Translations under genes and position numbers: made by a program
The notes under the pieces: generated by a model
The model's input: only the letters and a program-made list of their open reading frames with translations
What the model was told of the DNA's origin: nothing
The model's database searches: none
Origin: an uncultured Parvularculaceae bacterium
GTDB lineage: Bacteria > Pseudomonadota > Alphaproteobacteria > Caulobacterales > Parvularculaceae
Reading direction: 5' to 3'
Length of the DNA stretch: 64,000 nt
NCBI GenBank assembly: GCA_947259375.1
Contig: CAMYLZ010000014.1
Location: 30,400-94,399, forward strand
In this document: in pieces, positions 1 to 64,000 of the stretch
Layout of the letters: each line of letters starts with the position of its first letter
Position numbering within the stretch: the stretch's first letter is position 1

Positions 1-867
1 GAGGAATGCGGCGCGCAGATTAACGTCATTACCGGCGATGCATTGCTGGCGCATGACCTGCCGATGATCCATGCGGTCGGGCGTGCTGCCAAGGCTGCGC
101 CGCGCCTCATCGACCTTGCCTGGGGCGATATGGATGCGCCGAAAGTGACGTTGGTCGGCAAGGGCGTGACCTTTGATTCGGGCGGCCTCAATATCAAAGG
201 CGCGGCCGGCATGGCGATCATGAAGAAGGATATGGGCGGCGGCGCGCATACGCTGGCGCTCGCTCGCATGATTATGAGCGCGAAGCTCAATCTGCGCCTG
301 CGCGTGCTTATTCCGGCGGTGGAAAACGCGATTTCCGGCGACGCGTTCCGCCCCGGCGACATTTTGCCTAGTCGTAAGGGGCTCAGCGTGGAAATCGGCA
401 ATACGGATGCAGAGGGTCGGCTCATTCTCGCTGACGCGCTCGCGCTGGGGGGAGAAGATGCGCCGGAATTCATGGTTTCGCTGGCGACGCTTACCGGCGC
501 CGCCCGTGTGGCGCTGGGGCCTGAGTTGGTCCCGTTCTATTGCGATGAGGAGGATCTTGTCAGCGCGCTGGAAGCGGCGTCGGCGCGTGTCGCTGATCCG
601 CTCTGGCGGATGCCGTTATGGCGGAATTACGAATCGATGCTTTCGTCGCAAATCGCCGATGTCAATCACATTTCCGGCGGTTCTTTCGCCGGGTCGGTGA
701 CGGCGGCGCTGTTCTTGAAGAAATTCGCCGGCGACGCCGCCGCCTGGATGCATTTCGACCTTTATGCGTGGCGTCCAAAAGCCTTGCCGGGCCGGCCGGT
801 CGGGGGCGAAGCGCAGGCGATCAGGGCGCTGTTCGAGGTGTTGGCCGATCGTTACCCGTCCCGATAG
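1..867 (+). CDS. M17 leucyl aminopeptidase family protein, 5' truncated by window
   Basis: This is a cytosolic metallo-aminopeptidase that removes N-terminal residues from peptides using two metal ions. The reading frame is open from base 1, so the TTG-started ORF in the track is only the visible part; the N-terminal half lies outside the window. The protein shows the M17 core: KGVTFDSGG with the metal/catalytic lysine and aspartate, and the family signature NTDAEGRLILADAL with its acidic ligands and arginine. The C-terminus is complete. A MarR regulator follows 70 bases downstream on the same strand. Family assignment is firm; whether it is PepA or the PepB-like branch cannot be told without the N-terminus. 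Confidence 0.93.
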   Translation, partial: EECGAQINVITGDALLAHDLPMIHAVGRAAKAAPRLIDLAWGDMDAPKVTLVGKGVTFDSGGLNIKGAAGMAIMKKDMGGGAHTLALARMIMSAKLNLRLRVLIPAVENAISGDAFRPGDILPSRKGLSVEIGNTDAEGRLILADALALGGEDAPEFMVSLATLTGAARVALGPELVPFYCDEEDLVSALEAASARVADPLWRMPLWRNYESMLSSQIADVNHISGGSFAGSVTAALFLKKFAGDAAAWMHFDLYAWRPKALPGRPVGGEAQAIRALFEVLADRYPSR

Positions 868-937
868 GTCTTGCCCTTTGCCGCCGAACAGGGGCAATCA
901 TTAGGTTCGGTAGCAATGACGGGCGTAAGGCCGAACG

Positions 938-1291
938 ATGGCGGCAACGGATATTCTGACAAGCTGGCGGGAAGTGATGTGCGACGCCGTGCGCGCGGAC
1001 AATCCGGACCTGTCCATGCGCCAATGGTCGATTCTGCTGACGGTTTATCTCAAGCCCGGCCCGCATACAGTGCGCGCCCTCGCGCGCGATCTCAACGTGC
1101 CCAAGCCGGCTATCTCGCGAGCGCTCGATGCGCTGTCGATCCTCGGTTTTATCAAGCGCGTGCGCGATGAAAACGACAAACGTATCGTCATTGTGCGGAA
1201 GACTGCGGAAGGTGCGATTTATCTGGACCGTTTTGCGCGTCTGGTTGAGGCCCATTCGAGTCAGCCGGCGCTCGGCGCCATGTATGGCTGA
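938..1291 (+). CDS. MarR-family winged-helix transcriptional regulator
   Basis: A 117-residue DNA-binding regulator. The central region has the winged-helix arrangement: an N-terminal helix with the WSILLTVY segment typical of MarR proteins, a helix-turn-helix (LARDLNVPKPAISRALDAL), and a wing ending DENDKRIVIV. It is shorter than classical MarR proteins (about 140-150 residues) because the C-terminal dimerisation helix is short. It follows the M17 peptidase in the same direction and may be cotranscribed with it. No ligand or target can be read from the sequence. Confidence 0.85.
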   Translation: MAATDILTSWREVMCDAVRADNPDLSMRQWSILLTVYLKPGPHTVRALARDLNVPKPAISRALDALSILGFIKRVRDENDKRIVIVRKTAEGAIYLDRFARLVEAHSSQPALGAMYG

Positions 1292-1347
1292 GGCGTTCGC
1301 TCAACCGAGCAGAGCCGGCATCGCGGCGCTACCCAGGCTGTACCCGG

Positions 1348-2343
1348 CTAGTTGACCTTCGGCAGATCGGCAAGCTTCACCCCGGCGATTTGCGCCGTTC
1401 CATCCTTGAGATCGATCGGCGCGGTGATCTTCCCGCCGCCGGTGATGGCGGTGAGTGTCAGCGCCGCCGCAGCGACCTCTGCATCCTGTGCAGAGATAAT
1501 GCCGAACGCGGCGAGCGCGCGGGCGAATGCTGCGGGCCGGGCGATCTCGGCGTCGAGGCGACCGGCCGGATAAAACGCCGCGTCGAGCCCAAGGCTTCCT
1601 GAAACGAACAGACGTGCGTCGCCGATCTCGGCAATCATCCCGTTGAGGATGAGGGCGCCGCCGGCGTCGCGCCATGCATAGGCCGGATCGTCGATTGCAA
1701 AGGCGCCGGTTTGGGTGACGGCGAGGCTGGTCCTAAACGCATCGATAGTGACCTCCCTATCATTCACGCGAGAGGCGAGAGATGCCGCGGCGAGGTTCAA
1801 GGTGAGCGCGGACCGGTCCGTTGCGTCCGGCGCCAGGTCAAGCACAAGGTCGACAAGCGTGACAGTCCGTCGATCTGCACTCCGGCGTGCGTGCAGTTCG
1901 CCGATTGTCGCGGCGAAAACCCATTTGCGCGCCTTGTCATTCGCAATCGAGGCGCGGAAATCGCCAGTACGCAACTGCCATTCGCCATGGCCTTTGGCCC
2001 ATAAAACCTGATCGCCGCTTGTCGAGAATATCAGCTTGCTAAGGTCGTATGGCAGGGCGTCAAGGGTCAGGCGCTCGGCGCGCCATGACCATGCGCCGGG
2101 TTCGGCGATATCCGGGGCGACAATATGCACGCGAAGGAAAAATGGAAAACCGTCGGATTGAATTGCGCCATGCGAGACCGCGAGGCCCGCATCATTTTGT
2201 TCGGCGACCCATTCAGCCACGGCCTTTTTCATCTCCGCCGCGCCGGCGCGCCAGAGCAGAAAATATGCAAAGACGATAATGCCCGCGATGGTGAACGGAA
2301 TGTAAAGCCAACGCCGGGCGAGGCGGCGGGAGTGATCAGCCAA
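1348..2343 (-). CDS. DUF2125 domain-containing membrane-anchored protein
   Basis: About 331 residues, with one N-terminal membrane segment (LYIPFTIAGIIVFAYFLLW) followed by a long, probably periplasmic beta-rich region; DUF2125 family, function unknown. I choose a TTG start at 2343 rather than the longer ORF from 2397. An AGGAGA ribosome site lies about 7 bases before that TTG, and the protein then begins just before the membrane anchor. With this start the gene overlaps the 3' end of the upstream acyltransferase by 8 bases, which indicates translational coupling. Residue patterns recall AsmA-like envelope proteins, but I do not claim that function. Confidence 0.8.
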   Translation of the reverse strand: MADHSRRLARRWLYIPFTIAGIIVFAYFLLWRAGAAEMKKAVAEWVAEQNDAGLAVSHGAIQSDGFPFFLRVHIVAPDIAEPGAWSWRAERLTLDALPYDLSKLIFSTSGDQVLWAKGHGEWQLRTGDFRASIANDKARKWVFAATIGELHARRSADRRTVTLVDLVLDLAPDATDRSALTLNLAAASLASRVNDREVTIDAFRTSLAVTQTGAFAIDDPAYAWRDAGGALILNGMIAEIGDARLFVSGSLGLDAAFYPAGRLDAEIARPAAFARALAAFGIISAQDAEVAAAALTLTAITGGGKITAPIDLKDGTAQIAGVKLADLPKVN

Positions 2344-3073
2344 GGCAAGTCTCCTGTGCGCGCTGTGTCGGCTCGAGATCGGGCCGGGCTGCATCAATCT
2401 GTATTTTCAATTCAGTCTGAAACGTCTTGCGGTCAAGGCCCGGCGCGATGGGCGGCAAAAATCGCAACGTGATGACGCCGGGCCGGCGTTCAATGCCTGG
2501 ATGGCGCCAATATCGGCCGCTGTCATGGGCGGCTGGCGTACAAGGCGCGCCAGCAGCCGTGTAAAGGCCGGCGACGCCAGGCAGGAAATGCGTTGTTGCG
2601 CCGGGGGCGATGCGGGTGCCTTCAGGAAAAATGATCACCTGCGCGCCGCTCTCAATGTGTTGCTTGGCGGCGCGCGTAAAGGCGCGCAGCGCTTTCGCGC
2701 CGCCTTCGCGGTCAATGGCGATGTGACCCGCGAGACGCACCCACCAGCCATAGACCGGTATGCGCAGGAGTTCTTTTTTGAACGCCATCACCGGATTGGG
2801 CAAAAGCGCGTGCAACGCAATCGTCTCCCACATGGATTGATGATTGGCTGCGACGATGGCGCCGCCGGAGGGAATATATTCCGCCCCTTCTATCCGATAG
2901 CTGACGCCTGTGATGAGTTTCAACGCGGCGAGAATGGTATTGCACCAGACTTTTACCGTCGCGCGCACGGCGGGCTTTCCAAACAGAGTTACCGGCAGGC
3001 CGAAGATCCCGACCAGTGCGATAGAGCAAATGAGAAATACGGCAAACGCCAAAGATCGTATACGTATGATCAT
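2336..3073 (-). CDS. 1-acyl-sn-glycerol-3-phosphate acyltransferase (PlsC family)
   Basis: A membrane-associated acyltransferase that would add the second acyl chain to lysophosphatidic acid in phospholipid synthesis. The hydrophobic N-terminus (residues about 8-30) anchors it. Motif I appears as NHQSMWET, with glutamate in place of the usual aspartate of NHxxxxD, as in many alphaproteobacterial members; motif III is FPEGTR. It ends inside the start of the DUF2125 gene and begins 12 bases after the DUF218 gene, so it belongs to the leftward ftsE-ftsX-DUF218-plsC-DUF2125 block. Substrate is inferred from family, not proven; lysophospholipid or ornithine-lipid acylation is an alternative. Confidence 0.88.
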   Translation of the reverse strand: MIIRIRSLAFAVFLICSIALVGIFGLPVTLFGKPAVRATVKVWCNTILAALKLITGVSYRIEGAEYIPSGGAIVAANHQSMWETIALHALLPNPVMAFKKELLRIPVYGWWVRLAGHIAIDREGGAKALRAFTRAAKQHIESGAQVIIFPEGTRIAPGATTHFLPGVAGLYTAAGAPCTPAAHDSGRYWRHPGIERRPGVITLRFLPPIAPGLDRKTFQTELKIQIDAARPDLEPTQRAQETCLG

Positions 3074-3085
3074 GCGGCGCCAGCC

Positions 3086-3670
3086 TCAGGCGAACATTGC
3101 ATTCGCGTATGCCAGCAGGAATTTATTGTATTCGCCCGACAGCTTGGCGAGTGCGGTCAGCGAGGCAGGGCGCCCGCCTGCGTCAACGTAACCGGACGGC
3201 ACTGCAAAAGGCGTTAGTTCCGCGTCTTTCATTTTGGCGCGCGTGGAAATGATGGCGCGCGGCATATGATATTCGGATGTCACGAGAATGATCTTCTTGT
3301 AGCGATGGGTCTGCGCCCAGCCTTTGAGTTCGCCGGCATTGCCTTCTGTCGATAGCGCTTCATGGCCAAGGTCGACGCAACAATCAAACCGCGCCGGCTC
3401 GCCGCGCCAGAATTCGGACAATCGCTCGCGCGAGGTGCCGGGATGGACGCCGGAGATCAGCAGCCTTTCCCCGGCGCCGTTGGCGAAGATATCCATGGCG
3501 GCGGAAATACGGGCGCCGCCGCCGCCGGTATATACGACGACGCCATCGGCAAACCGCGGCTTGTCGGCTGACGGCGCAGGCAGGCGCGCCACGAAGACAG
3601 CAAAGCCAAGCGTCCACAAGACGGCCGCGGCGGCCAGGAAGGACATTACGCGTCTCACTATGGGTCCCAT
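3086..3670 (-). CDS. YdcF/DUF218 family protein
   Basis: A 194-residue protein with an N-terminal membrane segment (residues about 7-28) and a DUF218 domain. DUF218 proteins (YdcF, SanA, ElyC) act in the envelope and have a Rossmann-like fold; some affect lipid-carrier or peptidoglycan metabolism, but no reaction is certain. Visible family elements are DGVVVYTGGGGARI near residue 42, EGNAGELKGWA, and VTSEYHMPRA near residue 130. It sits between ftsX and the acyltransferase, an arrangement common in alphaproteobacteria, which supports an envelope role. Confidence 0.85.
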   Translation of the reverse strand: MGPIVRRVMSFLAAAAVLWTLGFAVFVARLPAPSADKPRFADGVVVYTGGGGARISAAMDIFANGAGERLLISGVHPGTSRERLSEFWRGEPARFDCCVDLGHEALSTEGNAGELKGWAQTHRYKKIILVTSEYHMPRAIISTRAKMKDAELTPFAVPSGYVDAGGRPASLTALAKLSGEYNKFLLAYANAMFA

Positions 3671-3734
3671 CTCCTGACAGCGCTAAGAGGTGGCGGCGAT
3701 GTTACCCGAAAGCACCCGCGCCGGTCCAGCAGCG

Positions 3735-4688
3735 TTAATATTGGCCGCGCAATGTTTTCAAGACGGTAAGGCGCGCAGTGATGGCGGTGACAAGGCAAGT
3801 GGCGATTGGCGCGGCTGCTAGCCAAATCAACATGAAGCCGCTGAGAGAAAATGCCGGGATGAATGAATCCGCGCCGCCGCTGGTGCGCATGGCGAGGCCG
3901 GCGAGGCCGAGCGCGCCGAGTGCGACGCCAAGGCCGATTAATGCGCCGCGCAGTCCGAGAATGAAGAACCGCCGCTGGACTTCGGCGGCGATGAATGCGT
4001 CCGTGGCGCCGACAAGATGCAGCACCGAAACGATCTCGTGATTGGCGGCGAGACCAGCGCGCGCGGCGAAGATGGAAATCGCGCAAGCCGCCCCCATGAC
4101 AAGTAAAAAAACGCCGAAGGCCATCGCCTGACCGGACCGGGCGGCGCTCGCAAGCCGGTCGTGCCAGCGTGCGTGATCGTCCAGGCTGGCGCCGGGTGCG
4201 GCAGCCGTCAGCCGGTTGCGCAATAGGTCGAGATCGGCGCGTAGCGCCGGCGTCGCCTTGACCTCGATGATCGCTGGTATGTTCAGGAACGCTGCGGCAT
4301 TGCCTTCGCCTAGCCAAGGCTCCAGCAAGGCGGCGGTTTCGTCCTTGTCGCGTTCTTCGGCTTCGATCACGCCGTCAGTTTCGTTCAAAACCCGCAGCGC
4401 CGCGGCGACGCCTTCGGCAATTTCTGTCGCGTCCGCGCCCTTGACCTGCACCGTTAATTCCGATCGCAAGGCGGAAGTCCATTCGCTGGCGGCCTGATTG
4501 ACGATCAGCAAGGACGCCATGGCGAGCACCGCCAAAAACGACATCACCGCGATGACCGCGGTCAGCGGCGCGCCGCCAGCGCCGGCTTCGGGCAATAACG
4601 GCGCGCCGCGCGCGCCGATCAGGCGCCGACGCCGTTCGACAGGTTGCTCGCCTTCCGGCGCGCGTGTTGTCCGGGCCGGTTTTTTCAT
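3735..4688 (-). CDS. ftsX: Cell division ABC transporter permease FtsX
   Basis: A membrane partner of FtsE in the complex that, in studied bacteria, couples septal ring assembly to peptidoglycan hydrolase activation. The 317-residue protein has the expected layout: a basic cytoplasmic N-terminus, a first membrane segment near residues 45-68, a roughly 100-residue extracytoplasmic domain, and three more membrane segments in the C-terminal half. Its ATG overlaps the ftsE stop codon in an ATGA arrangement, so the two are translationally coupled. FtsX sequences are poorly conserved; the identification rests on topology plus the adjoining ftsE. Confidence 0.88.
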   Translation of the reverse strand: MKKPARTTRAPEGEQPVERRRRLIGARGAPLLPEAGAGGAPLTAVIAVMSFLAVLAMASLLIVNQAASEWTSALRSELTVQVKGADATEIAEGVAAALRVLNETDGVIEAEERDKDETAALLEPWLGEGNAAAFLNIPAIIEVKATPALRADLDLLRNRLTAAAPGASLDDHARWHDRLASAARSGQAMAFGVFLLVMGAACAISIFAARAGLAANHEIVSVLHLVGATDAFIAAEVQRRFFILGLRGALIGLGVALGALGLAGLAMRTSGGADSFIPAFSLSGFMLIWLAAAPIATCLVTAITARLTVLKTLRGQY

Positions 4689-5380
4689 TGCGCGCCTCCG
4701 GCGCCAGCACTGCGTGACAGTGTGCCATCGGAGATCCTCAATAATGGTTTGCCGATCGACTGGACGAGGTGCAGGTCATGGGTCGCGACGATGACTGCGG
4801 CGCCGAGTTTATTGAGTTCCACGAAAAGCTTCATGATGCGCTCGCCCATGGCCGGATCGACATTGCCAGTCGGTTCGTCGGCGAGAATGAGGTCCGGTTT
4901 CGAAACCAGCGCGCGGGCCAGCGCAACCCGCTGTTTTTCGCCGCCGGACAGCGTTGGCGGATGCGCATCCATGCGATGACCGAGACCGACCCAGTTTAAG
5001 AGTTCGCTTACGTCTTCACGATATTGGTTTTGGTTAACGCCCGCGACCTTCATGGGAAGCGCGACGTTTTCGAAAGCGGTGAGATGATCAAGGAGTCGAA
5101 ATTCCTGAAAAACGACGCCTATACGCCTGCGCAGCGCCGGCAGAGCGTCGCGCGGAGCGTCCGCCGCGTTTTCTCCAAACAGGAAGAATTTACCACGCGT
5201 TGGTTTGTGCGCGAGATAGATCATCTTCAAGAGCGATGTCTTGCCGGCGCCGGACGGCCCGGTGAGAAAACGAAATTCGCCCTCATTGAGGGTCATGGTG
5301 ACGTCCGACAGCGTTTCAGGCTCGTCCTCATAGGAAAGCCCGACATTATCGAATCTGACAATTTCTTTCGCCGGTTCCAT
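4685..5380 (-). CDS. ftsE: Cell division ATP-binding protein FtsE
   Basis: The cytoplasmic ATPase of the FtsEX complex. All ABC motifs are visible: Walker A GPSGAGKTS, the Q-loop in VVFQEFRLLD, signature LSGGEKQRVALARAL, Walker B LILADEPTGNVDP and the switch histidine in VATHDLHLV. I prefer ATG 5380 (protein start MEPAKEIVRF) over the track start at 5431 because GGAAAG lies a few bases upstream and homologues begin here; this gives about 231 residues, normal for FtsE. It is first in the leftward block and diverges from the zinc-ribbon gene at 5452. Confidence 0.94.
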   Translation of the reverse strand: MEPAKEIVRFDNVGLSYEDEPETLSDVTMTLNEGEFRFLTGPSGAGKTSLLKMIYLAHKPTRGKFFLFGENAADAPRDALPALRRRIGVVFQEFRLLDHLTAFENVALPMKVAGVNQNQYREDVSELLNWVGLGHRMDAHPPTLSGGEKQRVALARALVSKPDLILADEPTGNVDPAMGERIMKLFVELNKLGAAVIVATHDLHLVQSIGKPLLRISDGTLSRSAGAGGAQ

Positions 5381-5451
5381 GCTCTTTCCGGTTGTGATCG
5401 GTCGGCTGCGGCCGCGCCATCGCGCCAACACATAAACGATTCTGATCGGTC

Positions 5452-6801
5452 ATGATAATATCCTGTCCCGAATGCGCCACGCGTTATAGTGTCGAAGACG
5501 ACCGGTTTTTCCCCGATGGGCGATCGGTCCGCTGTTCGTCATGCGGCGAAAGCTGGTTTGTGCCCCCGCCCGAGACGCTGGAAGCGGCGCCGATCGACGA
5601 ATTTGATCAAGGGCGCAATTCGGTCTCATCGCATGCAGGCCGCAACCGCTCCGCACAAAAGGGCGCCGGCATCAAAGTTGGGGTGGCTGATGCGCCGCCA
5701 ACGCGCCACCAGGGTCAGCGCGCCGGCGCGCCGATGGATAGCCGGTCCGATGAGGATGATCGGCTTTTCGATGCGCCGCGAATGACGCCGCGCAAGGAAA
5801 GAGCCCGGCCGGCAGACCGGCAGGCCGATAATCGGGCGCATGAAGAAGCGCCTGCGCAGGATTGGCGTAAAGCCCGCCAATTCATCGACCGCGATGCGGG
5901 CGGCGAAGAGTTTGCCGAGGGATCATCTTACGCCGGCCGCAGGCAATCCGGCGCTGAGGGCCGCCGGCCCGCGAAAAACGCCCGGCCTTTCCTGCGGTTC
6001 GCCGATCTTGAAGACGACACAGCGGACGCCCGCACGTCTGACTATAGTGAAGACGATGCCGATTTTGTCGATGCTGATTGGGAGGATCTTGAAGACAATC
6101 GGTTGCCGCGCGGCTTCGGCCGGCGAACGCGGCAGGGCGACGCCACGGATCCGCGTTATGATTCGCGGCGTGATCGGCGCGGCGCAACCGCGCTGACGCG
6201 CGTGGACGACCAACGCCCGCTCGATCCGGATGCGCTCGATGATGAGTTTTTCTCCTCGCTCAAGGTCACTCCGCGCGAACTCGAACGCGCCATCCGCAAG
6301 GCGCGCCGGCGGGCGGAATCGCGCGACAAGAACCGCCTGACGCCGTTCCGGGCGCTGGGCTGGGCAGCCTGGGTCGCTGCGGTCGCCGGCGCTGCTTATG
6401 GGGCGGTCGCGTTCCGCGACAATATCGTCAAGCTCGCGCCGCAAACGGCCGACGCCTATGCGGTGATTGGCATCGAAGCGAACCCCTATGGTCTCGCGAT
6501 TGAAGATGTCAGCCACCGGCTGGCCATGTCGACGGCCGGCCCGACCATCGAAATCACAGGCCGACTGCGCAACCAGTCCGACGGGGCCGTCGCCGCGCCG
6601 CTTCTGCAGGCTGAGGCGCTTGGCGCGCGCGGTGAGCTGCTCGCGCGCTGGACCTTCTCAGCCAATGAGGCTGAAGTGGCGCATGGTGCGGCTGTTGACT
6701 TTGTCACAAGGGCCGCGGCGCCCGAGGGCGTCAGTGAGGTCGCTTTGTCCTTCGCCCCTGCAGGCAGCGTGCTCGACAGCCTGTTGCCGGGCGCCGAGTA
6801 G
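5452..6801 (+). CDS. MJ0042 zinc-finger / DUF3426 membrane protein
   Basis: A 449-residue protein with three parts. Residues 1-38 form an MJ0042-type zinc ribbon (CPECATRY then CSSCGESW, two Cys-x2-Cys pairs). Residues about 40-290 are a long charged, low-complexity linker rich in Arg, Asp and Ala. A membrane segment near residue 305 (GWAAWVAAVAGAAYGAVAF) is followed by a DUF3426 domain, likely periplasmic. Short homologues sit beside ftsE in many alphaproteobacteria; the linker here looks unusually long. Function is unknown. It is divergent from ftsE with 71 bases between the start codons. Confidence 0.87.
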   Translation: MIISCPECATRYSVEDDRFFPDGRSVRCSSCGESWFVPPPETLEAAPIDEFDQGRNSVSSHAGRNRSAQKGAGIKVGVADAPPTRHQGQRAGAPMDSRSDEDDRLFDAPRMTPRKERARPADRQADNRAHEEAPAQDWRKARQFIDRDAGGEEFAEGSSYAGRRQSGAEGRRPAKNARPFLRFADLEDDTADARTSDYSEDDADFVDADWEDLEDNRLPRGFGRRTRQGDATDPRYDSRRDRRGATALTRVDDQRPLDPDALDDEFFSSLKVTPRELERAIRKARRRAESRDKNRLTPFRALGWAAWVAAVAGAAYGAVAFRDNIVKLAPQTADAYAVIGIEANPYGLAIEDVSHRLAMSTAGPTIEITGRLRNQSDGAVAAPLLQAEALGARGELLARWTFSANEAEVAHGAAVDFVTRAAAPEGVSEVALSFAPAGSVLDSLLPGAE

Positions 6802-6892
6802 ACTTTCCATAAGGATAGAACTGGCGCATCGCCCTTGACCTCCGTAAGAGTGTGGGTTTTACCAGCCCGCTTGCTGGACGACGAGGAGCCTT

Positions 6893-7408
6893 ATGCGCAC
6901 GCTTTACACTGAAGAAGACATCGCCAAACGCATTGACGCCATGGCAAAGCAGATGACGGAAGATCTGCCGGGGGATTTTCTACTTGCGCCGGTGCTGACC
7001 GGCGCCTTTATTTTTGCTGCGGACCTGTTGCGGGCGCTCTATAAATATGGCGGCGACCCTTATGTGGATTTCGTGCAGTTGTCGTCCTACGCTGGCGCGC
7101 GTTCATCTTCAGGCGTTGTCACGCTGCTCAAGGACTTTTCGATCGATATCGAAGGCAAGACCGTGCTGCTGGTCGACGATGTTCTCGATACCGGCCGGTC
7201 GCTGCATTTCGGCAAGGGCATGGTCGAAGATCGCGGTGCGGCGGCGGTGAAAACCTGTGTTCTAGTCAAAAAGCTTACGGGGCATGCGGAAGACCTGCAT
7301 TGCGATTATATCGGCTTTGAGGCGGGCGCTGATGATTTTCTCGTCGGATATGGCATGGATGATGACGGCCGTATGCGCGGCGTTCCGTTTCTCGGCGCGG
7401 TCAATTAA
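6893..7408 (+). CDS. hpt: Hypoxanthine phosphoribosyltransferase
   Basis: Salvages hypoxanthine (and often guanine) by transferring phosphoribose from PRPP to give IMP or GMP. The 171-residue length matches the family. The PRPP-binding loop is LLVDDVLDTGRSLHF, and the C-terminal purine-contact region ends DDFLVGYGMDDDGRMR, the usual FVVGYGLD-type motif. A strong ribosome site GAGGAG lies just before the ATG. It converges on the TIGR02302 gene. A TTGACC element about 60 bases upstream could be part of its promoter, but no convincing -10 box was found. Confidence 0.93.
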   Translation: MRTLYTEEDIAKRIDAMAKQMTEDLPGDFLLAPVLTGAFIFAADLLRALYKYGGDPYVDFVQLSSYAGARSSSGVVTLLKDFSIDIEGKTVLLVDDVLDTGRSLHFGKGMVEDRGAAAVKTCVLVKKLTGHAEDLHCDYIGFEAGADDFLVGYGMDDDGRMRGVPFLGAVN

Positions 7409-7419
7409 CGCTCGAGCGC

Positions 7420-9861
7420 CTAAAACCGCTCCAGCAGCCGTTCGAGATAGTCTTTTTCTTCTGCTTCGCGCCCCGGCTCGCCAAGCCGGCGGCGCAATTC
7501 TTCAATGACGGCGCGCGTCCTGCCGGCTTCGCTCTCGCCGGGTAGGTCAACGCCCTCGCCAAGCGCCTCTCCGGACGGACGCCCGAGCGGGTCGGTCTCC
7601 GGCCCGCTACGGCCTTCCGTGTCCTGACCATCCTGTTGGGCCTGGCGCATCTGTTCTCGCGCGAGCGTTTCGGCGCCGTCGCGCAAATTACGGATAGCGC
7701 GTTCCATAGCATCGCTCGCCATGCCGAATTGTTCGGCTTCAAGCGCGCCTTCGGCCTCGCGCATGGCGCTGCGCGCGCGGCTAAGGGCGCGACCCGCATC
7801 ACCTTCAGGGTCAAGGCCGGGATCGGCCGCAAGGGCGTCCATCAGCACGTCAAGATCGCCGCCAAGTCCGCCTTCCCTGCGGGCGAGATCGTCGCCGCTG
7901 GCCTCGGGGTCGCGGCCCCGATTGAAAGTTTCATCCGCCAATTCGCGCTGTCTGCCGATGATTTCGCCCGCCTGACCTGCGGCCCCGCCCTGAGCGGAAT
8001 TGTCTGCCTGGCCCTGGCCTGAGCCGCCGCGCCCTGCGCCTTGCGAGAGTTGCAGATTATTAAGCAGGTTTTGAAGGTCGGACAGCATTTGCCGGGCGGC
8101 GTTCGCGGCGCCTTGCTGCGACAGGTCGCGAATGGAATCGAGCATTTCGTCAAGGTCGGCGCGGTCGATCTGTTGCGCGTCGTTAGGCGCGCCTTCGCCC
8201 GGACTTTGCCCCGATTGCGCCAGCGCGTTCAGGTAATCGCTCATCGCCTGACGTAATTCTTCGACCAAACGGTTGATCTCGTCATCGCTGGCGCCGCGCT
8301 CAAGCGCCTGGCGCAGCACTTCTTCGGCTGCTTCGAGGCGCTGTCGGGCCAGCTCCAGCGCTTCATCTTCAAGCTGCAGGGCGAGCGGCCAGAATTTTTC
8401 GACGGCGTCTTCAAACGAATCGCCGTTCTGGCGCATCACTCGCCAGAACGCCGCGCGCAAAAGCAAAAAGTCCTTTGGTTTTTCTTCGTAGAAAATCTCG
8501 GGCGCGAGGGTCATCGCGTCAAAGGCGCGTGCGGCGCGCGGCCATTGTGTCGCCGCAACCGCGAGATTTTGGCGCTGCTCAATCACCGCTTTGGCGACCG
8601 GATTATAAAATGTCCGTGCCGGGAGGGTTGTTGTGACGGTTTCAGTCTCGCCGGTTTGGCCGGCGCCGTCACGGACGACAATTTTCGCCAGCACTTTCAG
8701 CCCCGCCCATGGATCGGCTTGCAAATCGAGCGCGACGCTGCGTTCCCCATCCGCCCCGGAGACGCCTTCAAGCGGGACCGTGCGGGCCGCGCCAAGGGCG
8801 GCATCGTCTATAACAGGGGCGTCAAGCGGGCGTTCCTGATCGGGGGAGAGTTTCAGGATGAGCGCCGAGGTTGCAACATTATAATCGTCCTCAATCGCCA
8901 CGGTGAAGGCGAGCCGGGCGTCGTCGGTTCGCGCCGGCGGACTGACGAAAGCGGCTTTCGGAGCCGTGTCGGCAATCACGCCGATCGGCCAGCGCGCTTT
9001 TTCGCCGGCAAGCGACAGTTCCAGAAGGCCGCTTTCGAGCAGAGACATTCGCGTGCGGGCGGCTGCGCCATTGCGCTCAATTGCAGGGCGCAGCGTATCT
9101 TGCGGCGTTTCAAACAGGAGGCGGATGCGTCCGCGGCCATTGATTTGCGCCGTAAGGACCGAACCTTCGGGCACGTTTACCTGTGCGGCGTCTTGCGGCG
9201 CGTCTTCGCCAGCGCGCAATAAATAGACCGGCGCCTTGCGCGCATAAGCCGGAGGGTCGATCCACAAATCAGCGACCAGCCCGCCATGTGCGGCGCCGGA
9301 TGGGCGCAGCCCGATGGCGAGGCGTTCGCCCGGATTAGCGCCGCCGGCGACCAGCGAAATCGCGAAGAGGCCGAGCGCGATGAAGCGCAGGCCCCAAGGG
9401 TCGCGCTGTTCGGCGCTGGCGCGGATGTATTTGAGCCGGGCCTGTCGCGCGCGCTTGCGCATATCGGCGAGATGGGCGCGCCATAAGGGAGACGCAGCAT
9501 CACCGCCGCCGGAAGGGGTGTCGTCAAGCGCTTGGAGAGCGGCGTGGTCAACACCGCCATCCGCCTCGAGCCGGGCTTGCGCCTCGCGCCGGGTCGGCGC
9601 CCGCAGGCGGCGCAAATCCTTTAGCGCCAGCGCCAAAAAGCCGGCCGCGCCGGCGAGCAGCAAGGCCCAATGCAGCCAAGCAGGGATAAGGTTCCAGAAT
9701 CCGGACAGGCTGGCGATGACGAATGCCGCCGGAATCGCCAAAGCGGGAAGAACCGCCGGCCACAACCGTTCCCAAAACAGGACAGCGCGCGCGAACGCAA
9801 GCGTTGCCGCGCCGGGAAGGCGCTTTCGCTTTGGCCGCGCCTGTGTCAACACGCTCGTCAT
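7420..9861 (-). CDS. TIGR02302 / DUF4175 family protein
   Basis: A large 813-residue protein of unknown function found across alphaproteobacteria, commonly near lysA and argH as here. Two hydrophobic segments near residues 38-80 anchor the N-terminus; a third hydrophobic stretch lies near residue 160. The middle is a probable extracytoplasmic beta-rich region. The C-terminal third is helical and highly charged with coiled-coil character, followed by Gly/Gln-rich low-complexity sequence (GAGRGGSGQGQADN) and an acidic tail. Translation start is the ATG at 9861 with only a weak AAGAAG site upstream. Confidence 0.85.
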   Translation of the reverse strand: MTSVLTQARPKRKRLPGAATLAFARAVLFWERLWPAVLPALAIPAAFVIASLSGFWNLIPAWLHWALLLAGAAGFLALALKDLRRLRAPTRREAQARLEADGGVDHAALQALDDTPSGGGDAASPLWRAHLADMRKRARQARLKYIRASAEQRDPWGLRFIALGLFAISLVAGGANPGERLAIGLRPSGAAHGGLVADLWIDPPAYARKAPVYLLRAGEDAPQDAAQVNVPEGSVLTAQINGRGRIRLLFETPQDTLRPAIERNGAAARTRMSLLESGLLELSLAGEKARWPIGVIADTAPKAAFVSPPARTDDARLAFTVAIEDDYNVATSALILKLSPDQERPLDAPVIDDAALGAARTVPLEGVSGADGERSVALDLQADPWAGLKVLAKIVVRDGAGQTGETETVTTTLPARTFYNPVAKAVIEQRQNLAVAATQWPRAARAFDAMTLAPEIFYEEKPKDFLLLRAAFWRVMRQNGDSFEDAVEKFWPLALQLEDEALELARQRLEAAEEVLRQALERGASDDEINRLVEELRQAMSDYLNALAQSGQSPGEGAPNDAQQIDRADLDEMLDSIRDLSQQGAANAARQMLSDLQNLLNNLQLSQGAGRGGSGQGQADNSAQGGAAGQAGEIIGRQRELADETFNRGRDPEASGDDLARREGGLGGDLDVLMDALAADPGLDPEGDAGRALSRARSAMREAEGALEAEQFGMASDAMERAIRNLRDGAETLAREQMRQAQQDGQDTEGRSGPETDPLGRPSGEALGEGVDLPGESEAGRTRAVIEELRRRLGEPGREAEEKDYLERLLERF

Positions 9862-9941
9862 ACTTCTTGCAGTCTACATCGCGGGAACGCGTTCGTCGAC
9901 GCCGGCCCGTCTCACGCTCTGGTCGCGCTGGCGTGTTCAGC

Positions 9942-10367
9942 ATGGCCGCCAGAGGACGAAAACAGGTTAATGAATCGGAGTTTGTGAAGGGCGTGCTCTT
10001 TTCCCTGGCCTCATCGAAACGCCGCCGCAGGTTGTCAGAAGAAGCCGAACGCTCGCGCGCGTCCGCCTGGCGGCGGTGGTCGGCGATAGTGCTGGTCATC
10101 ATCTACAATATCGTCGGGATCGCCGATATTCTTTCAACGGTCATCGCGCTCGGCAGCGGCGCCGGGGTTGAGGCGAACCCTGTTGTCTATGCGATGATGG
10201 TTCATGCCGGCGACGGGTGGATTCTCGGCAAGCTCGCGCTGCAAGGATTAATCAGCTTCATGGTGTTGTGGTTCCCGCATTGGATCGTGCTCGGCTTTTT
10301 CACGCTCGCAACGGCGGGCAATGCCGGGATTGTCTGGAATAATTTCGTGATCGCCGGCGTTTTCTAG
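9942..10367 (+). CDS. Small membrane protein, DUF5658-like
   Basis: About 141 residues, with a basic N-terminus and three likely membrane segments: IVLVIIYNIVGIADILSTVIA, a central LALQGLISFMVLWF, and a C-terminal LGFFTLATAGNAGIVWN. The pattern of an aspartate in the first segment followed by VEANPVV resembles DUF5658 proteins; function unknown. The track ORF starts at 9723 inside the divergent gene; ATG 9942 is more likely, although its ribosome site is weak and a GTG further in is possible. Its TAG stop is interleaved with the lysA stop at a CTAG palindrome, so the genes converge with a 4-base overlap. Confidence 0.68.
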   Translation: MAARGRKQVNESEFVKGVLFSLASSKRRRRLSEEAERSRASAWRRWSAIVLVIIYNIVGIADILSTVIALGSGAGVEANPVVYAMMVHAGDGWILGKLALQGLISFMVLWFPHWIVLGFFTLATAGNAGIVWNNFVIAGVF

Positions 10368-11626
10368 TCGAGCCAGCCAGGTGTGGCCTCAAGCGCCAGC
10401 ATCTCGTCATAGGTCGGGCGCCGCCGGATCACCGCATGTTTGTCGCCATTGACGAGTACTTCCGGAATGAGCCGGCGTGAATTGTATTCAGACGCTTGCG
10501 CCGCGCCATAGGCACCCGCGGACATGACGGCGACGCTTTCGCCAGGCGGCGTTTCCGGCAAGCACCGCCCCTTGGCGAAGAAATCGCTCGACTCGCACAC
10601 TGGTCCGACTACGTCGTAAACAACTTGTAGTGCGCCCGGGTTGCGGCACACCGGCAATATGTCGTGATGGGCGTCATAGAGCGCCGGGCGAATGAGATCA
10701 TTCATGCCGGCATCGACAATCAGGAAGCGGCGCGCCTCGCCTTTTTTGTCGTAAACGACACGGGTCACCATGACGCCGGCATTGCCCGCGATCATTCGCC
10801 CCGGTTCGAATATCAGTTGCACGCCGAGAGGCGCTGTAACCCGCTTGATGAGCGCAGCATATTCTTCCGGATGCGGCGGAACCGCGCCCGCTCCATAAGG
10901 AATGCCGAGCCCGCCGCCGAGATCAAGCCGTTCAATGGCGCAGCCATCCGCGCGCAAATCCGCGATCAGGCCCGCCGCCTTGCGAAACGCCGTTTCAAAG
11001 GGCGCAAGATCGGTAATCTGCGAGCCGATATGAAGGTCGACCCCCTTGACGGCGACGCCGGTCATCGCGCGCGCGCGCGCATAAAGGGCGCGGGCCTCGT
11101 GCCAGGCGACGCCGAACTTGTCTTCTTTTCGCCCGGTGGAGATTTTGTCATGGCCGCCCGCGGCTACATCCGGATTGACGCGAAACGCGATCGGCGCGGG
11201 GCGGCCAAGCGCAATCCCCAGCCTGTTAAGCGCGTCAAGCTCGGGCTCTGATTCCACATTGAATTGGTGAATGCCGGCTTCGAGCGCCGCCTTGATCTCC
11301 GCATCCGTTTTGCCGACGCCGGAAAAAACAATTTTTTCGGGCGGTATGCCGGCTTTGAGCGCGCGCATCAGCTCGCCGCCGGAAACCACATCCGCGCCGG
11401 CGCCTTCGCTCGCCAGTATTTTCAGGACCGCCAGGTTGGAATTGGCTTTTACCGAATAGGCGACAAGCGTATCCGCGCCGGCGAACGCCTTTGCAAACAC
11501 CCCTATATGCCGGCGCAGGGTCGCTTCAGAATAGACATAAAACGGCGTGCCGATTTCCTGCGCCAGTGCGGCGAGGTCGACATCTTCCGCATAAAGCGTG
11601 TTATTTCGGTACTCGAAATGGTGCAA
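10364..11626 (-). CDS. lysA: Diaminopimelate decarboxylase
   Basis: Last step of lysine synthesis: PLP-dependent decarboxylation of meso-diaminopimelate. The 420-residue protein has the fold III motifs: Schiff-base lysine in VAYSVKANSNLAVL (about residue 59), HIGSQI, the phosphate-binding GGGLGIPYGAG, and the C-terminal CESSDFFAKGR that supplies the catalytic cysteine from the partner subunit. The start is TTG at 11626, four bases after the stop of the small lipoprotein gene; homologues begin at the same MHHFxYR. It is third in the leftward argH-lipoprotein-lysA operon. Confidence 0.95.
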   Translation of the reverse strand: MHHFEYRNNTLYAEDVDLAALAQEIGTPFYVYSEATLRRHIGVFAKAFAGADTLVAYSVKANSNLAVLKILASEGAGADVVSGGELMRALKAGIPPEKIVFSGVGKTDAEIKAALEAGIHQFNVESEPELDALNRLGIALGRPAPIAFRVNPDVAAGGHDKISTGRKEDKFGVAWHEARALYARARAMTGVAVKGVDLHIGSQITDLAPFETAFRKAAGLIADLRADGCAIERLDLGGGLGIPYGAGAVPPHPEEYAALIKRVTAPLGVQLIFEPGRMIAGNAGVMVTRVVYDKKGEARRFLIVDAGMNDLIRPALYDAHHDILPVCRNPGALQVVYDVVGPVCESSDFFAKGRCLPETPPGESVAVMSAGAYGAAQASEYNSRRLIPEVLVNGDKHAVIRRRPTYDEMLALEATPGWLD

Positions 11627-11630
11627 CGGA

Positions 11631-11744
11631 TCAGCCTTCGAAGCGGCTTTGCTCTTGCGGATCTTCCGGCGCGCGCAACGGCGCTTTCTTGCCGCAAGCG
11701 GAAATAGCGAGCAACAGAGCGGAGGCGAGTAACAAGGCGCGCAT
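11631..11744 (-). CDS. LptM/YifL-like small lipoprotein (too short for ORF track)
   Basis: A 37-residue ORF absent from the track: signal peptide MRALLLASALLLAISAC followed by CGKKAPLRAPEDPQEQ and a TGA. The lipobox ends in ISA|C, and the mature N-terminus matches the CG-(K/L)KGPL-x-P pattern of the LptM family; E. coli LptM helps mature the LptD/LptE outer-membrane LPS translocon. It starts two bases after the argH stop with a GGGAG site inside the argH end, and stops four bases before the lysA start, so it is tightly embedded in the operon. Small lipoproteins of this type are common between argH and lysA. Confidence 0.85.
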   Translation of the reverse strand: MRALLLASALLLAISACGKKAPLRAPEDPQEQSRFEG

Positions 11745-11746
11745 GA

Positions 11747-13156
11747 TTATTTCTCCCTGGCGAGTGCGCTGACCCAGCGGCGGGCTTCGCGTTTAACATT
11801 GTCCGGTGCGGTACCGCCATAGGCTTTGCGCGAGGCGACTGACGCGTCGACCGACAACACTGAAAACACGTCCTGCGTAATACGCGGCTCGACCGCTTGC
11901 AAAGCTTCCAGCGGCAATTCGTCAAGTCTCGCGTTTTTTTGTTCGGCAATCGCGACGATGCGTCCGGTTACGTGATGCGCGTCGCGAAACGGCATGGCGA
12001 GCGCGCGCACCAGCCAATCGGCGAGATCGGTTGCGGTGGAAAATCCGCGCGCGGCCGCTTCCTTCATCGCTTCGCGGTTGACGGCGATGTCGCCGACCAT
12101 GCCGGTCATGGCGGCGAGCGCCAGCGCCAGCGCGTCTACGGCCTCAAAGGTCGCGGCCTTGTCTTCCTGTAAATCCTTGGCATAGGCGAGCGGCAAGGCT
12201 TTCATAACATTAAGCAGTGAATTCAGCGAGCCGTTAATGCGCCCGGTCTTGGCGCGCACCAGTTCAGCCGCGTCCGGATTGCGCTTTTGCGGCATGATCG
12301 AGGAGCCGGTGGAGAAGGCATCGCTAAGCGCTGCAAACCCGAATTGCGGAGAGGTCCACAACACGATCTCTTCCGCCAGCCTCGACAGATGCACGGCGGT
12401 GATCGACGCCGCCGATAAAAGCTCCAGCGCGAAATCGCGCGAGGAGACGGCGTCGAGAGAGTTTGCGCACGGACGATCAAAGCCGAGCGCTTCGGCGGTC
12501 AGGCTGCGATCTATGGGAAAGGGCGTGCCGGCGAGCGCCGCTGCGCCGAGCGGGCATTCGTTCATCCGCGCGCGGGCATCGGCAAAGCGGCCGGCGTCGC
12601 GCGAAAACATTTCCACATAAGCGAGAAAATGGTGGCCGATAGTCACCGGCTGCGCCGTTTGCAGATGGGTAAAGCCCGGCATGACCGCATCCGCATGCGT
12701 CTCCGCCTTTGCCGCGAGGGCGGCCATCAGGGCGCGCAGCGCCGCCTCAGCCTCGTCGCAAGCGCGCCGGCACCACAGGCGAAAATCAGTCGCCACCTGG
12801 TCGTTGCGTGAACGCGCCGTATGCAGGCGTCCGGCGGCCTCGCCGATGAGCGCTTTCAGGCGTGCTTCGATATTCATGTGAATGTCTTCAAGCGCGCGAG
12901 AGAATTGGAACTCGCCCCGTTCGATCTCTTCGGCGATCTGGTCGAGGCCCTTGGTGATTGCGGTCGCGTCTTGGCGGGTAATTATTTTCGCTTCGGCGAG
13001 CATCGCGGCATGGGCCCTGGAGCCCGCAATGTCCTCGCGCCATAGTCGCTTGTCGATATCAATGGATGCATTGATGGATTCCATAATTTCAGCCGGGCCT
13101 TGCGAAAAACGCCCGCCCCACATTTGGTTTTCTTGTGGTGAAGACTTATCTGACAT
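11747..13156 (-). CDS. argH: Argininosuccinate lyase
   Basis: Final step of arginine synthesis, splitting argininosuccinate into arginine and fumarate. The 469-residue length is normal. The fumarase/aspartase superfamily signature [15 protein letters not shown] is present, as are [11 protein letters not shown] near residue 115 and the [10 protein letters not shown]-terminus characteristic of ArgH. The start codon at 13156 is 28 bases from the preferred start of the divergent TlpA-like gene; if that gene used its ATG at 13155 the two start codons would overlap. Either way the promoters of each gene must lie within the other's coding sequence or be very short. Confidence 0.96.
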
Positions 13157-13184
13157 GGTTCAATCGGTTCTGTTGGAGCGACAA

Positions 13185-13793
13185 TTGGCCAAATTATTCA
13201 ATCAGCCGCGTTTCTGGCTCCTTTTCTGGGGCGGCTTGGGCGCGGCGTTCCTCCTCTACGTCATCGTGACCGCCAGCGTAAGCCCGCGCGAGCGCGATGG
13301 GCCGTCGGCGCTTGATCGCGATAACGCGTTGCTGGTCGGCGAAATGGCGGAATTCGCCTACACTTTTCCGCCTCGCGGCGCGCCAACCGTGGGTTTCCGT
13401 CATGAGGGCCAAATGATGTCGCTGGCCGATTTTCGCGGCAAGGCGGTGCTGGTGAATTTCTGGGCGACGACATGCGCGCCCTGCCTCAAGGAACTGCCGT
13501 CCCTTGATGCGCTTGAAGGCGCGCTGGGCGGGCCCCGCTTTGAAGTGGTCGCGGTCGCCGCAGACCCGCGCGGGCCGGAGACGGCGCAGGCGTTTCTCGA
13601 CCGGCTCAATATTGAAAATCTGAAACTCTATGCAGATCCCGATTTACGCTTCGCTTTTGCGACGGGCGGCGCCGATGTTTTGCCTTTGAGCATACTTTAC
13701 GATGCGCGCGGCGAGGAAATCGGCCGCATTATCGGCGAAGCAGACTGGGCAAGCGCTGAGGCGCGTCGCCTGGTCGCCTCGGCAATGCCCTAA
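13185..13793 (+). CDS. TlpA-like membrane-anchored thioredoxin
   Basis: A periplasmic thiol-disulfide oxidoreductase. After an N-terminal membrane anchor (FWLLFWGGLGAAFLLYVIV) comes a thioredoxin-fold domain with FWATTCAPCLKELPSL, in which CAPC is the redox pair, and a cis-proline loop near VLPLSI. Two starts compete: ATG 13155, without a clear ribosome site, and TTG 13185, which has GGAG six bases upstream and places the anchor at the very N-terminus; I chose TTG. TlpA divergent from argH is a recurrent alphaproteobacterial arrangement. A likely role is keeping copper-site or cytochrome thiols reduced, but the substrate is not evident. Confidence 0.88.
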   Translation: MAKLFNQPRFWLLFWGGLGAAFLLYVIVTASVSPRERDGPSALDRDNALLVGEMAEFAYTFPPRGAPTVGFRHEGQMMSLADFRGKAVLVNFWATTCAPCLKELPSLDALEGALGGPRFEVVAVAADPRGPETAQAFLDRLNIENLKLYADPDLRFAFATGGADVLPLSILYDARGEEIGRIIGEADWASAEARRLVASAMP

Positions 13794-13897
13794 TTCCGGC
13801 CGCTCACTAGGCTTCGCCGAGTGATGCCGATATAGGTTTTCTTGCGGGGGAGGGCCTCGCGCCGCATTTGCGCGGCTTGTCGTCGAGGGAGCTACTC

Positions 13898-15574
13898 ATG
13901 ACGTTTTCAAAAACCTTGCTCGCGGGCGCCGCCGCGCTTGCGCTGATCGCCTGCGGAGAAAAAGACGGGGCAGGCGATGGCCCGAGTTCCGAAACGAGCC
14001 AGCAGGCGGCGAAGATGAGCGCCGCCTCGCCGCTTGAAAGAAGCTATCGCCTCAGCGATGCGGAGCCGGTCGATATTGCCGCCTTGTTTGACCTGATGCC
14101 GGAGGGCAATCGCCCGACTTATGACAGCGCGGCTTTCGACGAACAGATAGGCGCGAATGTGGTGACCAATCTGCGCTTTGCCGATGCGGATGACGGTGAA
14201 GCGCTGCTGGTCGAACGAGCTGAGTTTTTCGGCGTCGATCTCGAAGCGATCGAGCGGGTCAAGGGTGCGGCGGAGGCCGGCCCGGATGCGCCGTTTGAAA
14301 AGATCTTCGACAAGGTTCGCTTCTTCAATGTGACGGCCGAAGGTTTTGACGAGGGGGTTGAGCCTGCGCGTTTCTCGGTCGGCGGCATTGAATTCGATCA
14401 GCTTGAAGTGCGCCAGGGCGGCGTTGAAGGCGATGGCGTCGGCGATGAAGGCGCGCGTTTCATGAACGCAATCAATCTTGCGGGTCTTTATTTCAAGGAC
14501 ATCGCCATGGATTCGGAAGGTTCGGACCAGCCGGCGGTGACGATGTCCGCGCCTGACCTACGCTTTGTCGGTTTTGGCGGCGGCCGCCTTGGCGCGATTA
14601 TCGCCAATGACCTTGAATATTCCATGGCGCAGACGGACGAATCGCGCGCCGCCATGCGCGAGGTGATGGGGCCGCAAGGCGCGATGTTCCTGAACGGCCC
14701 GCTCGCAGGCTTCATCGCGCCGGACAGCCAGCGCGTCAAAATGAAATCTTTCGAATGGCGCAATCTCGATTTCACGGGCCTTGTCGACTGGGGATTGCGC
14801 GATGAAGAACCGCCCATGTCGGCGGAAAATCTCATCGATCTTGGAACCATGAAGGCGCTCGACATGGAAACCTATATCGGCGGTAAGCTTGCTGGCACGG
14901 TGGAAGAAGTCTCCATGAGCGCTGGGGAGTTTAAATGGATAATTCCGTCAAATATTCGCATCGATGCGAAGGGCGCCAAATATGACTACACCGCCTATAT
15001 TCCGGAAACGGAGGAAAATGTCCTGTCTGTGATGAAGGCGCATGGCCTGGATGATCTGACAAGCGACGGTTATGTGGAGTGGGTGTGGAATGACAAGAGC
15101 GGCGCGGCGGATCTTGCTTACGTGGCCAATGCGCCGGACTTTATGGACTTCTCGATCGATTTCGGGCTTAGCGGTTTGAAACTCGATGAGCTCGCCGCCG
15201 CACAGGCGAATGGCGAAGAAAACGCTATCGCTGCGCGCGGTGCATTTCGTAATTTCTCGCTCAAGTTGAAAGACGAAAAAGCGCTCGACGCCATCTTTGC
15301 CGTTGCGGCGCTGCAAATGGGCGGCACGGGCGAGGATTTGCGTCTGTCGGCGCCGGCGATGATCCGCCTGTCAGGCGCGCAAGCCGCGCAAATGAATCCG
15401 CGCATCAGCGGCTATGTAAATGCCATTGCGGACTTCGTGGCCAAAGGCGGCGTTCTTGCAATTTCCGCCGAGCCTGCGGAGCCGGTTGCGTTTTCCGCAC
15501 TGGAAGCCACCGGCCAGACGGCGCCGCAAACTGTGCCCGATGTGATCAACTTGCAGGTGACGCACGAAGAATAA
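13898..15574 (+). CDS. Lipoprotein of unknown function (tandem paralogue 1)
   Basis: A 558-residue lipoprotein. GAGGGAG precedes ATG 13898, so I use this rather than the longer track start. The signal peptide ends in the lipobox LALIAC. The mature protein is acidic, with few cysteines and no catalytic motif I recognise. It is clearly related to the following gene: both have a YDxAxFD segment early, an IPS segment after an (E/S)x-FxW motif in the middle, a LSGAQAA/LTGAQAA motif, and a C-terminus ending VTH-x-E. The DUF945/DUF2125/AsmA type of envelope beta protein is a possible analogy only. A strong terminator follows. Confidence 0.8.
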   Translation: MTFSKTLLAGAAALALIACGEKDGAGDGPSSETSQQAAKMSAASPLERSYRLSDAEPVDIAALFDLMPEGNRPTYDSAAFDEQIGANVVTNLRFADADDGEALLVERAEFFGVDLEAIERVKGAAEAGPDAPFEKIFDKVRFFNVTAEGFDEGVEPARFSVGGIEFDQLEVRQGGVEGDGVGDEGARFMNAINLAGLYFKDIAMDSEGSDQPAVTMSAPDLRFVGFGGGRLGAIIANDLEYSMAQTDESRAAMREVMGPQGAMFLNGPLAGFIAPDSQRVKMKSFEWRNLDFTGLVDWGLRDEEPPMSAENLIDLGTMKALDMETYIGGKLAGTVEEVSMSAGEFKWIIPSNIRIDAKGAKYDYTAYIPETEENVLSVMKAHGLDDLTSDGYVEWVWNDKSGAADLAYVANAPDFMDFSIDFGLSGLKLDELAAAQANGEENAIAARGAFRNFSLKLKDEKALDAIFAVAALQMGGTGEDLRLSAPAMIRLSGAQAAQMNPRISGYVNAIADFVAKGGVLAISAEPAEPVAFSALEATGQTAPQTVPDVINLQVTHEE

Positions 15575-15592
15575 CCGGTTAGAGTGCCGTCC

Positions 15593-15626
15593 ACCGGTGC
15601 GAAGCGTGGGGCTTCGCACCGGTTTT
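15593..15626 (+). terminator. Rho-independent terminator
   Basis: A perfect 13-bp stem (ACCGGTGCGAAGC with its complement) around a GTGGG loop, followed by TTTTA. It lies 19 bases after the stop of the first paralogous lipoprotein and ahead of the second, so the two paralogues are probably separate transcription units or are joined only by readthrough. Confidence 0.85.
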
Positions 15627-15700
15627 AGCGGGCTGTGGGCGCTTGTGGGTATGAGCGCCGGGGAAGCCGGTCCGGCGTGGGGTATTGAGGGGTTGCACCG

Positions 15701-17509
15701 ATGCCGAAAGCGGTTGCGTCGTCGCGCTTGAGGTCTGTCCGGAATTTGCTTTTTGTTACGCTCGGCGTTTTCGCCGTTCATTCTTGCGCAAGCGGGCCAG
15801 CGCCGTCTTTGACAGCCGATGAGCTGTTGACGGCGCCATATACGTACAAAGCGGGTCAGCCATTTGACGTCGATGCGTTTCTCGGCGCTCTGCCCGATTG
15901 GCTGACGACTGCCTATGACGGCGCGAGCTTCGACGCCGCGCGCGGCGCGATGGTGATCAACGGCCTCCAGTTCGGGATTGCCGGCGCGCCGGAAATGCGG
16001 ATTGTCGCCGATCGGGCTGTTATTTGGGGCGCTGATATTGGCGCCATGGAAGCGGTATTTTCCGGCACGGCCTATAACGCCGCAAAGGCGGGGTTGTTCG
16101 AACGCTTGATGCTCGAAGGCGTACGCTCAGAAGGAATGCAATGGGCGGGCGGTGAAGAGAATGCCGGGTTGAGCGTCGCCAAGGTTGTTATTGACGGTTT
16201 TTCGGCCCGCTCCTTTAATCTGGCGCCGAAAGCAGGCGTCGGCGAAGAGGTAAAGTTCCTCCGCAGCGTCGCGGCAACCCTTGGCTCTTTTGCTTTCGAT
16301 GCCGCGGCTTACGCTGATCTGAGGCTGCGGCTCGCCAATAATCAGGGTGAGCGCGCCGAGCTTAATATCGGGCAGGCATTTGCCCGCGGCTATGACGCCG
16401 GTGCGGTAGAATTCCAGAGCGCGATCGGGTTTGGCGCCTTCATACAGGGGGCGGGCGGCGACGCGCCGGTAGAGGTCTCGGGCGCGGTTGCGCCGGAAAA
16501 AGCCGCAGGCCCTTACGCGAAAATCCTCAACAAGCCGCCAAGCCAAGCAATTTCGCAAGTGCTGCGCAGCCCGGCGGCGATGCTGGCGGCGGCGGCTGGC
16601 GGCGCGGCGACGGCGTATGAGGCGGATTATCTTGAAACGCGCGGCGCCGATTTTGCCGGCGGCTTGCGGTGGCTGGCGCGGTGGGAGCTGCCGCCGATTA
16701 CGGAAACCGAGCTGATTGATTTCGGTGCGCAAACAATGCTCGGCTACCGCGAGTTCTGGGACGGGCGCGCGGTCTCAACGATTGAGACAAGTGAAGTTCA
16801 ATCTGCGGATTTCTACTGGCTGATTCCATCGCATTACGCCGTCAAATACACCGGCATGGCGTATAATCTCGGCGCCATGATTGACGCCATGCAAGCGCGC
16901 ATGGAGGCTGGCGCCGCGACCGAAGCCGCGCCGCAATTCCTGCAGATGCGAGAAACGTTGGCGGGCTTTGGCGTTGAGCAGCTTACGGGCGATGCGGCAT
17001 TCTCATGGCGCTGGAATGGAGAAACGGGCGATGCAGCGCTTGCTTCCTCGGCTGCGCTCGCCGACATCGCCGACAATGATGTCGTGATCAGTTTTGGCGG
17101 GCCAGGTCTTGCCGAGTGGAATGCAATGGTTCGCGACGACACGCCTGCCGCTGTCGCGACGCAAGCGATGACGCTTAAGGGGTTTCGCTTCGGACTTGCC
17201 GATAACGGCTTTCTCGATGATGTATTCGGATACATAGCGGCCGAACAGGGCGGCGGCGTTACGGGCGCGCAGATGCGCCAATCGCTGGCTGCAATGCTGC
17301 ATTTGACCGGCGCGCAAGCCGCTGCCGCCAATCCGCGCGTGGCGGATTATTCAAATGCTTTTGTCGGCTTCATAACGAAGGGCGGCCGCATTGATATCGT
17401 TGCCGCGCCGCCTGCGCCGGTTGCGTTTGGAACGCTTCAATCGGTCGGGGAAGCCGCGCCGAACACCTTGTCGGATCTTCTGAACATCACCGTTACGCAT
17501 ACGGAGTAA
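15701..17509 (+). CDS. Lipoprotein of unknown function (tandem paralogue 2)
   Basis: A 602-residue paralogue of the preceding gene. Its N-terminus is basic, then hydrophobic, and ends in a possible lipobox AVHSC (histidine at the -2 position is uncommon, so lipidation is less certain than for paralogue 1). Shared landmarks run in the same order: YDGASFDAARGAMVINGL near residue 70, DFYWLIPSHYAV in the middle, MLHLTGAQAAAANPR, ITKGGRIDIVAAPPAPVAF and terminal TVTHTE. An Ala/Gly-rich stretch (AAMLAAAAGGAATAYEA) occurs near residue 295. No function is recognisable. The start may be slightly downstream, as no strong ribosome site precedes ATG 15701. Confidence 0.78.
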   Translation: MPKAVASSRLRSVRNLLFVTLGVFAVHSCASGPAPSLTADELLTAPYTYKAGQPFDVDAFLGALPDWLTTAYDGASFDAARGAMVINGLQFGIAGAPEMRIVADRAVIWGADIGAMEAVFSGTAYNAAKAGLFERLMLEGVRSEGMQWAGGEENAGLSVAKVVIDGFSARSFNLAPKAGVGEEVKFLRSVAATLGSFAFDAAAYADLRLRLANNQGERAELNIGQAFARGYDAGAVEFQSAIGFGAFIQGAGGDAPVEVSGAVAPEKAAGPYAKILNKPPSQAISQVLRSPAAMLAAAAGGAATAYEADYLETRGADFAGGLRWLARWELPPITETELIDFGAQTMLGYREFWDGRAVSTIETSEVQSADFYWLIPSHYAVKYTGMAYNLGAMIDAMQARMEAGAATEAAPQFLQMRETLAGFGVEQLTGDAAFSWRWNGETGDAALASSAALADIADNDVVISFGGPGLAEWNAMVRDDTPAAVATQAMTLKGFRFGLADNGFLDDVFGYIAAEQGGGVTGAQMRQSLAAMLHLTGAQAAAANPRVADYSNAFVGFITKGGRIDIVAAPPAPVAFGTLQSVGEAAPNTLSDLLNITVTHTE

Positions 17510-17541
17510 AGGCGTGCGCGCCGATGCTGATGTGTAACGGG

Positions 17542-17745
17542 TTAGTCGTCCAGCACGAAAGTGATTTTCAGAATGACGCGATATTCCTTGATTTTGCCGT
17601 TATCAAGGATCAGCGACTGATCTTGCACCCAGGCGCCTTCGACATTTTTCAGCGTCTTGTTGGCGCGTTCGATGCCTTTTTCGATCGCATCCTGGAAACC
17701 TTTATTCGATCCGGCGATAATTTCGGTGACACGGGCGACTGCCAT
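17542..17745 (-). CDS. Dodecin family flavin-binding protein
   Basis: A 67-residue protein matching dodecins, small dodecamers that store or sequester flavins. The family pattern is plain: VARVTEIIAGSNKGFQDAIEKGIERANKTLKNVEGAWV, then a strand ending KEYRVILKITFVLDD. I use ATG 17745 because homologues start at MAVARV; the track ORF adds 15 residues. The tryptophan in GAWV corresponds to the dodecin residue that stacks on the flavin ring. It is oriented like the dehydrogenase gene upstream of it. Confidence 0.9.
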   Translation of the reverse strand: MAVARVTEIIAGSNKGFQDAIEKGIERANKTLKNVEGAWVQDQSLILDNGKIKEYRVILKITFVLDD

Positions 17746-17807
17746 TTCACTTTTCCCACTGAGGCGCGCCGTTTTAGCGCGCGGCCGCACATTACGGCGG
17801 GTTTAAT

Positions 17808-18686
17808 CTAACGCGTCGGCGCCGGCGTTTCGCCAGAATAGTCATAAAATCCACGTCCGGTCTTGCGGCCGAGCCATCCGGCTTCGACATATTTTACAAG
17901 TAGCGGGCACGGACGATATTTGGAATCCGCAAGCCCTTCATAAAGCACCTGCATGATCGCGAGGCAGATATCGAGACCAATAAAGTCCGCGAGCTCAAGC
18001 GGCCCCATCGGGTGGTTGGCGCCGAGTTTCAGCCCCGTATCGATCGCTTCCACTGAGCCGACGCCTTCATAAAGCGTGTAAATCGCTTCGTTGATCATCG
18101 GCATCAATACGCGGTTGACGATGAAAGCGGGGAAATCTTCGGATACCGCCATGGTCTTGCCGAGGCTGGCGACAATTTCCTTCGTCGCCTCGAATGTCTC
18201 TTTGGAGGTCGCGATGCCGCGAATGACTTCGACCAGTTTCATCACCGGGACCGGATTCATGAAATGGATGCCGATGAAATTTTCAGGGCGCGTGGTGACT
18301 GAAGCAAGCCCGGTGATGGAAATCGACGAGGTATTGCTGGCAAGGATCGCGTCTTTCGAAAGAACCCCGTTAAGCGATTGGAAAATGCTCTTTTTGACCG
18401 CCTGGTCTTCGCTAGCCGCCTCGATGACGAGGTCGCAGGCGCCAAGCGCGGCGATGTCGTCGGCAGTTTTTATTCGGGCAAGCGCGGTCTTGTCGGCGCC
18501 GGCCTTTATCACTTCTTTGGCGACTTGACGGGCGAGGTTCTTCTCAATTGTCGCCATTGCGCTCTTTAGCTGTCCGGCATTGATGTCATTGAGGATCACA
18601 TCATATCCGGCGGCGGCGAATACATGGGCGATGCCGGCCCCCATTTGACCCGCGCCAATGACGCCGACGGTTTTGATCTTTGACAT
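17808..18686 (-). CDS. 3-hydroxybutyryl-CoA dehydrogenase
   Basis: An NAD(P)-dependent oxidoreductase interconverting 3-hydroxybutyryl-CoA and acetoacetyl-CoA. The start is ATG 18686 with GGAG seven bases upstream, giving 292 residues; the track ORF runs 64 residues too far. The Rossmann motif [20 protein letters not shown] is at residues 7-26, followed by the 3HCDH signature region [15 protein letters not shown] (catalytic histidine) and the C-terminal dimerisation domain with [16 protein letters not shown]. Proximity to etfBA is common in alphaproteobacteria and fits short-chain acyl-CoA or PHB metabolism. Confidence 0.94.
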
Positions 18687-18771
18687 GCCTTCGCTCCGTT
18701 CACCTGAGCGAGCGATACTGCATCGCAACAATGAACGGAGCAAGTCTTTCGCCCGGCTGTTCGCCCGGCTT

Positions 18772-19242
18772 TTATTCTCCCCGTTTGATTTCCGAGACGA
18801 AGCAGCCATGCATGGCGTTGTGGGCGTGAATGTAAGCCGCTTTGGGGTTGACGAAGGCGGCTTCGATTTTCGTCTCAAGATCTTTGCCCATCGTCAGGTC
18901 GGCGGCGATCAGCATGCCGTCATCGTTGAAAATCCGCAACGCGATCGGGCGGTTCTTCAACACAGGCGGTATTTCGTCGATATAGCTGGATGTCTCAGCG
19001 GCTTTTTCGCGGATGAAAATCGCATAGGAATTGCGGTAGGGGGATTGCGTTTTGTGGCTCTCATAATTGAGTAGCAGGACGCTCTCGCCGGGCTTTGCGT
19101 CTTCGAGCGTGACGCGGCAGGGATAACCGGGTTGCATGTCTGCGGTTTTGCGGACGATGCCGCGTTCGGCCAACTCATCGTCGGATTGAGCGAATAATGG
19201 TTGAAACTCGTCGACGTTGAGGCCGGATATCGTGAACGACAT
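18772..19242 (-). CDS. DUF1203 domain-containing protein
   Basis: A 156-residue cytoplasmic protein matching the DUF1203 family, function unknown. Recognisable elements are the [24 protein letters not shown] segment near residue 38 and the conserved C-terminal [18 protein letters not shown] strong AAGGAGT ribosome site lies six bases before the ATG. It lies between etfA and the 3-hydroxybutyryl-CoA dehydrogenase gene, separated from etfA by a terminator, so it may begin a new transcription unit with the dehydrogenase. Confidence 0.85.
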
Positions 19243-19313
19243 GTGAAACTCCTTTTGCTGGACGACGCAGCATCAGGCTTTGGACGGCGACTAACGACCC
19301 GTTTCTTGCGCAC

Positions 19314-19343
19314 AAAAAAAGCCCCGGCGAAGCGGGGCTTTTT
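19314..19343 (-). terminator. Rho-independent terminator after etfA
   Basis: Stem GCCCCG/CGGGGC with a GCGAAG loop, flanked by A7 on the left and T5 on the right, so it can work in both directions. It lies about 20 bases beyond the etfA stop on the minus strand and should end the etfBA transcript before the DUF1203 gene. Confidence 0.85.
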
Positions 19344-19363
19344 CAAACATGGATTGGTTCGGC

Positions 19364-20296
19364 TTACCCCAGCGCTTCGTCCAGCTCGGGCAGCGCCTTG
19401 AAGAGGTCCGCCACAAGGCCGTAATCGGCGATTTGGAAGATCGGCGCTTCTTCGTCCTTGTTGATGGCGACGATGACTTTCGAATCTTTCATGCCCGCAA
19501 GGTGCTGGATTGCGCCCGATATGCCGACGGCGATGTAAAGCTCAGGCGCGACGACTTTGCCGGTCTGGCCGACTTGGTAGTCGTTCGGGACATAGCCGGC
19601 ATCGACCGCGGCGCGCGAGGCGCCGACCGCAGCGCCGAGTTTGTCCGCGATCGGAAAGATGTATTGTTCAAAATTTTCATAAGACGCGAGCGCACGTCCG
19701 CCGGAAATGACGATCTTGGCCCCGGTGAGTTCCGGACGCTCGGACTTTGTGAGCTCTTCTCCGACAAAGGATGAAAGCCCTGCATCCGCCGGCGCATCGA
19801 CGCTAATAACCTCCGCCGCGCCGTCTTCGCCGGCCGCCGCAAACGATGTAGCGCGCACGGTGATGACTTTTTTCGCGTCGTTTGACTTCACCGTCTGCAT
19901 GGCGTTGCCGGCATAGACCGGCCGCACGAACGTGTCGGGCGCTTCGACGGCGACAATCTCGGAAATTTGCATGACGTCGAGCAACGCGGCGACGCGCGGC
20001 ATGACGTTCTTGCCGGTCGTCGTGGCGGCTTTGAGGATCGCTTCATAATCGCTTGCAAGCGAAACGATGAGATCGGCGAAGGGCTCCGCCAGACGGTTGG
20101 CGTATTGCGCCGCATCCGCATGAAGCACTTTGCGAACGCCGGCGATCTTGGCGGCGGCCGCAGCCGCGTCGACTGCGCCGGAGCCGGCGACAAGAATATC
20201 AACGTCGCCGCCGATGGCTTTCGCCGCGGAGACCGTCTTGTGGGTGGAATCGTCAATTTTATTGCCGTGAATGTCGGCGACGACGAGGACAGCCAT
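19364..20296 (-). CDS. etfA: Electron transfer flavoprotein subunit alpha
   Basis: With EtfB it forms the FAD-containing carrier that takes electrons from acyl-CoA and other dehydrogenases to ETF-quinone oxidoreductase. The 310-residue protein has the alpha-subunit C-terminal FAD domain: [35 protein letters not shown] in which the VGQTGK and [12 protein letters not shown] elements contact FAD, followed by [17 protein letters not shown]. The start codon abuts the etfB stop with no spacing, so the pair is translationally coupled. Confidence 0.97.
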
Positions 20297-21046
20297 TTAC
20301 AGCACTCCCGCTTCGTTTTTCAGTTTCTCGACCAGTTCCGCGACGCTTTCGACTTTGACGCCGGCTTCGCGCTTCGGCGGTTCGGTAACTTTCAAAGTCT
20401 CAAGGCGCGGGCTGATATCGACGCCAAACTCACCGACATCCTTGACGTCGAGCGGCTTTTTCTTCGCCTTCATGATATTGGGAAGCGACGCATAGCGCGG
20501 CTCGTTAAGACGAAGATCCGTCGTGACGATCGCCGGCAGCTTGATTGAGATGGTTTGCAAGCCGCCATCGATTTCGCGGGTGACTTTCAGGGCCTCGCCG
20601 TCTTTTTCGACTTTCGAGGCGAACGTGCCTTGCGCCCAGCCGAGCAAGGCCGCGAGCATTTGCCCGGTCTGGTTTGAATCATCGTCAATCGCCTGTTTGC
20701 CTAGGATCATCAGGTCCGGCTTTTCTTCATCGGCGACGGCTTTGAGCAGTTTCGCGACGGCGAGCGGCTCCACCGTTTCGTCTGTCTTGATGAGGATGCC
20801 GCGATCCGCGCCCATGGCGAGCGCCTGGCGGATCTGGTCTTGCGCTTTTTCAGGACCGATGGAGATTGCGACGATCTCTTCGGCGGTTCCGGCCTCTTTC
20901 AGGCGCACGGCCTCCTCAACGGCGATCTCGTCGAAGGGGTTCATGGACATTTTGACATTGGCGAGGTCGACGCCGGTCTCATCCGATTTGACGCGGACTT
21001 TGACATTATAGTCGATCACGCGTTTCACGGGCACGAGGATTTTCAT
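20297..21046 (-). CDS. etfB: Electron transfer flavoprotein subunit beta
   Basis: The AMP-binding partner of EtfA. I use ATG 21046, which has AGGAGC five bases upstream and gives the typical [19 protein letters not shown] start and 249 residues; the track ORF adds 23. Beta-subunit features include [16 protein letters not shown] near residue 37, [10 protein letters not shown], and the AMP-contact segment [22 protein letters not shown]. It is first in the etfBA operon. The cobalamin adenosyltransferase gene often found upstream in relatives is absent. Confidence 0.96.
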
Positions 21047-21200
21047 TTGAAGCTCCTGACGGGGGTGGCGCGGGGGCCTGTCGCCAGTCCCCCACTCAAA
21101 TTTCGAGCCGGACAATAGCGGCGCGGTTTCGCACGATCAATGCGCAATGGCGCCCGGCGGGCAGGACATTTTTCCGTGCGCGGCGGCGGCCTGTGGCCGC

Positions 21201-21404
21201 TCAGGCGCCTTTGCCGATGAGCCACAAGAACAGCATCATTATCGCAATAGTCGCAGCCTGTGCGGCGACCCGCAGGCGCATGAGTTTGTTCGAGTGCTCT
21301 TTGGCGAAATTTCCGCCCTTGGCGAGTGAAAAAATGCCGATGCCGAGAATGATGGCCGTCGCGGCGAGCCCGATCGGGATAAGAAAGAAAACTAGTTTAT
21401 CCAT
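21201..21404 (-). CDS. HIG1-domain twin-transmembrane protein
   Basis: A 67-residue protein with two membrane helices (FLIPIGLAATAIILGIGIF and AQAATIAIMMLFLWLIG) joined by a basic loop containing NKLMRLRVAAQA. This matches the HIG1 (hypoxia-induced) family, whose mitochondrial members associate with cytochrome oxidase; bacterial roles are unsettled. ATG 21404 with AGGAAC eight bases upstream is preferred to the 101-residue track ORF. It lies upstream of etfB in the same direction, as in many alphaproteobacteria. Confidence 0.82.
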   Translation of the reverse strand: MDKLVFFLIPIGLAATAIILGIGIFSLAKGGNFAKEHSNKLMRLRVAAQAATIAIMMLFLWLIGKGA

Positions 21405-21483
21405 GACGAGAGTTCCTGAATGACGCTTGAGCTTTGTTACGCGTAATATGCGCCGGCGGACCGGATTATAGGATGCGTCACTT

Positions 21484-21520
21484 GGCCTGACCATGGGCCT
21501 GACCATGGGCCCTCATCCAT
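21484..21520. repeat. Short tandem repeat, 12-bp unit
   Basis: GGCCTGACCATG occurs twice in direct succession, followed by a degenerate third copy (GGCCCTCATCCATG). The run lies between the start of the HIG1-type gene and the end of the gene on the other side. It could be replication slippage or a small regulatory repeat; no function is evident. Confidence 0.6.
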
Positions 21521-21569
21521 GGACCCAGGCGTGCCTTGAGGCCGCGCTTTCAGGCTGTTTTGACCGGAA

Positions 21570-23342
21570 TCAGGGCGATGGCGCGGCGGCGCTTGCGTGC
21601 CAGGCCGGCAGAAAACTGGTGATGTCGTCCTGGCGCAACATGACAGGCTCCGCGGTGGGCGCATCTTCGGCATTGGCGAGCACGGCGCCGGAAAGCCGCG
21701 CCAGATAAGCGCGAATATCGGCGTCCGCCGGCGCGTCGACGCCGAGCCCGCCATCTTCCGGCGCGGCGGCCATCGGCGGTTTCAGCTCATGAAGGGCGAA
21801 ATCCATTCGCACGTCATAGGTGCGCCGCGCCTGATAGCGTAAAAATCGTTGCGCGTTGTACCACTGGGCCTTTTCGCTTCCATCCGTGCACGTCGCAGCT
21901 TCCGTTCCTTCCGCGCCCCAGCGCCGTTCTGGACAGTGATAAGGATCGAAGGAAAGGCTCCACAACCGCTGCATCACATGGGCGAGATTAAGGCGCATGC
22001 GGGCGCCGTCCGATCGCCAATAGGTGAATGTGCAGGCGTTTTTTTCTTGTTCAAAGGCCGCTAGCAGGTCGCCGGCGAGATCAGCGCCGTCATAGGCGAC
22101 ACCGGGCGCGCCGTTTCTTGCATCTTCATAAAGGCGTTGCGTATTGCGGCGCGTTTCGATGAAAGAGACTTTCAATCGCGCATCGCGGGACGGTGTCGAA
22201 TACTCCTCCCACTCGCCATAGGTTCCGTAAATATTGGGCGGCAGCTTTTTCGGATGCGGTTTTAAATGCGTGCGGGAGAAATAAGCGGCATCGACCGCGA
22301 CCTTGCGTGATTTGATCTCGCCGCAGATCGTCTGCAAACTGAAGCGCAGTTCCTTGACGGGATCATAGCGGAAATCCGGCGCTGCGAGCCGGCGGCGGAC
22401 ATAATCGTAATAGTCGAGGGTCTGCCCGCGATGACGGAATTCGCCATAATGCCATATGCCGGATGGGTGCGGCGCATTCCCAAAATATTGCTCCAGAGAG
22501 AAATCGTCGATGGCGTCATTGTCAGCCGCGCGCAGCCGGCCCCCGAGCAAGGAGCCGTCGGACGCAGTCTTTGCACCTTCCACGACGATCGGCCGCCAGC
22601 CTTTCAGCCCGGCGCCTAGCGCCGGCTGGGAACGCATGAAATTCGGACCATAAGCGGTTCGCGTCACCGTATTGTCCGGATGGGATGCGACGACCAGCAC
22701 CTGTCCGTTTTCGAGAATGTCGTAGACGATCCCTACATGGCCGAAAATATCATAAGCGAGCACGCCCGGCCGCACCGCGCCGCGTGCGATCTTCACGGGA
22801 TAGAAATCGTCATGCGCCCGCCCGCCGCCGGTTTCAGGATGGGTGCGGAACATTGCGGTCGAGACTTCGCCGCCGATTCTGGCGATAAAGGCCGGCGCAT
22901 TGGCGACATGGTTCACAATTTGCCGGCGCCCCGCGACCCTGTTGCCGCCGGTCGAGTAGCGTAAATCCTCGCGCTTTCCGTCGACGGTGCGCATGGCGTT
23001 CTGATAGGAAAAAGGCAGGCCGTTTTTCCATGCATAATAAGCGCGCAACACATAGGCCATGTCAGCGCAATCGCCTGGAATGTCCGGATCAACTTCTGCG
23101 CGATAAGGGTTGGCGTCGCTTTTAAGGCAGGCATCGAGCGAGGTGCAGTCTGATCGCCCGATCGCTTGAACAAAGGCGGCGTAGCCCGCCTCATCCGCAT
23201 CCGACCAATGGGTCTTGTAGACTTCCCAGCGCGCCCCGGTATTGACCGGATCGGGGATGTCCCCGGCATGCGCGAACGCGCAAACCGCCGTCACGACGGC
23301 GGCCGCCCCTAGCCCCAAAGCGTTGTTGCGCAACACGCCCAT
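21570..23342 (-). CDS. Large secreted protein with NlpC/P60- or CHAP-like cysteine peptidase signature
   Basis: A 590-residue protein with a cleavable signal peptide ending around AFAHA. Residues 88-105 contain IPGDCADMAYVLRAYYAW with Cys92, and residues 193-215 contain PGVLAYDIFGHVGIVYDI with His202, followed by an ASHPDN segment. A cysteine at a helix start and a histidine in an HVGIV strand after a PG turn is the arrangement of papain-like NlpC/P60 and CHAP amidases, which cut peptidoglycan peptides. The remaining 370 residues match nothing I recognise and contain further cysteines that could form disulfides. Peptidase activity is inference. It begins 140 bases beyond YccF and ends 165 bases from the HIG1 gene. 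Confidence 0.65.
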   Translation of the reverse strand: MGVLRNNALGLGAAAVVTAVCAFAHAGDIPDPVNTGARWEVYKTHWSDADEAGYAAFVQAIGRSDCTSLDACLKSDANPYRAEVDPDIPGDCADMAYVLRAYYAWKNGLPFSYQNAMRTVDGKREDLRYSTGGNRVAGRRQIVNHVANAPAFIARIGGEVSTAMFRTHPETGGGRAHDDFYPVKIARGAVRPGVLAYDIFGHVGIVYDILENGQVLVVASHPDNTVTRTAYGPNFMRSQPALGAGLKGWRPIVVEGAKTASDGSLLGGRLRAADNDAIDDFSLEQYFGNAPHPSGIWHYGEFRHRGQTLDYYDYVRRRLAAPDFRYDPVKELRFSLQTICGEIKSRKVAVDAAYFSRTHLKPHPKKLPPNIYGTYGEWEEYSTPSRDARLKVSFIETRRNTQRLYEDARNGAPGVAYDGADLAGDLLAAFEQEKNACTFTYWRSDGARMRLNLAHVMQRLWSLSFDPYHCPERRWGAEGTEAATCTDGSEKAQWYNAQRFLRYQARRTYDVRMDFALHELKPPMAAAPEDGGLGVDAPADADIRAYLARLSGAVLANAEDAPTAEPVMLRQDDITSFLPAWHASAAAPSP

Positions 23343-23482
23343 GCGTCCATTTTAACGCGCGGTTAACGAGGCGGGTAGGGGCGAGCGTCCGGACAAAGCG
23401 CGATTTTTCCAATATGCGCCTGATTTCGGCCCGGAAATCTGGCTGGATTCAAAATGCCAGGCGGCGCCGGCGGCTGGCCGCC

Positions 23483-23944
23483 CTAATAATAGGCGCGGCG
23501 GCGCAGATCGCTATGCGCCAGCGTGCGCCCGATCGGCCAGAGCGCGAAGCCGGCGAGTTTTAAATGCGCCCACGCGAAAGGCAGGCCGATGATCGTAAAG
23601 GCGAGGGCGATCGCTGCAAAAACATGGCCGAGCGCCAGCCACCAGCCAGCGAGCAGGAACCAGATGACATTGCCCAATAAGCCAAGCGGGCCGGTGCCGA
23701 TTTCCTCGCCAAAGAGCAATTCTCGGCCGATCGGCTTCGTGCCGAAAGGCCACAAGGTGTAAACGCCATTGTCGAAGGCGGCGCGCGCCCAAGGGATGCC
23801 GATGATCGTCACCACCATGACCAGCGCGGCGACGAACCAGCCCAGCGCGGCGACAGCGCCGCCGAGCACGAGCCATAGGAGATTGAGAATCAACGCGATC
23901 GGCGAGATCGACCGCTCGTCAGCCAATGGATGCTCGGGATACAA
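23483..23944 (-). CDS. YccF family inner-membrane protein
   Basis: A 153-residue membrane protein made of two similar halves, each with a long hydrophobic stretch followed by an IGIPW/IGLPFA motif and a WPFGT/WPIGR motif (ITIIGIPWARAAF and FTIIGLPFAWAHLKLAGFALWPIGR). This internal repeat is typical of YccF (DUF307), whose function is unknown. It is adjacent to the secreted peptidase-like gene with no sign of an operon. Confidence 0.88.
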   Translation of the reverse strand: MYPEHPLADERSISPIALILNLLWLVLGGAVAALGWFVAALVMVVTIIGIPWARAAFDNGVYTLWPFGTKPIGRELLFGEEIGTGPLGLLGNVIWFLLAGWWLALGHVFAAIALAFTIIGLPFAWAHLKLAGFALWPIGRTLAHSDLRRRAYY

Positions 23945-24037
23945 GGGCGCCTCCTTCCACGGGGAAGATATAAGCCCTAATTAGCCCGCCGCCACCGATT
24001 TTACCGCTTAAATGGAACGGTTTGGCTGAATTCGCGC

Positions 24038-24460
24038 CTATTTCCGCTTGAGGTAATGGTCCAAGGCATAAAGATCGAACTCTTTGAAAAAGATAATGAT
24101 CAGCGATGAAACCGCGACAGTCGTCGACGGAAAGAACAGAATCTGGCGAGATTGCGCGTCAAGCAGGTAAAGGCCGAGCGGGTCCAGCAGATATTTGGAA
24201 ATCGCCAGCGCGCCGAGGATCAACACCACCGCTTGCGCCGGATAGACATATTTTCTGAACAGGCCGAGCATCACCAGCGCGCCAAGCGCAATTTGCCCCC
24301 AAGCCAGCGGCAAGACCAGCATTTCGGTGCTAATCAGGCCGCCATAGTATTTTTCGGACAGGCCGACGCCAACTTCCGGCGACATCGCCCGCATAGTCCC
24401 CCAAATGATCAAAAGCAGCCCGGTGGTGATGCGCAGGGCCAGAAGCAGTCCGGATTTCAT
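24038..24460 (-). CDS. DoxX-like small membrane protein
   Basis: A 140-residue protein with four predicted membrane helices: residues about 5-25, 45-66, 72-92 and 110-130. The opening LALRITTGLLLIIWGTMR resembles the DoxX/DUF-type quinol oxidase-subunit-like superfamily, and the overall size fits. Its exact family is uncertain and no catalytic residues are visible. It stands alone between YccF and gluQ. Confidence 0.68.
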   Translation of the reverse strand: MKSGLLLALRITTGLLLIIWGTMRAMSPEVGVGLSEKYYGGLISTEMLVLPLAWGQIALGALVMLGLFRKYVYPAQAVVLILGALAISKYLLDPLGLYLLDAQSRQILFFPSTTVAVSSLIIIFFKEFDLYALDHYLKRK

Positions 24461-24580
24461 TGTCGCGTCCTCATTGTTGACAGTGATGATGCTTTTAGGA
24501 CGGCCGGCGGCGTCAGGTCACTTCACAATCATGAGGGTGATGCGGCGCGAGACCGCGTGAAGCCGCACCGTTTCAATATG

Positions 24581-25450
24581 TTAGGCGATCAAACCAAGGC
24601 GCCGACGGATCTCCTCCGGCGGGTCACCGGCCTTGCGGATCGCTGCGAGCGTCGCCGCCTTGTCGCGTTTGGCGAGCCGGCGCCCGGCGTTGTCGGTAAT
24701 CAGCCGATGGTGGCGATAGACGGGCGCGGGCAGGTCGAGGAGCCTTTGCAAAAGCCGATGCAGGTGTGCTGCGTGATAAAGATCCTGGCCTCGAATGACA
24801 TGGGTGACGCCTTGCAAGGCGTCGTCGTAAACCGACGCCAGATGGTAACTCGTACCAGAATCCTTGCGAGCGATGATCGCGTCGCCGAAAATTTCAGGCG
24901 TCGCCTTTATCATTCTGCGTTCGCCATGCGGCGTTTCCTCGGTGAATGAAAGCGCGTCATATGCCGTGCCGAGAAACGCCTTTGCAGTCTTGATCGACAG
25001 CCGCCAGGCATAAGGCGCGCCGGCGTCGAGCATGGCGCGCTCGTCGGCAAGTCCCAGCGGCGCGCCGATATATTGCTGGCCCTCTGGACCGGCAGGCGCG
25101 AAATGCGGCGCGCGGGTTATTTCTTCGGCTATTTCTTTTCGCGTTTTAAAACACCGGTAGACGAGGCCTTTGTCGATCAGCGCCTGCAGCGCGTCGTCAT
25201 ATTCTTTCAGATGTTCTGATTGCCGGCGCACCGGCTCTTCCCATTCAAGCCCCAGCCAGGCGAGGTCGTCGAAAATTGCGGCGTCGAATTCGGGCCGGCA
25301 ACGGGTCCGGTCGATATCTTCAATCCGCAGAATGAAGCGCCCGCCGGCGGCACAGGCGGCGTCAAACGCGGTTATTGCTGAAAAGGCGTGGCCGAGATGC
25401 AAAAGCCCGGTCGGCGACGGGGCGAAGCGGGTGACGAAAGGCGCCGGCAT
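24581..25450 (-). CDS. gluQ: Glutamyl-Q tRNA(Asp) synthetase
   Basis: A truncated glutamyl-tRNA synthetase paralogue that glutamylates queuosine at position 34 of tRNA-Asp. The 289-residue protein keeps the catalytic domain: FAPSPTGLLHLGHAF (HIGH-type motif) at residues 9-23, DIDRTRCRPEF, the RGQDLYHAAHLHRLLQRLL substrate region and LAKRDKAATL in place of KMSKS. The anticodon-binding domain of GltX is missing, as expected. ATG 25450 is used; the track ORF extends 40 residues into the tldD end. It lies 32 bases downstream of tldD in the same direction. Confidence 0.92.
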   Translation of the reverse strand: MPAPFVTRFAPSPTGLLHLGHAFSAITAFDAACAAGGRFILRIEDIDRTRCRPEFDAAIFDDLAWLGLEWEEPVRRQSEHLKEYDDALQALIDKGLVYRCFKTRKEIAEEITRAPHFAPAGPEGQQYIGAPLGLADERAMLDAGAPYAWRLSIKTAKAFLGTAYDALSFTEETPHGERRMIKATPEIFGDAIIARKDSGTSYHLASVYDDALQGVTHVIRGQDLYHAAHLHRLLQRLLDLPAPVYRHHRLITDNAGRRLAKRDKAATLAAIRKAGDPPEEIRRRLGLIA

Positions 25451-25482
25451 ATGCGCGTTTTCCGCTCGTAGCCGCGCGGCGC

Positions 25483-26898
25483 TTAACCAGCGCCGCCGAC
25501 GGTGAGCGCGTCGATCTTGATGGTTGGCTGGCCGACGCCGACCGGCACGCCCTGACCGGCTTTGCCGCAAACGCCGATACCCGGATCAAGGGCGAAATCA
25601 TTGCCGATCATCGACACCTTGGTAAGAACGCTGGGTCCATCGCCGATCAAGGCGGCATTCTTGATCGGTGCGCCGAGTTTGCCGTTTTTGACGCGGTAAG
25701 CCTCTGTGCAGTTAAAGACGAACTTGCCGGAGGTGATGTCGACCTGCCCGCCCGAAAAGTTGACGGCGTAGATCCCGTCCTTGACCGAGGCGAGGATTTC
25801 GTCGGGGTCGTGATCGCCTGCAGTCATGAATGTGTTGGTCATGCGCGGCATCGGTTGATGGGCGAAACTTTCGCGACGCCCATTGCCTGTGGCCGCGACA
25901 CCCATAAGCCGCGCATTGAGGCGGTCCTGCAGATAGCCTTTGAGGATGCCGTCTTCGATCAGCACGGTGCGCGAGGTCGGCGTGCCTTCATCGTCGACAG
26001 AGAGCGAACCGCGCCGTCCGGCGATCGTTCCGTCATCGACAACTGTGACCCCGGGCGCGGCAACCCGCTCGCCGAGCCGCCCGGCGAAGGCGGACGTCTT
26101 TTTGCGGTTGAAATCGCCTTCAAGGCCATGGCCGACCGCCTCATGCAGCAACACGCCGGTCCAGCCCGGACCGAGCACCACTTCCATTTCGCCGGCCGGC
26201 GCGGCTTCGGCCTCGAGATTGACCAGCGCTTGGCGCAATGCCTCGTCGACCTGCCCCTGCCAGGCGTCGGGCGTAATGAAACGTTGATAGCCTTCGCGAC
26301 CGCCAGCGCCGTATGAGCCAGATTCCTGCCGGTCGCCCTCGCCGGCGGTGACCGACACATTGAGCCGCACCAATGGCCGGAAATCGCGGATGATGCGGCC
26401 GCCGGGACGCATGATTTCGATCGCTTCCCAGGCGCCGGAAAGCGTGCATGAAACTTGCCGCACGCGCGAATCTTTGTCGCGCGCATAGGCGTTGATCTCT
26501 TCGAGAAGCTTTGTTTTCGCCTCGAAACTCAAATCGCCAAGCGGGTTTTCATCCGGATAAAGCTTGGTGTTGGTGCTGGCGGGCCCTTCCGCGATGACGC
26601 CGCCGGCGCCGCGTTTGACCGCCTGAACGGCGCTCGCCGCGCGTGTCAGCGCCGCCTCGGACAGCTCGGATGCATGGGCGTATCCTGTTGATTCGCCGCA
26701 AACGGCGCGCAGCCCAAAGCCCTGTGTCACGTCGAAATTCGCCGCTTTCAGCCGGTTGTCGTCAAAGACGAAGGATTCCGACTGGCCGTATTCGAGGTAT
26801 AGCTCGCCATCATCAGCGCCGCTCAAGGCGTTGTTGAGGATCGATTGCGTGTGCTCGCGGTCGAGTTCGGTGCGGGAGAAGAAGTAAGAGTCGGTCAT
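25483..26898 (-). CDS. tldD: TldD metalloprotease
   Basis: TldD with TldE forms a protease that trims peptides such as microcin precursors and CcdA in E. coli. The 471-residue protein has the zinc-binding helix LLHEAVGHGLEGD, with both histidines and the downstream glutamate, and the conserved C-terminal glycine-rich GVCGKAGQGVPVGVGQPT. ATG 26898 is taken as start (MTDSYFF), 12 residues inside the track ORF. TldD next to the cytochrome oxidase genes is a recurrent alphaproteobacterial arrangement. TldE is not in the window. Confidence 0.94.
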   Translation of the reverse strand: MTDSYFFSRTELDREHTQSILNNALSGADDGELYLEYGQSESFVFDDNRLKAANFDVTQGFGLRAVCGESTGYAHASELSEAALTRAASAVQAVKRGAGGVIAEGPASTNTKLYPDENPLGDLSFEAKTKLLEEINAYARDKDSRVRQVSCTLSGAWEAIEIMRPGGRIIRDFRPLVRLNVSVTAGEGDRQESGSYGAGGREGYQRFITPDAWQGQVDEALRQALVNLEAEAAPAGEMEVVLGPGWTGVLLHEAVGHGLEGDFNRKKTSAFAGRLGERVAAPGVTVVDDGTIAGRRGSLSVDDEGTPTSRTVLIEDGILKGYLQDRLNARLMGVAATGNGRRESFAHQPMPRMTNTFMTAGDHDPDEILASVKDGIYAVNFSGGQVDITSGKFVFNCTEAYRVKNGKLGAPIKNAALIGDGPSVLTKVSMIGNDFALDPGIGVCGKAGQGVPVGVGQPTIKIDALTVGGAG

Positions 26899-27025
26899 AC
26901 AATGAGACTTAGTCGCGCGTGAGGGCGGGAGCAATGGCCAAGACGTCCCGTCCTGCGACCATTTTTCCGGCGCTAGCGCGATGACGGCGGACCTGCTGCT
27001 GGCTTATATGCCGCGGTAGAACAAT

Positions 27026-27054
27026 TTGACCTCGGCGTAGGGGGCGGCTTATGC
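27026..27054 (+). promoter_or_regulatory. Candidate sigma70-type promoter of ctaC
   Basis: TTGACC, 17 bases, then TTATGC, ending about 78 bases before the ctaC start in the tldD-ctaC intergenic region. The -35 box is good and the -10 box moderate. It is the best match I see in this gap, but it is found by eye only. Confidence 0.35.
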
Positions 27055-27131
27055 CGTCGCCCGGCGCGTAGGCGTTTGTGTCGGCGAATTAACGGGATGG
27101 CGATTGTCACCCAGTTGCGCGGGAAGCGGTG

Positions 27132-28295
27132 ATGAAGAAATTCTTATCTGGACTTTCAGGTCTATTTGTTTTGGCGGCGGAGAGCGCTCATGCGGCGCAG
27201 GAAGACGGCGCTATTTCCATGGTGCCGGCGGCGTCGGCGCTCGCGGAGGAGGTGCATTTCTTCCATAATGGGATTTTGCTGCCGATCATCACAGTAATCT
27301 GCCTGTTGGTTCTGGCGCTGCTGCTGGTGGTGATCTTGCGCTTTAACGTCAAGGCCAATCCCGAGCCGAACCGTTTCAGCCACAACACGCTGATCGAGAT
27401 TATCTGGACCGGGGTGCCGATCCTCATTCTTCTGGTGATCGCGCTTCCCTCATTCGAGCTCCTGTTCAAGGAAGACGTCACGCCCGACGGCAAGCAGGTT
27501 GCGGCGCGCGGCGACGGCCAGACCGTCGATTTCGTTTTTCCGAATGATTTTCCTGAAAGCCGCATGGTGGCGCGTCCCGATCATTTGCAGGTGATCGTCG
27601 ATGACGGCGCGACGCGCACCACGCTGAAGCATCGCAGGGATTTCCGTGTCGAAGGCTGGGGCGAGACCAATCTCGTCGTTTCCCTCAACGAGCCGGCGCC
27701 GGCCGGAGCGAGCGTAATTTTGCGCGGCGGGCGCTCGACCCAGAATGTTTCGAGCTGCCCTATGGCCAAACGCTATATCGACTCTTGTGAAAAGGAAGTC
27801 GTGCTGGCCCCGACCATGACCCTCAAGGTCAACGGCTATCAGTGGGGCTGGAGCTATTCCTATCCGGATTTCGGCGACTTTGAGTATTCCTCCAACATGC
27901 TGCCCGAAGAGCAGACGACGCCTGAGCTTTATCGTTTTGAAGTCGACAATCGCGTTCTGGTGCCGGTCGGCGAAACCATTCGCGTGACGACGACCGCGCG
28001 CGATGTCATTCACTCTTGGGCGATTCCGTCCTTCGCCATCAAGATCGACGCCGTTCCGGGCCGAATTAATGAGACCTGGTTCCGCGCTGAGCAAGAAGAC
28101 GTTTATTACGGTCAGTGTTCGGAGATTTGCGGCGTCAAACACTCATTCATGCCGATCGCCGTGGAAGTCGTTTCGCGGCCTGAATTTGAAGCCTGGGTCG
28201 ACAGCCAGCGCGCGCTCGCCGGGCTCGATCCGATGTTTGAAACCGACATGATGAAACTCGCGCAGGGCCCGGTCGCCGGCGCCGCGGCTGAATAG
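27132..28295 (+). CDS. ctaC: Cytochrome c oxidase subunit II with large insertion before CuA domain
   Basis: Subunit II takes electrons from cytochrome c at the binuclear CuA centre. The 387-residue protein has a signal peptide, two membrane helices (about 48-70 and 92-112) and a cupredoxin domain. CuA ligands are His294 in DVIHSW, Cys329 and Cys333 in QCSEICG, His337 and Met340; the aromatic patch [13 protein letters not shown] is present. Between the second helix and that patch, residues about 118-226 replace what is normally a linker of roughly ten residues. This insertion is polar, strand-rich and has two cysteines ([13 protein letters not shown]). Start is ATG 27132 rather than the overlapping GTG. 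No cytochrome c domain is fused. Confidence 0.95.
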
Positions 28296-28312
28296 AGAGG
28301 CTGGAACAGACC

Positions 28313-29980
28313 ATGGCTGACGCACAAGCAGCACACGAAGCGCACGACGCCCACGATCATAAGCCGCCATTCCTGGTTCGCTGGCTTTTCTCAACGAACC
28401 ACAAGGATATCGGCACGCTTTATCTGATCTTTGCGATCATCGCCGGCATTGTCGGCGGCACGATGTCCGGCCTGATGCGCCTGGAGCTCGCTGAGCCCGG
28501 CGTGACCTTCCTCACCACCTTCATGGGGCAGCGGGATATCGATGCGGCGTCCAATTTCTACAATGTGCTGATTACCTATCACGGGTTGATCATGATCTTC
28601 TTCATGGTCATGCCGGCGATGATCGGCGGCTTCGGCAACTGGTTCGTGCCCATTATGATTGGCGCGCCGGACATGGCCTTCCCGCGCATGAACAATATCT
28701 CGTTCTGGCTTTACGCGGCGTCGGGCATTGTCATTACGCTTTCTCTGTTCGTGCCCGGTTACGGTTCGAATACCGGTTTTGGAGGCGGCTGGGTGATGTA
28801 TCCGCCCTTATCGTCCAACACGGGCAGTCCGGGGCCGGCGATGGATCTCGTGATTTTGTCGCTGCACCTTGCCGGCGCATCGTCGATCCTCGGCTCGATC
28901 AATTTCATCACTACGATTTTCAACATGCGCGCGCCGGGCATGACGCTGCACAAGATGCCGCTATTCGCCTGGTCGGTGCTGGTGACCGCATTTCTGTTGG
29001 TGCTGTCGTTGCCGGTGTTGGCCGGCGCCATCACAATGCTGCTGACCGACCGCAACTTCGGTACGTCGTTCTTTGACGCATCAGGCGGTGGCGACCCGCT
29101 GCTCTACCAGCACCTGTTCTGGTTCTTTGGCCATCCGGAGGTCTACATTCTCATCCTCCCGGGCTTCGGCATCATCTCGCATATCGTATCGACCTTCTCG
29201 AAAAAACCGATCTTCGGCTATCTCGGCATGGCGTATGCGATGGTGGCGATCGGTTTCGTCGGCTTCATCGTCTGGGCGCACCACATGTATACGGTCGGCC
29301 TGTCGGTGAACATGAAGGCCTATTTCGTCGCCGCGACGATGGTCATCGCAGTGCCCACCGGCATCAAGATCTTCTCATGGATCGCCACAATGTGGGGCGG
29401 CTCAATCAGCTTCAAAACGCCAATGCTGTGGGCGATGGGTTTCATCTTTCTGTTCACCGTCGGCGGGGTGACCGGCGTTGTGCTCGCCAACTCGTCAATC
29501 GACCATTATCTGCACGACACCTATTATGTGGTCGCGCACTTCCATTACGTGCTGTCACTCGGCGCGGTATTCGCGATTTTTGCGGGCTGGTATTACTGGT
29601 TCTCGAAAATGACGGGTAAGGAATATCGCGAATGGCTCGGCGCCCTGCACTTTTGGGTGATGTTTGTCGGCGTTAACCTGATTTTCTTCCCGCAGCACTT
29701 CCTTGGTCTGCAAGGCATGCCGCGGCGATATATCGATTATCCGGAATTGTTTGCGAAGTGGAACTACGTCTCCACCGTCGGCTACGGCATCACCGTGCTC
29801 GCTGTCATCATCTTCGCGATCTGCATGATCGACGCTTTCTTCATCTATCGGAAAAAAGCGGTCGCCAATCCGTGGGGCGAAGGCGCGACGACGCTGGAAT
29901 GGACGCTGCCTTCGCCGCCGCCATTCCACCAGTTCAATGAACTGCCGCGCTTTGACAAAGGCGACGCCAAAGCGTTCTAG
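28313..29980 (+). CDS. ctaD: Cytochrome c oxidase subunit I
   Basis: The catalytic heme-copper subunit that reduces oxygen and pumps protons. The 555-residue protein has twelve membrane helices. Ligand motifs are visible: the heme a histidine in [15 protein letters not shown], CuB histidine with its cross-linked tyrosine in [17 protein letters not shown], the CuB pair in [10 protein letters not shown], and the heme a3/a histidines in [12 protein letters not shown]. The N-terminus is His/Asp-rich before [11 protein letters not shown]- and K-channel regions look like A-type (aa3) oxidases. It lies 17 bases after ctaC and is followed by a strong terminator. Confidence 0.98.
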
Positions 29981-30013
29981 TCTTTGACGGACGATAGATT
30001 GACTGACTTCAAA

Positions 30014-30043
30014 CCCCGCCGGGCGCTGCCCGGCGGGGTTTTT
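30014..30043 (+). terminator. Rho-independent terminator after ctaD
   Basis: A perfect 11-bp GC stem (CCCCGCCGGGC and complement) with a GCT loop and a following TTTTT, 33 bases after the ctaD stop. It should separate the ctaCD transcript from the downstream assembly genes. Confidence 0.92.
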
Positions 30044-30185
30044 CGTTGATTTTCAGAAACTTGCCGTGACTGGCACGGCGCTCGTGAATGGTTTATGAAT
30101 CGTTAATGCAGGGTGCGCGCTGACGGCGAAGGGGCCGGCGCGCTCATGCATTGGTTTAGGGCGACAGCAACAATCTGGAGGGGTA

Positions 30186-30554
30186 ATGCTGGAAACCATC
30201 ATCAACGACGTGTCTGGAATTTTTCGGGCAACATTTCTGGCCGGCGACTGGATCGCTTTATTGATCGCATTCGGTTCGGTGCTTGTGGCGTCTTTGTTCA
30301 TGCAGCGAGGCACGCAAATTGGCTCCATGACGCTGCTGGCGCTGGTGCTATTTGCGGTTGGCGGGTTTTTCCGCGGATATTTCCGCGGTGCGCCGACGGA
30401 CGGCGCGACCCAGGGCGACCGCGCGGTCACGCAACTTGAAACAAGCTGGCTGCATTTCATGGACCTGCAGGCAGGCACGCTGCTGGCTTATTTCATCGCC
30501 TTCATGTTCCTCATCCTGGTGCTGTTCGGGATGCGGAGCGTTATCGGGCGCTGA
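30186..30554 (+). CDS. Small membrane protein of unknown function
   Basis: A 122-residue protein with three hydrophobic segments: residues about 22-40, 47-64 and 97-118 (GTLLAYFIAFMFLILVLFG). A good ribosome site, GGAGGGG, precedes the ATG. I do not recognise the family. It sits alone between two terminators, inserted between ctaD and ctaB, so it is probably its own transcription unit. Location suggests a possible link with oxidase assembly or the membrane, but nothing in the sequence shows it. Confidence 0.72.
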   Translation: MLETIINDVSGIFRATFLAGDWIALLIAFGSVLVASLFMQRGTQIGSMTLLALVLFAVGGFFRGYFRGAPTDGATQGDRAVTQLETSWLHFMDLQAGTLLAYFIAFMFLILVLFGMRSVIGR

Positions 30555-30576
30555 GCGGAAAATTTAGTTTCGGGGG

Positions 30577-30615
30577 CGGCTGCGGCGTTATGGAGCGCCG
30601 CAGCCGTCTGCTTTT
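30577..30615 (+). terminator. Rho-independent terminator
   Basis: An 11-bp perfect stem (CGGCTGCGGCG and complement) around an 8-base loop, followed by TCTGCTTTT. It closes the transcript of the small membrane protein before ctaB. Confidence 0.78.
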
Positions 30616-30662
30616 GAGGCGCCGGTATTTCCCTTCCCGCGCCATTGAGGCATAAGCCCGCC

Positions 30663-31571
30663 ATGAGCGAGCCTGTCATGACGCCACGCAGTTACGCATC
30701 CGCCGGACCGGGCGACTATTTCGCGCTGTTAAAGCCGCGAGTCATGTCGCTCGTGATTTTCACCGCATTTGTCGGGATGGTGCTGGCGCCTGGCGCGCTC
30801 CACCCGGTACTGGCCGCCGTTTCGCTATTGGCGATCGCTGTCGGCGCTGGCGCGTCCGGGGCGCTCAATATGTGGTGGGATGCGGATATTGACGCCGTGA
30901 TGGCGCGCACCGCCGGCCGGCCAGTGCCGTCGGGGCGGGTGCCGCGCGCCGAGGCCGCAGCTTTCGGACTGTTCCTGTCCGGGCTTTCCGTGGCGCTTCT
31001 GGCGCTGGCGGCGAACTATCTTGCCGCCGGTTTGCTGGCCTTCACGATCTTTTTCTACGTTGTCATCTATTCCATGTGGCTGAAACGCTCGACGCCGCAG
31101 AATATCGTCATTGGCGGCGCCGCTGGGGCGTTGCCGCCGGTGGTGGGCTGGGCGGCGGCGAGCGGAACAGCGCCGCTTGAAGCGTGGGTGTTGTTCGCTA
31201 TCATTTTCCTGTGGACGCCGCCGCATTTTTGGGCGCTGGCGCTATACAAGCGCGGCGATTATGAGCGCGCCGGCGTGCCGATGATGCCGGTGGTGAAAGG
31301 CGAGGCGTCCACCCGCAAGCAGATTTTCGGATATGCCGTCATTCTCGCCGCCGCCGGCGCAGCACCGTTTTTCCTCGGGATTGCAGGCTGGCTATACCTT
31401 GGCGTCAGTATCGCGCTCGGCGCCGGGTTTTTATGGTGGTCGTTCAAGGTGCTGCGCGCGCCGGAAGGCGATTATGGCTCCGCGAAAAAGCTGTTCGGTT
31501 TTTCGCTGCTTTACCTGTTTGGACTTTTCGCCGCACTCCTTGTTGAGAAACTCGCAGGTCTCCATGTCTGA
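30663..31571 (+). CDS. ctaB: Heme O synthase (protoheme IX farnesyltransferase)
   Basis: Transfers a farnesyl group to heme b to make heme O, the precursor of the heme A used by this oxidase. The protein has about nine membrane helices and the UbiA-family aspartate motifs: [19 protein letters not shown] (NxxxDxxxD) and [17 protein letters not shown] use ATG 30663 ([10 protein letters not shown], 302 residues); the track ORF begins at a TTG six codons earlier. Its last codons overlap the start of the CoxF-like gene by 8 bases. Confidence 0.95.
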
Positions 31572-31734
31572 CCCGAAACATGTTTTGGAAATTAAAATGC
31601 TGACGCCGGATGAACGCAAACAGCAAAAACGGCGCAATCTGGCGATTGCGCTGGCGCTGGCTGCTTTCATGGCGACGGTATTCCTTGTGACAATCCTGCG
31701 GCTTGGCGGCTCAGTGGCCGAGCGCAGCTTCTAG
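31564..31734 (+). CDS. CoxF-like small membrane protein
   Basis: A 56-residue protein hidden in a longer track ORF. It has a charged N-terminus with the [13 protein letters not shown] segment and a single membrane helix ([23 protein letters not shown]). This pattern and its place between ctaB and ctaG match the small CoxF proteins of alphaproteobacterial oxidase operons, whose role is unknown. The ATG lies inside the ctaB end, indicating coupling. Confidence 0.8.
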
Positions 31735-31747
31735 TCTGGCGGGATAG

Positions 31748-32317
31748 ATGAGCACGCTTGATAAGAACAAGAAAACCGCCGCGCTGGTATCATTGGGCGT
31801 CGCCGGCATGGTCGCCATGTCCTTCGCCGCAGTGCCCGCTTATCGCGCCTTTTGCCAAGTGACCGGTTGGGGCGGCACGACCCAGCGCGCTGAGGCCGAA
31901 GCAGGCCGCACGCTCTCCCGCCAAGTGACGGTGCGGTTCGACGCGACGGTGAGCCAGGGGCTTGCCTGGACGTTTGAGCCAGAACAAGTCTCGCAAACCT
32001 TGCATATCGGTGAGACGGGGCTAGCCTTTTACGAAGCCGAGAACCTCGCCGACCGGCCGGTGACCGGCCGCGCCGCCTTTAATGTGTCGCCCGCCAAGGC
32101 CGGCATTTATTTCAAGAAGATCGAGTGTTTCTGCTTTACCGAACAGACATTGAAACCCGGTGAGAAGGTTTCAATGCCGGTGACGTACTATGTCGATCCG
32201 GCGCTTGCCGACGACAAAAACCTCGATGATGTGCAGACAATAACGCTCGCCTACACGTTTTTTGCGTGGGAAGATGACGAGACGGCCGTGGCCGGCAGCC
32301 CGAGTGCGGCTGAATAG
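31748..32317 (+). CDS. ctaG: Cytochrome c oxidase copper assembly protein CtaG (Cox11)
   Basis: Delivers copper to the CuB site of subunit I. A single N-terminal membrane helix is followed by a periplasmic immunoglobulin-like domain carrying the copper ligands KIECFCFTEQ (CFCF motif, about residue 123). The first periplasmic residues VPAYRAFCQVTGWGGTTQRA are also characteristic, and the 189-residue length is usual. It lies 13 bases after the CoxF-like gene within the ctaB-to-surf1 run. Confidence 0.96.
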   Translation: MSTLDKNKKTAALVSLGVAGMVAMSFAAVPAYRAFCQVTGWGGTTQRAEAEAGRTLSRQVTVRFDATVSQGLAWTFEPEQVSQTLHIGETGLAFYEAENLADRPVTGRAAFNVSPAKAGIYFKKIECFCFTEQTLKPGEKVSMPVTYYVDPALADDKNLDDVQTITLAYTFFAWEDDETAVAGSPSAAE

Positions 32318-32415
32318 CGCGGGGCGAAGCGCCCCATGCGCTTGGATTTTCCAGCCGCGCCAGTATAGAAAACACCAAATTTTTCGCATGCGACTAGGAC
32401 GAAAAGGGACGGGCC

Positions 32416-33387
32416 ATGGCCGGCGCTGAAGTCAAACACGACTACCACCTCGTAAACCCATCGCCGTGGCCGCTGGTCGGCTCGATCGCTGCCGCCATCA
32501 TGATGATCGGCGCGGTGACCTGGATGGAGACCGGCGCCGGCGGCCTCAAGCTTGGCGGCCTTGCTGATGACGGCTCGGCGAAGTGGTTCACCTTGAGCGG
32601 CAACTGGATCTTTTTCGTTGGTTTTGCCGGCGTATTGCTGACCATGATCGGCTGGTGGCGCGATATCATCCGCGAAAGCCTGACAGGTGAAAACACCGCC
32701 CTCGTTATCCGGCTGGGCCTGCGCTACGGCATGTTGCTGTTCATCGCTTCGGAGGTGATGTTCTTCGCCGCCTGGTTCTGGGCGTTTTTCGGCGCGGCGC
32801 TGTTTCCGGGCGCGTTCGAGCCGGTGATCCTCGCCGACGGCACACAGATGCTTAACCCGAATGGCGATCCGGCTTTTCTGGGCAATGACGGCCGGGTTCA
32901 TGCCACTGGCGCCGTGTGGCCGCCGGTTGGCGTCGAGCCGCTGAGCCCGTGGGGCTTGCCGCTGTTGAACACACTGATCTTGTTGCTTTCCGGCACGACC
33001 GTGACCTGGGCGCATTATGCTGTTCAACACAATGATCAAAAAGGCCTCGTACAAGGCTTGCTGGTGACGATCGTTCTCGGCGCCTTTTTCAGCGTGCTGC
33101 AGGGCGTTGAGTATGCCGAAGCGCTCAATCTCGGCATGTTCAAATTCTCTGGCGGCGGTATTTATGGCGCATCATTCTTCATGGCGACCGGCTTCCACGG
33201 CCTGCATGTGATCATCGGCACGATTTTCCTTGCGGTCTGCCTGTTCCGGGCGCTGGCCGGTCAGTTCACGCCCGAGCGGCATTTCGGCTTTGAATGCGCC
33301 GCCTGGTACTGGCACTTTGTCGACGTGGTGTGGCTGTTCCTGTTCGCCTTCATCTATGTGCTCGGCAATCAGGGGCTTTTGTCCTAG
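32416..33387 (+). CDS. ctaE: Cytochrome c oxidase subunit III
   Basis: The third core subunit, with seven membrane helices, which stabilises the oxidase and binds lipid. Family features include the HDYHLVNPSPWPLVGS N-terminus, the conserved glutamate in EVMFFAAWFWAFFGAALFP, TGFHGLHVIIGT and the terminal ECAAWYWHFVDVVWLFLF. At 323 residues it is longer than the roughly 260-295 usual, because of a loop around residues 140-170 (ILADGTQMLNPNGDPAFLGN). Ribosome site AAGGGA precedes the ATG. Confidence 0.96.
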   Translation: MAGAEVKHDYHLVNPSPWPLVGSIAAAIMMIGAVTWMETGAGGLKLGGLADDGSAKWFTLSGNWIFFVGFAGVLLTMIGWWRDIIRESLTGENTALVIRLGLRYGMLLFIASEVMFFAAWFWAFFGAALFPGAFEPVILADGTQMLNPNGDPAFLGNDGRVHATGAVWPPVGVEPLSPWGLPLLNTLILLLSGTTVTWAHYAVQHNDQKGLVQGLLVTIVLGAFFSVLQGVEYAEALNLGMFKFSGGGIYGASFFMATGFHGLHVIIGTIFLAVCLFRALAGQFTPERHFGFECAAWYWHFVDVVWLFLFAFIYVLGNQGLLS

Positions 33388-33420
33388 ACTCTACCGGCAG
33401 CAGCCGGAAAAGGGGGCCGC

Positions 33421-33978
33421 ATGCGCTCTCTCCATCTCATGCCGCCGATCGCGAGCATCGCACTGCTCGCGCTCGGCGGATGTCTAGTTTCTGAAACCGC
33501 CATTCTTGATGAACGCTCCGGCCGTGCACGGCCCCTGCCGGATGGAATATATCTCGCCTGTCCGGTTGATGACGCGGCCGGAGACGGCGATTGCGACCGC
33601 TTGAGCGTTCGTTTCCAAAGCGACCGCTCCTATCGTTTTGAATCCGATGACGGTCCGTCGGTCTTGCGGTTTCGCCGTATCGCCCGGCGCGCTTATGCAA
33701 TGCAATCGCGGGAAGGCGAAAACGAGTTTGCCTATTATTATGCGGCGGGCGGCGCCGACCGCCTGTCGCTGACGATGATGATGTGCGCCGATCTGCCGGA
33801 CAAATTGCGCGGCAGCCTTCTTGAGGCGGGCGATCTTGAAACGGACAGTGATGATTTCGAGCTCTGCAGCGTCAAAGCGGTGCGTGGGCTCGTCCGCGCC
33901 GCCATGGCTTATCATCGCGGCGAGACGGCAGGCGTCGACGCGATCAAAGTAGAACTAACGCCTGCGCCAAAGGAATAA
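33421..33978 (+). CDS. Hypothetical lipoprotein
   Basis: A 185-residue protein with a signal peptide ending in the lipobox ALGGC. The mature region has several cysteines (CPVDD, GDCDR, MMMCADL, ELCSV) that could form disulfides. No family is recognised. It lies 33 bases after ctaE and 8 bases before the DUF983 gene, so it is probably cotranscribed with oxidase assembly genes; a copper or assembly role is possible but unsupported by any motif. Confidence 0.72.
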   Translation: MRSLHLMPPIASIALLALGGCLVSETAILDERSGRARPLPDGIYLACPVDDAAGDGDCDRLSVRFQSDRSYRFESDDGPSVLRFRRIARRAYAMQSREGENEFAYYYAAGGADRLSLTMMMCADLPDKLRGSLLEAGDLETDSDDFELCSVKAVRGLVRAAMAYHRGETAGVDAIKVELTPAPKE

Positions 33979-33986
33979 TCGCATTC

Positions 33987-34355
33987 ATGACCTATTATCC
34001 GCCGGTTTCTCCCTATTCAGCAGGATTGGGCGGCAAATGCCCTCGCTGCGGGCAGGGGCCATTGTTTGATGGTTTCTTGAAGCTGCGCCCATCTTGCGAA
34101 GCTTGCGGGCTTGATTTCGCTAAGGCCGATTCAGGCGACGGGCCGGCGGTATTCGTGATTTTTATCGTTGGGTTTATTGCAGTCGGCTTTGCTTTCATTG
34201 CGCGGTTCGTCTGGTTCATGCCGATGGGACTGGCGCTGCTGCTAAGCGGCGGGTTTACGGTCGCGGCGATCGTCGCGCTGTTGAGGCCGTTAAAAGCGAC
34301 CTTGATCGCCTTGCAATATGCGAACAAAGCGGCGGAAGGGCGGCTTGAAGAATAA
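33987..34355 (+). CDS. DUF983 family protein
   Basis: A 122-residue protein with an N-terminal zinc-ribbon-like region (GGKCPRCGQGPLFDGFLKLRPSCEACGLDF, two Cys-x2-Cys pairs) and two membrane helices. This is the DUF983 pattern; members often sit between ctaE and surf1, as here, and are presumed to assist oxidase assembly. Function is unproven. The SURF1 gene begins three bases after its stop. Confidence 0.88.
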   Translation: MTYYPPVSPYSAGLGGKCPRCGQGPLFDGFLKLRPSCEACGLDFAKADSGDGPAVFVIFIVGFIAVGFAFIARFVWFMPMGLALLLSGGFTVAAIVALLRPLKATLIALQYANKAAEGRLEE

Positions 34356-34358
34356 ACA

Positions 34359-35069
34359 ATGTTGAAGGGACGCCATTTTAAATTCCGCCCTGTGCTGACG
34401 ATTTTCATCCTGCTGGCGATGGCGGCGCTGGTTTCCTTGGGGAACTGGCAGATGCGCCGGCTGGAATGGAAACGCGACCTGGTCGCCAAGGTCGAGGCGC
34501 GCCTTGGCGCCGGGCCCATTGCCTTTGACGAGGCGGTGCGCCGTGCTGAGGCGGGGGAGGATATGGAATATACGCCGGTGACAGCGGCGGGCGTGTTGGA
34601 AGACGACAAGCATGTGCGGGTCTTCGGATCCAATCAGGGCAGGCCGGGAGCGTTTTACTTTGCGCCGTTACGCCGGAATGGCGCGCCGGACCTGTTCGTC
34701 AATCTCGGTTTTGCCCCGCAAGATGTCGCGCCAGCGCTCGAAGCCGGCGACGTGACCGGCTTGTTCCGCTATCCGGAAATCCCCGGCCCGCCTTCGTCCT
34801 GGTTCGTTTCCGCTGCGCCTGACGCCAACGGGTTCTGGATCCTCCGCGACCCAGCGCTATTCGCCGCGGATCAGGGCGTTGAAGCATCCTCTTATTATAT
34901 CGACCAGTTCGCGGTTCCGGGCAGGCCATGGCCAAAGGGTGGAACGACCCGGCTCGAATTCAATAACCGGCATCTTGAATATGCGCTCACATGGTACGGC
35001 CTTGCGCTGACCTTGCTCGGCGTTGCCCTTGCTTTCTCGCTTCAGCGTCGGCCCTTGCCAAGCGCATAA
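34359..35069 (+). CDS. SURF1 family oxidase assembly protein
   Basis: SURF1 proteins help insert heme a into subunit I. The 236-residue protein has membrane helices at both ends (residues about 9-28 and 208-228) and the family motifs LGNWQMRRLEWKRDLVAKVEARL, the PVTAAGVLEDDKHVRVFG segment, FVNLGFAPQD, and the terminal NRHLEYALTWYGLALTLLGV. It closes the oxidase assembly run; the A+T inverted repeat beyond it may mark the end. Confidence 0.94.
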   Translation: MLKGRHFKFRPVLTIFILLAMAALVSLGNWQMRRLEWKRDLVAKVEARLGAGPIAFDEAVRRAEAGEDMEYTPVTAAGVLEDDKHVRVFGSNQGRPGAFYFAPLRRNGAPDLFVNLGFAPQDVAPALEAGDVTGLFRYPEIPGPPSSWFVSAAPDANGFWILRDPALFAADQGVEASSYYIDQFAVPGRPWPKGGTTRLEFNNRHLEYALTWYGLALTLLGVALAFSLQRRPLPSA

Positions 35070-35077
35070 TTTTTAAA

Positions 35078-35098
35078 TAACTTTAAAAAATAAAGTTA
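35078..35098. repeat. A+T-rich inverted repeat downstream of SURF1
   Basis: TAACTTTA and its exact complement TAAAGTTA separated by AAAAA, in a locally A+T-rich patch 8 bases after the SURF1 stop. There is no GC stem or T-run, so it is not a normal terminator. It could be an operator for the DUF2306 gene 120 bases downstream. Confidence 0.5.
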
Positions 35099-35217
35099 GA
35101 CGTTCGATCACTGCCGAAGGTGGCTGGCGCTTTTAAGGCCGGCGGCGGCGCGCCACACGGTGCGGGCTGCATTCGCGCAGAGTGACGCCGTTATGATGTT
35201 AAGGGAGGTGAAAGCCG

Positions 35218-35637
35218 ATGTCCTTGCAGCCATTGCTTGAAGCGCCATGGGTTATTCAGCTGCACGCGTTCAGCGCCATTGCTGCGTTTATCCTTGGCGT
35301 AATTCAGTTCTCCGCACCGAAAGGCACGCTGCCGCACAAAACGCTTGGCGCCGTGTGGATCGGATTGATGAGCGCCGTCGCGGCGAGCAGCATCTTTATC
35401 CGTCCGGCGTTTTATCCGGGCTTGCCGGTAACGCAATGGTTCAGCCCGATTCACATCTTCACCGTGTTGACGATATTTGGTCTTATTGGCGGCGTTCACC
35501 ATCTTGCCGGGGGCGGGGCGGGCCTCAAACGTCATAAAGGCCCGTTCATGGGAATTTTTATTGGCGGACTGATCATCGCCGGCGCGTTGGCGTTCCTGCC
35601 CGGACGGATCATGTATAAGGTCGCATTCGGCGGATGA
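35218..35637 (+). CDS. DUF2306 family membrane protein
   Basis: A 139-residue protein with four membrane helices, matching DUF2306. Conserved histidines appear in LHAFSAIAAFILGVIQF, TLPHKTLGAVWIGLM, SPIHIFTVLTIFGL and GGVHHLAGGGAGLKRHKGP; such histidines suggest metal or heme binding in this family, though none is proven. A strong GGGAGGTG ribosome site precedes the ATG. Same strand as the oxidase genes but separated by about 150 bases. Confidence 0.85.
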   Translation: MSLQPLLEAPWVIQLHAFSAIAAFILGVIQFSAPKGTLPHKTLGAVWIGLMSAVAASSIFIRPAFYPGLPVTQWFSPIHIFTVLTIFGLIGGVHHLAGGGAGLKRHKGPFMGIFIGGLIIAGALAFLPGRIMYKVAFGG

Positions 35638-35690
35638 GTTGGCGCCGGCTAGGCATGGCCGGCATATGCATTCCGTATTCGCGCCTGCCT

Positions 35691-36719
35691 TTATCGTTCT
35701 GTGAGCTTGAACTCGATTCGCCGGTTCTGCGCCAGCGCCGTGGAGGAAAAGCCGGAGACGATCGGGGAGGACGATCCCGCACCAGTGGCGAGGAGGCGGC
35801 GCTCGGCAACGCCCTGTGCGGTGAGATATTCGACCACCGAAAGTGCGCGTTGTGCGGACAGTTCAAGATTCGAATCGAACAGCGCGCGACAGGACGGACC
35901 AAGAGGCGAAGCGTCCGCATGGCCGTCAACGCGCAACACCCAGTTCACCTCCGCCGGAATATCGTCGCGAATATCAATCAGCGCCGAGGCCAGCTTGTTC
36001 AGCTCAAGCTTGCCTGCCTCGCCTAGCGTTGCAGAGCAAGAGCCGAACAGGATGTCGCTTTCGAAAATGAAGCGGTCTCCGACAACCTTGATGTCGGTGC
36101 GGTCGCCAAGCGCTTTACGCAAGGCCTCGAAAAAGCGCGAGCGGACTTCCTGCAATTCCTGCACCTTGCGAGCAAGGGCTGCGTTCAGCCGTTGCGATAG
36201 ATTTTCGATCTGCGCCTGCTGTTCGCGGTCCTTCGCCTCAGCCGCCTCGAGTGCTTCTTGCAAGCTCGCCAGTTGTCTGCGGAGCGCGGCGATCTGGGCG
36301 TTCAGGGTGGCGATTTCGCTTTTCTGCTCTTCGCTCAGCGCCTTTTCAGCCTCGAGTTCTTCGGCGGAAGCCGCGACGGCGGCCTCGCTCGTCGCCAATG
36401 CCGCCGCGAACCCGGCAAGCTCGGCGTCCTTTTGCGCAATCGTGTCTTCGAGCGAGAGCACCTGCGCCTGCAGGCGGTCGCGTTCGCTTTGCGCCAGGCC
36501 AAGCTGATCATTTAGCGAATTGATTTGCGCGATCAGGCGCGCCAATTCGTCGTCTTTTGACGCAAGCTCGTCTTTTACCGATTGCAGCCGGTCCCCCAGA
36601 TAAAACTGCGCGACGACAAAAATCGAAAGCACGAACATCAGCACCAGCAACAATGTCGACAGGCCGTCGACAAAGCCGGGCCAGATATTGGCTTCACTGC
36701 GGGAGCGTCGGCGCGCCAT
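35691..36719 (-). CDS. MotB-like protein with coiled coil and OmpA peptidoglycan-binding domain
   Basis: A 342-residue protein: one N-terminal membrane helix (VDGLSTLLLVLMFVLSIFVVAQFYL) with the aspartate position seen in MotB/TolR-type proton-driven stators, a long coiled coil (residues about 45-185), and a C-terminal OmpA-like domain (VLRVDGHADASP, VEYLTAQGVAERRLLATGAG) that should bind peptidoglycan. With the adjacent MotA/ExbB-like gene, 17 bases upstream, it probably forms a proton-powered envelope complex distinct from flagellar MotAB. Similar pairs are conserved in alphaproteobacteria; their task is unknown. Confidence 0.85.
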   Translation of the reverse strand: MARRRSRSEANIWPGFVDGLSTLLLVLMFVLSIFVVAQFYLGDRLQSVKDELASKDDELARLIAQINSLNDQLGLAQSERDRLQAQVLSLEDTIAQKDAELAGFAAALATSEAAVAASAEELEAEKALSEEQKSEIATLNAQIAALRRQLASLQEALEAAEAKDREQQAQIENLSQRLNAALARKVQELQEVRSRFFEALRKALGDRTDIKVVGDRFIFESDILFGSCSATLGEAGKLELNKLASALIDIRDDIPAEVNWVLRVDGHADASPLGPSCRALFDSNLELSAQRALSVVEYLTAQGVAERRLLATGAGSSSPIVSGFSSTALAQNRRIEFKLTER

Positions 36720-36736
36720 GATTTACTCCCCGCTTC

Positions 36737-37690
36737 CTACTGATCGCCGCCGCCGACACGGATCAGCGTGCGATTGAGCGCCCTGATTTCATCTTTCAGT
36801 TCTGCGGTTTGTCCGGCCTGCGCCTTGATCTGGGTTTCGGTGTTGGCGGCGAGCGCGGCTTCGAGTGCTTCGATGGCGCTGAGGAGATTGCCTTCCGCAG
36901 CCGCGCCGGAAAGGCTCGCCCCGCCTTTGCCCGAGGCGCGAACGGTTTCAGTCATGCCGGCGAGCCAGTCTTCGAGATTGGAATAATACCGGTTCTGCGC
37001 CTTGCCCGCTTCAAGATCGAGAAAGCCGACCACCAGACTGCCGCCCAGCCCGAACAGGGAGGACGAAAACGCCGTGCCCATGCCGGAAAGCGGCTCTTTC
37101 AGATTGGTGATGAGCTGCGTGACGGCGTCTTCGGCCGCGCCGCCGGTAGTCGCCAGTCCGCTAATCGTTGCGGCGACGGCGTTGACCGTTTCCAAAAGAC
37201 CCCAGAAAGTGCCCAACAGGCCGAGAAAGACGAGCAAATTGATGATGTAGCGGCCAGTTTCGCGGCCTTCATCCATCCGCGTGCCGATGGAATCAAGAAT
37301 GGCGCGGGTCGATTCCGGCGACAGGCGTGAGCCGCGCGTGTCGGCGTCGAGCAGCAGTCGGGCCATGGCGCTGATCAGATTGGGCGCCTTGGGAAGTCGC
37401 GCGCGGGACGGGTCCGTTGCATCGATGAAAATTTCCACCCAGCGCACGGCCGGATCGATAACGCCTGCCTGACGAAGATTGTAGATAATGCCGATGCCAA
37501 GAACGGCGAGGATTAGCCCGTTCAGCGCTTGGTTGGCGTTAAAGGCGTCAACCAGAAGGCTTGTCGGCTGCGGGCTCCAGGGCGAGAGATAAAAAACGAC
37601 GCCGCCGACTGCGAGCAAAAAGATCAACATGTTGAAGATGTTGCCGCCCGGGCGAGCAAATTTGATCGTCCGTCCTAATGAGCGCGCCAT
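36737..37690 (-). CDS. MotA/TolQ/ExbB-like proton channel protein
   Basis: A 317-residue membrane protein with hydrophobic segments at residues about 20-36, 56-72, 149-170 and 205-225. The segment LLVFLGLLGTFWGLLETVNAV followed later by GMGTAFSSSLFGLGGSLVVGFLD is the MotA/TolQ/ExbB channel signature. The C-terminal 60 residues are a helical tail ending in a coiled coil (TAELKDEIRALNRTL). It is cotranscribed with the OmpA-domain partner downstream. No TonB or TolA-like gene is beside it. Confidence 0.85.
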   Translation of the reverse strand: MARSLGRTIKFARPGGNIFNMLIFLLAVGGVVFYLSPWSPQPTSLLVDAFNANQALNGLILAVLGIGIIYNLRQAGVIDPAVRWVEIFIDATDPSRARLPKAPNLISAMARLLLDADTRGSRLSPESTRAILDSIGTRMDEGRETGRYIINLLVFLGLLGTFWGLLETVNAVAATISGLATTGGAAEDAVTQLITNLKEPLSGMGTAFSSSLFGLGGSLVVGFLDLEAGKAQNRYYSNLEDWLAGMTETVRASGKGGASLSGAAAEGNLLSAIEALEAALAANTETQIKAQAGQTAELKDEIRALNRTLIRVGGGDQ

Positions 37691-37852
37691 CTAAATCCCC
37701 TTACCAACACCGCCCCGCGATACTGTCCTTACCCTATTCAAAAACAGCGCCAGGTGAAATGCCGGATTGGTTGATTTTTCGCGCAGCAGCGCTTGTGCCG
37801 GCGACATAATCCGCAACGTTTCCGTTGGCGGCGGTCGCGTCACGGCGGGGGC

Positions 37853-37887
37853 TGCGCACATATTGCGCATTTCGTTAACATAATGCG
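37853..37887. promoter_or_regulatory. Candidate operator: repeated TGCGCA and overlapping inverted repeat
   Basis: TGCGCA occurs twice, 5 bases apart, and the second copy overlaps a further inverted repeat, CGCATT-N10-AATGCG, centred on GTTAAC. The cluster lies in the A+T-richer 272-base region between the leftward MotA-like gene and the rightward small secreted protein gene, so it could control one or both. The reading is by eye. Confidence 0.45.
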
Positions 37888-37962
37888 AAAATGACAATTA
37901 TATGACGGATTAATGATGCCTGTATCACAATACGTGTGGGGTCAATTATCCATGTAAAACAG

Positions 37963-38301
37963 ATGTTTGCAGGCATGGCGGCGGCAATTGCGCTGACGGC
38001 GGGGGCTGTTGCGCAAGGTTTTGGATCGGCGCCGGCGGATTATGAAAGGCTGGTCATCGACTATTTCGGCGAGCGCCTGGTTGAGCGAAACTCGGCGCGC
38101 TATCAATTTCTGGGTGAACCCTATCAGATGTTTGCCGATGCGGACGATTATGAAGGCCTTCCCTGTTGGGCGGTCGATGGGCGGGTGAAGTCGCGCATGC
38201 CGAATGGCGGTTGTGGCAGTTATGTGCCCTATACCGTTCTCATTCTCGACGGCGAGTCGATCGCGCTTGAAGTTAAAGTCTTAATAATGGTTCGCGCCTG
38301 A
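37963..38301 (+). CDS. Small secreted protein of unknown function
   Basis: About 112 residues from ATG 37963. The N-terminus MFAGMAAAIALTAGAVAQG is a probable signal peptide, and the mature part is acidic and aromatic (YFGERLVERNSARYQFLGEPYQMF) with two cysteines (LPCWAVDGRV and GGCGSY). I do not recognise the family. The track ORF starts at a GTG nine codons earlier; ATG just before the hydrophobic stretch is more natural. A bidirectional terminator follows. Confidence 0.65.
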   Translation: MFAGMAAAIALTAGAVAQGFGSAPADYERLVIDYFGERLVERNSARYQFLGEPYQMFADADDYEGLPCWAVDGRVKSRMPNGGCGSYVPYTVLILDGESIALEVKVLIMVRA

Positions 38302-38342
38302 GCCCAGCAGACTGGATCCCACCGGACTTGGCGCCGGATTAA

Positions 38343-38374
38343 AAAACGCCGCCCTTATCAAGGGCGGCGTTTTT
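38343..38374. terminator. Bidirectional rho-independent terminator
   Basis: Stem AAAACGCCGCCCTT/AAGGGCGGCGTTTT with an ATC loop, flanked by A-run and T-run. It lies between the rightward small secreted protein gene and the leftward M16 peptidase gene and can serve both. Confidence 0.92.
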
Positions 38375-38430
38375 GGTTTTGTATGGGGACGGAGGATTTT
38401 GCGGCGACCCGGTTCCCAAATGTTGGTGGG

Positions 38431-41166
38431 TTAAAGCTCGCTCGCCTGCTTGATTTCGACCGGTCCGAGATTCAGCGAGCGCACGCCCTCTTCGATTTTT
38501 TCGCGGTCGCCGACAATCACCCAGATAAGGCTTTCAGGATGAATGACTTCATCGGCTGCGGCCTTGATCTCATCAACGGTCAGGGCCTCATATTTATCCT
38601 TGACTGTTTCCGGATAATTCCACGGCCGCCCGTAACGGGCGCTGGAGGTCAGGCTGCCCAGCACATCATCCGAAGTTTCGTATGTGCCTGGCAGTGAGCG
38701 GACATTATTGAGAATGCTACGCTCAACTTCGTCGGCGCTCGCCGGGCGCGTCGTCTTGAAACCGTTCAGTTCCTTGAGAAGCTCTGCAAGCGATTCAGTC
38801 GTTTTGTCGGTCTGCACCGGCGCATAGACCATAAAGGGGCGCTGGCCTTTGGCGCCCTGCAGGAAGGTGAAGGCGCCGTAAGCCCAGCCCTTGTCTTCAC
38901 GCAGGTTCATGTTTACCCGCGCGGAGAATTGGCCGCCGATAATGTCGTTCATCGACGTAATGGCGATTGCATTCGGCGCGTTCGACGGCGGAGCGACATG
39001 CGCCGCGAGGATCAACGATTGCGGCGAGCCCGGCTTGTCCACAAGGATCACCTTGCCAGATTGCGGGCGCTCGACCGCTGCGATGTTTTTCACCGGCGCC
39101 GGCGATGACGGCGCCGACCAGCGGCCGAATGCGGCTTCGAGTTGCGGCTTGATTTCATCAAGCGTCGTGTCGCCTACGACGAAAATGGTCGCATTGTCGG
39201 GACGGATCCATTGCTGGTGGAAACGCGTCAGGTCGTCGCGCGTTAGCGAGGTGATGGATTCGACCGTGCCTGATCCTGTCAATGGCGCAGCATAGGCATG
39301 ACCCTCGCCATAGATTTCCGGGGGCAGCAAACGCATCGCCAGCGACACGGGTTGCGCTTTTTCCTGTTCTATATTGGCGAGCCAGCGCTTGCGCAGCTTT
39401 TCGATTTCGTCATTGGCGAATGCGGGATTGCGAATGACGTCGGCGACTATCTCCAGCGATGGACGGAGATTTTCTTTGAGCGCCGAAAGTTCCACCGTCG
39501 ACATGTCGAGATTGGCGCCGGCGGAAAGCGTCGCGCCAAGGCCCTCGAGTTCTTCCGCAATGTCTTTCGCCGAACGCCGCTTCGTGCCTTCGTCCAGCAT
39601 TGCTGCGGTGAATGATGATGCGCCGAGCTTGCCGCCTTCGACGCTGTCGGCGGCGTAACCGGCGTCAAATTGCACAGCGATTTCTACAAGCGGCACGGTG
39701 TGTCGCTCCGCGAGCACCACTTTTACGCCATTGCGCAGGGTTGTTTCCTGAACGTCAGGAAAAACAAGGTCCGGCGTTGATGTCACGGCGGGCAGGCCAG
39801 CATCGCGATCGACGTTTGAAGCGGTTGTCGTATATTCCGGGTACGGCAGGACCGTCAGTTGATAATGGCCTGCATTCATGACGTCGCGCGCGGCGCGCAG
39901 GACTTCCTGGGGCGTCGCCGCGTCGAGCCAGTCGAGTTGCTTCAGGATGAAGCCCGGATCGTCCGCATAGAGCGCGCCTTGCGCCAGCGTTACCGCCTTG
40001 CCGCCAAAACCGCCGATTTTCTCGAGGCCGCGCACGATATTCGCCTTGGTGCGGGCCTTGGCGCGGGAAAGCTCGGCCGCTGTCGGACCGCGTGACAGGA
40101 ATTCGGCGATGACCGCCTCCATCTCGTCTTCGACCCTTTCGAGATCGGCGTCGGCCTTGGCGTCGACGGTCACCGAATAAAAGCTCATCAACTCCTGAGA
40201 GGAGAGATTTGCAGTGGCGCTGGTGGCGATCTGCAATTCGTCGATCAGGCGCTGGTAAAGCCGCGAGGTCTTGCCGCCGCCGAGCACCTGTGCGGCGAGG
40301 CCGACAAGCACATCGTCGCGGGTCGTACGGCCCGGCGCCGCCCAATTGCGATCGATGCGCGGCTGCGGCACGCGATCGAACATGATTTCGCGCTTGTCGA
40401 CGCCGAGCTTGGGCGCATCGGCCTTGGTTTGCGTGACGGGCGGGCCGGCGGGAATGTCGCCGAAATATTTCTCGACCAGCGTGCGGGCTGTTTCCGCATC
40501 AATATCGCCGGCGAGCACGAGCACCGCATTCGCCGCGCCGTAATAGTCCTTGAACCACTGCTTGGCGGTTTCTAATGAGGCGTTTTCAAGATCTTCCATC
40601 GAGCCGATCGTGCTGTGGCGATAGGGGTGCCCGGCGGGCAGAAGACCGGCAAGGGTCGAATATTCCATCAGCCCGTAAGGCTGGTTGTCGCCCTGGCGCT
40701 TTTCATTTTGCACGACGCCGCGCTGCTCATCGAGTTTGTCCTGGGTCAGGGCGCCGAGCAGGTGACCCATGCGATCCGATTCCATCCACAAAATGCGTTC
40801 AAGCGCGGTGGTCGGCACGGTCTGGAAATAATTGGTGCGATCGAACCAGGTGGTGCCGTTGAGGTCTGTGGCGCCGACTTCCTCGAGCGGTCCGAACCAG
40901 TCATTGTCATAATGCTCGGAGCCGTTGAACATGATGTGTTCGAATAAATGCGCGAATCCGGTCTTGCCTTCCGGCTCGTCCTTCGAGCCGACATGATACC
41001 AGATTGAAACTGCAACCAGCGGCGCTTTGCGGTCCTCATGGACGACAACCCGCAAGCCGTTATCCAGCGTGAATTCGTCATATGGCAGCGCGATGTCGGC
41101 GCCCATGGCCGAGACCGGCGCAACGGCCAGCGTGGTTGCCGCCAGAGCGGCAAGTAGTCTGCGCAT
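38431..41166 (-). CDS. M16 family zinc metallopeptidase, two-domain, periplasmic
   Basis: A 911-residue protein with a signal peptide (MRRLLAALAATTLAVAPVSA) and two tandem M16 units. The first holds the inverted zinc motif HLFEH (His73, Glu76, His77) in FAHLFEHIMFNGSEHYDN; the second, beginning near residue 475 (TTLRNGVKVVLAERHTVPL), lacks HxxEH and would be the inactive, structural half. This is the pitrilysin-like clamshell architecture. GGGGAG lies six bases before the ATG. It follows regA by 140 bases on the same strand and could be partly cotranscribed. The substrate is unknown; such proteins degrade periplasmic peptides. Confidence 0.92.
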   Translation of the reverse strand: MRRLLAALAATTLAVAPVSAMGADIALPYDEFTLDNGLRVVVHEDRKAPLVAVSIWYHVGSKDEPEGKTGFAHLFEHIMFNGSEHYDNDWFGPLEEVGATDLNGTTWFDRTNYFQTVPTTALERILWMESDRMGHLLGALTQDKLDEQRGVVQNEKRQGDNQPYGLMEYSTLAGLLPAGHPYRHSTIGSMEDLENASLETAKQWFKDYYGAANAVLVLAGDIDAETARTLVEKYFGDIPAGPPVTQTKADAPKLGVDKREIMFDRVPQPRIDRNWAAPGRTTRDDVLVGLAAQVLGGGKTSRLYQRLIDELQIATSATANLSSQELMSFYSVTVDAKADADLERVEDEMEAVIAEFLSRGPTAAELSRAKARTKANIVRGLEKIGGFGGKAVTLAQGALYADDPGFILKQLDWLDAATPQEVLRAARDVMNAGHYQLTVLPYPEYTTTASNVDRDAGLPAVTSTPDLVFPDVQETTLRNGVKVVLAERHTVPLVEIAVQFDAGYAADSVEGGKLGASSFTAAMLDEGTKRRSAKDIAEELEGLGATLSAGANLDMSTVELSALKENLRPSLEIVADVIRNPAFANDEIEKLRKRWLANIEQEKAQPVSLAMRLLPPEIYGEGHAYAAPLTGSGTVESITSLTRDDLTRFHQQWIRPDNATIFVVGDTTLDEIKPQLEAAFGRWSAPSSPAPVKNIAAVERPQSGKVILVDKPGSPQSLILAAHVAPPSNAPNAIAITSMNDIIGGQFSARVNMNLREDKGWAYGAFTFLQGAKGQRPFMVYAPVQTDKTTESLAELLKELNGFKTTRPASADEVERSILNNVRSLPGTYETSDDVLGSLTSSARYGRPWNYPETVKDKYEALTVDEIKAAADEVIHPESLIWVIVGDREKIEEGVRSLNLGPVEIKQASEL

Positions 41167-41306
41167 CAGGAACTCCCCTTCTTTGCATCAAAATCCGTTC
41201 GACCCTGCACCATCGTCCAGCGCCGGTGCAAGGTAAAGCCGCGCACGCCTTCAGCTTGGCGCGGCTCGGTAACGGTTCATCGCAGAAAGAAGCAGGTGCG
41301 CGGTGA

Positions 41307-41876
41307 TCAGCGCGGCGCGCGCTTGGCGAGGATGCGTTGCAAGGTGCGCCGGTGCATGCCGAGGCGCCGCGCCGTTTCCGAAACATTGTGATCGCATAAT
41401 TCATAGACCCGCTGGATATGCTCCCAGCGCACCCGGTCGGCGGACATCGGGTTTTCCGGCGGTTCAGGGCGTTCGCCAGGTTTGGCGAGCAGCGCTTTTT
41501 CGACATCGTCCGCATCGGCGGGTTTCGACAGATAGTCGATGGCGCCGGCTTTTACCGCCGCGACGGCCGTTGCGATATTGCCGTAACCGGTCAGCATGAC
41601 GACGCGGCAATCGTCGCGCTTTTGGCGTATGTAATCGACGACCTGCAATCCGTCCCCGTCCTCGAGGCGAAGATCGACCACAGCGAAGGCGGGGGCGATT
41701 TCCTTGATCATGGTCGCGGCGTCGGCGACCCCGGCGGCGAGGACCGGTTGAAAGCCGCGCTTTTCCAGCGCACGGCCAAGACGCATGCGGAACGGTTCGT
41801 CATCATCGACAATCAGGAGAGTGGCGTCGCTCGGCAGGGAGCGATCATCGTCTTGGGCTTCTTCGGCAGAGGTCAT
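41307..41876 (-). CDS. regA: RegA/PrrA/ActR-type redox response regulator
   Basis: A 189-residue response regulator. The receiver has LLIVDDDEPFRMRLGRAL, the phospho-acceptor aspartate in FAVVDLRLEDGDGL, and lysine in DYLSKPADADDVEKAL. After a short proline linker the Fis-type helix-turn-helix reads VSETARRLGMHRRTLQRILAK, nearly identical to RegA-family proteins, which control photosynthesis, respiration, nitrogen and carbon genes. I use ATG 41876 (MTSAEEAQ); the track start is 24 residues further out. It lies 64 bases downstream of regB. Confidence 0.93.
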   Translation of the reverse strand: MTSAEEAQDDDRSLPSDATLLIVDDDEPFRMRLGRALEKRGFQPVLAAGVADAATMIKEIAPAFAVVDLRLEDGDGLQVVDYIRQKRDDCRVVMLTGYGNIATAVAAVKAGAIDYLSKPADADDVEKALLAKPGERPEPPENPMSADRVRWEHIQRVYELCDHNVSETARRLGMHRRTLQRILAKRAPR

Positions 41877-41940
41877 GACGTTACAAGTCTTTGTTTTGTG
41901 TTCAAAATACCGCCTATAAATGCGTCTTTTGGCTTGGATT

Positions 41941-43302
41941 TCAAGCAATCAACGAGGAAGAAGCGGCATGGGTCCAGCTCGCCCCGACCCAGGCGCCGGC
42001 AAGTCGCTGATCGGCGGTTTGCGGGGCTTCCCATTTGCGGTTTTCGAACGAGACTTCTGCGCCAGTCGATTCCAGCAGCGTCTTGGCGATGAAAAAGCCG
42101 AGCCCGAGGCCCGACTTGCCGCCCGCCCCGCGATAGCCCACCCGCGCGCTGACATAAGGCTCGCCAAGGCGCATTAGGATTTCCGGCGAAAAACCCGGCC
42201 CGTCGTCCTGCACTGCGACCGATAGCCGGCCGGCATCCCATTCGCCGGTGATCAACACATTGCCGCGAGCGTATCCGGCGGCGTTTTCGATGAAATTCCG
42301 CAGCCCGAAAATGATCTCCGGGCGGCGTTTGAGGACCAGCCTTTTCGCGCCGTCAAGGTTCCAGGTTTCGATGCGGATCGCCGGACCGTCAGGCTGGTCG
42401 AGAAAAGGCTGCGCGGCCTCGCGCAACAGCGCGTCAATATCGAGCCGGTCATGCACGGCGTCTCCGGCGTCGCCATGTTGGGAAAGCCGCAACAGAATGT
42501 CGCGGCAGCGCTCGGCTTGGCTCACCAGCAAAGCCGCGTCGTCAGCGAGATCTTCATGCTCTTCAAAGTCGCGTTCGATTTCGCGCTGCATTTCCTTGGC
42601 CGTCACCTGGATCGTCGCGAGCGGCGTGCCGAGCTCATGGGCGGCGGCGGCGGCGAGCCCGCCCAGCGCCGCCAGCCTTTCCTCGCGCGCCAGCACAAGC
42701 TGCGTGGCGGCGAGCGCGGAGCGCATCTGCGCCGATTCAGCGGCGATGCGGTGGGCGTAAGCGGCGAAAAAGGCGATCGAGAATGTCAGCGCGGCCCAAA
42801 AACCCGCCATGTAGACCGGCGCAAGCTCAAAACTCTCGCCCGGAAACCAGGGCATCGGCATGTGATTGAGCGCGAGGAACGACACCCCGGCGATCGCCAG
42901 CGCGGCGAGCGCCAGGGCGAACCGCAAAGGAAGGACGCTGGCGGCGATCGTCACCGGCGCAATGATCAGTGCGGAAAAGGGGTTTTGCAGCCCGCCCGTG
43001 AAGAACAAGAGCGCGCAGAGCTGGATAATGTCAAAGGCGATGTAACCGGCCGCTTCCCGGTCGCTCAAGAAGCGCTGCGGCGAATAGCGCAAGGTCACGA
43101 ACAAATTGAGCCAGGCGCTGGCGGCGATGGCCCCGAGACACAGTCCGAGCGGCGTCGCAAATCCGAGCGCGAAGTGCACGATCAATATCGACAGCGTCTG
43201 GCCCGCGACGGCGAGCCATCGCAGCGCCGTCAGGGTGCGCAGGCGTACCGGCCCGCGTAAGGCGTTGACGGCGTCCTGACTGTCAGCAAGCGTATGCGGC
43301 AT
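41941..43302 (-). CDS. regB: RegB/PrrB/ActS-type redox sensor histidine kinase
   Basis: A 453-residue kinase with six membrane helices in the first 190 residues. The quinone-contact motif of RegB, GGLQNPFSAL, is present. The H-box is AAAAHELGTPLATIQ, and the AERCRDILLRLSQ segment carries the cysteine equivalent to the redox-active RegB cysteine. N- and G-boxes follow (FIENAAGYA; DDGPGF; GLGLGFFIAKTLLE). In relatives it senses the quinone pool and phosphorylates RegA. It diverges from the SCO1/SenC gene, the usual gene order of this locus. Confidence 0.94.
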   Translation of the reverse strand: MPHTLADSQDAVNALRGPVRLRTLTALRWLAVAGQTLSILIVHFALGFATPLGLCLGAIAASAWLNLFVTLRYSPQRFLSDREAAGYIAFDIIQLCALLFFTGGLQNPFSALIIAPVTIAASVLPLRFALALAALAIAGVSFLALNHMPMPWFPGESFELAPVYMAGFWAALTFSIAFFAAYAHRIAAESAQMRSALAATQLVLAREERLAALGGLAAAAAHELGTPLATIQVTAKEMQREIERDFEEHEDLADDAALLVSQAERCRDILLRLSQHGDAGDAVHDRLDIDALLREAAQPFLDQPDGPAIRIETWNLDGAKRLVLKRRPEIIFGLRNFIENAAGYARGNVLITGEWDAGRLSVAVQDDGPGFSPEILMRLGEPYVSARVGYRGAGGKSGLGLGFFIAKTLLESTGAEVSFENRKWEAPQTADQRLAGAWVGASWTHAASSSLIA

Positions 43303-43382
43303 TCGGCGCTTTTAGCCCGACTGTCTTTCTTTTTGAAAGGCGTTTAGAAAAACCCGGCCTTGTTATCCATCCGGAGATCGCC

Positions 43383-43976
43383 ATGCGCCGTTTCATCCTG
43401 CCCTTGACCGCTTCCGTTGTGCTTGCCGCCTGCGGCGCGCAGCAGACGCAAGAAGCAGTTCCGACCAAAGGCGTTGTGCAATTGTCTGAGCAGTTTACCG
43501 GCGAATTTGCGCTGATCGACAAGGCCGGCGTCCCCCGCCAGGATGAGGATTTCGAAGGCAAGGTGATGCTGGTCTATTTCGGCTTCACCAATTGCCCGGA
43601 TATCTGCCCGATCGACATTAATGTGATGAGCGCGACGCTCAATGAGCTGGGCGAGGCGGCGGGCGAGGTGGCGCCGATTTTCATCTCGGTCGATCCGGAG
43701 CGCGACACGCCGCAAGCGCTCAAGGATTATTTTGCATTCGACGAGCGCATCGTTCCCCTGACCGGCAGCGTTGAGGCGGCGGATGCAGCACGCGCGGACG
43801 GCTTTAAGGTGTTTGCGCAAAAGGTCGAATTACCGGACAGCGCGCTTGAATACACCGTCGAGCATCAGCAGGCGTTCTTCATCACCGACCGGTCTGGTCA
43901 GCCGCAAATTGCCGTGTTGGGCGGTTCAAACCCGCAAGACCTTGCCGCACTGCTGCGTCGCGAAATCTCAAAATAG
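43383..43976 (+). CDS. SCO1/SenC family copper chaperone
   Basis: A membrane- or lipid-anchored thioredoxin-fold protein that matures the CuA site of cytochrome oxidase subunit II. The 197-residue sequence has a signal peptide with lipobox VLAAC, the copper-binding FTNCPDICP (CxxxC), ISVDPERDTP, and a histidine in EHQQAFFITD near residue 160. The last motif is usually DHxxxxY, so the spacing is close but the neighbours differ. It diverges from regB by 80 bases, as in Rhodobacter regB-senC-regA loci, tying redox control to oxidase assembly. Confidence 0.93.
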   Translation: MRRFILPLTASVVLAACGAQQTQEAVPTKGVVQLSEQFTGEFALIDKAGVPRQDEDFEGKVMLVYFGFTNCPDICPIDINVMSATLNELGEAAGEVAPIFISVDPERDTPQALKDYFAFDERIVPLTGSVEAADAARADGFKVFAQKVELPDSALEYTVEHQQAFFITDRSGQPQIAVLGGSNPQDLAALLRREISK

Positions 43977-44034
43977 CGTGACGTTTTTCAAAAAGCTGCG
44001 GTAAAACATATACTTACCCTATCTGTCGATAAAC

Positions 44035-44056
44035 GCCGCTTTTTTGCAAAAGCGGC
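44035..44056 (+). terminator. Hairpin after the SCO1/SenC gene, possible terminator
   Basis: A 9-bp stem GCCGCTTTT/AAAAGCGGC with a TTGC loop, 59 bases after the senC stop. The T-run is inside the stem and no T-tract follows, so termination is uncertain; it may be a weak or factor-assisted terminator. Confidence 0.45.
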
Positions 44057-44063
44057 ATGAAAT

Positions 44064-44122
44064 ATTGCAATCGCTAGCCGACTGGCCCCATATTCGCCCT
44101 TCCATAAAGGAATTGCGCAATT
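44064..44122. promoter_or_regulatory. Two related palindromes upstream of phaZ
   Basis: ATTGCAAT (44064-44071) and AATTGCGCAATT (44111-44122) are perfect palindromes 39 bases apart in the gap before the PHA depolymerase gene. They share TTGC-x-GCAA-type arms and could be operator sites. A TGCT-N4-AGCA element follows at about 44128. None is matched to a known regulator here. Confidence 0.35.
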
Positions 44123-44175
44123 TCTTGTGCTATGCAGCATCGTTCAGGTCAGTAGCGTAAAGGCGGCGGTTTCTC

Positions 44176-45462
44176 ATGTTATATTCAGCTTATGAGCTTG
44201 CCTATGCAGCGGTCGCGCCGGCGCGGATCGCCGCGGGCGTCGGGGCGAAATTCTGGCGCTCGCCGCTCAATCCTGCTTCGGGAAGCTGGATGGCCCGGTC
44301 GGCTGCCGCTGCGCTCGATGTGTTTGAAAATGCAACGCGCCGTTACGCCAAACCGGAATGGGGCCTTGATGAGACCAGCGTAAACGGCGTGAGCGTGCCG
44401 GTGCGCGTTGAAGAGGTCGAGCGCAAGGATTTTTGCACGCTCATTCATTTCGCGCGTGATGAAAGCGCATTGAAACGGGCGAAGAAAACCAATCAGGCCG
44501 ACCCTGCTGTGCTGATCGTCGCGCCGCTGTCCGGTCATTTCGCGACTTTGCTGCGCGGAACGGTCGAGGCGATGCTGCCCGACCACGAGGTCTATATTAC
44601 CGACTGGACCGACGCCCGGCAGGCGCCAATCACCGCCGGGCGTTTCGATCTGAATGATTATATCGATTACCTGATTGAATTCATGCAGACGATCGGTCCG
44701 GGCGTCCACGCCATCGCTGTTTGCCAACCGGGGCCGGCGCTGCTTGCGGCGGCTGCGCTCATGGCCGAACGCGGGGATCCGTCCCGGCCGGCATCGATGA
44801 CGATCATGGGCAGCCCGATCGATGCGCGCCGCTCGCCGACCGTGCCGAACAAGCTGTCGCAAGAGCGCAGCTATGACTGGTTCGAACAGAATATGATTTA
44901 CACGGTGCCGGCTCCTTATGCGGGCGCCATGCGCCGGGTCTATCCGGGCTTCGTGCAGCTATCATCGTTCCTGGCGATGAATTCCGACCGGCATCTCAAC
45001 GCCCATTATGATTACTTCCAGCATCTCGTCGAAGGCGATGGCGACAACGCTGAAAAGCATCGCAACTTTTACGATGAATATCTTTCCGTGCTCGACATGA
45101 CGGAAGAGTTTTACCTGCAGACCATCCGCGATGTGTTCCAGGAACACCGTCTGGCGAATGGAACCTTCATGCATCACGGCGTCAGGGTGAAGCCGGAAGC
45201 GATCACTGATATCGCGCTGATGACGGTCGAAGGCGAAAATGACGACATCTCCGGCATTGGCCAGACGCAGGCGGCGCATGATCTGTGCACGAATATTCCA
45301 CAAGATTTGCAACTTGACTATGTCCAGCCCGGCGTCGGCCATTACGGCGTTTTTAACGGATCGCGCTGGCGCAACGAAATCCAGCCGAAAGTCGCCGGCT
45401 TCATTCGCATGGCGGACAAGGCGGCGGCTGAGCGCGTTGCGGTGAGGGCCGCGGCGGAATAG
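44176..45462 (+). CDS. phaZ: Intracellular polyhydroxyalkanoate depolymerase
   Basis: Degrades stored polyhydroxybutyrate granules. The 428-residue protein matches the intracellular PhaZ family: N-terminal MLYSAYELAYAAVAPARI, an alpha/beta-hydrolase core with VCQPGPALLAAAALM, where cysteine replaces the usual serine of the lipase box, and the C-terminal VEGENDDISGIGQTQAAHDLC with catalytic Asp and GVGHYGVFNGSRWRNEI with catalytic His. It shows this organism makes carbon-storage granules, in line with the 3-hydroxybutyryl-CoA dehydrogenase and etf genes in the window. No synthase gene is adjacent. Confidence 0.94.
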   Translation: MLYSAYELAYAAVAPARIAAGVGAKFWRSPLNPASGSWMARSAAAALDVFENATRRYAKPEWGLDETSVNGVSVPVRVEEVERKDFCTLIHFARDESALKRAKKTNQADPAVLIVAPLSGHFATLLRGTVEAMLPDHEVYITDWTDARQAPITAGRFDLNDYIDYLIEFMQTIGPGVHAIAVCQPGPALLAAAALMAERGDPSRPASMTIMGSPIDARRSPTVPNKLSQERSYDWFEQNMIYTVPAPYAGAMRRVYPGFVQLSSFLAMNSDRHLNAHYDYFQHLVEGDGDNAEKHRNFYDEYLSVLDMTEEFYLQTIRDVFQEHRLANGTFMHHGVRVKPEAITDIALMTVEGENDDISGIGQTQAAHDLCTNIPQDLQLDYVQPGVGHYGVFNGSRWRNEIQPKVAGFIRMADKAAAERVAVRAAAE

Positions 45463-45509
45463 GTGCGGCGGCGCCGGCCTGATTGGCGCGGCGACGGACA
45501 ATCGCTGAT

Positions 45510-46115
45510 ATGCTCGAAGACCTCCTTCTCCTGATCACCGCCACGGCGGTGATGCTTGGCTCGCCTGGCCCTGCGCCGCTTTCCCTTGCCGCGTCGGGGG
45601 CGGCTTTCGGGGCGCGGCGCAGCGCGCCTTTTCTCGCAGGCATTCTCACCGGATTGTTGCTGGTTGCCGCGTTGGCGGCCGTTGGCGTCGGACCGCTGAT
45701 TGCCCAGGGCGGTCTGTTGACGCGCCTGTTGTTCGGCGTGTCGCTTTTGTATTTCGGTTATGTTGCCTGGAAGATCGCATTCCAACCGGCGCTGGCGCCA
45801 AGCGAAGCGCGCGGAAAAGCGCCGACGCTCGCCGACGGGTTCGTGCTGAACATCACCAACCCTAAAGCCTATGCGGCTTTCGCGGCGCTTTATGCAGGGT
45901 TTTCCCTGCCGATTGACAATGCGCCGCTGCGCCTTTCGGCGACTGGCGCGGTGAGTTTCTTCATTGCGGTGCTGGTCGACAGTTTCTGGTTGCTCGCGGG
46001 GGGCGCCGCCGCGCCGCTGTTTGGCAAGCCGAAGACAGGGCGTGTGCTGAGGATTTGTCTTGCGGTGTTGATGCTCGGCGCGGTGGCTATAAGCATAGCC
46101 GCGGCGATGCGTTAG
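45510..46115 (+). CDS. LysE/RhtB family amino-acid exporter
   Basis: A 201-residue protein with six membrane helices. The N-terminal LGSPGPAPLSLAASGAAFGARR is the conserved LysE-type GPxxxxx-GxxxG region, and FVLNITNPKAYAAFAALY is the NPK motif. Substrate is not determined. ATG 45510 is used; the track ORF begins nine codons earlier. Its TAG stop is interleaved with the TAA stop of the converging LysR gene. Confidence 0.88.
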   Translation: MLEDLLLLITATAVMLGSPGPAPLSLAASGAAFGARRSAPFLAGILTGLLLVAALAAVGVGPLIAQGGLLTRLLFGVSLLYFGYVAWKIAFQPALAPSEARGKAPTLADGFVLNITNPKAYAAFAALYAGFSLPIDNAPLRLSATGAVSFFIAVLVDSFWLLAGGAAAPLFGKPKTGRVLRICLAVLMLGAVAISIAAAMR

Positions 46116-47008
46116 GCCGGACGTCGCACGGCGCGGCTTTCACCCAAGGCCGCCGCCAGCGCGTCGAAAACCAGCCTGATGCGCCGGCTCGTATGCAACT
46201 CGCGATGGGCGACCAGCCAGACAGGGAAATGCAATGGTCCCAGCCCCGGCATGACGCGTTCGAGCGTGGGTTCCGCCGCGCCAATTTCCTCCGGCAACAT
46301 GGTCACGCCAAGGCCGCAACGTGCAAGCTGCACAATCACCGTGCCGGTGGCGGAGATCGTCTTGAAATTTTGCCGCGTCAGTGAAAGACCGAGTGCGTTC
46401 AGGCTGGAGAGGATAAGCTCAGGCCGCTCCGGCCCGATGAAGTCCATGGCGGATAATTGTTCGGGCGTTTGGGGGCGGCCGGCGGCATCGAGAAAGTCGC
46501 TCGCCGCATAGAAATAGGCGGCGGCTTCGCCGACAAGTTTGGCGATCAGGTCCGGCTGTTCAGGGCGAACATGACGGATGGCGATATCGGCTTCTCGCCG
46601 CATCAGATCGCGCAGATCGTTCGACGCGTTCAGCTCGATTTCAATGCCGGGCGCAATCTCGCGCAAATGTCTGACGATCGGCGGCAGTTGATAGGTTGCG
46701 GCGAGATCGGTGGCGGTGATGCACACCCGCCCTTCGATCGCCTGCGATTGGCCGGAGGCGGCGATCGAGATGCGGTTCGCCGCCTCGCCCATCGCCTGGA
46801 AATGCGCCAGCAATTCGCGGCCAGTGTCGGTCAGTTCGAGCCCGCGCCCGACCCGTTCAAACAAGGCGACGCCAAGATTTTCTTCTAAGCCGGCGACCTG
46901 ACGACTTAAGGTTGGCTGGGTCTGGCCGAGCGCGCGTGCCGCGGCCGATAAAGAGCCCTCTTCGGCGGTGGCCAAGAATGCCCGCGCCTGGTTCCAGTCA
47001 AAGGCCAT
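46112..47008 (-). CDS. LysR-family transcriptional regulator
   Basis: A 298-residue regulator from ATG 47008 (MAFDWNQARAFL; a second ATG five codons upstream is possible). The N-terminal winged helix is AFLATAEEGSLSAAARALGQTQPTLSRQVAGLE, and the LysR effector domain follows. The full-length protein is intact. Its neighbour on the other side, 96 bases away, is a divergent methyltransferase, which is a plausible target; the LysE gene converges on it. Effector unknown. Confidence 0.9.
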   Translation of the reverse strand: MAFDWNQARAFLATAEEGSLSAAARALGQTQPTLSRQVAGLEENLGVALFERVGRGLELTDTGRELLAHFQAMGEAANRISIAASGQSQAIEGRVCITATDLAATYQLPPIVRHLREIAPGIEIELNASNDLRDLMRREADIAIRHVRPEQPDLIAKLVGEAAAYFYAASDFLDAAGRPQTPEQLSAMDFIGPERPELILSSLNALGLSLTRQNFKTISATGTVIVQLARCGLGVTMLPEEIGAAEPTLERVMPGLGPLHFPVWLVAHRELHTSRRIRLVFDALAAALGESRAVRRPA

Positions 47009-47104
47009 GCTCTGCCAATTCATGCAAATATGTATATTAGAATCTCGAAAATGCGCAATTCCAATTAAATCCGTATATGGATAGGGACCACGCCTCAGCG
47101 GAAA

Positions 47105-47758
47105 ATGAAAGCGATGATCATGACGAGGCAGTCACAGCCGAAGCAGTCGAAATTCTGGGACAAGATCGCGGAAAAATACGCGCGCCAGCCAATTGCCGAT
47201 GCAGCGGCATATCAGAAAAAGCTCGAGATCACCCGCGGTTATTTCCGGCCCGACTGGCAGGTAATGGAGTTCGGTTGCGGCACGGGATCGACGGCGCTCG
47301 CCCATGCACGTTATGTGAAACATATCGATGCCGTCGATTTTTCGGCGAAAATGATCGAAATCGCGCGCCGCAAAGCCGCCGCGCAGTCGATTACCAACGT
47401 TTTGTTCGAGCAATCCACCATCGAGGAATTTACCGCGCCGGAAAATTTTTACGATGCAATTCTCGGGCTCAGCATTTTGCACCTGCTTGAGGACAAGGAA
47501 GCGGCCATCGCCAAGGTCCGCCATATGCTGAAACCCGGCGGCGTCTTCGTCACCAGCACCGTTTGCGTCGGCGACAAGATGAAATGGTTCAAATATGTCG
47601 GCCCCATTGGGCGGGCGCTGGGCGTGATGCCGCTGGTAAAGGTCTTCACTCGCGAGGAGCTTGTCGCCAGCATTCTCGAGGCGGGGTTCGAGATTGAATG
47701 CAATTGGCGCCCGGATGGCGCCGCATCGGTCTTCATCGTCGCGCGAAAACCCGAATAG
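47105..47758 (+). CDS. Class I SAM-dependent methyltransferase
   Basis: A 217-residue methyltransferase with motif I VMEFGCGTGSTALAHA, the acidic VDFSAKMIEIARR of motif II, and the DAILGLSILHLLEDKEAA motif. The central LKPGGVFVTSTVCVGD and C-terminal residues suit small-molecule or quinone/lipid methyltransferases, but the substrate cannot be assigned. The C-terminal half contains FKYVGPIGRALGVMPLVKVF. It is divergent from the LysR gene, which may control it. Several ATGs open the ORF; 47105 is the longest. Confidence 0.85.
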   Translation: MKAMIMTRQSQPKQSKFWDKIAEKYARQPIADAAAYQKKLEITRGYFRPDWQVMEFGCGTGSTALAHARYVKHIDAVDFSAKMIEIARRKAAAQSITNVLFEQSTIEEFTAPENFYDAILGLSILHLLEDKEAAIAKVRHMLKPGGVFVTSTVCVGDKMKWFKYVGPIGRALGVMPLVKVFTREELVASILEAGFEIECNWRPDGAASVFIVARKPE

Positions 47759-47984
47759 GCGATCGGTCCGAACAGGCACGGCCCGCCAATCTGCCGGGCG
47801 TTCCTCTACCGGCTTTTGACCGGAAAGCAAACGCCAGGTCGCCCGCCCTGCCAGGGTTATAGATACGCGCCCCCTTGATCGCCCCGGCGTCTTCGGCCTT
47901 GCCCGCCTTGAAGAGTCGGGGCGCCTAGAACTTTCACAAGGCTTCTCTTATTGATGGGCGAGATTGTGAAGGATCTTTAAGCAC

Positions 47985-50762
47985 ATGGCGGCAAAATCCC
48001 AACCGGCAAAACGCCTCTATCTTGTCGATGGCTCGGCGTACATATTCCGGGCTTACTTCGCCCTGATGCGTTCAAAGCCGATGAGTCGCTCGGACGGGAC
48101 GCCGACGACCGCCGTGTTCGGCTTTTGCAATATGCTCTACAAGTTGCTCACCGACATGCAGGATGAGCATGACCCGACGCATCTGGCGGTAATTTTCGAT
48201 TATTCCGGGAAAAGTTTCCGCAACGATCTTTACCCTGATTACAAAGGCAATCGGCCGGCCGCGCCCGAAGACCTGATCCCGCAGTTTCCGCTGGTCCGCG
48301 ATGCGACCCGCGCCTTTAACGTGCCTTGCATAGAGATGGAGGGCTATGAAGCCGACGATCTGATTGCGACCTATGCGCGCCAGGTTGAGGCCGAAGGCGG
48401 CGAGGCGGTGATCATTTCTTCGGACAAGGATCTCATGCAGCTTGTTAGCGACCGTGTCAGCATGTTCGACACGATGAAGAACAAGAAGATCGGGCGCGAA
48501 GAGGTTGTTGAGAAATTCGGCCTCGGACCGGAGCATGTCATCGACATCCAGGCGCTTGCCGGCGATTCCACGGACAATGTGCCGGGCGTGCCGGGAATCG
48601 GGATCAAGACCGCAGCGCAATTGATCGGAGACTATGGCGATCTCGACACGCTGCTGGCTCGCGCGGAAGAGATCAAACAGAAGAAACGCCGGGAAAATCT
48701 GATCGAATTCGCCGATCAGGCGCGCCTGTCGCGCGATCTGGTGACGTTGAAAACAGACACGCCGGTGGAAGACCGGCTCGACGATTTCGCGATCAAGGCC
48801 ATCGACAAGGATAAGCTGTTGGCGTTCCTAAAAGGGATGGAATTCAGCGCGCTGACCCGCCGCGTCGAGGCGGATCTCGGCGGGAGCGCGAGCGGGGCGG
48901 CGCCGGCGGTCTCATCATCCAAAGACGCGGCCTATGAGACGGTTTTTGACGAAGAGAACCTGCAAGCCTGGGTCAATGAAGCGCGTGAGCGCGGCATTGT
49001 CGCGGTTGATACGGAGACGGACAGTCTGAACGCCATGCGCGCCAACCTGGTCGGCGTGTCGCTAGCGACGCGCGCAGGGCGCGCCTGTTACATTCCGCTC
49101 GGTCATGGCGGCGACGGCCTCGCGCTCGACGATGAGGATGTGCAAAAACAGATCCCGCTTGATCGGGCGTTAAAGATTCTCAAGCCGCTACTCGAAGAAT
49201 CGGCCGTCCTCAAGATCGGGCAGAATCTCAAATATGACACGCTGGTTCTTTCCCGTTACGGCGTATCCATCGCGCCGTTTGACGATACGATGCTGATTTC
49301 CTATGCGCTCGATTGCGGCCGCGGCAATCACAATATGGACGATCTCGCTGAACGCCATCTCGGCCATGCGACGATCAAGTTCGCCGACATCGCCGGCACC
49401 GGGAAAAAAGCAAAGACATTCGACCAGATCGCCATCAAGGACGCGGCGCCCTACGCCGCCGAAGACGCCGATATTACGTTGCGGCTATATGAAGTGTTGA
49501 AACCGCGCCTCGCGGCGGAAGGGAAAGCGGGCGTCTATGAAACGCTGGAGCGCCCGCTCGCGCCGGTAATCGTCGCCATGGAGCGCGAGGGCGTAAAGGT
49601 CGATAAAGCCGTGCTCTCGCGCCTGTCGGCTGATTTCTCGCAACGCATGGCGGCGGCGGAGGCCGAAGCCCACAAGCTTGCGGGCGAAGCGTTCAATCTC
49701 GGCTCGCCGAAACAGATCGCCGAGATCCTGTTCGGCAAGCTTGGGCTTCCTGGCGGCAAGAAGACCGCCAAAGGCGCATGGTCGACCGGGGCCGATGTGC
49801 TTGAACAGCTCGCTGCCGGCGGGCATGACTTGCCGCAAGTGCTGCTCGAATGGCGCGGGCTTTCAAAGTTGAAAAGCACCTATACGGATTCGCTTCCCGT
49901 CGAGATCAATCAGGAGACCGGGCGCGTCCACACATCCTACCATATGGCGGCGACGACGACCGGACGGCTGTCATCGAACGATCCCAACCTGCAGAACATT
50001 CCTATACGGACGGAGGACGGGCGCAAAATCAGAACGGCGTTTGTGCATGAAAAAGGCAATGTACTGGTTTCCGCCGATTACAGCCAGATTGAGCTGCGGC
50101 TGGTTGCGCATATCGCTGACCTTAAATCCATGAAACAGGCGTTTGCCGACGGCGTTGACATTCACGCCATGACGGCGTCGGAAATGTTCGGCGTGCCCGT
50201 CGAGGGCATGGATCCGATGGTGCGCCGGCGCGCCAAGGCGATCAATTTCGGAATTATTTACGGGATTTCCGCCTTCGGCCTCGCCAACCAGCTCGGCATT
50301 TCACGCTCGGAAGCGAAAGATTACATCGACGCTTATTTCAAGAAATTCCCCGGCATTCGCCAATATATGGACGACACGATCGCCGCGGCGAAAGAGCAAG
50401 GCTTTGTCGAGACCATTTTCGGCCGGCGCACTTATGTCAGCGGCATCAATGACAAGAACCCGGCCATGCGCGGCTATTCCGAACGCCAGGCGATCAATGC
50501 TCCAATTCAGGGTGCGGCGGCGGACGTCATTCGGCGTGCGATGATCCGCATGCCGGACGCGCTCTCAAAAGCAAAACTTTCAGCGAAAATGCTGTTGCAG
50601 GTTCACGACGAATTGATCTTTGAATGCCCGAAAGATGAAGCTGAAAAAACCTGCGATGTGGTCTCGCGGGTGATGATCGGCGCACCGGCGCCGGCGGTGT
50701 CGCTGTCCGTGCCGCTCATGGTCGATGCCCGGCCCGGAAGCAACTGGGACGAAGCGCATTAG
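47985..50762 (+). CDS. polA: DNA polymerase I
   Basis: A 925-residue replicative and repair polymerase that removes RNA primers and fills gaps. All three activities are present: the 5'-3' nuclease (residues 1-290; DGSAYIFRAYFA, EMEGYEADDLIATY), a 3'-5' exonuclease with AVDTETDSLNAM (the DxE pair intact), and the polymerase (VSADYSQIELRLVAH, RRRAKAINFGIIYGIS, LQVHDELIFE). The proofreading site appears functional. AAGGAT lies upstream of the ATG. It is free-standing, with a regulatory-sized 226-base gap before it. Confidence 0.97.
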   Translation: MAAKSQPAKRLYLVDGSAYIFRAYFALMRSKPMSRSDGTPTTAVFGFCNMLYKLLTDMQDEHDPTHLAVIFDYSGKSFRNDLYPDYKGNRPAAPEDLIPQFPLVRDATRAFNVPCIEMEGYEADDLIATYARQVEAEGGEAVIISSDKDLMQLVSDRVSMFDTMKNKKIGREEVVEKFGLGPEHVIDIQALAGDSTDNVPGVPGIGIKTAAQLIGDYGDLDTLLARAEEIKQKKRRENLIEFADQARLSRDLVTLKTDTPVEDRLDDFAIKAIDKDKLLAFLKGMEFSALTRRVEADLGGSASGAAPAVSSSKDAAYETVFDEENLQAWVNEARERGIVAVDTETDSLNAMRANLVGVSLATRAGRACYIPLGHGGDGLALDDEDVQKQIPLDRALKILKPLLEESAVLKIGQNLKYDTLVLSRYGVSIAPFDDTMLISYALDCGRGNHNMDDLAERHLGHATIKFADIAGTGKKAKTFDQIAIKDAAPYAAEDADITLRLYEVLKPRLAAEGKAGVYETLERPLAPVIVAMEREGVKVDKAVLSRLSADFSQRMAAAEAEAHKLAGEAFNLGSPKQIAEILFGKLGLPGGKKTAKGAWSTGADVLEQLAAGGHDLPQVLLEWRGLSKLKSTYTDSLPVEINQETGRVHTSYHMAATTTGRLSSNDPNLQNIPIRTEDGRKIRTAFVHEKGNVLVSADYSQIELRLVAHIADLKSMKQAFADGVDIHAMTASEMFGVPVEGMDPMVRRRAKAINFGIIYGISAFGLANQLGISRSEAKDYIDAYFKKFPGIRQYMDDTIAAAKEQGFVETIFGRRTYVSGINDKNPAMRGYSERQAINAPIQGAAADVIRRAMIRMPDALSKAKLSAKMLLQVHDELIFECPKDEAEKTCDVVSRVMIGAPAPAVSLSVPLMVDARPGSNWDEAH

Positions 50763-50781
50763 AACCCTCTGAACGCCCTAT

Positions 50782-50822
50782 AAAAAACCCGCCCCGCCGC
50801 AAAGCGACGAGGCGGGCGGGTT
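50782..50822 (-). terminator. Terminator for the LuxR-type gene (minus strand)
   Basis: On the minus strand an AACCCGCC-rich stem with one bulged C (CCCGCCCCGCC against GGCGGGCGGG) is followed by six T. It lies about 75 bases beyond the LuxR stop. In the plus direction, after polA, only two T follow, so its main service is to the minus-strand gene. Confidence 0.6.
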
Positions 50823-50896
50823 CCGACTGAGCATGGGGGGAGAGATAATGACCAGCCGAAATCAATTCCGGGCAAACTGCCTAAGGCGATGTTCGC

Positions 50897-51655
50897 TTAC
50901 TGTCTGTCACGCGTTTGCGCGACATCGTCTTCGGTTGAGAGTTTGTCGTGAAAGGTGAACATGATCGCCGCTTCGATGCGGTTGGAGACGCCGAGCTTTG
51001 AAAAGCTGCGCCGGATTAATGTGTCGACCGTGTGCGCGGAAAGGCCGAGCGTTTGCGCAATCTCCTTGTTTGTGTTGCCGCGCGCGACCAGGCGCATCAC
51101 ATCCGTTTCGCGACCCGACAATTGGAAATTGTTATTGCCGTTGATCAGCTCGTCGAAGCGCAAATGCATCGCATGGCACGCCACTTGAAGCTGGCGAAGT
51201 TGTGTTTTGGTGAACGGAAATTCAGCGCCGCGCCTCGACAAAGCGAACACTGCGAGCTCGCCAGGGCGACGCGTGACGGGGACGGCGATGCCGTCGATGA
51301 AACCTTCAGCACGCAGCTTGGCGTAAACTTCACTTTGTTCGGGCGTTACGCGTTTGCTGTCTTGCGCAGCGAACCAGTGAAACGGTTCGAGCTTTTCAAT
51401 CAATGATGAAATGACAGGGTCGAAATCGACCGACCGCCCGGCGCCGAAAAGCGCGTCGGCGATCTCCGCATTCGCTTCGATGCGCGCGCCTTCGCGCGCT
51501 GATACGGATCGGTAAGAGCGGCGTACGACATAATAAGCGATCGACTCGAATCCCAGCGCTGCAAACAGCTCTCGAAACAGTTTTACTAGGGTCTTTAAAT
51601 CGTGAATGTCGGCGGAGCGCTGAATAAATGAATCGACCGAAATGGTTTCGGTCAT
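50897..51655 (-). CDS. LuxR-type autoinducer-binding regulator, solo
   Basis: A 252-residue regulator. The N-terminal ligand domain spans residues about 15-165 and includes VDFDPVISSLIEKLEPFHW and GFIDGIAVPVTRRPGELAVF, the DPV and later G positions of LuxR-type AHL sensors. The C-terminal domain has LSGRETDVMRLVARGNTNKEIAQTLGLSAHTVDTLIRRSF, a LuxR helix-turn-helix. I do not see the conserved Trp and Tyr that precede DPV in AHL receptors. No luxI-type synthase is in the window. ATG 51655 has GGAGG eight bases upstream. A terminator lies beyond. Confidence 0.88.
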   Translation of the reverse strand: MTETISVDSFIQRSADIHDLKTLVKLFRELFAALGFESIAYYVVRRSYRSVSAREGARIEANAEIADALFGAGRSVDFDPVISSLIEKLEPFHWFAAQDSKRVTPEQSEVYAKLRAEGFIDGIAVPVTRRPGELAVFALSRRGAEFPFTKTQLRQLQVACHAMHLRFDELINGNNNFQLSGRETDVMRLVARGNTNKEIAQTLGLSAHTVDTLIRRSFSKLGVSNRIEAAIMFTFHDKLSTEDDVAQTRDRQ

Positions 51656-51749
51656 GCATTCATCCTCCAAGGGCATTCATGTCGGATAATATGCTACGAC
51701 GGCGGCGTGGATTTCGCAATTCGCCATCGCAGAAAAGCGCAGCATTGAC

Positions 51750-53729
51750 TTACTTTTCGTAACCGCTCGGCGCGGCGTCAAAGCCGCAATCAGCGCGCGC
51801 GCCCTCCAGAACAAAAAACGCCAGCCGCGGGTCGCCGGAAAAACGCCGTGACGCGGCCCATAGCGGCGCCGGATCGATCGGCCGTCCCAGGGCTTCCGCC
51901 GCAAGATCCCGCGCATAAGAATTATGGAAATAGACGCATCGGCCTTCATCGGCGAAAGCGTGCGCGGCCGCCGCCGGCCCTGCGGTCGATTTATCCCAGA
52001 TGGTCATAACTTGGACGCCTCTTTGCTCCGCCGGGATAAAGCTGAGCGGCATGCCGGTTATCACCAGCGCACCCGCGTCGATCGGCGCTGATATATCGCG
52101 CGCCATGGCGCGTTGTTCCGCCAGCGTGCGCGCATGAACAACGCCTTCATATAAATTGACGGCGAGCCCGTAGCCAAGCGCGAATAACGCCGCCCAAGAG
52201 GCGATGAAGCCTTTGCGCGCGCCTGGCGGGGCCGAAAAGGCAATGCAAATGGCCGCACAAAGCGCTGCTGCAATCAGCCATTGCGGATAAAGCGCCGTAG
52301 GCGTCATAAAGCGTTCCTGCGTCAGGCCGACTTGCTGTAGGGCTGCAAATATGATGCATGCGCTGAGCAGCGCAATCAGGGCGGTCTGGCGGCGAATGCC
52401 GGCGCCAGCCGTCAGCCAGCGCAATCCGCTGGCTCCCAATATCGCCAAAAAGGGCAGTGTGGGAATGAAATAACGCATGGAATAGCTGCCGCCGCCGTGC
52501 CATTGATTGAGCGCATAAAATGCAATCGGTCCGGCAATAGCGAGAAGGCAGAGGGACGTTCCCGAAACCGCCCGGCCGCGAAACAAAAAAAGGGCTGGTG
52601 CGGTGATTAAAGGCGCCCAGGGCAGGCTCTGTAGCAACGCCTTTTTCGGATACCCCCAAAACAGGAGGTGGCCATATTCATTCCGTTCAACCCCCGCTTG
52701 GTAATAGGCGTCATGCGCTTGCAGGTTGACGACCAGCACATAGACGCCTTTGGCCATGCGCCAGGCGAGCGCGCCGGCTGGCGTCAGTGCCAATATTGCG
52801 ACGAGGCCCGCAGCGGCAAGCCACGCCATTATTCGCGGATGGCGCGTTGCGCGCGTTTTTTGGGCGAGGCGCGGCAGGTTGAACGCCCATGCAGCCGCGC
52901 CGGCTGCGCCAACCAGCGCAATCACAGCGGCATATCGGCCGAGGCTGTCATTGCCGACAGAGTCGCCATAGGAAAACGGGGTGAAGGCGCCGAACTTTAA
53001 TTGATTGAGCCATGCGGAAAGGAGCAGGCCCGGTGCGGCGCCAATCGCCAGCGCTAATGGCGCGAGCCGATCGTCAGGCCGTGAAAAAATCCGCAACCAG
53101 AAAAATATCGTCAGGGCGGCAAGGAAAGCATCGATCCGGATGTTGAGAGCGGCGCCGATGAGCAGGCCTGAAAGGATGTAAAGACCAAGCGCGTCTCGCC
53201 GCGCCGGTGTGGCTTGCGCGAGGATGGCGGCATAAATCGCGCCGAGCCAGAATGCGAGCGAGACCATGTGCGGCCAGATTGCAAAGGCGTAAGTGGGGGC
53301 GAATGTCGCCAGAGCGAATATCGCTGCGGACCATGCGCCGATTTGTTCGTCGTAAAGCCGCCGGCCGATTGCGAATGTCAGCCAGATCGACGCCGCAAAG
53401 CCAAGGGCGTTCATGACGATCAGCCCGCGGACGCCGAGAACCTTGAAAAACGGCGCGGCCAGCAGCGCATAGCCGCTTGGATATTGCGGGTAGACTTTTT
53501 CGTTATGAATGATGGTCAACTGCTTCGCCAGTGGCGGCGCGCTATCGACGCCGCCAGTATCGGCGATAAACAAAGCGCCATGCTCGGCCATGGCTTGCGC
53601 CATCTGATAGTAAATGCCGCCATCGATAATGAAAGGCGCGGCCGGCATGAGGAACGCGCCTGCGAAGATCGCAATGGCGGCGGCGATGAAAACCGGCGAT
53701 TTCAAATGGCCTTTACCGGCGGCGGTCAT
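51750..53729 (-). CDS. GT39/ArnT-like polytopic glycosyltransferase or mannosyltransferase
   Basis: A 659-residue membrane protein with about a dozen hydrophobic helices. The N-terminal helix is followed by an extracytoplasmic loop with DGGIYYQMAQAMAEHG, where an acidic residue just after the first helix is the catalytic position of GT-C (PMT/ArnT) enzymes; the next loop contains NEKVYPQYPSGYALL. Such enzymes use polyprenyl-phosphate sugars. The C-terminal soluble part has RGVQVMTIWDKSTAGP and NSYARDLAAEALGRP. Acceptor unknown. It is the first of several envelope-glycan genes. Confidence 0.8.
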   Translation of the reverse strand: MTAAGKGHLKSPVFIAAAIAIFAGAFLMPAAPFIIDGGIYYQMAQAMAEHGALFIADTGGVDSAPPLAKQLTIIHNEKVYPQYPSGYALLAAPFFKVLGVRGLIVMNALGFAASIWLTFAIGRRLYDEQIGAWSAAIFALATFAPTYAFAIWPHMVSLAFWLGAIYAAILAQATPARRDALGLYILSGLLIGAALNIRIDAFLAALTIFFWLRIFSRPDDRLAPLALAIGAAPGLLLSAWLNQLKFGAFTPFSYGDSVGNDSLGRYAAVIALVGAAGAAAWAFNLPRLAQKTRATRHPRIMAWLAAAGLVAILALTPAGALAWRMAKGVYVLVVNLQAHDAYYQAGVERNEYGHLLFWGYPKKALLQSLPWAPLITAPALFLFRGRAVSGTSLCLLAIAGPIAFYALNQWHGGGSYSMRYFIPTLPFLAILGASGLRWLTAGAGIRRQTALIALLSACIIFAALQQVGLTQERFMTPTALYPQWLIAAALCAAICIAFSAPPGARKGFIASWAALFALGYGLAVNLYEGVVHARTLAEQRAMARDISAPIDAGALVITGMPLSFIPAEQRGVQVMTIWDKSTAGPAAAAHAFADEGRCVYFHNSYARDLAAEALGRPIDPAPLWAASRRFSGDPRLAFFVLEGARADCGFDAAPSGYEK

Positions 53730-53994
53730 GGGAGCTCCTCAAGGCCACAGGGTTAGCGCCGCGCGGTTAATAAGGGGTTGTTTACCAAGCCTGTTCGGGG
53801 GCGGGTCATAGCGCTCGGCCAATTGTTAACGCGCGCGAAAGGATAAAATGGGTATGACGGTTCAAGAATGGAATTGACCCTCCGGTGGCGGGGCGCGGGG
53901 GAACGCGCTGGCGCGAGCGCGTTGGCGGTTCGCGCGTTATTGACCCTGCGGCGCGGGCCAGAGCGAGGCGGTTACCGCACGGAAACGAGCGTTG

Positions 53995-54939
53995 ATGACG
54001 ACCCTTAGAATGTTCACAGCGGAACTTTCGGCGCGCGCCCAAGACTGGGTTGTTCGGCGCAAGGGGCGGTTGCGGTCGATTGCGCTCATCGCCGCGATTA
54101 TCCTGTTTATCGTCGGGCTCGCGCTTAGCCTGAAGGCGACGCCCGATTTACTGGAACGGCTGAGGCTCTGGCCGCTCTTAATCGTCCTCTTCCTGATCAT
54201 CCCGGTCACCATTGTGCTGAGCGCATTGGATTTTCAATTGCTGGCGAAACTGTCCGGTGCGCGGGCCGGTTTTTGGCGCGCCGCAGAGGTCGTGATTTAC
54301 ACAAGGGCGGCGAACATGCTCCCAATTCCAGGCAGCATTGCCGTGCGCATGGCGGTCCTCAAAGGCGCCGGCACGACCTTTCGGCGCAGCGGCGGCTTGA
54401 TGGTGCTGTTCACTTTAATCTGGGGTGGCATCGGATTTTGTTATTCAGCATTCTGGTTATCCGTTCAGGGAATATTGTCTTTCGCGTCAGCATTCACGTT
54501 TGTCGGCCTTCTGATTTTGACGGCGTGCATTGTTTTGGCGAGGCGCTTTCGCGCGGAGCCGTCCGGCCTCGTTGGCGCGGCGTTGTTGCGGTTTGGGATG
54601 ATCGCTCTTGAGGCGATGGCCTTGGTGTATGCTTTGGAAGGTGTCGGCGTCAGCGCAAACTACGAGCAGTCGGCGATACTGGTTGTCGCATCGTTTTCGG
54701 CAAGTGTTGTGCCTGTAGGACTCGGCGTTCGCGAAACGCTGATTGCGGCGCTTGCGCCAGTGGCCGGTATCGACCCCGCAAGCGGTTTCCTGGCGGCCGC
54801 AATCGTCCGGTTTTTGGCGATGTCTTTTTTGGCGTTAACGTCTGTAGGCCTGCTCTTCGCGGGGGGCGGGTTTCGTCCAATGGAGCGCCTTGAAAAGGCG
54901 GGCGCCAAGCATGTTACGAAACCAGGAGGCGCCTCATGA
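53995..54939 (+). CDS. Lysylphosphatidylglycerol synthase TM-region / UPF0104-like membrane protein
   Basis: A 314-residue protein with about eight membrane helices, matching the membrane region of lysylphosphatidylglycerol synthase/flippase proteins (AglD-like) but with no catalytic synthase domain. The signature is RAANMLPIPGSIAVRMAVLKGAG followed by a GLMVLFTLIWGGIG helix. Such proteins are often found near glycosyltransferases and may flip lipid-linked sugars. ATG 53995 is used, one codon after the TTG in the track. Confidence 0.78.
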   Translation: MTTLRMFTAELSARAQDWVVRRKGRLRSIALIAAIILFIVGLALSLKATPDLLERLRLWPLLIVLFLIIPVTIVLSALDFQLLAKLSGARAGFWRAAEVVIYTRAANMLPIPGSIAVRMAVLKGAGTTFRRSGGLMVLFTLIWGGIGFCYSAFWLSVQGILSFASAFTFVGLLILTACIVLARRFRAEPSGLVGAALLRFGMIALEAMALVYALEGVGVSANYEQSAILVVASFSASVVPVGLGVRETLIAALAPVAGIDPASGFLAAAIVRFLAMSFLALTSVGLLFAGGGFRPMERLEKAGAKHVTKPGGAS

Positions 54940-55033
54940 AGGTTCTACTACCGTAAAAAGTTTTCCTCGGCTGACAGGACGCCGCAACCGCAAGGCCGGT
55001 TGCCGATAATGCCGAACTGGACGAAATGAGATT

Positions 55034-55804
55034 ATGAATAGCGACGATATATCCACTTATTATGACGGTTTCCGGGATACGCGAATGTCGCGGTATCGCG
55101 TTTTTGGCAATCGCCGGCTCAAGCTTGCTGCAAATCGGGCAAAATCGTTAATTCGCGAAGACGACATTATTGCAGATTTTGGTTGTGGAATTGGTCTTGT
55201 CTCGGAGGAATTGGCTGGCGCCAAGCCCGGCGTCCGCGTTGTGGCTGTCGATATATCGGCGGCAAACATCGAATATGCAAAACATACTGTAAAACGTGAA
55301 AACGTCGCATTTCGCAAGGTTGGACTAAATAATGGCTGCGAAACACTGAAGGCGGAACATTCGAAAGGTTACAATGTTCTGGTTCTTGTAGACGTAATGG
55401 AACATATCGCAGAGGAAGCGCGTTCGGACCTTTTGGAAGAACTCGCTGGCATTGCGGCCGAAAACGCCTATCTTGTTTTGACATATCCAAGTCCTGAGTA
55501 TCAACGGTATTTGTTGGCGCACCAGCCGGATGAGTTGCAGATTATTGATAACATCATTGAACGGACGGACCTGTTATCAGAAGCTGCACAAGCCGGTTGG
55601 ACGTTAAAGGCATTTGAATATGTCGATGTGTGGATGTCGAACCAGTATATCCATGCAGTGTTTCAAAAAGGCGAAACGCCCCTCGCTCTGGAGAGAGTGA
55701 GGCGGCCTTGGTTCGATGTGGCGGTTGAAGGAATAGGGATCGTCCTTCAATTTCCATTTCGTGTAGGGCGATATGGGTGGCCAGCGATTCGGCTGCGAAA
55801 ATGA
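55034..55804 (+). CDS. Class I SAM-dependent methyltransferase, AT-richer than neighbours
   Basis: A 256-residue methyltransferase: motif I is IIADFGCGIGLVSEEL, motif II VVAVDISAANIEYAK, and VLVLVDVMEHI before a LLEELAGIAAENAYLVLTYPS segment is the usual Ubie/Methyltransf_11-type strand. Base composition is visibly lower in G+C than in adjacent genes; in the line at 55321, I count 25 G/C of 60. It overlaps the following glycosyltransferase in an ATGA arrangement, so the two are coupled. The likely substrate is a glycan or lipid, by context only. Confidence 0.83.
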   Translation: MNSDDISTYYDGFRDTRMSRYRVFGNRRLKLAANRAKSLIREDDIIADFGCGIGLVSEELAGAKPGVRVVAVDISAANIEYAKHTVKRENVAFRKVGLNNGCETLKAEHSKGYNVLVLVDVMEHIAEEARSDLLEELAGIAAENAYLVLTYPSPEYQRYLLAHQPDELQIIDNIIERTDLLSEAAQAGWTLKAFEYVDVWMSNQYIHAVFQKGETPLALERVRRPWFDVAVEGIGIVLQFPFRVGRYGWPAIRLRK

Positions 55805-56946
55805 CGGGCGCCTCGTTCGCCATCGCTGCAAGTTCGTTCAACAAACCGTCTGAAACGTTTATTCGTGATCATGCGCAAACGATCGCGCCGGGCGCGACGA
55901 TATTGTTATCGGATGAAGCGCCGGGCGGCGCTCTGGCGCGGTTTCCGGCATTGTCGGGCATCGGATTCGGCGCGGCGCGTGATGCGCCGACGGCAATTGG
56001 GCGCGGGGTAAATACCGCCAGGCGTTTCTGGCGGCGCTACGCCTTTCCTGTGTTGCCCGCGCGCGACCGGCGCAAGGTCGCCGCATTTCTGACCGAACAT
56101 GCGCCAAAAGCGCTGATGGCCGAATATGGCCCGATGGGCGTCATGCTGGCCGAGCCGGCGGCGGCGGCGGGCGTGCCGTTATATGTGCATTTTCACGGCT
56201 TTGATGTTTCTGTCATCTCGCGGATGCCGTTCTGGCGGAGCCGATATCGCGCGTTGTTCCAGCGCGCGGCCGGGGTGATTGGGCCGTCCCGGTACATTGT
56301 CGATTTGCTTTCAGGGCTCGGGTGCCCGCGCGAAAAACTTCATGTGTGTGCTTGCGGCATTGACCTCGCGCGTTTTGTCGTTTCTGACCGCGATCCTTTT
56401 CGCCTGGTCGCGGTCGGACGCCTTGTGAATAAAAAAGCGCCGCATCTCGCGATCGAAGCTTTTGCAAAAATCGCGGGCGAGTTTCCTCAAGCCCATCTCG
56501 ATATGATTGGCGCGGGTCCGTTATATGGGCGGTGTCGCGCGATAATCGACCGACATGGTCTGACGCACCGGGTGATTCTGCATGGGGCGCAAAGCCATGA
56601 CTTTGTTGCTCAAAAGATGGGGGAAGCCTCGATATTTCTGCAACATTCCGTAACCTCGCGGTTGGGCGATGTGGAAGGAATGCCTGTATCGGTTCTTGAA
56701 GCCATGGCCTGCGGCCTTCCTGTCATCGCGACGCGCCATAGCGGCATTCGCGAAGCGGTTGTTGATGAAGAAACCGGTCTGCTGGTGGATGAGCATGATG
56801 TCAGCGCAATGGCCGATGCGATCCGTGAATTGCTAAGCGCGCCGGGGCGTGCTGCAAGAATGGGCGAAAAAGCGCGCGCGCGGGTTGAAGCTTGTTACAC
56901 GCAGGAAAAATCAGCGCAAACCCTGCGGTCGATCATGGGGCTGTGA
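55801..56946 (+). CDS. Glycosyltransferase family 4
   Basis: A 381-residue GT-B transferase. N-terminal FAIAASSFNKPSETFIRDHAQ is followed by VPLYVHFHGFDVSVISR. The C-terminal GT4 region has RLVAVGRLVNKKAPHLAIEAF and the donor-binding EGMPVSVLEAMACGLPVIAT with its EX7E glutamates. Donor and acceptor are unknown; the family commonly builds surface polysaccharides or glycolipids. Its ATG overlaps the methyltransferase stop (ATGA). The track ORF starts eight codons upstream inside that gene. Confidence 0.9.
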   Translation: MTGASFAIAASSFNKPSETFIRDHAQTIAPGATILLSDEAPGGALARFPALSGIGFGAARDAPTAIGRGVNTARRFWRRYAFPVLPARDRRKVAAFLTEHAPKALMAEYGPMGVMLAEPAAAAGVPLYVHFHGFDVSVISRMPFWRSRYRALFQRAAGVIGPSRYIVDLLSGLGCPREKLHVCACGIDLARFVVSDRDPFRLVAVGRLVNKKAPHLAIEAFAKIAGEFPQAHLDMIGAGPLYGRCRAIIDRHGLTHRVILHGAQSHDFVAQKMGEASIFLQHSVTSRLGDVEGMPVSVLEAMACGLPVIATRHSGIREAVVDEETGLLVDEHDVSAMADAIRELLSAPGRAARMGEKARARVEACYTQEKSAQTLRSIMGL

Positions 56947-56973
56947 TGCATGGGGCGTATTTGCGGCGATGCT

Positions 56974-58032
56974 TCAGGCCGCCGCCCTCGCGCTCGCGAT
57001 CGCGCCCTTTTCGACATAATCGACAATAAATTTCGTCACGTCGATGGTCTCGTTCAGCATAGATTGACGGCGGGTCTGTGCGTCCATTTTGATCGCATAC
57101 GGATCTGTCGCGGCAATCTTCGCAAGATAGGCGAGCGCGTCGGCTTGTCGCCCGCCATTGAAGTTTTTTACGAGCCCATAGCGCGTTTGCTGTTCGTCAT
57201 TAACGCCGCGCCCGGATTTTGAAACGAAAACGGCATGCGTCCCGAGGCAGGCGGCCTCCGACGCCATGGTCGAGCTTTCGCCAATGACGAGCGTTGCGCT
57301 CGCGAGTGCGTGGTGGATGTCCTCCACCGGCAGGTTCAGGCGCAAATGCTCGAATTCCGGCGGCAGCGGTTTTTCAGACGAGATATAGACCGGACCCAAA
57401 TGCGCGAGCGTTGCAATGGCCTTGCGCTTGCCGGCGAGGTCGAAGCCGCTTTCGCCGCCATCATGGATCGATTCCCAGGCGACGAAGCGCAACAGCGTGA
57501 ATGGTTTTTCCGGATCAAGCCCATGGGCGCGCAGCCGTTCCGGATCGGGCGCGAACCTGTTGGGGTGGAGATAAGCGAGCTCGTGATAGCCGTCATAACG
57601 CGAATGTTTTGCGCCATAATCATGGCGGAAACCACGCGGCGAAATCCACGCATCGGCAAGGCGCGATACGAGCTGGTTCAGCTTGTGCGTCGTTTCATTG
57701 TCGTAAAATACAATGGTGTGCACATTTTCAAGCGCCCCGGCGACGGCGATTGACGGTCCCATCAGGCCGAGCATCACATCAGGCCTGAAGTTGCGGATCA
57801 CGCGCCGGGTTTTCCAGATGCGCTCTGCAAGTTCGCCGGCGAGCGGAATTTTCCCCGCCTTTTGCACGGAAAGCACCTTGTGGTCGAGCCCATATGCATC
57901 GAGCAATTGCGTCGCCACGTCTTTTTCGCGGGAAAGAATGCGAACCTCGTGCCCGCGCGCGTTGAGCTCTTGGACCGCGTGGCGAAAGAAATGCACATGG
58001 GCCGGATGCAGAATGTCGATTAGGACGCGCAT
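56974..58032 (-). CDS. DUF354 family glycosyltransferase-like protein
   Basis: A 352-residue protein of the DUF354 family, which has a GT-B-like fold. The diagnostic N-terminus is MRVLIDILHPAHVHFFRHAVQELNARGHEVRIL, followed by DVMLGLMGPSIAVAGAL and IVFYDNETTHKLNQLV; the C-terminal GESSTMASEAACLGTHAVFVS resembles donor-binding loops. Members occur in polysaccharide and S-layer glycan loci, chemistry uncertain. ATG 58032 is chosen over the track start. Confidence 0.86.
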   Translation of the reverse strand: MRVLIDILHPAHVHFFRHAVQELNARGHEVRILSREKDVATQLLDAYGLDHKVLSVQKAGKIPLAGELAERIWKTRRVIRNFRPDVMLGLMGPSIAVAGALENVHTIVFYDNETTHKLNQLVSRLADAWISPRGFRHDYGAKHSRYDGYHELAYLHPNRFAPDPERLRAHGLDPEKPFTLLRFVAWESIHDGGESGFDLAGKRKAIATLAHLGPVYISSEKPLPPEFEHLRLNLPVEDIHHALASATLVIGESSTMASEAACLGTHAVFVSKSGRGVNDEQQTRYGLVKNFNGGRQADALAYLAKIAATDPYAIKMDAQTRRQSMLNETIDVTKFIVDYVEKGAIASARAAA

Positions 58033-58172
58033 ATATCGCCGCCGCCTTTGTCCATCAGCCATTTGTTTACTGAATTAAGGGGCGGAGATTTCCGGATTGT
58101 TAACGCTGTATTTGCCATGGCGCGCTAGGAACAGGCGTGTTTCTCCATTGGCGGCAAGGCGGCGGCGCAGGC

Positions 58173-59204
58173 ATGACCAAGCTTATCATTCAGATTCCTT
58201 GTCTTAACGAAGCAGACACCATCGCGCGGACGATCGCCGACCTGCCGGCGGCGATTGATGGCGTTGATGAGATCGAGGTCCTGATCATTGATGATGGGTC
58301 GAGCGACGACACTGCAGCGGCGGCGAAGGCAGCGGGCGCCCATCACGTTATTTCCAACGGCGTTAATCGCGGGCTGGCGCAAAGCTTTCAGCGCGGTCTT
58401 GACGCCAGCCTCCGGCGTGGCGCGGACATCATCGTCAATACCGATGGCGACAATCAATATCACGGGCCTGATGTGGCGGCGCTGGTGCGCCCGATCCTCG
58501 ACGGGCGTGCGGATATCGTCCTTGGCGACCGGAAAACGGAAGCGATCGCGCATTTCTCGCCCTTGAAAAAGCGCCTGCAAAAAGCCGGCAGCAGGCTTGT
58601 CAGCCGGCTGGCCAGTGCCGAGATCGCCGATGCGGTCAGCGGCTTTCGCGCCCTGTCGCGCGAAGCGGCGCTCGGCATGACGGTGCGTTCCAGCTTTTCC
58701 TACACGACCGAAACGCTGATCCAGGCGGGGCGGCGACGCATGCGTATCGCTTCCATACCCATACGGACGAATAAGGTCGAGCGGCCCTCGCGCCTGTTCC
58801 GGTCAATCCCGCAATTTCTGGTGCGCACCGGCCGCACCATGCTGCGCGCATACGCCATGTATGAGCCGTTGAAGGTGTTCGCCGGGGTTGGCGCGGTGTT
58901 GATGTTGGCAGGCGCGGTCCCCGTGGCGCGGTTCTTGTTTCACTATTTTATGGGCGACGGGGCGGGCATGGTTCAGTCGCTGATTATCGGCGGCGTCTTG
59001 ATGCTGATGGGCGCGATCTCGGCAATGTTCGCGCTCGTCGCAGACCTCGTGGCCTATAACCGGCAGCTTCTTGAATTGACGCTGGAGCGGGTGCGAAAGC
59101 TCGAATATGCGCTCGACGCCAAGGAAACGGCGTCGAAGAAACGCTTTCCCGCCGCGAAAATCCGTGAAGAGCTTAGCGCCTTTAGGGACCGGGCCTTGCG
59201 GTAA
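58173..59204 (+). CDS. Family 2 glycosyltransferase with C-terminal membrane helices
   Basis: A 343-residue GT2 enzyme. The GT-A domain begins IIQIPCLNEADTIARTI, then VLIIDDGSSDDT, and the metal-binding DxD-type NTDGDNQYH. Two to three membrane helices follow near residues 235-305 and the tail is charged. This layout matches dolichol-phosphate/undecaprenyl-phosphate sugar synthases (DPM1/ArnC-like) that feed GT-C transferases such as the one at 51750. The specific sugar is unknown. ATG 58173 is taken as start, the track ORF being 12 codons longer. Confidence 0.9.
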   Translation: MTKLIIQIPCLNEADTIARTIADLPAAIDGVDEIEVLIIDDGSSDDTAAAAKAAGAHHVISNGVNRGLAQSFQRGLDASLRRGADIIVNTDGDNQYHGPDVAALVRPILDGRADIVLGDRKTEAIAHFSPLKKRLQKAGSRLVSRLASAEIADAVSGFRALSREAALGMTVRSSFSYTTETLIQAGRRRMRIASIPIRTNKVERPSRLFRSIPQFLVRTGRTMLRAYAMYEPLKVFAGVGAVLMLAGAVPVARFLFHYFMGDGAGMVQSLIIGGVLMLMGAISAMFALVADLVAYNRQLLELTLERVRKLEYALDAKETASKKRFPAAKIREELSAFRDRALR

Positions 59205-59247
59205 CGGCGTCGCAATTTTCGGGCGGCGAAAGGCAAGTGAACGTGCT

Positions 59248-59799
59248 ATGCCCGGCGCCATGGCGAATTACGCTTACACGCTTTTCGACACCGCGCTTGG
59301 GCGCTGCGGCCTTGCCTGGGGCCCGGCGGGCCTGCGCGCTGTCAGTTTTGCTCATGACGACGAGGCGGCGACGATCGCGGCCTTGCGAAGGCGCGCGCCG
59401 GATGCGGCCGAAGCACCGCCAACGGCGGAAATGGCGCGCCTCATTGGCGACATCACCGCGCTGTTTGAGGGTGAGAAACGCGAACTTTCATATACGGCTC
59501 TCGATATGGACGGCGTCAATGCGTTCGATCTTTCCGTTCTTGCACTGACGAAAGCGATCGGCCCAGGTGATTTGAAGACCTATGGCGAACTGGCGCGCGC
59601 ACTTGGCGATGTCGGCCAATCGCGCCGGGTCGGGCAGGCGCTGGGGCGCAACCCCTTTCCCATCGTCGTGCCGTGCCATCGCGTCGTCGCCGCCGACGGC
59701 GCCATGACCGGTTTTTCCGCCCCCGGCGGCGCGGCGCTCAAACGCCGGCTGTTAAAGATCGAAGGCGCGTTGGAGCCGGAGCTGTTTGACGGGTTTTGA
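59248..59799 (+). CDS. ogt: Methylated-DNA-protein-cysteine S-methyltransferase
   Basis: A direct-repair protein that takes alkyl groups from O6-methylguanine onto its own cysteine. About 183 residues; the active site is FPIVVPCHRVVAADGAMTGF, with Cys in PCHRVV, and the recognition helix is TYGELARALGDVGQSRRVGQALGRNP with the arginine finger. The start is ATG 59248 (59260 is also possible); the track ORF runs back into the GT2 gene. It lies 44 bases after the GT2 gene. Confidence 0.93.
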   Translation: MPGAMANYAYTLFDTALGRCGLAWGPAGLRAVSFAHDDEAATIAALRRRAPDAAEAPPTAEMARLIGDITALFEGEKRELSYTALDMDGVNAFDLSVLALTKAIGPGDLKTYGELARALGDVGQSRRVGQALGRNPFPIVVPCHRVVAADGAMTGFSAPGGAALKRRLLKIEGALEPELFDGF

Positions 59800-59873
59800 C
59801 GCTTTTCGCTGCGTTGCCGGCTGCCCAATGCGCCTCGCGCGAGCCATGTTAAGCGTCGCTATGGCGCGGGCGG

Positions 59874-60839
59874 TCAAAAAACCCGACCGGCCCAAGATGT
59901 TCGCGGCCCGGGGGGGGCGGTCCAATCCATGAGCGGCGCTACTGCGACGATGTTCCCGTTCTCGCCGCTGTCATTGGCATAGCTCGCGCCGCGCATCGCT
60001 TCGAAGTCGATGGTATCGGCTATTCCGGGGAACTGGAAAAGATCGCGCGCATAAGCCCACAGATTGGGATAGTCAACGAGGCGGCGCCGGCTGCATTTGA
60101 AAACGATGTAATAGATAGCGTCAAAACGGATCAGCGTTGGAAACAGGCAAATGTCCGTCGCCGTTATCGTGTTTCCAAAAAAGAAACGCTGGCCGGCCAG
60201 TCGCGCCTCGAGCTGATCGAGGGCGGCGAAAACATCTTTTACGGCGCCTTCATATGCGGATTGGGATTTTGCGAAGCCCGCGCGATAAACGCCATTGTTG
60301 AGCTGGTCGTAAAATTGTTGGTTGGCCGCTTCGATTTCGTCCTGAAGTGCTGCCGGATACAGCGTATATTCATGCTCTGCATGAATGTTGCTGACGAAAT
60401 CCAGCCCGCGCATGATTTCGGCGGATTCATTCGATATGATTTTCTGCTCGCGACTGTCCCACAAGACCGGCACGGTCACTCGGCCCGTATAGGTTTGATC
60501 GTGAAGCCGATAGAGCTGGTGCAGATTGCGGATGGACTTTCCGGCGCCGGGAACCGGCCAGGGCGCGCCATCCGCCATGGCGTATCCTTCCGGCCGCCGG
60601 CCAAAGGCGAAATAGACCGGAACCGAACGCTGCAATCCCTTGATGGCGCGGGCAATGGTCGTTCGGTGCGACCAAGGGCAGGACCAGGAGGCGATCAGGT
60701 GAAAACGGCCGGGCGCATCGCTGATCAGTTGGCCAATTTTGCGCGGATCGCATCGTAATTGCGATTTAGCCCTTACAAATGCGCCGTTTTCGTGAAGTTG
60801 CTCTTGGTGGGACCAGTGGCCGTCAATCATCATTCCCAT
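59874..60839 (-). CDS. Glutathionyl-hydroquinone reductase-like GST
   Basis: About 321 residues of the xi/omega-class GST family (YqjG/ECM4), which reduces glutathionyl-hydroquinones. The catalytic region is IASWSCPWSHRTTIARAIKGL, with Cys in SCPW, then TVPVLWDSREQKIISNESAEIMR and a C-terminal helical domain with FFFGNTITATDICLFPTLIRFD. I favour ATG 60839, preceded by GGAG six bases away, to the TTG of the track ORF. It is divergent from a LysR gene, which may regulate it in response to quinones. Confidence 0.88.
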   Translation of the reverse strand: MGMMIDGHWSHQEQLHENGAFVRAKSQLRCDPRKIGQLISDAPGRFHLIASWSCPWSHRTTIARAIKGLQRSVPVYFAFGRRPEGYAMADGAPWPVPGAGKSIRNLHQLYRLHDQTYTGRVTVPVLWDSREQKIISNESAEIMRGLDFVSNIHAEHEYTLYPAALQDEIEAANQQFYDQLNNGVYRAGFAKSQSAYEGAVKDVFAALDQLEARLAGQRFFFGNTITATDICLFPTLIRFDAIYYIVFKCSRRRLVDYPNLWAYARDLFQFPGIADTIDFEAMRGASYANDSGENGNIVAVAPLMDWTAPPGPRTSWAGRVF

Positions 60840-60892
60840 GCCTGGCTCCATCGTTGATTTCGCAATATAGCCCTGAACGCCCCACAGGTCTG

Positions 60893-60929
60893 TTGCCAAG
60901 GGCGTTATAAACGGTCTAATTTTTATACC
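60893..60929 (+). promoter_or_regulatory. Candidate promoter/operator directly before the LysR gene
   Basis: TTGCCA (60893-60898), 18 bases, then TAATTT, with an imperfect dyad GGTCTA...TATACC (60913-60929) ending at the base before the ATG. The dyad could be a LysR binding box controlling both divergent genes, and the promoter would leave no room for a ribosome site. Confidence 0.35.
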
Positions 60930-61817
60930 ATGCGGGAACTGCCGTTAAACGCGTTGCGGGCTTATGCCTTTGTTTATCGCTGGGGCGGCGTCAGGCCGGC
61001 GGCGCGGCAGCTTGGCGTAACGCATTCCACGGTGAGCCGGCATGTCGGCGAACTCGAGGCGTGGATTGGCGCGCCTTTGATCGCCGATGGGCCGGGACGG
61101 CGCATATCGTTTACAGCAGCCGGCAGACAGCTTGGCGGAGCCGCGCTCAAAAGCTTGCAGGAACTGGATGGCGCCGTCTCCAATATCCGCGAGGCAAAGG
61201 GACCGAATGCCGTGGTGATCGCTACGACGCCTTCTGTGGCTATTCGCTGGTTGCTGCCGCTTCTGGCGAAGGTCGCACGTGACCTCCCGCGTGTGGAGAT
61301 TTCTGTACTGACAGAAACCGCATTGATGGATCCGGACGGCAGTATGGTCGATTTCGCCATTCGCATGGGCGCCGGCGCGTGGAGGAATGTGAAATCCATC
61401 CCGCTGATGGATGATGCGCTTTACCCGGCGGCGCATCCTGATTTCATTGCTGCCATCGCGCCGTCTACGGACGAAAAGGTGCTTGCGCGCGGTCCGCTGT
61501 TGCATGATCGCGATCCGGTCGGGACATGGGGGCGCTGGTTTGAACGTTTTCCCGACGAGCGGGTCAATATCCGGCGCGGTCCGCGTTTCGCATCGTCCGA
61601 TCTGCAGTTGCGGGCGGCGTCGGAAAAACTCGGCGTGGCGCTCGCCCGCGATCGACTCGCGGCGCCCGATATTGCTGCCGGTGCATTAAAACGTCTCTGT
61701 GCACCCCATCAAATCGATCTTGGTCCGGCCTATTGGATCGTTCTTCCCGCCAGCGCGCCGCCGGTCCGAAAGGCGGTCTCCCGGACAGTTGACTGGCTGC
61801 TGGCCCATGCAACATAG
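60930..61817 (+). CDS. LysR-family (GcvA-like) transcriptional regulator
   Basis: A 295-residue regulator. The helix-turn-helix is RPAARQLGVTHSTVSRHVGELEAW after LPLNALRAYAFVYRWGG, the typical GcvA-like opening; the effector-binding domain follows and is complete. No ribosome site precedes the ATG: a TTGCCA-N18-TAATTT promoter-like pair ends just before it, so the transcript may be leaderless. Its divergent neighbour is the hydroquinone reductase-like gene, probable target. Confidence 0.9.
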   Translation: MRELPLNALRAYAFVYRWGGVRPAARQLGVTHSTVSRHVGELEAWIGAPLIADGPGRRISFTAAGRQLGGAALKSLQELDGAVSNIREAKGPNAVVIATTPSVAIRWLLPLLAKVARDLPRVEISVLTETALMDPDGSMVDFAIRMGAGAWRNVKSIPLMDDALYPAAHPDFIAAIAPSTDEKVLARGPLLHDRDPVGTWGRWFERFPDERVNIRRGPRFASSDLQLRAASEKLGVALARDRLAAPDIAAGALKRLCAPHQIDLGPAYWIVLPASAPPVRKAVSRTVDWLLAHAT

Positions 61818-61888
61818 CGGCCTCTGAATTTTCCGAGCGTGGAACATTGCGCTCGTTCCTTGCCAACAAACCCTTGACCGGCTCAGCT

Positions 61889-62803
61889 CTAGCCCCAAGG
61901 TCCCCGCTGCGGGCCGCTATTGGGAACAGAGCCATAGGCGGAGGGGGCGTAGCTTGCGCCGCCGTCCATCGCCATCAGCCGGTCGATGCGGTTCTGGGTC
62001 GCCGGGTGGGTGGAAAAGAGATTGTCGGCGCCGCGCCCGGAAAGCGGGTTGATGATCATCAACTGACCAGTCTCCGGGTGGCGTTCCGCCGTCTCATTGG
62101 GGATCCGGGCCGCGCCGTTTGAAATTTTCGCCAACGCCGAGGCGAGCCATTCGGGATGGCCGCAAATTTCTGCGCCGATGCGGTCGGCTTCATATTCGCG
62201 GCCGCGGCTGATCGCCATCTGCACCAGTGCTGCGGCCATGGGCGCGAGGATCATGATCGCCAGCGCGCCGATAATCCCGCCGCCATTATTGCGATTGCCG
62301 CCAAAGAACATGGCGAAATTGGCGAGCATGGTGATTGCGCCGGCGATGGTTGCGGTCACCGTCATGGTCAGCGTGTCGCGGTTTTTCACATGCGCCAGTT
62401 CATGCGCCATGACGCCCGCGAGTTCTTCCTCGCTCAGTATGCGCAGCAATCCGGTGGTTGCGGCGACAGCGGCGTTTGCCGGATTGCGGCCGGTGGCGAA
62501 AGCGTTGGGCTGGGCGTTGTCGATGATATAAACCCGCGGCGCCGGCAGGCCCGCATTGACGGCGAGGCCATGGGTGAGCCGCGCATAGCGGCGCACCGCG
62601 CCCGAGGCATGGGATTCGTCCACTTCCTCCGCGCGGTACATCCGAAGCACCATCTTGTCAGAGTTCCAATAGGCGAAGAGGTTCGTGCCCGCGGCGAAGA
62701 CAAGCGCGATCATCATGCCGCCGGGACCGCCGATCAAATAGCCAACGCCCATAAATAGTGCGGTAAGCGCGGCGAGCAGCATGCCGGTGCGAAGGGTGTT
62801 CAT
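61889..62803 (-). CDS. htpX: Membrane protease HtpX
   Basis: A membrane-bound zinc protease for misfolded membrane proteins. About 304 residues from ATG 62803 (MNTLRTGM). It has two N-terminal membrane helices (residues about 5-40), the catalytic [19 protein letters not shown] with HExxH, a second pair of hydrophobic segments near residues 140-190, and the third ligand in [17 protein letters not shown]. The C-terminus [17 protein letters not shown] is family-typical. Alternative start at 62824 is possible. It diverges from the SDHAF4 gene. Confidence 0.94.
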
Positions 62804-62871
62804 TGTCGAGCCCGATCCTTTCATCCCAAAAGCCAAGGGGTTATATGTGTCGCCTTGAGGAGTGCTTCAAT

Positions 62872-63084
62872 ATGACTGACCGGCCGGAAATTTCTGCAAT
62901 TGATGACGAGGCCGAAAAGCTGGCGGCGTTGCCGCCGGCGGCGCAGCGCGCCCTTGCGGAGGCCGAAGCGCGGCGCAAGGCGCAGGCGCAAGCTGAGCGC
63001 GCCAAAGAGCTTGGCGGGCCGAAAGGCGCGGAGCCCACGCGTTATGGCGACTGGGAGCGCGGCGGCCGCGCGGTCGATTTTTAA
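62872..63084 (+). CDS. SDHAF4/DUF1674 succinate dehydrogenase assembly factor
   Basis: A 70-residue protein. A charged Ala/Glu-rich N-terminal helix is followed by the conserved C-terminus GGPKGAEPTRYGDWERGGRAVDF, quoted here only in part: PTRYGDWERGGRAVDF. This motif defines SDHAF4 (DUF1674), which in mitochondria and alphaproteobacteria protects the flavinylated SdhA subunit before assembly. GAGGAG lies nine bases before ATG 62872. The track ORF starts earlier at 62803. Confidence 0.92.
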   Translation: MTDRPEISAIDDEAEKLAALPPAAQRALAEAEARRKAQAQAERAKELGGPKGAEPTRYGDWERGGRAVDF

Positions 63085-63219
63085 GGCCCGCCCGCTTCGC
63101 CGCGAATTTCATTCCGATAAACGATTAGCCCCTTGTTGACCGCCGTGAGGCGCGTAGCTTTGTCAATGAAACCGGCGCCCACAAGCCGGAGAAACGACAA
63201 GACGGACAAGAAAAGGAGG

Positions 63220-63240
63220 CCTCGCGCGTCAAGCGCGAGG
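63220..63240 (+). promoter_or_regulatory. Hairpin between a Shine-Dalgarno site and the ABC ATPase start
   Basis: CCTCGCGC and GCGCGAGG form a perfect 8-bp stem with a GTCAA loop. AAGGAGG lies immediately upstream (63213-63219), and ATG 63252 is 11 bases downstream. Folding would bring the ribosome site near the start codon, so the hairpin could set translation efficiency. Confidence 0.5.
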
Positions 63241-63251
63241 GGTGGGGGCTG

Positions 63252-64000
63252 ATGACCGCCATCGAAACGGAAGGCCTGAAAAAGCGTTTTCGCGGCGTCA
63301 ACGCCGTCGACGGCGTCGACATCACGGTGCCGGAGGGCGCGATCTTCGGGTTTTTAGGCCCGAACGGCGCCGGCAAGACGACGACCATTCGCCTGCTGTT
63401 AGGGCTCCTTCGGCCCAATCGCGGGCGCATTGCGATTTTTGGTGAGAATCTCAAGACCCGCCGGCGCCGTGCGCTTCAGTCCGTAGGCGTTGCGTTCGAA
63501 ACGCCCGCTCATTACGAGCATCTGACGGGGCGTGAAAATCTCGATATCACGCGGCGGCTTTTAAAGCTCGATAAAGCGGAAATCGACCGGGTGCTTGAAA
63601 CGGTCGAGCTGACGCATGTAGCGAGCCGGCTGGTGCGCAAATATTCTCTCGGCATGCGGCACCGGCTGGGCCTCGCGCGCGCGCTTCTGGGCCGGCCGAA
63701 GCTATTGATATTCGATGAGCCGACCAACGGGCTCGACCCGGTCGGCATTCGCGAAATGCGCGACCTCATCAAGTCGTTGCCACTACGCACTGGCGCGACG
63801 GTGTTCGTCTCTTCGCACCATCTCGCGGAAGTCGAACAGATCGCTTCCCATGTGGCGGTGATCAATGAAGGCCGCATCGCCTTTCAGGGTGAAATGGGTT
63901 CGCTGCGCAACCTGCATGCGCCGCGCCTTGAAGTCGCCTGCGCGGATGCCGACGGCGCAGCGGGGTTGCTGGCCGAGGCGGGGGCGCGCCCCGCGCGCCG
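63252..64000 (+). CDS. ABC-2-type transporter ATP-binding protein, 3' truncated by window
   Basis: Open from ATG 63252 to the window end without a stop, so it is missing from the ORF track. The protein begins MTAIETEGLKKRFRGVNAVD and has Walker A GPNGAGKTT, Q-loop region VAFETPAHYEHLTG, signature YSLGMRHRLGLARALLG, Walker B LLIFDEPTNGLDPVG and the switch histidine in SSHHLAEV. This is the CcmA/NatA-like class that pairs with a membrane permease, which should lie just beyond the window. Substrate cannot be judged. Confidence 0.92.
   Translation, partial: MTAIETEGLKKRFRGVNAVDGVDITVPEGAIFGFLGPNGAGKTTTIRLLLGLLRPNRGRIAIFGENLKTRRRRALQSVGVAFETPAHYEHLTGRENLDITRRLLKLDKAEIDRVLETVELTHVASRLVRKYSLGMRHRLGLARALLGRPKLLIFDEPTNGLDPVGIREMRDLIKSLPLRTGATVFVSSHHLAEVEQIASHVAVINEGRIAFQGEMGSLRNLHAPRLEVACADADGAAGLLAEAGARPAR

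Follow-up and report, generated by a model that had tools for sequence, protein, structure and literature searches.

To our knowledge, the proteins that carry phospholipids and other apolar compounds through the envelope of Alphaproteobacteria are still largely to be established. Among the described groups, DUF945/YdgA (PF06097) comprises anchored, beta-rich envelope proteins of about 500 amino acids, of unknown function. The AsmA-like proteins (YhdP, TamB and YdbH) and the Lpt proteins, including LptA and LptC, have been described as troughs of the beta-taco type, in which acyl chains are shielded (PMC8593681), and JlpA, a lipoprotein of Campylobacter jejuni (PDB 3uau), is listed under cell adhesion, as a surface adhesin, not as a lipid carrier (PMC7857515). 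The locus analyzed here lies in a stretch of 64,000 nucleotides (the window) from an uncultured member of the Parvularculaceae and contains two adjacent lipoprotein genes, denoted A and B, in the following context:

13011..13793 (start approximate), + strand: TlpA-like thioredoxin gene (named from sequence reading), upstream context with conserved synteny
13898..15574, + strand: gene A (open reading frame), a 558-residue lipoprotein, the family-wide founder copy
13943..13954, + strand: lipobox of A, LIAC (Cys19)
14957..15571, + strand: conserved C-terminal region of A, residues 354-558, used as search profile; the part present across Pseudomonadota
15593..15623, + strand: terminator-like 13-bp hairpin followed by TTTT, in the gap between A and B
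15701..17509, + strand: gene B, a 602-residue lipoprotein, old and genus-restricted tandem duplicate of A
15773..15787, + strand: lipobox of B, AVHSC (Cys29)
16892..17506, + strand: conserved C-terminal region of B (E 1.5e-59)
17542..17790, - strand: small dodecin-like gene (named from sequence reading), downstream and convergent, bounding the duplication site on the right

Both proteins combine a hydrophobic N-terminal segment with a lipobox Cys (...LALIAC-G in A, ...FAVHSC-A in B), as is characteristic of signal peptidase II substrates, so that their initial description as adjacent lipoproteins of 558 and 602 residues is borne out by the reading frames and the lipoboxes alike. All 37 aligned relatives have Cys in this column (Cys19 in A, Cys29 in B). 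The lipobox of B had been singled out as unusual, and its His at position -2 is indeed atypical, yet it is a signature of the clade, given that this position is H or Q in all B orthologues. All of the common landmarks previously reported for the two proteins were found, and in the same order (YDSAAFD in A and YDGASFD in B; IIPSN and LIPSH; LSGAQAA and LTGAQAA; C-terminal VTHEE and VTHTE). In a BLASTP comparison, A and B align over 292 C-terminal residues with 33% identity (150 bits, E 3e-43), and a separate N-terminal match covers 171 residues (29%, E 1e-10). Judged by their sequences, A and B are thus paralogues whose similarity is far beyond chance; they are the only members of their family in the host genome.

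The first-pass annotation recognized no family for either protein, and searches of Pfam, NCBIfam and PHROGs likewise assigned neither to any family at a meaningful score; for 20 wider relatives, neither Pfam nor NCBIfam gave a match reaching its cut-off in the shared region. In the sense of having no entry in these three collections, the family is, as far as sequence comparison goes, uncatalogued, although other resources could still hold one. The family itself is broad: a profile of A and B detected homologues in 29 of 289 genomes of the class, and the C-terminal profile (about 205 residues) in 73 of 399 sampled Pseudomonadota genomes, non-alphaproteobacterial ones included. Compared profile to profile, the alignments of close and distant members agree over 498 columns (99.9%, E 1.9e-34) and, therefore, homology extends beyond the C-terminus. 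The members vary in length from about 320 to over 700 amino acids and, by eye, have at the N-terminus either a lipobox or a segment that is transmembrane-like or signal-like; across the wider family, a transmembrane-like anchor or a plain signal-like segment mostly takes the place of the lipobox. In one distant member (L092:1099-2478, + strand), an Agenet/Tudor-like domain is fused behind the conserved region, outside the shared part (Pfam Agenet, E 1.1e-8). When the neighbors in 12 stretches from distant genomes were inspected by eye, no common partner was seen beyond local synteny, such as that with aspS in two families of Alphaproteobacteria (L156 and L157), where the family gene adjoins aspS and, in one of the two, is flanked by a parC-like gene on the other side, an arrangement that suggests old local synteny in that group.

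Structural models of A and B were obtained with AF2 in separate runs, both on the same 11-sequence alignment (pLDDT 79.8 and pTM 0.75 for A; pLDDT 77.5 and pTM 0.74 for B). Structure prediction had been proposed at the outset as a check on the relationship, and the same order of elements is predicted for both proteins, namely a helix at the N-terminus, an extended series of strands (10-19 residues each) broken by helices, and C-terminal strands together with several helices. The alternation of hydrophobicity along the strands amounts to 1.84 in A versus 1.19 +/- 0.23 in shuffles (7 of 2000 as high) and to 1.73 in B versus 1.17 (22 of 2000). This pattern lends support to a sheet that is apolar on one side, as an open groove would be, and fits a closed core or beta-sandwich as well. 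On the basis of the models, an open beta-groove is the likely architecture of A and B.

The only significant match of the two models in a Foldseek comparison with the PDB is JlpA (E 1.6e-6 for A and 2.6e-4 for B; probability 1.00), but the match is partial, with a TM-score by target of 0.36-0.44 and an rmsd of 7-12 A. The next match of the A model, LptA (2r1a; probability 0.92, TM by target 0.42), is not significant (E 0.10). Sequence-profile searches of the PDB yielded nothing meaningful and did not return 3uau, and a viral fold library gave no match at E <= 0.001. JlpA is like A and B in being a lipoprotein, and is the top structural match of both, whereas its identity to them is 6-9%, the TM-score is at most 0.44 and no sequence relationship was found in the PDB searches; moreover, JlpA is described as an adhesin. 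Given that the only significant structural match is a listed surface adhesin (PMC7857515), A and B might be surface-exposed lipoproteins of the same kind, with the half-barrel turned outward and serving in binding or adhesion to another cell or a polymer. We consider this quite unlikely because the mostly transmembrane-like or signal-like N-termini of the wider family point to the periplasm, and because fixed synteny across genera of an environmental family (see below) does not suggest a host adhesin.

Our preferred interpretation is that A and B represent an uncatalogued Pseudomonadota family of membrane-anchored beta-groove envelope proteins that probably handle a lipid or another hydrophobic ligand, and we assign it a probability of roughly 0.5. 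Under this scenario, A and B would be secreted and N-terminally acylated, and about 16 long predicted beta-strands would form an open half-barrel-like trough, closed toward the C-terminus by the helical region, the most widely conserved part. The lipid anchor or, in most of the wider relatives, a transmembrane helix would fix the trough at the membrane face, and its exposed hydrophobic side could shelter an acyl chain (from a phospholipid, LPS or a lipoprotein) or some other apolar ligand during periplasmic transfer or assembly. With about 540 residues, such a trough would probably not be long enough to bridge the periplasm by itself. The LptA/LptC beta-taco and the AsmA-like proteins resemble A and B in being membrane-associated periplasmic proteins with long amphipathic strands; they differ in that no AsmA, chorein-N or Lpt model matched the A/B family at cut-off (for AsmA and chorein-N, the search covered A, B and 20 wider relatives) and in that the conserved C-terminal helical region of A and B has no recognized counterpart among them. 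By this analogy, lipid handling by A and B is a tentative proposal to which we give somewhat less than even odds; the neighbors in diverse genomes, inspected by eye, include none pointing to lipid transport.

An open hydrophobic sheet tethered to a membrane would also suit a chaperone or assembly factor that serves outer-membrane proteins or lipoproteins in the periplasm (a LolB-like protein, or an accessory of BAM or TAM). The trough would then hold a polypeptide or an acylated N-terminus rather than a free lipid, and the solitary position of the gene in the genomes examined is compatible with such a role. However, no sequence match to solved or catalogued chaperones was detected, and visual inspection of 12 stretches revealed no recognizable bam, tam or lol neighbors, so the probability of this explanation appears to be about as small as that of the adhesin.

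The family could also be new by name only, having branched off and diverged very far within a beta-rich superfamily of envelope proteins that is already known, such as DUF945/YdgA or the AsmA-like clan, in which an anchor is likewise followed by a long beta-strand region. DUF945/YdgA in particular shares with A and B the anchor, the length of about 500 amino acids and the beta-rich composition, but differs in its C-terminal ending and gave no profile-profile match. A connection with YdgA-type proteins is hinted at only by a distant member of the family (L135:1486-2691, - strand), whose DUF945 match stays below threshold (E 0.007, 15.9 bits versus the cut-off of 26.8 bits). For A and B, DUF945 identity was rejected: PF06097 matched neither of them, nor anything elsewhere in the host genome, at the cut-off, and a class-wide search with hhalign comparison to YdgA, YihF and a relative from the class returned only short stretches at E 0.85 and 0.16, with a DUF945 profile of three sequences. 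Given these results and the absence of AsmA model matches, we regard a diverged branch of a known superfamily as unlikely, albeit less so than the adhesin or the chaperone. If the anchored beta-groove family is accepted instead, its presence in about a fifth of the sampled Pseudomonadota genomes, without a Pfam or NCBIfam model, provides a concrete list of candidates, and the main importance of the present analysis lies in uncovering a widespread family that Pfam and NCBIfam lack rather than in the gene pair.

Regarding the pair itself, B is almost certainly an old in-place tandem duplicate of A, and both belong to one family with the distant homologues. The proposal of an old duplication, made from the window alone, gains support from the BLASTP similarity and from the protein tree, in which all B proteins form a single clade (support 100/100) whose internal order mirrors that of A. 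A recent duplication was ruled out because B falls outside the A clade of the genus and its branching order follows that of A, the long B branch limiting the exact dating of the event. When mapped on the A tree, the presence of B requires 5 changes or, with a single gain, about 6 losses (many inner branches being weak). The dN/dS ratios of 0.09-0.14 for A and 0.09-0.29 for B indicate purifying selection on both genes, with most dS values saturated; with the same reservation, these values lend no support to decay of B. In most comparisons, B evolves about twice as fast as A at non-synonymous sites.

A or a relative of A is present in 39 of the 60 relatives searched, and the locus is fixed: argH (divergent), the TlpA-like gene, A, then B where present, the dodecin-like gene and hbd (both convergent), and etfA. 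The argH/TlpA/A/dodecin/hbd arrangement is kept in several other genera of the host family; the nearest named relatives belong to Hyphococcus/Marinicaulis (Parvularculaceae) and include Marinicaulis flavus. Among 27 relatives of the same genus, in a tally combined from several searches, B was found in 10 and was absent from an intact A-to-dodecin/hbd junction in 14, whereas 3 could not be judged owing to contig ends. Thus, B is confined to the host genus and gone from about half of it, and A is the core, family-wide version of which B is an accessory duplicate lost by many lineages. Conservation of the two genes as neighbors, which the first-pass annotation suggested examining, was observed: B lies directly downstream of A wherever linkage is visible (A and B are on separate contigs in two draft genomes), although the pair is not obligatory. 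The suggestion of a lineage-specific envelope pair accordingly applies to B only, given the family-wide synteny of A and its homologues across Alphaproteobacteria and other Pseudomonadota. The Hyphococcus-type locus is thereby a natural experiment in which close relatives carry either A alone or A and B at the same site.

The strong terminator that had been noticed between the two genes corresponds to a hairpin with a minimum free energy of -36.6 versus -25.3 +/- 2.96 in shuffles (z -3.8; none of 200 as good). It was not picked up by a simple terminator scan, probably because its T tail consists of four T only. Stable hairpins of different sequence (-20 to -30 kcal/mol, by folding energy alone, without comparison to shuffles) also occupy the gap between A and B in the 8 other B-bearing genomes where this gap could be folded and, therefore, separate transcription of A and B is plausible. 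Under the proposed scenario, B would have arisen by tandem duplication in place early in the genus and would form its own transcription unit behind the terminator; its faster evolution under purifying selection and its apparent dispensability over evolutionary time, along with this separate and perhaps separately regulated unit, would make it a specialized or conditional version. The most far-reaching form of the scenario, with a broad, previously uncatalogued family of anchored beta-groove lipid carriers parallel to the AsmA-like and Lpt proteins and with B as a genus-specific duplicate for another ligand or condition, is possible but less likely than not.

Several Parvularculaceae encode a further type of paralogue, of about 620-665 amino acids, away from the A/B locus (L097:1395-3389 in G025, L098:1461-3374 in G004, L099:1117-3024 in G034 and L101:1404-3257 in G032); the first two of these have a transmembrane-like N-terminus in place of the lipobox. 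In genome G056, which belongs to a different family of the same order, two neighboring homologues (L103:1540-3594 and 3543-5567, - strand; open frames of about 675 and 685 amino acids) make up another tandem pair.
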